In this document: in pieces, positions 1 to 35,342 of the stretch
How positions within the stretch are numbered: the first letter of the stretch is position 1
Layout: the number at the start of each line of letters is the position of its first letter
NCBI GenBank assembly: GCA_023254355.1
Contig: JALRLR010000004.1
Span: 1-35,342, forward strand
Reading direction: 5' to 3'
DNA length: 35,342 nt
Origin: Candidatus Poseidonia sp.
GTDB lineage: Archaea; Thermoplasmatota; Poseidoniia; Poseidoniales; Poseidoniaceae
Notes under the pieces: generated by a model
The model's database searches: none
Seen by the model: the letters and a program-made list of their open reading frames with translations, nothing else
Told to the model about the DNA's origin: nothing
Position numbers and translations under genes: made by a program

Positions 1-67
1 AAACCCCTTCGCCTCGGGCATAATCAATCTGCAATTTTCCGCTACAATCATCGCATTCGTGTTTCAT
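1..67 (-). CDS. tfb: Transcription initiation factor B (TFB/TFIIB-like), N-terminal zinc ribbon, truncated by window edge
   Basis: Reverse complement from ATG at 67 reads MKHECDDCSGKLQIDYARGEGV..., matching the CxxC...DYxRGExV(C) start of archaeal TFB zinc ribbons; AAGGAG Shine-Dalgarno at 76-81 with 8-nt spacing. Confidence 0.6.
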   Translation of the reverse strand, partial: MKHECDDCSGKLQIDYARGEGV

Positions 68-100
68 TTTCTCAACTCCTTAGGTACATGAACCGCCAGC

Positions 101-109
101 CTATATAAA
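101..109 (-). promoter_or_regulatory. TATA-box-like element TTTATATAG upstream of the TFB-like gene
   Basis: ctatataaa on + strand, ~25 nt upstream of the expected transcript start in front of the SD/ATG at 81-65. Confidence 0.55.
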
Positions 110-135
110 CATGAGGCTTTTATCGACCTCATGTT
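108..135. repeat. Perfect 9-bp inverted repeat AACATGAGG-N10-CCTCATGTT abutting the TATA element
   Basis: Arms 108-116 and 127-135, loop 117-126. Confidence 0.8.
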
Positions 136-375
136 CCAGATTGCCAGATTCATGATTAGGTCTTGTTCAATAACCTTTTTAAGTGTTTGGTATATTTGCC
201 AACACCACATTCGCTGTCTATGAGGATGAAATCGGAACATCCCTCAAGGCCATTGAGATTGGTTATTGCTTCGCGACCCTATTTGAATGCATGGGCTTTC
301 ACCGCGAATCTGTAAGTCTCGCTCAGCGTAAGTTCAAGAAGTGTGGGACGGGTTTCTCAAAACAGGGACGCCGAA

Positions 376-3300
376 ATGAACTCGGAAATCACCATCACGT
401 CGGAATACACGCCCGCTGGTCGCGGCATGCCGGCGTGGTTGTTTGATGCGTTGGCCACGACCTCTGCACCCAACGTGCTTGTCCTCCACCCAACCGAACT
501 CCATCGCCAACAAACGCTTGAACGCCTTCAGGAGCGTGGGGCCTCCCCTTCGCCCAACCAACACCTCACGCTCAACCGTCTTGTCCGTTTGCTCCACACC
601 GATCTTCGTTTACCGGTTCTTCTTGACGACGATGCGTCCAACTTCATGGCCGTCCACGCCCGCTGTGTTGCAGCTGCCGAGGAAGGGCGGTTTCCCTTTC
701 TCCACGTACCCGGCGTGGGGGCGTGGTCCATGACGAAGACCCAACGGCTCCACCGCCTCCACGGCGAACTGATGAACCTTCGACGACCGTTTGATTGGGA
801 CAACGAACCCGGCGTTTCCGTCTTTCACGAACTCTTGTTGACTCACCAGCGTCAGGTGGGGGGTACCTTGCCCCCCCTTGTGTTGCGGTCGGTGGTGGAA
901 GCGCTTTCAACGGCGGAGGTTCCGCCGTTTCACATCAGCAACATCGACGGCCTCGTCTTGCTGGACATGGCCCCCGATTTTTCCGAACTTGAACAGGATT
1001 TACTCCTCACTCTGGCCGCCTTTAAGCCGGTTCACCAGCTCCTCTGCCCGGGTTCCTTCCGTCTCGGCCATCACGGGGCGTATCTGATTGATGAGCCACC
1101 GTGCACCACCGAGACCCTTCCAACATGGCTTCCGCCACACGATGTGTGGACGGCAGAAAACGACGGATGGCGAAGCGATGTTGGGGCGGAAAAGGCCACT
1201 TCGATCACCCGAATCACGGTTGACGACCGTGCGGACATTCCCTTTGCTACGCAGGTGCTGTTAAGCGAGTTCATGCGGGGTGGAAACGGAACGGTTCTGG
1301 TGATTGATGCCGCCGCTCGTGAACGTGAAGCGTTGTGGACCAAAGCCTTGGGACAACTTGGCATCGCTCGGGGGGGTTTGGCGACCACGCTCGATCAACA
1401 ACCCACGCATCACGCCATCATGGCAGCGGCGCGCCTTGCTCAAGGCATGTCAGCGTGGTCGTTGACTTCCTTGCAGCACCTGGCCACTTCGGCGACCCTC
1501 CCGCTCAACGACGACCTCTTTCCTAACCTCACGCATCCTGAACACGCCGATTGGCGCCCTCGTCCCGACCAATCCGTGCTCGAAGACATCGCCCGCCAAT
1601 TCCACGTGCTTGGCGGACCGGGGGCCATCGCTCGGTGGTTAGGGGTCCTTGCCTCGGCCCACCCCAACTTTGCTGACCGCAACCCGCAAGCCAAACGCCA
1701 ATCGCTTGAGGAGACGCAATGGTGGCTTTCGTGCCTCCTCCGCGTGTGGTCTCCACTTCTCTCTCCAGAAGACCGCCATCTGCTCTCGGCCCTTCCCGTT
1801 GGCTGCAGTTCTGGCGTTGCCCTTCCGTTGCCCGAGGCGGTTGCCGATGGCCCAGCATGGTTGGCCTGGTTGGTCCAGGCCTTGGACCTCAACCGATTGG
1901 CCCAACGGCGCGCACCGGGGGACGGTGGCTTTGGCGCCGTCCAGAGGTTGCTCGACGCGCTCAACGACGTGCTTGCTCACCTTCGCCAGTGCAAGTTGAC
2001 CCCCCCGTCCTCGGGGCGCGAGTTTGTCGAACTTCTGGACCACCTTGGGTCCTCCACTCAAGTCCCCCACCAGGCCGCAACCACCCGAAACGTGCAGGTC
2101 GTCACGCCCGAGGACGCCCTTGGTTGCGAAGCCGACTTGGTCGTGTTGGCCGGCGTTGACGTCGATGCGTGGGGGATGCGAACCCCCGTCGTTCCGTGGT
2201 TGGACGCCCATGCTCAAGTTCGATTGGGCATCTTCCAATCGGACCGGGCGGTCCGCCAAGGGCGCCATCATCTGCGTCACCTCCTCAATGCCGCTCCTTC
2301 GGTGGTGGTGTTTGATTCAACTCCCGAAGAAGGTGGTGGTCCCAGTGCGCCCTTGGCTGAATGGTTGAGCGATGTTCGCCGCAGCAACGAATGGAGTGAC
2401 ATGCGTCAACCTCCTGCCTTCCTGCCAGAGGCGGCGTATCAAGGCGAAAGCATTCATCGGCGATTTCAATGGGTGGTTCGCGAGACGGGTCACGGAAGTT
2501 GGTTGAAACCGTTGCCAACGGTCTTCATCAACGAAGGTGACGTCGCTCATCGGCGCCATCAAGGCTTTGCGCCGGCTGACCGAAGGCAGCAACTCGGACG
2601 CGATGTTCACGCTTTGTTGCCGTTTGAAGCGGCCATCAACAATCCCTTGTCGGTGGTGGACGGCTTCGAGAGCGCCGTTCACGCCGATCGGTACCGAAGG
2701 CAGCCCACTCACCGAGATTTGGCGGATGGACAAACGCTCGCATGGGACACTCGTGAACAATTGTTGAGCACGGATGCAGTGGTGTTGCGTCCAACCAAAG
2801 CCTCGCTAGGGGCTCCAGGGGTGCTTGCTGGGCAATGGCCTCATTTGGGTCACCGTGACGGGGGTCCGGTTTCCCTTGCGGTCGACCCAAGGCCGCTCCC
2901 CCCCTACACCGTGGAAGGCCTCCACCTTTCGCAGCGTTTCGGGTCCCAAGGTGCGCCTTACGAACGGCGGAGTTGGTCCCCGAGCCGTCTCGAAGCATGG
3001 CTCAAATGCCCACGCCAAGCTTGGGTGAAGCAGGTGTTGTCGGCGGATGACGGTGAAGAGGCCGAGGCCGAAGACATCGACGTTCGCGTCCGAGGACAGA
3101 TCCTTCACGACACCGAAGCCGCCCTGCTCGCCGGCCACGGGGTTCCCGTTGGAGGGGAAATGACCGAAGGGATTCAACCTCTTCACCGTGGCCCGATGGG
3201 GCAAGCCGATCACGCTTGGACCACCGTTCTGACCTTTTTGCAAAACGAGGTCCCTTGGCTAGGCCGCCACAACGCCGTTTCCATCCATCGCACACGTGAC

Positions 3301-4107
3301 CTCATCGACGCCACGCCCGAGGCTTGGCAGGCCCTGCTCGAGGGCGAGGTTGACCTCCCTCCAAGCGGCCGGCTGGCGAGGATGCTTGATGCGGACATGA
3401 TGTTGAGCAGCGCTTGCCCCGTTGCCGTTGAGTGGTCACCTCGAACCGATGAGGAGCGCTTCATTCACCTCGTCGCACCGGGGGCCCCTGAAAGCGGTTT
3501 CAATTTCTTCGGTTACGCCGACCGTGTTGACGTCGTGGCCCTGACCGCCGCCCAGCACGAGGCGTTGACCGAACAAGGCGTGATTGGGCCGGCCTCGCAC
3601 GACACACCCTATCCCCTTGACGGCACGCCTCGGACCGCTCAGCGTTTGGTCGTTCTTCGTGACCTCAAATCCGTCACGGGTCCTTCACCGAAGTACGCCG
3701 GATTGCGACACACACGATGCCTGTTTGAAGACCTGCAATTGGCCCTTTACGCTCGTGCATGGGAATTGCTTCACCCCAACGACCGTGTCGTTGGCGTGGG
3801 GGCAACCGAAATCGGCGAATACACCACCCACTACGTCGAACTTGATAGCGACTTGGAACGCTTTGACGACGAACTGGCCATTGGTGAAATCACTCGCTAT
3901 TTCCCGCTCCACTTCCCTGCACAATCCGTCGACGGCTCCCCCACCACTTCGTTCCGACGATGGATGGCAGAACGCTTGCTGGTCGCTCAGCGGGCGGTGG
4001 ACGCCGCCGCCTCCGGACAGATCAACCCAACTCCGGGTGCGCATTGCGATTACTGCGCCGTTGCCAACGCTTGCGGAGCAGCTCCCGGGGCAGGAGGTGG
4101 TGCGTGA
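376..4107 (+). CDS. AddB-like helicase/nuclease subunit (PD-(D/E)XK nuclease with 4-Cys Fe-S motif; Walker A not recognisable)
   Basis: C-terminus has WLKCPRQAW...GYADRVDVV...VVLRDLKS...EDLQLALYARAW...CDYCAVANAC: PD-(D/E)XK motifs plus a C...CX2CX5C Fe-S pattern as in AddB; ATG at 376 preferred over GTG 343. Confidence 0.8.
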   Translation: MNSEITITSEYTPAGRGMPAWLFDALATTSAPNVLVLHPTELHRQQTLERLQERGASPSPNQHLTLNRLVRLLHTDLRLPVLLDDDASNFMAVHARCVAAAEEGRFPFLHVPGVGAWSMTKTQRLHRLHGELMNLRRPFDWDNEPGVSVFHELLLTHQRQVGGTLPPLVLRSVVEALSTAEVPPFHISNIDGLVLLDMAPDFSELEQDLLLTLAAFKPVHQLLCPGSFRLGHHGAYLIDEPPCTTETLPTWLPPHDVWTAENDGWRSDVGAEKATSITRITVDDRADIPFATQVLLSEFMRGGNGTVLVIDAAAREREALWTKALGQLGIARGGLATTLDQQPTHHAIMAAARLAQGMSAWSLTSLQHLATSATLPLNDDLFPNLTHPEHADWRPRPDQSVLEDIARQFHVLGGPGAIARWLGVLASAHPNFADRNPQAKRQSLEETQWWLSCLLRVWSPLLSPEDRHLLSALPVGCSSGVALPLPEAVADGPAWLAWLVQALDLNRLAQRRAPGDGGFGAVQRLLDALNDVLAHLRQCKLTPPSSGREFVELLDHLGSSTQVPHQAATTRNVQVVTPEDALGCEADLVVLAGVDVDAWGMRTPVVPWLDAHAQVRLGIFQSDRAVRQGRHHLRHLLNAAPSVVVFDSTPEEGGGPSAPLAEWLSDVRRSNEWSDMRQPPAFLPEAAYQGESIHRRFQWVVRETGHGSWLKPLPTVFINEGDVAHRRHQGFAPADRRQQLGRDVHALLPFEAAINNPLSVVDGFESAVHADRYRRQPTHRDLADGQTLAWDTREQLLSTDAVVLRPTKASLGAPGVLAGQWPHLGHRDGGPVSLAVDPRPLPPYTVEGLHLSQRFGSQGAPYERRSWSPSRLEAWLKCPRQAWVKQVLSADDGEEAEAEDIDVRVRGQILHDTEAALLAGHGVPVGGEMTEGIQPLHRGPMGQADHAWTTVLTFLQNEVPWLGRHNAVSIHRTRDLIDATPEAWQALLEGEVDLPPSGRLARMLDADMMLSSACPVAVEWSPRTDEERFIHLVAPGAPESGFNFFGYADRVDVVALTAAQHEALTEQGVIGPASHDTPYPLDGTPRTAQRLVVLRDLKSVTGPSPKYAGLRHTRCLFEDLQLALYARAWELLHPNDRVVGVGATEIGEYTTHYVELDSDLERFDDELAIGEITRYFPLHFPAQSVDGSPTTSFRRWMAERLLVAQRAVDAAASGQINPTPGAHCDYCAVANACGAAPGAGGGA

Positions 4108-7100
4108 TGATTCGATTCAACACAAGTCAACGACTCGGCCTTGACTTGGACCGTCACATTGCGTTGGACGCCGGTGCAGGAACCGGGAAAACCACCGTCA
4201 TGGCCGAACGCTACGTTCAGCATTTGATGGCCAGCGAACAGCGGGCCACGCACGTCACACCAACGGGGCCCCGCACCCCGCTCACCGGCCACGGCGCCTT
4301 GCGGGCACCGAAGCGAGAGCGAACCCAATTGGAAGCGTGGCCCGGACTGCTTCCAAGTGAAGTGGTCGCCATCACCTTTACTCGAAAATCCGCTGGGGAG
4401 CTGAAAGCCCGCATCCGCCATCGCCTTTCTCAAACGCGGGACACGCCCCCGGGCGCCGACGAGGAAGGGGTGTTTGATCCACGCTTGCGGCAGTCGGGTG
4501 ATGTGGAGATGCTCCTCTCAGCGCTCGACGAGGCCCCAATTTCCACCATCGACGCCTTCCTCAATCAACTCGTCCAGCCCTACATCGATTTGGTGGCGTT
4601 GTACCCTTCCAATCAGCAAGTGGCCGAGGAGCGGGCGCCGCTGATGGTCAGCGACACGTTGCACGCTGTTTGGCGCATTCGATCTGCCGACGACGCACGG
4701 GAGGCGGGGGTGCTCAACCATCACGACGCGTTCTTGGAGGCGAGAACCCGGTTGGTGACTCGATTGGGGGGTCAGGACCAAGCGGAGGTGGTCCTCAACG
4801 GGTTGCTGTCTCGCTCGTTGTTCGTTGAACAATCTCATCGTTCCATGATTCAAGAGGCACAGGCGCTGGGGTTGTCTTGGAACGGACGAGGGCCCGTTCC
4901 CGTAACGGTCCTCTTGAACACCATTGCCGAACCGGTGGCCGATCTTCTGCCGGCGTTCATGGAGGACGTCAGCACTCGAGTTTTGGCGTGGTTGGACGAG
5001 TTTGCCCCCTATCACATGGTTTGCGTTCATCCCGCCGAGACCGAGACCCATCTCACGCGTTACAATCATCTGCGTCGTTTGCTGACGGGTCCGCGCCCCA
5101 CCCAACCAGGCGAACAACTCTCCTGGATGTGGCAACTCTTCCTCGGTTTGGCGACGTCCTCTGGTTTGGTGAAACCCACCTGCAAATTCTTCCCCAACAA
5201 CCACCTTCCCAGCGGCGACGATTGGCCTTCGGGTCTGCTCACCAAATCCAACGTCCGTGGCATGCCTGGCACGGAGAAAAACGAGTTGTACCAACGTGCT
5301 GCCAACCGATTGCCCGGTATCTTGGAGCGTTTGGACTCGGCCGAGGGGACGCTCATTCGTTTGCTGGCTCAGTCGGCGTTCCTGCTCGCGCCCGGAACGG
5401 GTTTTGACGGCATGCCGTTGGATTGTCCGCTTCGGCTGGACCCGCTCGAATCGCCGCTCCCGCTGGAGCCCGGTGAGCGGGACATGTACGTCACGGCATC
5501 GTTGCAGACCGAAGTGTTGAGCGATTTGATGGTCATGCACACGGCGCTTCGCCAAATCCTGGCCCGAAGAAAATCGCTGGACGGCATGCATGACTTCGAT
5601 GACATGCAACGGTTCGCAGCGGATCTCCTGTTGGCTCGTTGCCCCGATGTCTGCCGCCATCGCTACCCGCCCGATGTCATCGATGTTCTGGACGCTGCAG
5701 GAGAGGAGCCGTGGAGCGATGTTCACATCGCTCGCGCCCTGACCATGCTGAACGACCGGCCGGTGTTGCGTGAAGACCTGCAGCGGCGCTTTTCCATCCT
5801 CAGCGATTTACGCCGGCAGTTCCGGGCCTTCATCATCGATGAATACCAAGACACGAACCCCTCTCATTATCGCCTCCTTGCTCGTCTTTGGGGACGGAGG
5901 ACTCGCCGTGAAGGCGACCCCGAACGGCCTCTTGGGCCGTGGGACCCAACGGTCTGTATCGTGGGCGACATGAAGCAGAGCATCTACCGCTTCCGTCAGG
6001 CAGAAGTTTCCGTGATGCGTCGGGCCGTGGCTGCCATCCGAGCGTTCAACGCCCTCGAAGTCAACGATGAGCGTTTGGACCATCTTCGCGCCCCGGGGTG
6101 TGGTCGTGACCCTCGGCCCGTCGGGGCCGGAGGCGAAGGAGGCTCGTTTTCAAATCTGCACGACGGCGCCGTTTCAGCCCCCCATGAACACGTCCCGTTC
6201 GACCGGGAAGACGACCCGTCGCTGCCCACCATCGAAGGGGACCGTCGACAACGACGCTCTGAAGGCCACGTTGACCTCACCTCCAACCATCGAACCCGCC
6301 ACGATTTGATGAGGACGATGAACGACCTCTTTGACGAGGTGTTCCATCCACGTCACCACGAACTCCCCGGTGATTGGCACGCTGAGGCTCAACGCTTGCG
6401 TCCGGCTCGCGACAACGATGAACCGGGCGTCCTGGAGTGGTTGCTGCCCGTGCCGGGGACCGTCACAAACGCTCCATCGGACCTCGAAGAAGCGGTGGAG
6501 ACCTTCGAAGACCCCTCGGCCAGCGCCGTGGAGCGTGAACACGAACTGATCGCCGACCGTTTGCAAGCTCTGCTTCGCCATGCTCCCACGCGGGTGTGGT
6601 CCTCCACAACGGCCGGTTGGGTCACGGTGAACGAAACGGGTCCAGAAGTTCGACCCAACGACATCATGATTCTCGTGAACTCGAGGAAGCACCTCCCCGA
6701 CCTCGTCCGAAGGCTCCGTGGACGAAACATTCCCGTGATGGCGGACCGGCAGGGTTGGTTGCTCCAGCAACCCGTCGTTCAGCCGCTGATGGCGCTGCTG
6801 GGTTTGATGGCCCGCCCGTCGATGCGAAAAGCCGCGTTTGAGTTGGCTCGCTCGCCGGTGGTCGGCATGACCGAGCGACAAGTTCACGATTTGCTGGTTG
6901 ACCTCCCGGTGGGCCACAACGTGTGGCCTGCTTTGATGGGGAATGCACCCACCGAAGCGGTGGGCCAACATCTGGCCACGCTCCACCAATTGATTGAATG
7001 GGGAGCGGTGTACGATGCGTTTGACGCCGTGTTGGACCACTCCGACCTGTTGGTGGCTTATCCCGACGATGCCCAACGACAATTCGCCGAAGCGTGGGTC

Positions 7101-9023
7101 ACCCTTCTCCATGGCATCGGCGAAGAAACGGGTCACGACGTGGCGGCCATGCACCGCCGAATGGTGGATATTCACGGTCTTGGCTCAAGCGGTCCTCAAG
7201 CCATCGCCAAGGCCGACCCTAATTCGGTCCAAATCATGACCATTCACGGCTCAAAGGGGCTCCAAGCCCCCGTTGTGGTGGTCTCCGGATTGTTTTCAGC
7301 GGGCATGGCCGACGCCAGCATGGCGGTTCAAGACAACATTTTGGTGACGCCTCAAATCGTGGCGGGACGAATTCAACCTTGGCGAGCCCGCGACCGACCA
7401 AAGGACGGCCTCTGGTCCTTTGCAGCGGAGATGAACAAAGCGCAAGACAAAGCCGAACTGCGACGAAAATTCTACGTCGCGCTCACCCGTGTCAAGGACC
7501 GTCTTATCCTCACGGGGTCTCCGGGCAAGCAGTTCACGTTCGACGAGGTTTCGGGACGCTTGTCCGTGCGCCTTCAACCCGACCCCCGAACGATGGGACG
7601 GATGCTCATCGAGGGGTTGCGACGCGCTTCGTGGTGCGCCGAAGACGCGAATTCACCTTGGCTGTTGGACGGCGAGGTCGATGCTCCCGACCTCCCACCG
7701 TTTTCCGTTCAAGCCACCCAAACAGCGCTGGACCCCGCCACCCTGCTGACCGCTGCACCGTTGGGTCAGGATGGTGTGCCTGGCCTCCGCCTTTACCACC
7801 ACCCGCTTTGCTTCGATCACGTGACCGTCCCTTCGGCCCAGCGAACGGCGAGGATGATTGAGGCCCATTTGGACCACGGTCCAACCCGTGAAGTCGCCAC
7901 TTCGACTCCGCTCTCGGTTGACCAAGCCATCAAAGGAGCCGCCCATCACTTGGACAGCACCCATGCCTGCCAACGACGCTACTGGCTGGAACACGTCAAA
8001 GGTTGGCCAACCGAACCGTTCGTCCTTCCCTCCACCTCCTCGGTGCCGACCGAAGAGCGTCGCTGGCCAGAACCCACGGAATTTGGGTTGATGATGCACC
8101 GCATCCTTGAGATTGGTCTGCGAAACCCGCTCAACAAACACAGCAGCACACCCATGCTCGAACCGTCCTGGTTGCACCCTTCCGAGGACGACTTGGCATC
8201 AAGCACCACCGTGGCGCGTGTGCTCGAGGAGTTTGGTTACGGTAGAGAACAGGACGCAGGCCGTTCAGCGGCCCACTTGCGTGACCGCTTGGTCCATTTG
8301 GGCGGCCTCATCGACGAAGGTTTGCTCGGTCGCTGGGTGTCGGGTGAAACGCATCATGGCTGGACGGTGGAAGCGGTTCGAACCGAATTGCCGTTCTTCC
8401 ACCGGGAACGGTTGGAAGTGGACAGCGAGGCCTTCCACGTTTCCGAACATGGTCACGCCGACCCACCCTCCGTTACCACCTCGGTGACGATGGATTTCAG
8501 CGGACGAGCCGACTTGGTGTTGGCCCTATCGGACCAAAACGGCCAGGGCGCGTTGCAAGTGGTTGATTTGAAGACCAAAGGATGCCTTGCTTCGTTTGAT
8601 CCCTCATCGCCTGCCGACGGTCACGCCTTACAGGCCGTTCCGCCCACCCGTCTCGAGGTGGCGCCCGCCTCACCGGCTGAGGAAACCATCCTGCAGGAAC
8701 ACCGATTGCAGTTAACGTTGTATTCCATGGCCCTCGAGGCCATGGAAGCCACCAAACCCGAGGGTGAGCGGCGACATGTCCTCCCACCTGCGCTGTTGCT
8801 CGGTGCGAACGGCCGAATCGTGCAACTTGACGATGAGGATTTCAATCAGGCAAAAGAGGACCTTCGCCGTCATCTTCAGTGGCGCTCAGCGGTTCACTTG
8901 AACCCCACCTTGCCCGAACCGCAACGGCTCCCGTCCGGAACGACAACCTGTCAGCAGTGCCCGTTTTATCGCGGCGACCTCCGTCGATGCGGGCCGCAGG
9001 GCGAGCCGCTTGGATTCATGTGA
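4107..9023 (+). CDS. AddA/RecB-like UvrD-family ATP-dependent helicase with C-terminal PD-(D/E)XK nuclease
   Basis: Walker A ALDAGAGTGKTTVMAERYV; AITFTRKSAGELKARI; FIIDEYQDTNPSHY; CIVGDMKQSIYRFRQAE; VQIMTIHGSKGLQAPVVVVSG; FYVALTRVKDRLILTG; nuclease GRADLVLAL...LQVVDLKTKG...LQLTLYSMAL. ATG overlaps the upstream stop by 1 nt, with GGAGGT SD at 4093. Confidence 0.92.
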   Translation: MIRFNTSQRLGLDLDRHIALDAGAGTGKTTVMAERYVQHLMASEQRATHVTPTGPRTPLTGHGALRAPKRERTQLEAWPGLLPSEVVAITFTRKSAGELKARIRHRLSQTRDTPPGADEEGVFDPRLRQSGDVEMLLSALDEAPISTIDAFLNQLVQPYIDLVALYPSNQQVAEERAPLMVSDTLHAVWRIRSADDAREAGVLNHHDAFLEARTRLVTRLGGQDQAEVVLNGLLSRSLFVEQSHRSMIQEAQALGLSWNGRGPVPVTVLLNTIAEPVADLLPAFMEDVSTRVLAWLDEFAPYHMVCVHPAETETHLTRYNHLRRLLTGPRPTQPGEQLSWMWQLFLGLATSSGLVKPTCKFFPNNHLPSGDDWPSGLLTKSNVRGMPGTEKNELYQRAANRLPGILERLDSAEGTLIRLLAQSAFLLAPGTGFDGMPLDCPLRLDPLESPLPLEPGERDMYVTASLQTEVLSDLMVMHTALRQILARRKSLDGMHDFDDMQRFAADLLLARCPDVCRHRYPPDVIDVLDAAGEEPWSDVHIARALTMLNDRPVLREDLQRRFSILSDLRRQFRAFIIDEYQDTNPSHYRLLARLWGRRTRREGDPERPLGPWDPTVCIVGDMKQSIYRFRQAEVSVMRRAVAAIRAFNALEVNDERLDHLRAPGCGRDPRPVGAGGEGGSFSNLHDGAVSAPHEHVPFDREDDPSLPTIEGDRRQRRSEGHVDLTSNHRTRHDLMRTMNDLFDEVFHPRHHELPGDWHAEAQRLRPARDNDEPGVLEWLLPVPGTVTNAPSDLEEAVETFEDPSASAVEREHELIADRLQALLRHAPTRVWSSTTAGWVTVNETGPEVRPNDIMILVNSRKHLPDLVRRLRGRNIPVMADRQGWLLQQPVVQPLMALLGLMARPSMRKAAFELARSPVVGMTERQVHDLLVDLPVGHNVWPALMGNAPTEAVGQHLATLHQLIEWGAVYDAFDAVLDHSDLLVAYPDDAQRQFAEAWVTLLHGIGEETGHDVAAMHRRMVDIHGLGSSGPQAIAKADPNSVQIMTIHGSKGLQAPVVVVSGLFSAGMADASMAVQDNILVTPQIVAGRIQPWRARDRPKDGLWSFAAEMNKAQDKAELRRKFYVALTRVKDRLILTGSPGKQFTFDEVSGRLSVRLQPDPRTMGRMLIEGLRRASWCAEDANSPWLLDGEVDAPDLPPFSVQATQTALDPATLLTAAPLGQDGVPGLRLYHHPLCFDHVTVPSAQRTARMIEAHLDHGPTREVATSTPLSVDQAIKGAAHHLDSTHACQRRYWLEHVKGWPTEPFVLPSTSSVPTEERRWPEPTEFGLMMHRILEIGLRNPLNKHSSTPMLEPSWLHPSEDDLASSTTVARVLEEFGYGREQDAGRSAAHLRDRLVHLGGLIDEGLLGRWVSGETHHGWTVEAVRTELPFFHRERLEVDSEAFHVSEHGHADPPSVTTSVTMDFSGRADLVLALSDQNGQGALQVVDLKTKGCLASFDPSSPADGHALQAVPPTRLEVAPASPAEETILQEHRLQLTLYSMALEAMEATKPEGERRHVLPPALLLGANGRIVQLDDEDFNQAKEDLRRHLQWRSAVHLNPTLPEPQRLPSGTTTCQQCPFYRGDLRRCGPQGEPLGFM

Positions 9024-9642
9024 GGGCGGGCTTGGAAGCCGTCAAGACGAGGGTGCCGGCCCAACCTTCCTTGGCACCGACTTGTTCTGCGTGAATGTCG
9101 GTGAACCCTGCATCGGCCAACCCTTGTTTCCACGCTTCCATGCTCAAGGTGCTCATGTGGACGTGCAACGAAACGCCCCAGTCGTGGCTGGCTTCGTTCT
9201 CCAGATAATGGTCCACTCCGATGACCAGCCGTCCTCCGGGGTTCATCCATGCATCGTGGACGGTCTTGAGGAACGGAAGGGGTTCCTCAAGGTAATACAA
9301 GCACTCCATGGTGTGGACCAAGTCCACCGGGGTGGAGGGGGACCATTCGGGTAACATGGCCTCAACGTACGCTCCCGAGGGGTCAATCTCCCGTGCTTTG
9401 GCAATCATGGACGGAGCGCCGTCCATTCCCGAGGCGTGTTCGCACAACGGGTGCTGACGCAACCGCCGCACCACCCAACCGTTCCCGCATCCAATGTCAA
9501 TGGCGGTGAACGGCTGGTTCCAGCCCTCCAACAGTCGGTCGAGCATCACGTCCACGCTCGGGGTGTGGCCCCGTTCCATGCCTTCATCTCGGCCGTTGTC
9601 GGCCCATTCGCTGAACAAATCCGTCGCCGGTCGCAGGGTCAT
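9016..9642 (-). CDS. Class I SAM-dependent methyltransferase
   Basis: Motif I AIDIGCGNGWVVRRL, MDGAPSMIAKAREI, VDLVHTMECLYYLEEPLPFLK; convergent 8-nt overlap with the AddA-like gene; internal ATG at 9642 chosen as start. Confidence 0.8.
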   Translation of the reverse strand: MTLRPATDLFSEWADNGRDEGMERGHTPSVDVMLDRLLEGWNQPFTAIDIGCGNGWVVRRLRQHPLCEHASGMDGAPSMIAKAREIDPSGAYVEAMLPEWSPSTPVDLVHTMECLYYLEEPLPFLKTVHDAWMNPGGRLVIGVDHYLENEASHDWGVSLHVHMSTLSMEAWKQGLADAGFTDIHAEQVGAKEGWAGTLVLTASKPALT

Positions 9643-9719
9643 GCTGTGGGGCCCTCCTCGGTCGTCCATGAACCTGTTCACAGCGAAAGGACGATGCATG
9701 CCTTGCTCGTGGAAGGGCC

Positions 9720-10682
9720 ATGCTTGACACCACGACCACGCTGGCTGACGTCCTTTATCCGCCCATTGAACCGCATCGAGAAGGCCTTCTCTCGGTCTCC
9801 GAACTTCACGACATCGCTTGGGAACAGAGTGGAAATCCAGACGGTCTTCCCGTGCTGGTCGTTCACGGCGGACCGGGAGGTGGGGCCCAACCCTCCTATC
9901 GCCAATACTTCGACCCCGAAGCGTTCAACATCGTTCAATTCAGTCAGCGCGGTTGTGGGAAATCGACCCCGTACGCCGAATTGACGGACAACACCACCCA
10001 AGCCTCGGTTCACGACATGGAGCGGTTGCGAGAACACCTCGGGATTGACCAATGGCACGTGTTCGGCGGTTCATGGGGCTCCACGCTGTCCCTCATCTAC
10101 GCTCAACACCATCCAGAAAGGGTGCTGAGCTTGGTGCTGCGCGGCATCTTCATGTGCCGTCGCTCTGAGTTGCACTGGTTTTACCAGGACGGCGCCAGCC
10201 ACATTTTCCCCGACGCGTTTGAGCCGTATCGGGACCACATTCCAGCGGCGGAGCAAGGCGATTTGATCCAAGCCTATTACCGCCGGTTGACCAGCGACGA
10301 CATCGAGGTTCGACGGGCTGCCGCCAAGGAATGGACGCGGTGGGAAATGGCCACCAGTCGCCTCTTTCCCGACCCCGAATATTTGGAGAAGGCGGAGGAC
10401 CTTGACTTCGCCGTGGCGTTTGCGAGAATTGAATGCCATTACTTCATCAACGCCATCTTCGTCGAGGAAGCTCACATTCTCAACCACGTCGATGCCATTC
10501 AACATCTTCCGACGGTCATCGTTCAAGGGCGGTACGACGTGGTCTGCCCGACTCGGAGTGCTTGGGAACTGCATCAGGCCATGCCCTCGAGTCGACTGGT
10601 CATCGTTCCCGATGCGGGGCATTCGATGGGTGAAGTCAGCATCGCACGCGAACTCGTGGCAGCAACGGACGCGCTTCGTTGA
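9720..10682 (+). CDS. pip: Proline iminopeptidase (alpha/beta hydrolase, S33 family)
   Basis: VHGGPGGGAQPSYRQYFDPEAFNIVQFSQRGCGKSTPY...VFGGSWGSTLSLIYAQHHPERV, characteristic of S33 prolyl iminopeptidases. Confidence 0.9.
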   Translation: MLDTTTTLADVLYPPIEPHREGLLSVSELHDIAWEQSGNPDGLPVLVVHGGPGGGAQPSYRQYFDPEAFNIVQFSQRGCGKSTPYAELTDNTTQASVHDMERLREHLGIDQWHVFGGSWGSTLSLIYAQHHPERVLSLVLRGIFMCRRSELHWFYQDGASHIFPDAFEPYRDHIPAAEQGDLIQAYYRRLTSDDIEVRRAAAKEWTRWEMATSRLFPDPEYLEKAEDLDFAVAFARIECHYFINAIFVEEAHILNHVDAIQHLPTVIVQGRYDVVCPTRSAWELHQAMPSSRLVIVPDAGHSMGEVSIARELVAATDALR

Positions 10683-10762
10683 CCGATGGCACGGGGAATG
10701 ACGCCCGCTACGGTGCTCTTTGGAGCGTCGGCTTGATAGGGAGGAGAGGACTCGCCGTGTGT

Positions 10763-10777
10763 GGAGGCTTGACCTCC
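10763..10777. repeat. Small inverted repeat GGAGG-CTTGA-CCTCC upstream of the coiled-coil gene; contains 12-mer GGAGGCTTGACC also found at 14762
   Basis: Read directly from sequence. Confidence 0.7.
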
Positions 10778-10787
10778 GGGTGAACAC

Positions 10788-11558
10788 ATGTCGGAAGGAA
10801 CCATCACTCCTGAGGTGCGAATCAAAGAACTCGAGGAGGCGCTGGCCACCGAGACGGACCGATTGCAAAAGTTGTTTGCCGCTTACGAAACCCAAGAGAA
10901 GGAACTCGTGGACGCCAAGGCCGAAATCGAGGTTTTGGAAAAGGAGATCATCGACCGTGAAATCGAAAAGGAATCCCTCGAGTCCATCATCGCCGAGAAG
11001 GACGTTCGAGCACGAGAACTGGAAATGAAGGCGACCAAATCCTCCAAGCGCGTTGAACACCTCGAGCCCGAACTCGAGAAAATGGAAGAAAAGTATTCTC
11101 GTGAAAAAGACCGTTTGGGCAAGGTCTTCGGCATTGCCGAGGAACTTGACAACGACTTGCGCCTTGCCGTCACCGAAATGAAAGCCCGTGACGATTGGTA
11201 CGTGGCTCACATGCAAATCTTCGAGGACTTGAACAAAGCCATCAAGGAACGCTACGAAATGATCGAGCGTGCCGTGGAAGCCGAGCGCAAATCGCAACAC
11301 ATGTCCCGTGTCTTCACCGAGCGCATGGAGGAAATGGTGCAAGCCCGTTCCGAAGAACAAGCGGCCGAAGCCGCCGAGGCAGCGGAAGCCGAAGCCGCAA
11401 CGGCTGCGGTTGAGGTGGTTGAAGAATCTCCTGCAGATGAAGCGGCCCCTGAAGAAACCGTTTCTGAGGAATCTTCTGTAGAAGAAGAACCCTCTGCAGA
11501 AGAGGATGCGCCCCCAGCAAGTTGGGGCGATGGCGAAGACCCTTGGGCGTCTGAGTAG
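10788..11558 (+). CDS. Coiled-coil protein with acidic Ala/Glu/Pro-rich tail, unknown function
   Basis: Long heptad-like Glu/Lys-rich region (EVRIKELEEALATETDRLQKLFAAYETQEKELVDAKAEIEVLEKEI...), then AAEAAEAAEAEA.../EEPSAEEDAPP linker and C-terminal WGDGEDPWASE. Confidence 0.75.
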   Translation: MSEGTITPEVRIKELEEALATETDRLQKLFAAYETQEKELVDAKAEIEVLEKEIIDREIEKESLESIIAEKDVRARELEMKATKSSKRVEHLEPELEKMEEKYSREKDRLGKVFGIAEELDNDLRLAVTEMKARDDWYVAHMQIFEDLNKAIKERYEMIERAVEAERKSQHMSRVFTERMEEMVQARSEEQAAEAAEAAEAEAATAAVEVVEESPADEAAPEETVSEESSVEEEPSAEEDAPPASWGDGEDPWASE

Positions 11559-11566
11559 GTGAGCCC

Positions 11567-12427
11567 ATGGCCGGTTTGGCCCCGGGTGGCCACGCACCGG
11601 TCCTCACGATGACCATGATGGGCGTCAGTGCCTTGGTGATTGGCAGTTTCATTGACCCGCTGGCTGGCTTGGTTCCGCTCTTTGGCATGCTGTGTTTGAT
11701 GGGCGCCGTGTTTCTCGGGTATTTTTGGCGAGACCCTGACCGCCCCGTCCCGCGAACCGAAGGCGTGCTGGTCTCTCCGGCCGACGGTCACGCCATGTTT
11801 CTGATTCGAGAGCGAGCCATTGGCCGTCGACCGACCAACGCCGAGCGAGACTCGGCAACGTTGGAAGAGGATGCGCTGACCGGAGAATGGTACCCAGAGC
11901 CGTTGGCCAACCCGTTGGCGTTCACCACCGAACAGCGGTTTGAACGCGTCCCCCCAGGCGAGGAATCGTCGGACGATGTTTGGCGCCTGGCCGTGTTCAT
12001 GTCCCCGCTCGACGTGCACGTGAACCGTGCTCCAGGCGGCGGTGTGATTGAACGCATTGAACATCGCACGGGCAAGGGGCGGCGGCGCGGACCGTTTCGT
12101 CCGGCCTACACCAAAGAAAGCGAATTCAACGAACGTGTTCGCTCGGTCCATCGTCTGACCAACGGCCACCGGATTGAACTGACCCAAATCTCCGGGGCGT
12201 TGGCCCGAACCATCGTTCCCTTTCGCTTGGACGGCGAGCAACTTCGTCGGGGGCAACGCATCGGCATGATTCGATTGGGCTCAAGAGTGGACCTTCGCGT
12301 GCCGGCTGAGCATTACCATTCATCAATCATAACAGCCGCCCACCACCATAGCGGTTTGCCAAAAGGTCAGCACGTGATGGCCGGCACCACCGTGGTTTTT
12401 GAGCCAATAACGAGGGAAGAAGCATGA
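11567..12427 (+). CDS. Phosphatidylserine (archaetidylserine) decarboxylase family protein, short form
   Basis: FWRDPDRPVPRTEGVLVSPADG, VFMSPLDVHVNRAPGGGVI, TAxxLTRRI-like ALARTIVPF, and pyruvoyl cleavage context GMIRLGSRVDLRVP. Confidence 0.88.
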   Translation: MAGLAPGGHAPVLTMTMMGVSALVIGSFIDPLAGLVPLFGMLCLMGAVFLGYFWRDPDRPVPRTEGVLVSPADGHAMFLIRERAIGRRPTNAERDSATLEEDALTGEWYPEPLANPLAFTTEQRFERVPPGEESSDDVWRLAVFMSPLDVHVNRAPGGGVIERIEHRTGKGRRRGPFRPAYTKESEFNERVRSVHRLTNGHRIELTQISGALARTIVPFRLDGEQLRRGQRIGMIRLGSRVDLRVPAEHYHSSIITAAHHHSGLPKGQHVMAGTTVVFEPITREEA

Positions 12428-13497
12428 ATCGATGGGCACGAACCGTACCGGCCCTGTTGGTCTTGTTGGTGGTCAGTGCCCCGGTGGTGTACTATCAACT
12501 TGGCAATTTGGTGTACACGCAAGCTGCCGCCAGCAACCTGGAGTGTTCGGGCCACTCGGCCCGGAACACCCCCGACCGTTTCAGCGTGGAATTGTGGCAC
12601 GAAGATGTATCAACGGTCACCCATCAGAAAAACGACACGTTGGCCACCGCCTTGGAACCGCTTTGGTTTGAGGCGTGGGTCAACGAGACCATCGATGTGC
12701 CCGACGAACCCATCACGTTGGCGGCTTGGGTCATGGAGCACGACCCGTCTCAGCCATGGGTGATTCTTGTTCATGGCATTCGTTCCTGCAAAGCCAATCA
12801 CGAAGTCCTGATTCCTGCAGCATGGCTTCACCAAGCCGGTTTCAACGTTGTGTTGTTCGACGTTCGCGATCACGGCAACAGCACCGTTGAGGACGGGCTG
12901 GTGTCCGCTGGGCAACGGGAATACCGAGACTTGTTGGCCGTTTGGCAGTGGCTGCAAGACGAGAAAGGGGCCTCTGCCGAACGCATCGGGGCCGTGGGCA
13001 TTTCCATGGGGGCAGGGGCGGCGACCATCGCTTTTGAGCAAGAACCGGGGCTCCAAGCCGTTTTCCTCGAGTCGCCGTTTTCCTCAATGGGCACCATCAT
13101 CCACGAAGAATTGGAGTTCGCCGGGTTCCCGCCGTTTCTGAAGGACGCGGCCATTTTCGCAGGGAAGGTGTCCTCGGGCGATGATTTGGTGAAGTTCGAA
13201 CCGATCAACGCCATGCGAACGGTTGGAAACCGTTCCGTGTTCATCACCCAGTCGCTCGAAGACGTTCGCATTAACATCCATCACGGCCAATCGATGTGTG
13301 CTGCAGCGGAGGCCAGCGTGAACGAGGACGGACGGGTCGAATGTTGGTTCGCCTCGTCGGCCATCGCTCACCAGGATGGGGGCCGCCAAGGCGTTCTCTC
13401 CCACGTCACGCTGATGTTGACCCAACCCGACCTCTACCGGGACCGATTGGTCGGTTTCTTTGAGGCCAGCCTCGGCCAGCCCGATGCGGTGGTTTGA
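12424..13497 (+). CDS. Membrane-anchored alpha/beta hydrolase
   Basis: N-terminal TM segment VPALLVLLVVSAPVVYY; WVILVHGIRSCKANHE; nucleophile elbow VGISMGAGAA; 4-nt ATGA overlap with upstream gene. Confidence 0.85.
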   Translation: MNRWARTVPALLVLLVVSAPVVYYQLGNLVYTQAAASNLECSGHSARNTPDRFSVELWHEDVSTVTHQKNDTLATALEPLWFEAWVNETIDVPDEPITLAAWVMEHDPSQPWVILVHGIRSCKANHEVLIPAAWLHQAGFNVVLFDVRDHGNSTVEDGLVSAGQREYRDLLAVWQWLQDEKGASAERIGAVGISMGAGAATIAFEQEPGLQAVFLESPFSSMGTIIHEELEFAGFPPFLKDAAIFAGKVSSGDDLVKFEPINAMRTVGNRSVFITQSLEDVRINIHHGQSMCAAAEASVNEDGRVECWFASSAIAHQDGGRQGVLSHVTLMLTQPDLYRDRLVGFFEASLGQPDAVV

Positions 13498-14693
13498 AAC
13501 CCCGGATGCCGACGCAACGGTACGGTGAACCCATGGCTGCCCCTCGCCCTTTGCTCGGTACAGGCAACAAGGGCCTCCGTATTCACGACTTGGTGAAGGC
13601 GCCTGCCAACACCCCTTGGGCGAAGGCGAAGCAACAATCCTGGGATGCCAGCGAACCGGCAACGGTGTATACCACCCCGGAAGTACTGGCCGACGGCACG
13701 CCATGTGAAGCGGTCACCGTGATTCTGCGAACCAAAGGGTGCCACTGGTGGTGGTCCTCGGGTTGTACCTTTTGTGGTTATTTCAACGACACGCGAGACG
13801 ACGTCACCAGCGAGGACCTCCATGCACAATGGGAGGCGGCGAAAACCGCCCACGACCATTTTGCGAAGCAAGCCATGGTGAAGGTTTACACCTCGGGGAG
13901 TTTGCTCGAAGACCGAGAAATCCCCGTCGATTTCCAGGAAACGGTCCTCAACGACTGCCACCAGCTCGGCAAAGAACTCATCGTCGAGAGTCGGTGCGAG
14001 CAACTCACCGAAGCGAAACTTGCGTGGGCCACCGGCATCAATCCGTCGTTCACCGTGGCCATTGGCTTGGAGGCATACGACGACGAAGTGCTGCGGTTTC
14101 ACGTGAACAAGGGGTTCTCAACGGCGGCTTGGGACCGTGCCGTCAAGAATTTGCAACGCTTTAACCTCCGCATCAAGACCTACCTGATGTTCAAACCGCC
14201 GTTCATGAGCGAGGCGGATGCGCTTGACCATTGCGTGGCTTGGATTCAATCGGTTGCCGAGCGTTCCGATGAAATTTCGGTCAATCCAATGAACATTCAA
14301 CGGGGCACCGTCATTGACCGGTTGCATCGACATGACGAGTATCGTCCACCTTGGTTGTGGTCCCTGGTCGAAATGATTCGACGCTCTCACGCCATCATCC
14401 ATCCAAAGGGAGGCGTCAACGGGGACGACGACCAAGTCTGTCGGCTCATTGTCCATCCCACCGCAGGTGGGAAAATTCGTGGTTCACACAACTGTGGGTC
14501 GTGCGATGCTGAGGTGGTCGCCGCTGTTGAACGGTACGCCGTTTCTGGAGATTTGATGGAGTTCGAAGGATTGACCTGTTCATGCCTTGCTGTCTGGGAA
14601 AACGAAGTGTTCCTCGAGCGGCATCTTCCGCTTCCGCTCGGCATCTCCAAGCCGCGCCGGGGCCGTGTGGTTGACCGACTCCGCTCGCCCTGA
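13494..14693 (+). CDS. Radical SAM protein, archaeosine biosynthesis RaSEA-like (Elp3-like family)
   Basis: GCHWWWSSGCTFCGYFND cysteine motif (CX7CX2C), KVYTSGSLLEDREIP, ELIVESRCEQLT, IGLEAYDDEVLRFHVNKGF, LMFKPPFMSEADAL, C-terminal HNCGSCD; TTG start overlapping the previous stop, alternative ATG at 13506 or 13533. Confidence 0.75.
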   Translation: MKPRMPTQRYGEPMAAPRPLLGTGNKGLRIHDLVKAPANTPWAKAKQQSWDASEPATVYTTPEVLADGTPCEAVTVILRTKGCHWWWSSGCTFCGYFNDTRDDVTSEDLHAQWEAAKTAHDHFAKQAMVKVYTSGSLLEDREIPVDFQETVLNDCHQLGKELIVESRCEQLTEAKLAWATGINPSFTVAIGLEAYDDEVLRFHVNKGFSTAAWDRAVKNLQRFNLRIKTYLMFKPPFMSEADALDHCVAWIQSVAERSDEISVNPMNIQRGTVIDRLHRHDEYRPPWLWSLVEMIRRSHAIIHPKGGVNGDDDQVCRLIVHPTAGGKIRGSHNCGSCDAEVVAAVERYAVSGDLMEFEGLTCSCLAVWENEVFLERHLPLPLGISKPRRGRVVDRLRSP

Positions 14694-14697
14694 AGAA

Positions 14698-14720
14698 CGG
14701 CTCGCAGGCCGTCCCTTTTC
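14698..14720 (+). terminator. Possible weak hairpin terminator ACGGC-TCGCAG-GCCGT-CCCTTTT
   Basis: 5-bp stem followed by short T run just after the RaSEA-like stop. Confidence 0.4.
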
Positions 14721-14767
14721 GTCAAGTTGAGTGGTGAATGTTTATCACCGCCCGTCCAGTCGGAGGC

Positions 14768-14786
14768 TTGACCCCTATGGGGTCAA
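14768..14786. repeat. Perfect 8-bp inverted repeat TTGACCCC-TAT-GGGGTCAA upstream of the small membrane protein/oxidase-like operon
   Basis: Arms 14768-14775 and 14779-14786; TATA-like tgtttatc lies ~25 nt upstream. Confidence 0.8.
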
Positions 14787-14801
14787 TTTGAGGTGCACCG
14801 T

Positions 14802-15074
14802 ATGACGAACTCTCGAGCCTTGCCCGATACGACCATCGGCACGGGCGAACCAACCGCAAGCCGAATCGTGTTAACCCTGTTTTTCGTGGGCGTGCTGGGC
14901 CTCTATTCCCTCTTCTCGAACGTGTTTGGTTGGGACAACCTCCCCCTGTTGGGTGAATTGGTCCCGCTGGTCCAAAACCTCGGCGGGAGCGGCATCTGGT
15001 ACTATTTGATCGGCTTCCTCGTCGGCGTTGGCGCCATCGTGGCCACCCTGGTGGGCGAGGTGCTCGCCGAGTGA
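14802..15074 (+). CDS. Small two-TM membrane protein
   Basis: MTNSRALPDTTIGTGEPTASRIVLTLFFVGVLGLYSLFSNVFG...GIWYYLIGFLVGVGAIVATLVGEVLAE; 14 nt before the next gene. Confidence 0.65.
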   Translation: MTNSRALPDTTIGTGEPTASRIVLTLFFVGVLGLYSLFSNVFGWDNLPLLGELVPLVQNLGGSGIWYYLIGFLVGVGAIVATLVGEVLAE

Positions 15075-15088
15075 TGGAGGTGTGATGC

Positions 15089-17074
15089 ATGGAAACGATT
15101 TTTATCGCCGGCGGCTTCATGATTGCCCTTCTTTTTGCCCTCTCCCAATCGTTGGCCAAAGGCGTCGGCTCGATTGGCGGGGCGTTGCAACAAATTGGAT
15201 TGTTCATTCTCCGAAAGAACCCTCCCGGCTTGGTTGACATCTTTGATGACAAGGACGGCAGTGGGTCCCGAACGTGGATGAACTTCGGCATGCTATGGCT
15301 CGTCTTCGCCGGCATCCTCGGATTCCTTGGTGGCTGGCACAATTACGACCCCACCGCGCTGGACTCCTTGGCCAGCGTTGGATGGTCCTACGACGACGGC
15401 TCCTCGCTCAACGATGCTACCGTGAACTTCCTCTCCATTGCCCTGATGTACGGCTTGGTGGGCAGCGCCATGGTCGCCGCCGCTCGAAACGGCAACGGTC
15501 GGTTGGCCAGCGAAGCCAACGCTTCCATGGTGGGCGTGCTTCTCAGCGCCGTTCTGCTTGCCACCTACCTGCTTCCGTTTGTCTTTGGCTTCTTGGACAT
15601 TGACACGTCGGAAAACCCGGTTCGCACCGTCCTGTTTAGTTTGGAGACCTTTGTGGTCGGCATGCTGCTTATCCCGGTACTCATCAACGTGTTGATCACC
15701 GTTTCCCAACGCGGTGAGCAGGAACTCCAGACCAGTGCTTGGTTCCTCATCATGGGCTTGGCCGCTTACATTCTCTCCATGCTCTACATGTTCTTTGGCG
15801 ACTTGGCCGACGCTACGCAAGTGGTGTGGTTTGCTGAGCGAGTGGCCCTTGGTTGGGTTCCGCTCGCCCTGATGTTCGCCGTGGGCTACCACGTCGTGCC
15901 CATGGCCGCAAAACAACCGATTTGGTCGGCTTCCTTGCGTTCGGCGAGCATGCTGTTGTTGTTCGTGACGGTTCCTCCCTTCTTCATGACCGATGCGTCG
16001 GCCGGAAACTTCGTCACCAATCTCGGGGCGATTTTGCTCACGCTTGGCTTGTTGCCCATCTTCGCCGCTTCTATCAACCTCGTGATGACCGCCTCGAGCG
16101 GTTTGAGCTCGGTCGTCAAGCACCCCGGTGCGATGGCGGGCACCATGGCGTTCCTGGCGCTTCCCTTCTTTGCCGTTGGTGGGTACTTCACGGGCATGGA
16201 TACGTTCGTGGGCACCGGTGAATTGGGTTCCATGGCCACCGTGGTCGACCTCGGTGCGTTGTTCACCGTCGGCGGTTTGCTCGTTTTGGCCGGTGTGTTC
16301 ACCAACTATCCGCTTGCCATCGGCAAGCCCCTTGCAACCCCTTCAACCGCCACCATGGCCGCTTGGCTGGTTTTGGTTGGCGGCGTGGCCTCGACCTTGA
16401 CCTTCCTGACCGGTGAATTCACCGCCAATGCCGTGGCCGCTTCCGAGGTCGAGGACGTCGTGGCCAACAACGGTGGGTTTTACCTCACCGGGTCAGCGCT
16501 GTTCTACCTCTTGGGCATCGGCGCCATTTTGGCCACGATGGTCACCATTCGGACCGGTATTTCCGCAACCGGGCGGTCCATCGACAGCACCGTTTCGTCC
16601 GACATGAGCACCTACACGCTGGTTGAGGGTTCTTCAACCACCATCCGTTCCCTCATCGGTCGGGGTGTGGGCGTGGACACCGAGTTGATCGTCAGTGCCG
16701 GCGAGTCCAGCGATGGCGGCTCCACCATCATCGGCGTGGACGCCTCTCTGCACAACGACGAAATCAAGGAGTTCCCCGCCACCACGGCCCAAGCCATGGT
16801 TGATTTCGTTCAATACTTGGTTGACTCCAACCAATCGGTCTTCCAGTTGTTCCGCAGCATGGACCTTGATGATTCAGGGAAGATCGACAGCCGGGAATTT
16901 TTGGCAGCCTTGGAGAATTCCAACATCAACGCGCTCTCGTCGATTGAAGCGGCTGAACTCGTTGAGAGCATGGACCTTGACGGGGATGGGGAACTCAACC
17001 TTCCCGAGCTTGACATTGCCATCGCTCAAATCAAGCGAGACCACAACATCACGCCCAACTCTGAAGAAGAGTGA
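15089..17074 (+). CDS. Polytopic membrane protein resembling heme-copper oxidase (CcoN-type) subunit I without metal-ligand histidines, fused to a C-terminal EF-hand pair
   Basis: ~12+ hydrophobic segments; VALGWVPLALMFAVGYHVVPMAAKQPIWSASLRS and NLGAILLTLGLLPIFAASINLVMTASS align by eye with CcoN [30 protein letters not shown] and SLGMVxSLxLxxPSWGGMINGxMTLSG; EF loops DLDDSGKIDSRE and DLDGDGELNLPE. Confidence 0.65.
   Translation: METIFIAGGFMIALLFALSQSLAKGVGSIGGALQQIGLFILRKNPPGLVDIFDDKDGSGSRTWMNFGMLWLVFAGILGFLGGWHNYDPTALDSLASVGWSYDDGSSLNDATVNFLSIALMYGLVGSAMVAAARNGNGRLASEANASMVGVLLSAVLLATYLLPFVFGFLDIDTSENPVRTVLFSLETFVVGMLLIPVLINVLITVSQRGEQELQTSAWFLIMGLAAYILSMLYMFFGDLADATQVVWFAERVALGWVPLALMFAVGYHVVPMAAKQPIWSASLRSASMLLLFVTVPPFFMTDASAGNFVTNLGAILLTLGLLPIFAASINLVMTASSGLSSVVKHPGAMAGTMAFLALPFFAVGGYFTGMDTFVGTGELGSMATVVDLGALFTVGGLLVLAGVFTNYPLAIGKPLATPSTATMAAWLVLVGGVASTLTFLTGEFTANAVAASEVEDVVANNGGFYLTGSALFYLLGIGAILATMVTIRTGISATGRSIDSTVSSDMSTYTLVEGSSTTIRSLIGRGVGVDTELIVSAGESSDGGSTIIGVDASLHNDEIKEFPATTAQAMVDFVQYLVDSNQSVFQLFRSMDLDDSGKIDSREFLAALENSNINALSSIEAAELVESMDLDGDGELNLPELDIAIAQIKRDHNITPNSEEE
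16858..17020 (+). other. Two EF-hand calcium-binding loops at the C-terminus of the 15089 gene product
   Basis: FRSMDLDDSGKIDSREFLAAL and VESMDLDGDGELNLPELDIAI fit DxDxDGx[IL]xxxE. Confidence 0.9.
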
Positions 17075-17089
17075 TGCCTTCATCGGGTG

Positions 17090-18376
17090 ATGAAGGTGCG
17101 AATCGGTCTGGTTGGCAAACCAAACGTTGGCAAATCCACGTTCTTTAGCGCCGCTACGCTGGCACAAGTGGACATTGCCAATTACCCGTTCTGCACCATT
17201 GACCCCAACGTCGGCGTTGCCTTTGTGCAAGCACGTCAGCCCTGTCCGTGCCAAGCCCTGCGGGCCAGATTGGAGGGGGAAGGGCGTTTGGAACCTGCAT
17301 CGGCGGAGGACCCCCGCCAGGGCAGTCTCTGCGAACCGAGAACCGGGACATGCGTGAATCATCGCCGTTCCGTGCCGGTGGCGTTGGTCGACGTAGCGGG
17401 CTTGGTGCCTGGGGCCAGTGAAGGCAGGGGTCGAGGCAATGCCTTCTTGGCCGATTTGGCGAACTGTGATGTCTTGATTCAGGTGGTCGATGCCGCCGGG
17501 ACCACGGACGAAGAGGGCCAGTTCTTGGGGGCCGCTTCCTCAGCCGAGGAGGCGGTGGGGCGCGTTCGTGCCGAGGTGGCGTTTCTTCAGGACGAATTGG
17601 ACGCCTGGATCGGTGGCTTGCTTGCGGAAGGGTGGAATCGAGGCGTACGACGCGTCCAAGCCGAAGGCGAAAAAGGCCTCACGAGTTTTGTTCATGAGCG
17701 CCTCAGTGGCTTGGGGGCGACGCCCACCAAGGTCGCTCAAGCGATGGCGAACTTTCGCGACCTCGCCCCCACCGACCAGAAACCGTGGGATTGGGATTCA
17801 GCCGTGTTGCGCACGTTGGGCCAAAGCCTCCGAAAGCAACTGTTCCCCATCGTGTATGCGGCCAACAAGGCCGACATCGCACCTCCCAGCGTGGTTGAGG
17901 CCTTTCCAGAGTTGACGATGATTCCCTGCATGGCTGACATGGAACTGGCGTTGCGTCGAGCCAGCGGCTCGGGGTTGATTCGATATCAACCCGGCGATGC
18001 TTCGTTTGAGGTTCCAGCCTCTGCTTCGTTGAGCGAGGCTCAATCAAAAGCCTTGGACCACATGCAGCAACGCCTGGCAATGATGGGCGGGACCGGGCTT
18101 GCTGGTTTGATGGATCGTGTGCTGTTTGCGGAACTTGACCACATCGTGGTGTATCCCGTTGCGGATGAAACGCACTGGGTTGACGGGGATGGTCGAGTGC
18201 TGCCCGATGCCTTCGTGGTGCCACGTGGACTCCATGCCAAAGCGTTGGCCGGACGCGTGCACACTGACCTTGGTGAAGGTTTCATTCGAGGCGTGGACGG
18301 ACGCACCAAACGCGTGGTGGGTGCAGATCACGAACTCTCGGACAACGATGTGCTGAAGATTCACGCCAAGACGTGA
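17090..18376 (+). CDS. OBG/YchF-related GTPase with TGS-like C-terminus
   Basis: G1 GLVGKPNVGKSTFFSAATLAQVDIANYPFCTIDPN, G3 VALVDVAGLVPGASEGRGRGNAFLADLANCDVLIQVVDAAG, AANKADIA, C-terminal RTKRVVGADHELSDNDVLKIH. Confidence 0.92.
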   Translation: MKVRIGLVGKPNVGKSTFFSAATLAQVDIANYPFCTIDPNVGVAFVQARQPCPCQALRARLEGEGRLEPASAEDPRQGSLCEPRTGTCVNHRRSVPVALVDVAGLVPGASEGRGRGNAFLADLANCDVLIQVVDAAGTTDEEGQFLGAASSAEEAVGRVRAEVAFLQDELDAWIGGLLAEGWNRGVRRVQAEGEKGLTSFVHERLSGLGATPTKVAQAMANFRDLAPTDQKPWDWDSAVLRTLGQSLRKQLFPIVYAANKADIAPPSVVEAFPELTMIPCMADMELALRRASGSGLIRYQPGDASFEVPASASLSEAQSKALDHMQQRLAMMGGTGLAGLMDRVLFAELDHIVVYPVADETHWVDGDGRVLPDAFVVPRGLHAKALAGRVHTDLGEGFIRGVDGRTKRVVGADHELSDNDVLKIHAKT

Positions 18377-18377
18377 A

Positions 18378-18764
18378 TCAATGTCCTTTTGGTCGGTCGT
18401 AGGCAGGCGTGAGTCGAGCCATGTCGCCCGAGTATCGTCCGCCTCGGTAGAGGAACAGAACGGGTGCTGCCAACGTCAACAGGAGCAGCAAACCGAGGAA
18501 AAACAACCCCCACGGTTCAACGTCCGAGAGGGTTGCGGCCCAGAGCACCCACAAAAACGGAAGATAGAGGAACACGCTGTAGCGTCGAGCCACCGTTGAG
18601 AAACGAGCACTCGAGGTGTCTTTGTCAAAGAGGACGGGAACCTCTTCTTTGGTCACGAGTCCTTTGTCAACGCCGCATTGAACGCATACTTGCGTGTTGG
18701 GTCCGTTGCCGTGGATGAAAAATTCACGAGGGTACGTGCTTCCGCAGTGACGACACGCTGGCAT
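18378..18764 (-). CDS. Zinc-ribbon membrane protein, unknown function
   Basis: CRHCGSTYPREFFIHGNGPNTQVCVQCG followed by two hydrophobic segments. Confidence 0.7.
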   Translation of the reverse strand: MPACRHCGSTYPREFFIHGNGPNTQVCVQCGVDKGLVTKEEVPVLFDKDTSSARFSTVARRYSVFLYLPFLWVLWAATLSDVEPWGLFFLGLLLLLTLAAPVLFLYRGGRYSGDMARLTPAYDRPKGH

Positions 18765-18800
18765 GATGCTTCCTCATGCTGCCCAGCGGGAAGGGATTCT

Positions 18801-21050
18801 TCAACCATCCGATTCGATTTCCAGAAACGCCCGTAACAAGGAAGCCCCTTCGGGCGACCCGATGGATTCTGGATGGGCTTGGAGGGTGTGAATTGGCAAG
18901 GTTGGATGATGCATGCCCATGTTCAAACCCGTGTCTCGTTCGGTGAGGTTCACTCGCAGGCCATGGCTGCCCGTTGGCAGGGCCACCAACGAATTGTACC
19001 GAGTCAGCAACGTCTCGGCAACGGCGCTGCCCTCAAACAGGCCTTGACCGTCGTGAATCATCACGGTTGGCACCCCGTGTACGGGTCCGTGGGGTGAAGG
19101 AACGATGTGCCAACCGTCGGCTTTGGCGAGGGCTTGATGGCCCAAGCAAATACCCAACACCGGGAGGTCCAACTGCCCCGCCAACGCATGATGGGCCAAG
19201 GCCAACGTGAGCGGGCAGTCATCCGGCGTACCGGGGCCGGGCCCCAGCACCAAATGAGACGGCTGCAATCGCTCCAACAGGTCGTTCAGCGCTACGGGGT
19301 CAAGCCATGCTTGGGAGGCGGGTGACCGCCCCTCCAACACCGTGACGTTGTGGCCGGTCAGGGCCATGGCATGAGCGATGTTCATCGAGAACGAATCAAG
19401 GTTGTCAATGAAGAGCACACCGGTTGAATCCGGGTCGCTAAGGGCCTGTTCAAGCCGTTGTATGGCGCCGCTCTCAGCGTTATCTGCAGGTCGAAACAGC
19501 GGGGCGTTGACCGGATGGATGCTCAATGAAGCGGTGGGGAGGACGGCATGCTCGGCCCGCATCCATCCTGCGGCCAAGCGAAGGGCCGCTCCTTTCCACG
19601 CGGCTTCAGCCACTTCCTTGACCGGGTCGGACGCGATGGTGATGCCTCCTCCAGCCCCCGCGGAGGCGTGCCAAACGCCTCCTTTTCGATGGGCCTCCAG
19701 CGTCCGAATCAAGATGTTCCATGCGCTTTGCCCTGAATGAACATCGATGTAGCCGATGGAACCGGTCCAGAAGGAGCGCGGCATCTGTTCCAACTCATCG
19801 ATGACCGCACAGACCACCGTTCGGGGACATCCCGTGATGGACCCGCCTGGAAACACGGCTTGCAGGGCCGAAGCGCCGGTTGAGGTGGGCTGAAGCGTTC
19901 CCGAAACATGGCTTACCAAGTGTTGGACATTGGCATAGGCTTCAACGTCAAAGCGGTCCACTTTGACCGTTCCCGGTCGGGCGATGTGCGTCAAGTCGTT
20001 TCGCATCAAGTCCACCAACATTCGGTGTTCTGCCCGTTCTTTTTCATCTTCGATCATCGCTTGACGGAGTCGTTCGCTCTCGGCGATGTCCCTCCCCTGC
20101 GGGCAGGTGCCTTTGATGGGGGCGGTGGAAACGATGGTACCATCGCAGGTGAGCAGCGATTCGGGGGATGAACTTGCCAAGGCGAAGCCGAGGTCTTCGG
20201 CTTCAACGTAGGACGCGTACGGTGCAGGGTTGATGTCCAGCAGTCGGTGGAAGACGTTGTACGGATGGTCAATTTCCCCGCGCCAGTGCTTTCCGACGTT
20301 GACCTGGTACACTTGTCCTCGAACGATGCCGTCTCGAACGGCTTGGATGTTGTCTTGATGGGTTTCGTCCGTATGGGTCACCGACTCTCGATGTTGGACA
20401 AGGGGGGGTGACTGGAGGGGTGTCAAGGGGTGTCGAAGGGCTTCTTCAGCCCGTTCGCACCAAGCCACGTCGTTGCCGAACACGGTGCAACGTCCGTTCG
20501 AAGCGTCCAGGGCGAGGCCGCCGTCAACGCACCACAGCACGGCGAGCAAGGCGCCGACTTCTGGTGGGTGCTGAAGGCGTAGCGGTTGGGTCCATTGAAG
20601 CAAATCATAGGCCAAGGCGCCGCACCAAAACGGTCGTTCTGGAAACACCGCTCCGTGTTGAACATGAAACGGTGCGGCCGAAGTCTCCGGCTTGAGTTTG
20701 ATCATCAAATCTTCGAGGTTGTCCGCATGGAGGGTGACGCTGTGATACCACGAACCGTGTTTCCACGCCTCAACTTCGGCCCTGAGTCGAGGTGTTTCTG
20801 CTTGCAGGCGTAGGTCGCCGTTCAGCGGGGAATGGGGGGGTGCCGCCGGAAGAAAATCACGGGAAGGTTGACGGATCACGACCCGTTTCTTGGCAGGTGC
20901 TGCCACCAAGGACCACGAAGCGAGATGGGAGGGTGGACCCGCTGAAACCAGAAGCGTCTTGTCAGGCGAGCCGTAGCGGAGCGCCATTTTTCCGAGCAGA
21001 CCCTCCTGCGTGAGTCGGTGAACCATGGCAGGTACATCATCCGACACGGT
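18801..21050 (-). CDS. Aminodeoxychorismate synthase, fused PabB-PabA (chorismate-binding + glutamine amidotransferase)
   Basis: VNVGKHWRGE, SSSPESLL, STAPIKGTCPQGRD (PIKGT favours PabB over TrpE), HRMLVDLMRNDL, FPGGSITGCPR, GAGGGITIASDP; GATase LFIDNLDSFSMNIAHAM, LVLGPGPGTPDD, GICLGHQALA, LQAHPES. GTG start at 21050 or ATG at 21026. Confidence 0.85.
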   Translation of the reverse strand, partial: TVSDDVPAMVHRLTQEGLLGKMALRYGSPDKTLLVSAGPPSHLASWSLVAAPAKKRVVIRQPSRDFLPAAPPHSPLNGDLRLQAETPRLRAEVEAWKHGSWYHSVTLHADNLEDLMIKLKPETSAAPFHVQHGAVFPERPFWCGALAYDLLQWTQPLRLQHPPEVGALLAVLWCVDGGLALDASNGRCTVFGNDVAWCERAEEALRHPLTPLQSPPLVQHRESVTHTDETHQDNIQAVRDGIVRGQVYQVNVGKHWRGEIDHPYNVFHRLLDINPAPYASYVEAEDLGFALASSSPESLLTCDGTIVSTAPIKGTCPQGRDIAESERLRQAMIEDEKERAEHRMLVDLMRNDLTHIARPGTVKVDRFDVEAYANVQHLVSHVSGTLQPTSTGASALQAVFPGGSITGCPRTVVCAVIDELEQMPRSFWTGSIGYIDVHSGQSAWNILIRTLEAHRKGGVWHASAGAGGGITIASDPVKEVAEAAWKGAALRLAAGWMRAEHAVLPTASLSIHPVNAPLFRPADNAESGAIQRLEQALSDPDSTGVLFIDNLDSFSMNIAHAMALTGHNVTVLEGRSPASQAWLDPVALNDLLERLQPSHLVLGPGPGTPDDCPLTLALAHHALAGQLDLPVLGICLGHQALAKADGWHIVPSPHGPVHGVPTVMIHDGQGLFEGSAVAETLLTRYNSLVALPTGSHGLRVNLTERDTGLNMGMHHPTLPIHTLQAHPESIGSPEGASLLRAFLEIESDG

Positions 21051-21786
21051 CCAACCTCGGTTGCGACCACGAGGCTTCTTCGGTAAAATATTCCCGAAGC
21101 AGGCGTTGGCATTGGTCGGAGAGGAGGTTGGAGGTGCCAACGACTTCTCCGTCCAGCGAGTCAACCCGGCACGCCCCCATCCCGGTGCCCACCAAGACCA
21201 ATTCTGCGCAGCGAGCCACGGTTCGTTCGTTCAAACGCCCTCGAACCACGGGGAAGCCCTGGTCGGGGAGTTTTCGTTCAAGAACCGAGGCCGTGATGCC
21301 GTTGACGCCCCCGTCGCTTTCGGGTGCAAGCCACACGGTTCCGTCTTCGTCCAAGACCATCGGCGTGCCTCGGTCACCGTCAACGATCGCATGTTCGTGA
21401 ATCAACAACGCCGCATCGCACCCGGCTGCCTCGGCCGCTTCTTTGGCCTTGATGTACGGCTCCCATTCGCCGTGCTTGCATCCATTGGTTCGTTCGTTCC
21501 AACGCGGTGCAGGTACACCGATGGCGTCGATGGCTTCGTTTCGAAAAGCCAGGTCTCTGACCTCAACCTGCCACGTGTTCGTTCCCGCTCGACAAGCAAG
21601 ACGAGCCAACCTCCACCCTTCGCTGTCGTGAGAGGGGAGCACCGGTGGTTCAGTGGGCAAGGTGATTCGGAGTCGCTGTGCGTGCTCAGCAAGGCGCTCA
21701 AGATGCATGGGCCAGTCGGCGACGTGACCCTTTTCATTCACCAACGTCGTGGTAAACACTTCACTTCGCGGTCCTTGACGCTCCAT
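21037..21786 (-). CDS. Class IV aminotransferase, 4-amino-4-deoxychorismate lyase (PabC)-like
   Basis: GCKHGEWEPYIKAKEAAEAAGCDAALLIHEHAIVDGDRG... NGITASVLERKL; position overlapping the PabB-PabA fusion. Confidence 0.72.
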   Translation of the reverse strand: MERQGPRSEVFTTTLVNEKGHVADWPMHLERLAEHAQRLRITLPTEPPVLPSHDSEGWRLARLACRAGTNTWQVEVRDLAFRNEAIDAIGVPAPRWNERTNGCKHGEWEPYIKAKEAAEAAGCDAALLIHEHAIVDGDRGTPMVLDEDGTVWLAPESDGGVNGITASVLERKLPDQGFPVVRGRLNERTVARCAELVLVGTGMGACRVDSLDGEVVGTSNLLSDQCQRLLREYFTEEASWSQPRLDRVG

Positions 21787-21795
21787 GCTGGGCCC

Positions 21796-24700
21796 TCACA
21801 GCAGGTCGTCGAGGAAGGACGTATCGATTTGCGGTCGCTTCTGGACGGGTTCCACTTCATCCAACAGTCCGTTCAGCACGTCTTGGTTGACCTGAGGCCT
21901 GAGCACCGGTTGTTCGGGTTGGTAGGCTTGGCGACCGAAATTTGCTTCTTGAATTTGGTTGGCGGCAGCGTACAGGTCGTTGGCTTGCTGAGTGGAAACG
22001 CCTTGGGGCGGCGCAGGAGCCGACGTTGGTGCACTGGGTGCTGGCATCGTGGGCGGGGTGTCCCAATCGCCTTGAATGCCCCAAGTGGCTTCTTGAAGTT
22101 CCCAGCTCTTGGACCGTTGCGATGCGTTACCACGAGAACGGACGACCACAACCAGCAAGAGCAAGATGATGATGAGCATGCCCGCAGCGATCAAATTCGG
22201 CCCGGTCAGGAGCGAGTCTAAGGAAAGTTGTCCCGTTTCATCGCCGGTCGGTTCACCGGTGCCCCCGACTTCCAGCGGGTCCAACTTCACGACCTCAACC
22301 GTGGTTTTGGCCACGGTGTCGTCATAGGGGACGACCCCAACGAACCACGCCGTATCGTTGCTCAACGCTTCAAACAGCGCCGGCGTGATGAGGAAGGTGT
22401 TGGCCGAAACCGTTTGACCGACCATCGTGGCGTCATCGGTTGACGTAAACGCTTCCTCGCTGATGTAGATGTGGTAGCCGCGAACGTTGGCGTTCACCGA
22501 ATGTTGCCATTCCACCAGAACATCGGTTTCGGTGGACCAGCCGACTTCAACCTTCTCAATGTCTGGCAAATAGTTGCCCGGGTCGGTGATGCCCTCGTCC
22601 GTTGAGGTGCCCGATACCATCGTCAGCAGGGTCGTGTAGGCGTTGCCCGATGAATCAGTGGCCACAACGGCCACCCAAATCTCTTGGCCAGGGATGACGG
22701 GTGCATCGCCTGCGACGAGGTCGATGACCACGGGCATGGACGGGTTGCGGCCCAGCGTTGAGACGGGGGCCATTTGTTGAGAGACGGTTCCATCAAAGTT
22801 GTAGGTGGCCGCATATACGTCGTACGTTGCCACGTCACCGGAACTCGACGGTCCAAACGTCAAGAGCAGCGCCGACCCGTCGTCGTTTGGACGGTCGCTC
22901 AGCGTGAGTTCGGTCACTCGTTCGGGGGCCGTGTTGTCGTTTTGATTGTCCACCGGCGTGACGCTGACCTGCGTAAGTTCGGTGAGATGGACGTTCCCCT
23001 TCAAATCGTGCACCGTGACGGCGACAAACAGTTCAACACCGGGCTGAATCAGCCCTGGCGTACCTTCGGTCAGGGCGCCTCCCTGCGGGACATAGAGAGC
23101 GGTGGAAAGCGTGAGTTCAATCGGGTTGGTTCGCTCATCAATCCATTGTTTGTTGAAGGAGAAACACCCGCAGCTTTCCGGATTGGTACCAAAGGCGGCG
23201 TAGGCGGACGAAAGGTCCTCCACCGGGGCACTGGACACCCATACCGTGTAGGATGCGAAGTCGTCGACGGTTGAAGGCTCCCAAACCACGTCGATGGCCG
23301 TTCCGTCGTCGTTGGGGTGGTCGAAGGCCATGAGCGCCGTGATTCGCGGCGGCGTCGTGCCGGGGCCGACGATGTTCTGGAACGGCGTGACCGTGACGAG
23401 GTTGACAACCTCCGTGTTGCCGTTGAGCCACACATCGTAGGCCACCACGCCCACCGTGTAGATCTGTCCGTCGATGAGCGGGACGCCGTCAAGGCTGGTG
23501 ATGACGATTTGGGTTTCATCACAGGGATTGAGGATGGCGGCCTGGGAGAAGCCGTCAATGGACCCCATGTCGCCGTTCGCGGTGTGGTTTCCTTGCCTCA
23601 TGTACACCGTGTAGAAGGCACAATCTTCCGCCGAACTGCCGTTCCACGTCACGGAAATGCGACCGCCCTCGTCTTCGGGGACATCGCTGGCTACCGTTCC
23701 TTCGATCGGCGCTGGCGCTTCGTTATCGTTCAGTTCCCCGGTCGGTACGACCGGTCCCACCACCGTCATGTCGGAGAGGTTCTCCTGGCCCGCTTCGTCC
23801 GTGCAGGTGAAGCCGATCCAGACGGGAACGCCAGGGGTGAGTGAAAGAACGGATTGGTTGCCTTCGTTGGGTGCGATGGTGGTGAGCGGGGTGCGACCAA
23901 AAGCATCCGTCATGAGGGTGGTTCCCACGTAGATGTTGGTGGCGGCAAGGTCAAGTGCCGTGCATCGAGCCCATTCCACCTCAACGTCGCCGTCGTCACC
24001 GTTGGAGCCCATGGCTTGAGCCGTTGCCCAAGCAGGCGCCTTTGGCACTTCGTCGCTGGGGCTGGCCGGGCCGAACGGGGCGGACACAGCCCCCCAGCGA
24101 CCGTCGTTGTACTCAACCACAACCACGGCGTGGTAGTCCGTTCCATCTTTGAGCGGCAGACCGTTCGCCGTCTCAATATCGGCCGAAAGCCGGCTGTGCA
24201 ACGAGATTGTTTTGTCCGGGGTTTGCCCGAGCAACATCAATTCATTCGGAGCGCTGGCCCACGGCCCTTCGTTGACAAACACGAGGTAGCGGGCGAAGTC
24301 TTCGTCGTGAACCAGAGACCACGATGCGGTGAGGGCACCCCCACCATCGTCGGGTCGGTCGACCAAACCTTCCATCGTGACCGGTGTGTCTGAGCGAACA
24401 TAATCGTACGTGAGTCGAGCTTCAAGGGTGCCGTTGGACGGGGCGTAGAGCCTCAGAGAGACATGGCGGGTGTTGTTGTAGAGTTGTCCGTTGTCCACTG
24501 CGTCTTGCAGGTTAAGGGCCAATGCAGGGTCGTTGCTGATGTCGAGGGTGACGTCGTATTTCAGCGACACCGATTTTGCCCAAACGGCTGCACCGGTCAC
24601 GGGCGAGGTCATCACGATCGGGACGTTTTGGAACAGCAGGTTGTGGGCTCCAGGCGTGCCCATGGTGGAGTCCAAAGCAAACGGATCGTTGGCGTCGATG

Positions 24701-27700
24701 AGTTGGATGCTCATGCCAGGGTGCGTCATGTCCGTGACGTTGATGCCGCCTCCGTTGTTCATGGCGCGAAGCGTCAGCGGCAACGCTCGTCGCATCGAAC
24801 TCTGTTCCATGGCAGGGTATTGGCCGCCGTTGGCGTACCCCCGCAAGCCTTCTTCGGTGAGCAACCATACGGTGTTCGTGCCCAACGTACCGCCAACAAC
24901 GTTGCCTGGTCGGAAGGTCTGAAGCGAGTTGTGGTTCGTGGAACGGGCTTCAACCAACATGGCGAAGTCGTCGCCTCCAAGAGCCAATACCTCGTCCCCG
25001 TTGCTGAACATTCCGTGAACGGGGTATTGGGATTGCATGAACGCCACGCCGTCCTCAAAGTCGCCACTGGAAGCGTTCCAATGCGTGAGCGGCCAACCAG
25101 CGGTGGCGATGTGAACACCCCACCAATCCACCGTGAGGGAGGTAACGGTGTTCGAAGGCAGTTGGTCAAAGCGGTGGGTGGAGACCACTTGGTTGGTGGC
25201 CGCATCGAGCAGGCTCACGCCGGGACGTTCGGATCCTCGCCCGTCGTGACTGATGAGCAGGGTGGTGGTCCCGCTGCTGCTGGTTTGGGCCACCAATCCC
25301 CAGGCCGAGTTGCCCATCAACCCGTTGTTGGTGGTTAGGGTTGACCCGGTGTTGCTGTTGGCGTCCCAAACGAAGACGCCCGAAGGGGTGGCCATGTAAA
25401 CGATGTTCCCCACCGCAGCGACGTCCTCAACGATGGCGTTGGGCAGGCCGTTGCTCGCCGTGATGGAATCCATCCAGTCGTTGGTCGTGTAGTTCCAGCG
25501 CCCCACGCCTCCATTGGTGGCGATGTACAGGATGGAGGAGGTGTCGGTAAAGCCGTTGACAATGTTGGAGGGTAGACCGGCGATCAATCGGCCGTTGCCG
25601 AATTGGTCCGTGGCCGGGTCAAAGAGTTGCACGCCGGGAGGACTGCCTCCATCGCCAGCCAGCCCGATGACGAGTTGGTTGTTGTACGTGTGCATCGTGT
25701 CGAATTTCCCGTGCAACGACCCCGAAATGGCTGAAATCGTTCGGGTTTGAGTGTCCAGCTTGTGCATGCCATCGGGGTTCGACGCAATGTAGAGGGAGGT
25801 GCCTTGCAAATGCAAGTCGCTGGCGACGGTGTTCCCAGGAAGGGTCCATCCGTATTGCCATTCCACGGTCCCGTTGGGAAGGAACGTGCCTTGCAGAAGC
25901 CCTGTCCCGCTTCCACCGCCGTTGCCCACGCCAAACTGGGGACCGCCTCCGGTCGCCGCCCAAACATGGGTGCTGTTGGCCACCATGGCCGAAACCTGTC
26001 CGCTCACCAAGCCGGGCAAGTCAACGAGTTTCTGCATGCCAGAGGAGGAAAGCGTGGAGACATGGCTGTAGCCCGAGGCGCCACCGGCTTGACCGATCAA
26101 CCACTGTGAGTTGCTGGCTTGCCATTGGAACGAGGTCACGGAGGAACCACCGCCGTAGACTTGGGCTTGCAGCGCCGTGGCCCCGTTGGCGACCATGGTG
26201 GAATAGCCGCCTCCAATCACGTTGGAGCCCGATGCCCCGATGCCGTGGCCCACGAGCAGTTGCGTGCCGGAGTGAGCCAATCCGTCGTACCACACACGGT
26301 CGCTGGGAAGGTTATGGCTGGAGGTGGTCAGGCTCGAGAGGAAAGCGTTGGAGACGTAACTGTAGCGCGTGATCGGTTGGTTGTCGTTGTAGTATCCGAT
26401 GTACAAGGTGTCTTGAGCGTCGCAAGCGACCGAGGCGGGAGCAAAACCGTCGAGTTGGCTGCGGTCAAAGTCGGATTGGACCGAGGCGTTTTGCAGGTCG
26501 ATTCGTGCGATGCCGCCGTTGCCGTTGTACATGGCGATGTTCAGTAAACCACCGCACATCTCCATCGAGATGGGATAGCCGTCGGGGATGTTCGTGTTGG
26601 AGTCGGCGGCGTAGGCGGTCCAAGCGCCTGCTGAGTTTCGGTGCGAGATGACGCCTTCAATGAAGCCGCCAAAGTTGCTGAATCGGACCCCTCCGACGAC
26701 GAGGTTGGAACCGTCGGTCCACAATTCGTAGAATACACTCCCAGCGTTGTTGGGAAGGCCGTTGCCAGCTTCCCACTTTGAACTCCACTGGTTGGTGGTT
26801 TCGTTGTAGCGCAGGATGCCCGATTCGGTGGCGAACAGGGTTTCGCCGTTGTGCTCAACGATGCCTCGGATGGGCAAGTCAAACGAGGTCCACGAGTTGA
26901 CCAGCGAGAGGTTCGCATCGTACAACTCCAGCTTCAATTCGCCCCACGCCACCCACGTGTTGCCGTTGGAGGATTCGTAGGCGGTCACACGGTCGATGGA
27001 ACCGGTGGGCAAGATGTTCGTGGCGAAGGTGGAGGTCACCGTGTTCCAGCGAGCGATGCCACCCGAACCGTCGGCGTTCCACCATTGTCCAGAGACCACG
27101 CTCACAAGCAATTCATCTCCAGCCAGTTCCATTTTCACGATGTCCCCGCCGTTCTCGCCGACCTGTGCTCCCATGTCGAGGTTGCTGGGTGCCGTGAAAT
27201 TCACGAGGTCCAAACGACTGACTTCATCGCTTGCGGTGCTGGCGTGATAATAGAGGATGTTGTTGTGAACAATCAAATCGTGAGGGTCGCCGTTGGCGTT
27301 GTAGAGGACGCTGTTCGTCTCGATGTCGTAGGCTTCGGCGCCCGTCGTGACGTTGATCAGTTGGAAACCGTCGCCTCCGCCGACCCACAGCAGGTTGGGG
27401 CGAATGTCGGCGACCAGGCCCGTGACGTCGTCGTTCCCTCCGTCAAGCACCCCGTTGTCTTCGTTGAACGGCGTGAGCCATTGGTTGGAGGTGATGTTGT
27501 AGCGCAGCACCCCCAGCCCTTCGGTGCCAATGTAAGCGATGTCGCCCATGATTTCGACCACGGCGTTGCCGGTTTGGGTTCCTTCGCCCCAGTTTGTGTC
27601 GTGCTGGAAGTTGGATTTCGTCACCAGGCCCACCCCGGAATTGGTGCCACCGTAGACGTAGGTGGCGTCAACGCCGACGCTGTACGTGGCCCAATTGGGC

Positions 27701-30105
27701 ATGCCGTCGTAGACGTTCTGACAATCATCAACGGCCATGGTCGACAAGGTGTATTTGCACAGGCCGATGTTGGTGCCCGCGTAGAGCGAACCTCCGTCGA
27801 TGGCGAAATCAAAGAATTGTTGAGGTCGCGTTTGCCACGAGCTTCCTTGGCCGAAGTTGGTGGCTTGTTGCCCGTCCCACTTTCGAGCGCCTTGTAGGGT
27901 GCCGATGTACAAATTCGACCCGTCCGATTCGAGGGCGTAAATTTGGTCGGATGGCAACACGCCGCCTCGGTTCGCAGCGGTGAGCGGGGAGAGAATTTCA
28001 CCCGTGCTCATGTCTTTTCGTGCGACGCCGTATCCTTGGAGTCCAAGGTGCAGCACGCTGCCCACCATGGCGACCGGGGCTTCGTTGACGCCGTTTACGC
28101 CCGTTGAGCCCCATGGCTGAAGCCAGGTGTCGTTGGTGATGTCGTAGCGCAACACACCTTGGTTTTCCGTGGCCACGAAGGCTTTGTCACCGAAGAGGGC
28201 GACATCGCCCACAAAGGAGGTCGGCAAACCGTTGGTGGTGTCGTACGAGGTGCATCCGCTGGTGGCTCTGTCAAAGACAACGAACACGCCGCTGTCGAGG
28301 GTCATGACCACCGCATCTTGGTTTACGTCCAGGCTGAGAATGTTCGAGGTTGATGGATAGCATCCGTTGGTCCCGTCGAAGGTCGAAACGACTTGACCGT
28401 TGGCATCGATTTCCTTCACCACGCGTTGGGTTTCCATACCGGCGAACAAGGCGTCGCTGCCCCCTCCGGATGACGGGCCCGTGACCAGGGCGATGACGTT
28501 GTCGTTGAGGGCGGTCCAAGGGGGGAGCCACACGGTGTTGGCAAGGTCGTAGCGCAAGAGGCCGGTTCCGTCCCCCGTACCGATGTAAAGCATGCCGTCC
28601 AATTCAACAACCGCCGTCATGTCGTTGCTTGCCGGCCCGCTGGCCAGCACGAGGTTGTCCTCAAGCAAGGGCGTTTGTCCCGGGACGAGGTGAGCCAGCG
28701 TTCCGCTTCCATCGTCGACCAGCAACGATGTTGAGGGGGGTGCAGCCGGGCCGACCGCATCCCAAACGAGGAGGGATTCACCGTTGCCGGCGAGGTTGAG
28801 GTTCGCCAAGGAGTACGTGGTGGAGAACACCCCGTTGGTGACGTTGTAGGTGTGGATTGAATCGCCGTTGAGAATGTACAACGTGCTGCCGACGCGTTGG
28901 AGGCCACCGATGTCGTTGCTGTTCAGCCAGTTGGCTGATGTCCAGGTGGAAAGCCAAAAGCCAGAGGCGTAATCAAAGCGACCAACTCCGGTGTCGGTCG
29001 AACCGAGCAACAATTGATTGCCGGACACTTCCATGGCCACAACATAGTCGGAATGCAAACTGTTCGCCGTGCTCCATGTCGAGAGGGGCTGGCCATTGGC
29101 GGTGTTGAACCGCAACACGCCTGCGCCAGCGACGGCGGCGTAAACGATGCCGTTGACTTCGGCCATGGCCAGCGCTTCGGTGGGCGTATCGCTGCTCGTC
29201 ACCGAAACTTCAGGGTTCCAAGCGCTGCCCGTCCACGAGTACAGGCCCATGCCATCAGCGGCGAACACGTCTCCGGAGGCGGTGACCAGGAACTTGTCCA
29301 TGGTGGCGGTGCGAAGCGGGGTCTGCACGCTGCTGTCTGTCAACGACAGGGCGCGGAAGGTTCCATCGCCCAGAAGCAGATGAAGGACGTTGTTCCCGTC
29401 AACTTCGAGGTCCACCACACCGCCTTCGGCCGTGTAATCGTAGCCGTCAACGATCATCGGGTCGTTGTTGGCGTGAAGCACCAACAAGCGTTCGGAGGTG
29501 GCCAGGTAGAGCAAGCCGGTTTCGGGGTCGACCACCGAATCGTGAATTTCGAACTCCACCGGCATCAGCGAAACCAAGGCGTCGGAAGGCGCCAGCACTT
29601 CAATGATCATCTCGGTGATTTCAGCATCAGAAGGCAGCGTCCATCCAGCCCCGGAATTGCTGTTGGGGTTCAAGCGTCCGCTGTAGGTGGGTCCTGAGGC
29701 GAAGGCGTTGGCTTCCCCGAGGACCCCGAGACCCCGCCAGTCAAACAGGGACAACCCCATGCCGTTGACGGTCAAGTGTGGACTGTCGATGGTCATGCCG
29801 TTTTGGCCACTGACCCGGAGCTCGAGGGTTACGTTGGACAACTCGGCACCGGGAGCGAAGGACAGGTTCCAGTCGGCCGTGGCTTGTTGGCCAGTCGCGC
29901 TGTTCGCACCGATCGCATCCAATTGCACCCATCCAGTGTCGTTGCTTCCTTGAAGCGGCCACGTGACGCCGCTGGGTTCGGCATGGGCCGAAACCGATGG
30001 CAGCATGGCCATGGGACTCATGGACATCAGCAGCATTAGCATGACCATGCCAATGGCACGCTGCGCTCCGGAAGTGCTGGTGGCCGGTTGGCGGGCCTTG
30101 TTCAT
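21796..30105 (-). CDS. Giant type-I membrane surface protein: signal peptide, many propeller-like repeats, tandem FN3-like domains, one C-terminal TM and cytoplasmic tail
   Basis: Signal MNKARQ...AIGMVMLMLLMSMSPMAMLPSVSAHA; repeats such as GVLRYDITNDTWLQPW, GVLRYNITSNQWLTPF, GILRYNETTNQWSSKW, GVGRWNYTTNDWMDSI; FN3-like D[RHV]P[NED]D[DE]G modules; TM LIAAGMLIIILLLLVVVVRSRG; uninterrupted 8.3-kb frame. Confidence 0.85.
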   Translation of the reverse strand: MNKARQPATSTSGAQRAIGMVMLMLLMSMSPMAMLPSVSAHAEPSGVTWPLQGSNDTGWVQLDAIGANSATGQQATADWNLSFAPGAELSNVTLELRVSGQNGMTIDSPHLTVNGMGLSLFDWRGLGVLGEANAFASGPTYSGRLNPNSNSGAGWTLPSDAEITEMIIEVLAPSDALVSLMPVEFEIHDSVVDPETGLLYLATSERLLVLHANNDPMIVDGYDYTAEGGVVDLEVDGNNVLHLLLGDGTFRALSLTDSSVQTPLRTATMDKFLVTASGDVFAADGMGLYSWTGSAWNPEVSVTSSDTPTEALAMAEVNGIVYAAVAGAGVLRFNTANGQPLSTWSTANSLHSDYVVAMEVSGNQLLLGSTDTGVGRFDYASGFWLSTWTSANWLNSNDIGGLQRVGSTLYILNGDSIHTYNVTNGVFSTTYSLANLNLAGNGESLLVWDAVGPAAPPSTSLLVDDGSGTLAHLVPGQTPLLEDNLVLASGPASNDMTAVVELDGMLYIGTGDGTGLLRYDLANTVWLPPWTALNDNVIALVTGPSSGGGSDALFAGMETQRVVKEIDANGQVVSTFDGTNGCYPSTSNILSLDVNQDAVVMTLDSGVFVVFDRATSGCTSYDTTNGLPTSFVGDVALFGDKAFVATENQGVLRYDITNDTWLQPWGSTGVNGVNEAPVAMVGSVLHLGLQGYGVARKDMSTGEILSPLTAANRGGVLPSDQIYALESDGSNLYIGTLQGARKWDGQQATNFGQGSSWQTRPQQFFDFAIDGGSLYAGTNIGLCKYTLSTMAVDDCQNVYDGMPNWATYSVGVDATYVYGGTNSGVGLVTKSNFQHDTNWGEGTQTGNAVVEIMGDIAYIGTEGLGVLRYNITSNQWLTPFNEDNGVLDGGNDDVTGLVADIRPNLLWVGGGDGFQLINVTTGAEAYDIETNSVLYNANGDPHDLIVHNNILYYHASTASDEVSRLDLVNFTAPSNLDMGAQVGENGGDIVKMELAGDELLVSVVSGQWWNADGSGGIARWNTVTSTFATNILPTGSIDRVTAYESSNGNTWVAWGELKLELYDANLSLVNSWTSFDLPIRGIVEHNGETLFATESGILRYNETTNQWSSKWEAGNGLPNNAGSVFYELWTDGSNLVVGGVRFSNFGGFIEGVISHRNSAGAWTAYAADSNTNIPDGYPISMEMCGGLLNIAMYNGNGGIARIDLQNASVQSDFDRSQLDGFAPASVACDAQDTLYIGYYNDNQPITRYSYVSNAFLSSLTTSSHNLPSDRVWYDGLAHSGTQLLVGHGIGASGSNVIGGGYSTMVANGATALQAQVYGGGSSVTSFQWQASNSQWLIGQAGGASGYSHVSTLSSSGMQKLVDLPGLVSGQVSAMVANSTHVWAATGGGPQFGVGNGGGSGTGLLQGTFLPNGTVEWQYGWTLPGNTVASDLHLQGTSLYIASNPDGMHKLDTQTRTISAISGSLHGKFDTMHTYNNQLVIGLAGDGGSPPGVQLFDPATDQFGNGRLIAGLPSNIVNGFTDTSSILYIATNGGVGRWNYTTNDWMDSITASNGLPNAIVEDVAAVGNIVYMATPSGVFVWDANSNTGSTLTTNNGLMGNSAWGLVAQTSSSGTTTLLISHDGRGSERPGVSLLDAATNQVVSTHRFDQLPSNTVTSLTVDWWGVHIATAGWPLTHWNASSGDFEDGVAFMQSQYPVHGMFSNGDEVLALGGDDFAMLVEARSTNHNSLQTFRPGNVVGGTLGTNTVWLLTEEGLRGYANGGQYPAMEQSSMRRALPLTLRAMNNGGGINVTDMTHPGMSIQLIDANDPFALDSTMGTPGAHNLLFQNVPIVMTSPVTGAAVWAKSVSLKYDVTLDISNDPALALNLQDAVDNGQLYNNTRHVSLRLYAPSNGTLEARLTYDYVRSDTPVTMEGLVDRPDDGGGALTASWSLVHDEDFARYLVFVNEGPWASAPNELMLLGQTPDKTISLHSRLSADIETANGLPLKDGTDYHAVVVVEYNDGRWGAVSAPFGPASPSDEVPKAPAWATAQAMGSNGDDGDVEVEWARCTALDLAATNIYVGTTLMTDAFGRTPLTTIAPNEGNQSVLSLTPGVPVWIGFTCTDEAGQENLSDMTVVGPVVPTGELNDNEAPAPIEGTVASDVPEDEGGRISVTWNGSSAEDCAFYTVYMRQGNHTANGDMGSIDGFSQAAILNPCDETQIVITSLDGVPLIDGQIYTVGVVAYDVWLNGNTEVVNLVTVTPFQNIVGPGTTPPRITALMAFDHPNDDGTAIDVVWEPSTVDDFASYTVWVSSAPVEDLSSAYAAFGTNPESCGCFSFNKQWIDERTNPIELTLSTALYVPQGGALTEGTPGLIQPGVELFVAVTVHDLKGNVHLTELTQVSVTPVDNQNDNTAPERVTELTLSDRPNDDGSALLLTFGPSSSGDVATYDVYAATYNFDGTVSQQMAPVSTLGRNPSMPVVIDLVAGDAPVIPGQEIWVAVVATDSSGNAYTTLLTMVSGTSTDEGITDPGNYLPDIEKVEVGWSTETDVLVEWQHSVNANVRGYHIYISEEAFTSTDDATMVGQTVSANTFLITPALFEALSNDTAWFVGVVPYDDTVAKTTVEVVKLDPLEVGGTGEPTGDETGQLSLDSLLTGPNLIAAGMLIIILLLLVVVVRSRGNASQRSKSWELQEATWGIQGDWDTPPTMPAPSAPTSAPAPPQGVSTQQANDLYAAANQIQEANFGRQAYQPEQPVLRPQVNQDVLNGLLDEVEPVQKRPQIDTSFLDDLL
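22430..24400 (-). other. Tandem FN3-like modules with recurring D-x-P-x-D-x-G...W...S...D...Y motif within the giant protein
   Basis: DRPDDGGGALTASWSLVHDEDFARYLVFV; DVPEDEGGRISVTWNGSSAEDCAFYTVYM; DHPNDDGTAIDVVWEPSTVDDFASYTVWV; DRPNDDGSALLLTFGPSSSGDVATYDVYA. Confidence 0.7.
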
Positions 30106-30294
30106 GGGATGAACCGGACTTTCCCCGTATTTGAAACAGGCCCCTAAATGACACAACAACGCATCGCGGCTTCGTGGATTTCGTCGTCAAAAAACGAGCG
30201 ACTGTGGTCAATCATCACCAAGACGGGCCCCAAACCCGCCATCGGGCGCACAACCCTCAAACGCTTTCCCGTTTCCCAACCGATTGGGCTTGCC

Positions 30295-32619
30295 ATGGCG
30301 ATGAAGAAAAAGGACCGCATGCTTCGAGATGAAGCGCTCCAATACCACGAAGCCGAGCCGCATGGAAAAATCAAGGTGGTCCCCACCAAGCCCCACTCAA
30401 CGGCTCATGAACTGAGCTTGGCGTACTCTCCAGGCGTTGCTTACCCCTGTCTGGAAATTGAGAAGCGACCCGAGGATGCTTACCGTTACACCTCCAAAGG
30501 AAACTTGGTGGCGGTGATTTCCAACGGGACCGCCGTTCTCGGTTTGGGCAACATCGGTGCATTAGCGAGCAAACCGGTCATGGAGGGCAAGGGGTTGCTG
30601 CTCAAGACCTTCGCCGGCATTGACGTGTTTGACATCGAAGTCGATACCGAAGACCCTGAGGAATTCATCAGCACGGTGGTCAACATCTCGAAGACCTTCG
30701 GGGGCATCAACCTCGAAGACATCAAGGCTCCCGAGTGCTTTGAAATTGAACGCCGAATAGCGGAAGCGACCGACATTCCGGTCATGCACGACGATCAACA
30801 CGGTACGGCCATCATTTCCGCCGCAGCCTTGCTGAACGCTGCAGAATTGCAGGGCAAAGCCCTGGCCGACCTCAAGGTCGTCGTCATCGGCGCCGGGGCC
30901 TCCGCCATCGCCTGCGCGAACCATTACGTCGCCATTGGTGTGAAGATGGCCAACATCACGCTTGTTGACAGCCAAGGCATCGTGACCAAGGCGCGCCTCA
31001 AGAACGGCGAATTGAACGAATACAAAGCACCGTTTGCCCACGACCGTCCCGCCGGGGATTTGAGCGATGCACTCAAGGGCGCCGATGTCATGTTGGGCCT
31101 CTCGCGCGGTGGTTTGGTCAGCGGCGACATGGTCGCCAGCATGGCGGACAAACCGATCATTTTCGCTTTGGCGAACCCAACTCCCGAAATTTTGCCCGAA
31201 GAGGTGCTGAAAATTCGAAAGGACGCCATCATCGCCACGGGCCGGTCCGATTATCCCAATCAAGTCAACAACGTGTTGGGTTTCCCTTACATTTTCCGAG
31301 GTGCGTTGGATGTTCGTGCCCGAAACATCACCCAGAACATGAAAATGGCGGCGACCAAAGCCCTGGCGGCCCTCGCCAAGGAACCCGTGCCCGATTACAT
31401 CTCGGCTGCGTACGACGGAGTGGTGATGCAATACGGGCCGGAGTACATCATTCCCAAGCCGTTTGACCGCCGCGTCTTGATTTGGGAAGCGGCCGCTGTG
31501 GCTGAAGCGGCGATTGAGGAGGGCGTTGCTCGCGTGACTTCGGAGGAGTTCAACCTCACCCGATACCGTGAGGAATTGGAGGCACGGTTGGGTGAATCCT
31601 ATTCCGTGATGCGACAGGTCATCAACCAAGTCAAGGGCAAAGGCAAGCGCATCGTGTTCCCCGAAGGAGACAAAGAACCCGTGCTTCGAGCCGCCGCCCA
31701 ACTCGTTGAACAAGACATCTGCCATCCCATCTTGCTCGGTCCCGTTGACCGCATCGACCGGATGGTTGAGGAACTGGGTCTGAACTTCACCTACGAGGCG
31801 TTCGACCCTCGCTACGACGAACGGCGAAAAACGGTGTATGCCAATGCGTTCTTCAAACGGCGACAGCGAAAAGGCATCACGTGGCCTGACGCTGCTCGCT
31901 TGTTGAAAAGCCGCCCTTACTTTGCTGCCCAAATGGTGGCCTCGGGTGACGCCGACGGCTTTGTTGGGGGGGTCAGTCGAAATTATGCCGATGTGTTGCG
32001 TCCTACCTTGGAATTGGTTGGCAAAGCCGACGATGCCCACTGCGTGATTGGCTGCTACATGATGAACGTCAAAGGGCGAACCATCTTCTTGGCCGACGCC
32101 ACGGTCAACGTGTATCCCGACAGCCGGACCTTGGCTGAAATTGCCGTCCAGACGGCGAAGGTGGCGCGCCGATTCGGTGTCGTGCCTCGCGTCGCCATGC
32201 TGTCCTTCTCCAATTTTGGGTCCACTCGAGCTCAACGAAGCGAGCGGATTGAAGATGCGGTTCAGATGGCTCGAACCCTTGACCCCACCCTGATGATCGA
32301 CGGCCCCATGCAAAGCGATACGGCGCTGAATCCGGCCGTCCAAGAGGAATATCCGTTCATGGAGTTGGTGGGGCCGGCCAACGTGTTGGTCCTGCCTAAC
32401 TTGGCCTCCGCGAACATCGCTTACAAGTTGCTTGAGGAATTGGGCGATGCCGAGATGACGGGGCCCATCCTCGAAGGCATGTCGCACCCCGTCCAACTCG
32501 TTGCTCGTCAGGACGGCGTTCGTCACATCGTCAACATGGCCACTATCTGCACGGCCGACGCCCTGCGAAAGGACACCACGTGGGCGACCCTCACGGGCGG
32601 TCAGGACACGTCATCGTAG
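30295..32619 (+). CDS. maeB: NADP-dependent malic enzyme MaeB-type with C-terminal phosphate acetyltransferase-like domain
   Basis: [118 protein letters not shown]-like [15 protein letters not shown]...[14 protein letters not shown]...[12 protein letters not shown]. Confidence 0.93.
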
Positions 32620-33449
32620 CGCAACAACGGACGTTTTGGCCGCCACACGGCTCCGCTCAAGAAGCCCGCACACAAGCCACCGAACAACAGGTTGACCCAT
32701 CCGGTGACGGCGTAGTCGCTCATTCCCCTGAAGATCGGAATCAAGAACGAGGGGACGATGCCCAAGAGGGTCATCCAGAGCAGTTCAGAGCGCACGTTCC
32801 CCCAGCGGTCCGTGGTCGCGGGGACTCGTTTTGCATCACCTTGACGAATCGGGGTCAACGCCAATCGAGCCACCACGTTGGGCAACGGGCGGTCGTGCGG
32901 GACGCTGGTCATCGCCGTGATGTCCATGTCCTTGGGATGAACGGCGATGGCGGCCATGTGATTGGAGGCGGGCCCGAGGATTTCGTTAGGACGCGGTCGT
33001 CCGTCCATCATGGCGCCGAGATTGTTGGACGCTGGCGCATCGGCCAACCGTTCCGTGAGGCTTGGGGCGAGGTTCAGGATGTTTTGGTTGACGGCCGCCC
33101 GCCATTCGCTTTGCGAGAGGGGACGAAGTTCCCACGCCCCTTCCATGGAATCGGTGAGGCCAGCGAAGGTTTCCGTTTGCATCAGGTGATGAGCCAACTC
33201 CATGACATCGTTGGAGGTGAGGTCTTCCATGGGTTCGTCGGGGGCGTCATCGGGGACCGGCGTGCCCATGGCGTGAGCGACGTCTCGCTTCGTCAACGGA
33301 TGAGCCATGACAAAGAACGCCGGAACGCGCGTCTCAAAACACGGTCGCTGTCCGGCGTGCATCCACCCTCCTTTCCGGGTACCGAGGATGACCGAGGTGG
33401 CTTGAACGGGATGAAATTCAAGGCCGTTGAGGGTGGGCGCCAAAGCCAT
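32601..33449 (-). CDS. Degenerate FGE/sulfatase-modifying-factor-like domain protein with C-terminal TM segments
   Basis: [21 protein letters not shown]...[23 protein letters not shown]...[15 protein letters not shown] resembles FGE-sulfatase 'F.m...eVTn..y...G...PV.gvsW.dA..fc..l....yRLPTEAEWEyAa'; two hydrophobic segments near the C-terminus. Confidence 0.5.
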
Positions 33450-33453
33450 CAAC

Positions 33454-34146
33454 TCACGCAAGGGAGGCTTCCATCCGTCGGTACCACGCCATGCCAGCGG
33501 GGTGGTCCTCAAGTTGTGAAAATTGAGGGAAGGGCGAAACGGAGCGCATGTATCCGAAGGCGGCGAAATCCACCAAATCCGGCCCTTCGCCTCCAAAGAA
33601 TGGTTGACCGTCATGAGCGTCGGTGAATTCCGTGAGGAGGTCGTGCCAGAGTTGTTTGGGCTTTCGACCGTCGTTCTTCACGCGCTTGCGAGCGATGATG
33701 CCCCACATGATGGGGAACCCCGCCCAGGCGTACAGTCGCTTTGAGAGAAATCCGAATTTTTCCAGTTTTGAGATACGGGTTGTGGTTTTGAGGGCCGAGC
33801 CCAAGGAGCCGTACAAGATGGGCACGGTGGCTTTGGACATGTGGGTGTCCACCCATTCCATCCAGGTGTCGTGTCGCGCTTGGTCACCGGTGTTGGCCAA
33901 CCGTCCTTCGTTGTAGGTGGCGTCAAGGTGTCGCAGGAGCGGTGTGGAATCCACGTGATGGTCGCCGTGTTCGTCGGTGAAGACCGGAACCTTGCCCCAA
34001 TCACCGGCAAACGCGACCTCTTTTCGAATTTTCATCCCGTTCACGCCCACCAATTCCACGTCCAAGTCGAGGTGTTCGATCAGCCCGCGCACCTTCCAAC
34101 AGAAGGGACAGGAATACAACAGGTGCAACTGTGGCGTTTGAGCCAT
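33454..34146 (-). CDS. Glutathione S-transferase-like protein with glutaredoxin-type CPFC N-terminus (mPGES-2-like)
   Basis: LHLLYSCPFCWKVRGLIEHLDLDVELVGVN...WGKVPVFTDEHGDHHVDSTPLLRHLDATY, C-terminal helical GST-like region ending in PFPQFSQLEDHPAGMAWYRRMEASLA. Confidence 0.78.
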   Translation of the reverse strand: MAQTPQLHLLYSCPFCWKVRGLIEHLDLDVELVGVNGMKIRKEVAFAGDWGKVPVFTDEHGDHHVDSTPLLRHLDATYNEGRLANTGDQARHDTWMEWVDTHMSKATVPILYGSLGSALKTTTRISKLEKFGFLSKRLYAWAGFPIMWGIIARKRVKNDGRKPKQLWHDLLTEFTDAHDGQPFFGGEGPDLVDFAAFGYMRSVSPFPQFSQLEDHPAGMAWYRRMEASLA

Positions 34147-34171
34147 GGCAATCGCTGTGGGGCGCCCTTCT

Positions 34172-34510
34172 TCAAGCCTCGTTCTCATCGTCTTGGGTGG
34201 GTTTCCACCCTGCTTTCCAAAAAGCGAGGTCGTCCAACCAGCGAATCCATTCCTGGTCGGAAGAGGAGAGAAGACGGAAGGCACGACTCTCCAAACCTTC
34301 CCGGAGCTGAGGTGCCATGTCTCCTCGGTCCACGGCGTCCTTCCATTCGACTTGCATGTGCCGAATTTGCCGCCGGGCTTCCTCGGGGTTGTCAAAGTTC
34401 ATTTCGCAAGCATCCCTCAATTCAGCCAGCCAGGTTCGGGTGTCTTTCAGAATGGGGTCGTTGTTGATGACCCGTTGTTTGGCCTTTCTCCCGAACGGCC
34501 ACCATCCCAT
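34172..34510 (-). CDS. Small hypothetical protein
   Basis: MGWWPFGRKAKQRVINNDPILKDTRTWLAELRDACEMNFDNPEEARRQIRHMQVEW...; protein-like composition, co-oriented with the GST-like gene. Confidence 0.5.
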   Translation of the reverse strand: MGWWPFGRKAKQRVINNDPILKDTRTWLAELRDACEMNFDNPEEARRQIRHMQVEWKDAVDRGDMAPQLREGLESRAFRLLSSSDQEWIRWLDDLAFWKAGWKPTQDDENEA

Positions 34511-34587
34511 GTCCTCCCCTTGGCCTCGTGGTTCATGGAGTTGTTCCTCAGCAACGGCTTCAAATCAAGGCCCTCGCTCCACCCGCC

Positions 34588-34925
34588 ATGGGCCGTTTGG
34601 TGATTCATAGCCACGGCGTGCCCAAGGAAAAGGCGTACAAACGCTTGATTGAACTCTACGGCGAACGCCTTCAGCCCCGCGGCGTCCGGGTTCAATACCA
34701 TTCCAGCAAGCTCTCGGCTGAGGCTTACCTCGACCGCCTCCACGAGGTCGGCGGAGACTTGATTTTGCTGGACGAGGGTGGCGCTCTGGAAGATTCATTG
34801 ACGTTCGCTGCACGCTACGAAGGGTGGCAGTTGAGCAGTCACACCACGCATCTGGCCCTTGGACCCGCTGCGGGATGGCCTGATGATGAGCGTCTTGCGT
34901 CCGTCCTTCGGCTTTCCCTTCCGCT
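34588..34925 (+). pseudogene. RlmH-like SPOUT methyltransferase, 3' end replaced/truncated at a sequence junction
   Basis: MGRLVIHSHGVPKEKAYKRLIELYGERL...LILLDEGGALEDSLTFAARYEGW...LALGPAAGWPDDERLASVLRLSL, then expected '(S)xxTLPHQL...' is missing and frame runs into unrelated sequence. Confidence 0.6.
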
Positions 34926-35342
34926 GACAAGACCAAATTGCTCGTACGGCAATACCTCTTCCCCCAAAAGTAGCACCAACCATTGCACCGGCCGCAGAAA
35001 TTCGTCGCGGGAACTGCCCCAACGCATCCGCTTTGACATAGGCAGGCTATTAACCGCATCTCTGATGATTTCGGGAATCACATCCCGAGCAACTGCTCCT
35101 GTTTCGGTAACCTGCGCGGTAATTCGCTCAATGCCATTTTCCTCTGCAATAGTGAGGTCTGACGTGCTGATGCCCTGTTTCCGAGCAAAACCCTCGGCTG
35201 CCGGAGTCCATTGACCGCCGTCATCTTTTGCCGCGCTGACGGGCGGGCCTACAATGCGTCGTTCTTGATCCGGCCCCCGGAGGGCGACGTCGCGCACCAA
35301 TACGGCGAGCCGCCTCGGTGTCGAAAACGGTTCCGCGCCGGA
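34915..35342 (-). CDS. glyS: Bacterial-type glycyl-tRNA synthetase beta subunit fragment, open at both ends
   Basis: Reverse strand from window end reads SGAEPFSTPRRLAVLVRDVALRGPDQERRIVGPPVSAAKDDGGQWTPAAEGFARKQGIS...LPEI-like VIPEIIRDAVNSLPMSKRMRWGSSRDEFLRPVQWLVLLLGEEVLPYEQFGLVSGR. Confidence 0.85.

Follow-up and report, generated by a model that had tools for sequence, protein, structure and literature searches.

Contigs that join the DNA of different organisms are frequent in short-read metagenome assembly; in one benchmark, megahit produced 22.15 and SPAdes 2.63 of them per genome (PMC11261854). Chimeric junctions are also formed during MDA, and 76.8% of these showed complementarity over 2 to 21 bp (PMC1855051). 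We analyzed a stretch of archaeal DNA of 35,342 nucleotides (the window), which is the entire contig C185, one of the 240 contigs of the fragmented genome G000 (1.63 Mb, 82% complete, 0.5% contaminated), and its right end was compared to both kinds of chimera. Like the chimeric contigs of metagenomes (PMC11261854), the window belongs to a fragmented genome, switches abruptly from one organism to another near the contig end and carries an arrangement that is absent from related genomes; unlike in those contigs, its two parts could share a word of 13 bp at most, which falls short of the usual assembly k-mers. The likeness to MDA chimeras (PMC1855051) lies in a short complementary stretch at the join and in the inverted orientation often found among them; those chimeras are, however, mostly intramolecular inversions, and an origin of that kind would apply only if the DNA of this genome was amplified. 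The end of the window is very probably an artefactual chimera produced during library preparation or assembly and not the outcome of a biological event, which was also the leading reading of an earlier note made from the letters of this DNA.

On the left side of the junction lies an archaeal rlmH-like gene that encodes a SPOUT methyltransferase and of which the first 111 codons remain (positions 34588 to 34920, + strand, beginning with an ATG at 34588); its product is 88% identical to the corresponding protein of the congener G024. At the DNA level, G024 matched the window with approximately 93% identity across positions 17006 to 34920 (17.9 kb), and this match ended exactly at 34920. G024 then reads on to a normal rlmH-like C terminus ending in YHKA, and other congeners read RLSLS.MTFPHEL...YHK at the same site, while the window gene is cut at the junction and lacks the last 33 residues of the congener protein. 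These results bear out the earlier claim that an RlmH-like gene on the + strand is broken after LRLSL. The intact G024 protein (144 amino acids) scored 88.8 bits against PF02590, well above the cut-off of 27, compared to 22.8 bits for the 111 residues of the window, which fall below it. In E. coli RlmH, residues E138, Y152 and H153 have been shown to be essential (PMC5430550). The C-terminal segment that would hold the counterparts of the catalytic residues E138, R142, Y152 and H153 was lost from the window gene at the junction, and their apparent counterparts (EQVYR...YHK) are present in the congeners. The congener protein clearly matched the NCBIfam RlmH equivalog models yet remained below their cut-offs, so "RlmH-like" is the right wording. 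RlmH-like SPOUT methyltransferases are widespread in this archaeal order, being found in 25 of 30 genomes.

RlmH has been described as a eubacterial enzyme (PMC5430550), and a bacterial contig with the rlmH-like gene as its foreign portion would fit that description. The gene was nonetheless found in 24 of the 29 relatives searched besides the window's own genome, that genome encodes the archaeal/eukaryotic-type ribosomal proteins S27e and L21e (both above their family cut-offs), and a bacterial contig is refuted by synteny, as the window is collinear over 34 kb with other members of the genus. Of the alternatives weighed here, we regard this one as the least credible, with a negligible chance of being correct. 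Collinearity with congeners extends from base 7 to 34920, and therefore the anomaly is limited to approximately the last 0.43 kb. A second chimera at the left end of the window, where the GC content is lower (0.538 over positions 1 to 1000), was considered and rejected, as the congener G002 is collinear with the window from base 7 to approximately 34670.

On the right side, an interior fragment of a bacterial glyS gene, which encodes the beta subunit of glycyl-tRNA synthetase, lies on the minus strand (positions 34908 to 35342). The fragment ends abruptly at the junction and, on its other side, runs off the end of the contig. It matched the GlyS-beta family PF02092 above the Pfam cut-off (minus strand, 34905 to 35342; E value of 8e-41; positions 40 to 182 of the 536 in the profile) and matched TIGR00211 with an E value of 7e-42 over approximately 142 of 684 positions, under the full-length cut-off, as is expected of a fragment. 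When compared to four loci from Halieaceae metagenome-assembled genomes, one of them from Luminiphilus, a genus of this marine gammaproteobacterial family, the encoded protein was 76 to 80% identical over the fragment; unlike the glyS genes at those loci, the window holds an internal piece only, bounded by the junction and the contig end. The DNA alignment with Halieaceae glyS was gapless from 34909 to the end of the contig at approximately 75% identity. The precise bacterial source of the piece was not recovered; the nearest relatives among the loci compared showed a DNA identity of only about 75%. Within a plasmid collection that includes chromosomal records of other bacteria, all of the matches listed were below 40% identity. 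Together, the PF02092 and TIGR00211 matches and the Halieaceae alignment confirm that the minus strand encodes the interior of a bacterial GlyS, as had been proposed.

The fragment resembles a bacterial gene in its pattern of substitution and its composition as well. In comparisons with three of the Halieaceae loci, pS was 0.62 to 0.64 and pN was 0.12 to 0.13, and no stop codons or frameshifts were present. Bacterial-type purifying selection thus acted on the fragment until essentially the present, as it would on a bacterial gene that is still functional. A comparison of composition, which had been suggested as a check in the earlier note, showed that, under an order-3 Markov model, the fragment scored lower than each of 82 equally long archaeal control windows and fell within the range of 95 Halieaceae windows, with the qualification that the samples were small and the training sets unequal.

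We then asked what the rest of the genome and its relatives contain. Among the 319 genomes of the order, GlyS-beta was found above the cut-off in one, the window's own, and was absent from the other 318; three weak matches within the order (profile positions 434 to 522) lie in other, long open frames. The DNA on the right of the junction had no match in any other of the 171 genomes of the family. No GlyQ and no further piece of GlyS were found in the window's own genome, and the pairing of a full-length GlyS with a GlyQ partner in the same genome, by which a bacterial alpha2beta2 glycyl-tRNA synthetase is recognized, is therefore lacking: the fragment has no functional context. The genome does carry its own archaeal-type homodimeric glycyl-tRNA synthetase (TIGR00389); its gene is cut by the end of contig C227, which leaves only the C-terminal half in the assembly (G000:C227:4538-5296). 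This partial enzyme, the lack of GlyQ in the genome and the lack of GlyS-beta in the other 318 genomes support the earlier view that GlyS is foreign to this archaeon. An old horizontal transfer, by which the archaeal lineage would own a bacterial-type glyS beside the rlmH-like gene, accounts for the presence of the fragment in the contig; it is at odds with its absence from all other genomes searched in the genus, family and order, with composition, pN and pS values that are those of a bacterial gene, with a glyS reading frame cut inside the gene at the junction, and with the archaeal synthetase present in the genome. We consider such a transfer very unlikely.

A 16-kb Luminiphilus locus around glyS was also compared to the window's own genome and matched only the glyS fragment and the archaeon's own gyrB gene. 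The four further matches to this locus were considered as additional contamination and rejected, as all lie in the long, open archaeal gyrB frame of contig C196, which probably belongs to the archaeon itself and is not a contaminant. This archaeal gyrB (L046 to L049, C196 at approximately 19996 to 21596) is 67 to 72% identical in DNA to that of Luminiphilus.

The breakpoint itself is sharp. Archaeal identity ends at 34920 and Halieaceae identity begins at 34909, both within the range of 34900 to 34935 given for the junction in the earlier note, and a base-by-base layout with the conserved flanking codons left no more than 13 bp, TCGGCTTTCCCTT (positions 34908 to 34920), that both parents could share. 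This stretch encodes family-conserved residues on both strands, RLSL on the + strand and RESR on the - strand, and conservation of the GlyS protein reaches the codon at 34908 to 34910, where the window reads SGRESR-R and its relatives SGRESR-GHRF. On one side, position 34921 of the archaeal gene should be a T or an A, to give the Ser codon seen in every relative shown, and the window has a C; on the other, the bacterial glyS needs a C at 34907 (the Gly codon of RGHRF), and the window has a T. Provided that the true parents have these two residues, the conserved Ser and Gly codons limit the exact shared word to 13 bp or less, and the microhomology is real at up to that length. The earlier suggestion of a sequence that could belong to both sides was correct in kind, and its length of 17 bp was slightly too long. 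No exact match to the junction word was present in the viral contigs searched.

A microhomology of this size is also compatible with a real end-joining event. Very recent illegitimate recombination, in which Halieaceae DNA was inserted into the archaeal rlmH-like gene by microhomology-mediated joining and caught before its decay or loss, would leave just such a stretch of up to 13 bp, and both parents were probably marine, which makes contact between them plausible. The event would, however, have destroyed the rlmH-like gene, with loss of the counterparts of the essential E138, Y152 and H153 of E. coli RlmH (PMC5430550), in exchange for an internal gene fragment that is useless without GlyQ, which is absent. 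In addition, no tRNA gene that could have served as an integration site was found in the window, the arrangement occurs in no relative, and the foreign piece extends to the contig end. Taken together, these observations make recent recombination improbable, although it is the least remote of the biological readings.

An artefactual chimera is the best explanation of the contig end. The two halves are of different organismal origin, and each matches an uninterrupted homologue, the left in G024 and other congeners and the right in Halieaceae glyS. The same arrangement in relatives, which the earlier note had named as evidence against a misassembled end, was found in no other genome of the 171 in the family or the 319 in the order; together with the selected bacterial fragment, its position at the contig end and the archaeon's own glycyl-tRNA synthetase, this supports the artefactual reading. 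The foreign stretch makes up the last 422 bp of the contig and stops at its very end. A real archaeal contig (position 1 to approximately 34920) would have been joined to approximately 0.42 to 0.43 kb of the glyS gene of an unrelated marine bacterium, with the glyS coding strand opposite to that of the archaeal gene and the join made through the shared stretch of 13 bp or less. We infer an in vitro or in silico origin for this join. The k-mers of short-read assemblers are usually 20 and up. The shared word is shorter than this, which somewhat favours a chimera already present in the library, or the joining of contigs or closing of a gap through a short overlap, over a plain k-mer collision.

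The chimeric end, which is almost certainly not a biological feature, is of importance only as a caution. From it, automatic annotation would call a bacterial GlyS in an archaeon as well as a false RlmH fusion of 228 amino acids, the latter from a spurious open reading frame that runs across the junction (positions 34528 to 35214, + strand); compared to the intact congener protein, its residues past 34920 are the antisense of glyS and do not form part of a real protein. Approximately 435 bp should be removed from the right end of the contig ahead of any analysis of transfer or gene content. If the join were real, it would represent a very recent transfer from a bacterium to an archaeon.

Two other genes of the window were noted. 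A fused gene at positions 30148 to 32619 (+ strand) combines malic enzyme domains (PF00390 and PF03949) with a phosphate acetyltransferase domain (PF01515), a layout familiar from bacterial MaeB-type malic enzymes. Closer to the contig end, positions 33454 to 34395 (- strand) of this archaeal genome encode a glutathione S-transferase-like protein (GST_N_3, E value of 2e-11).
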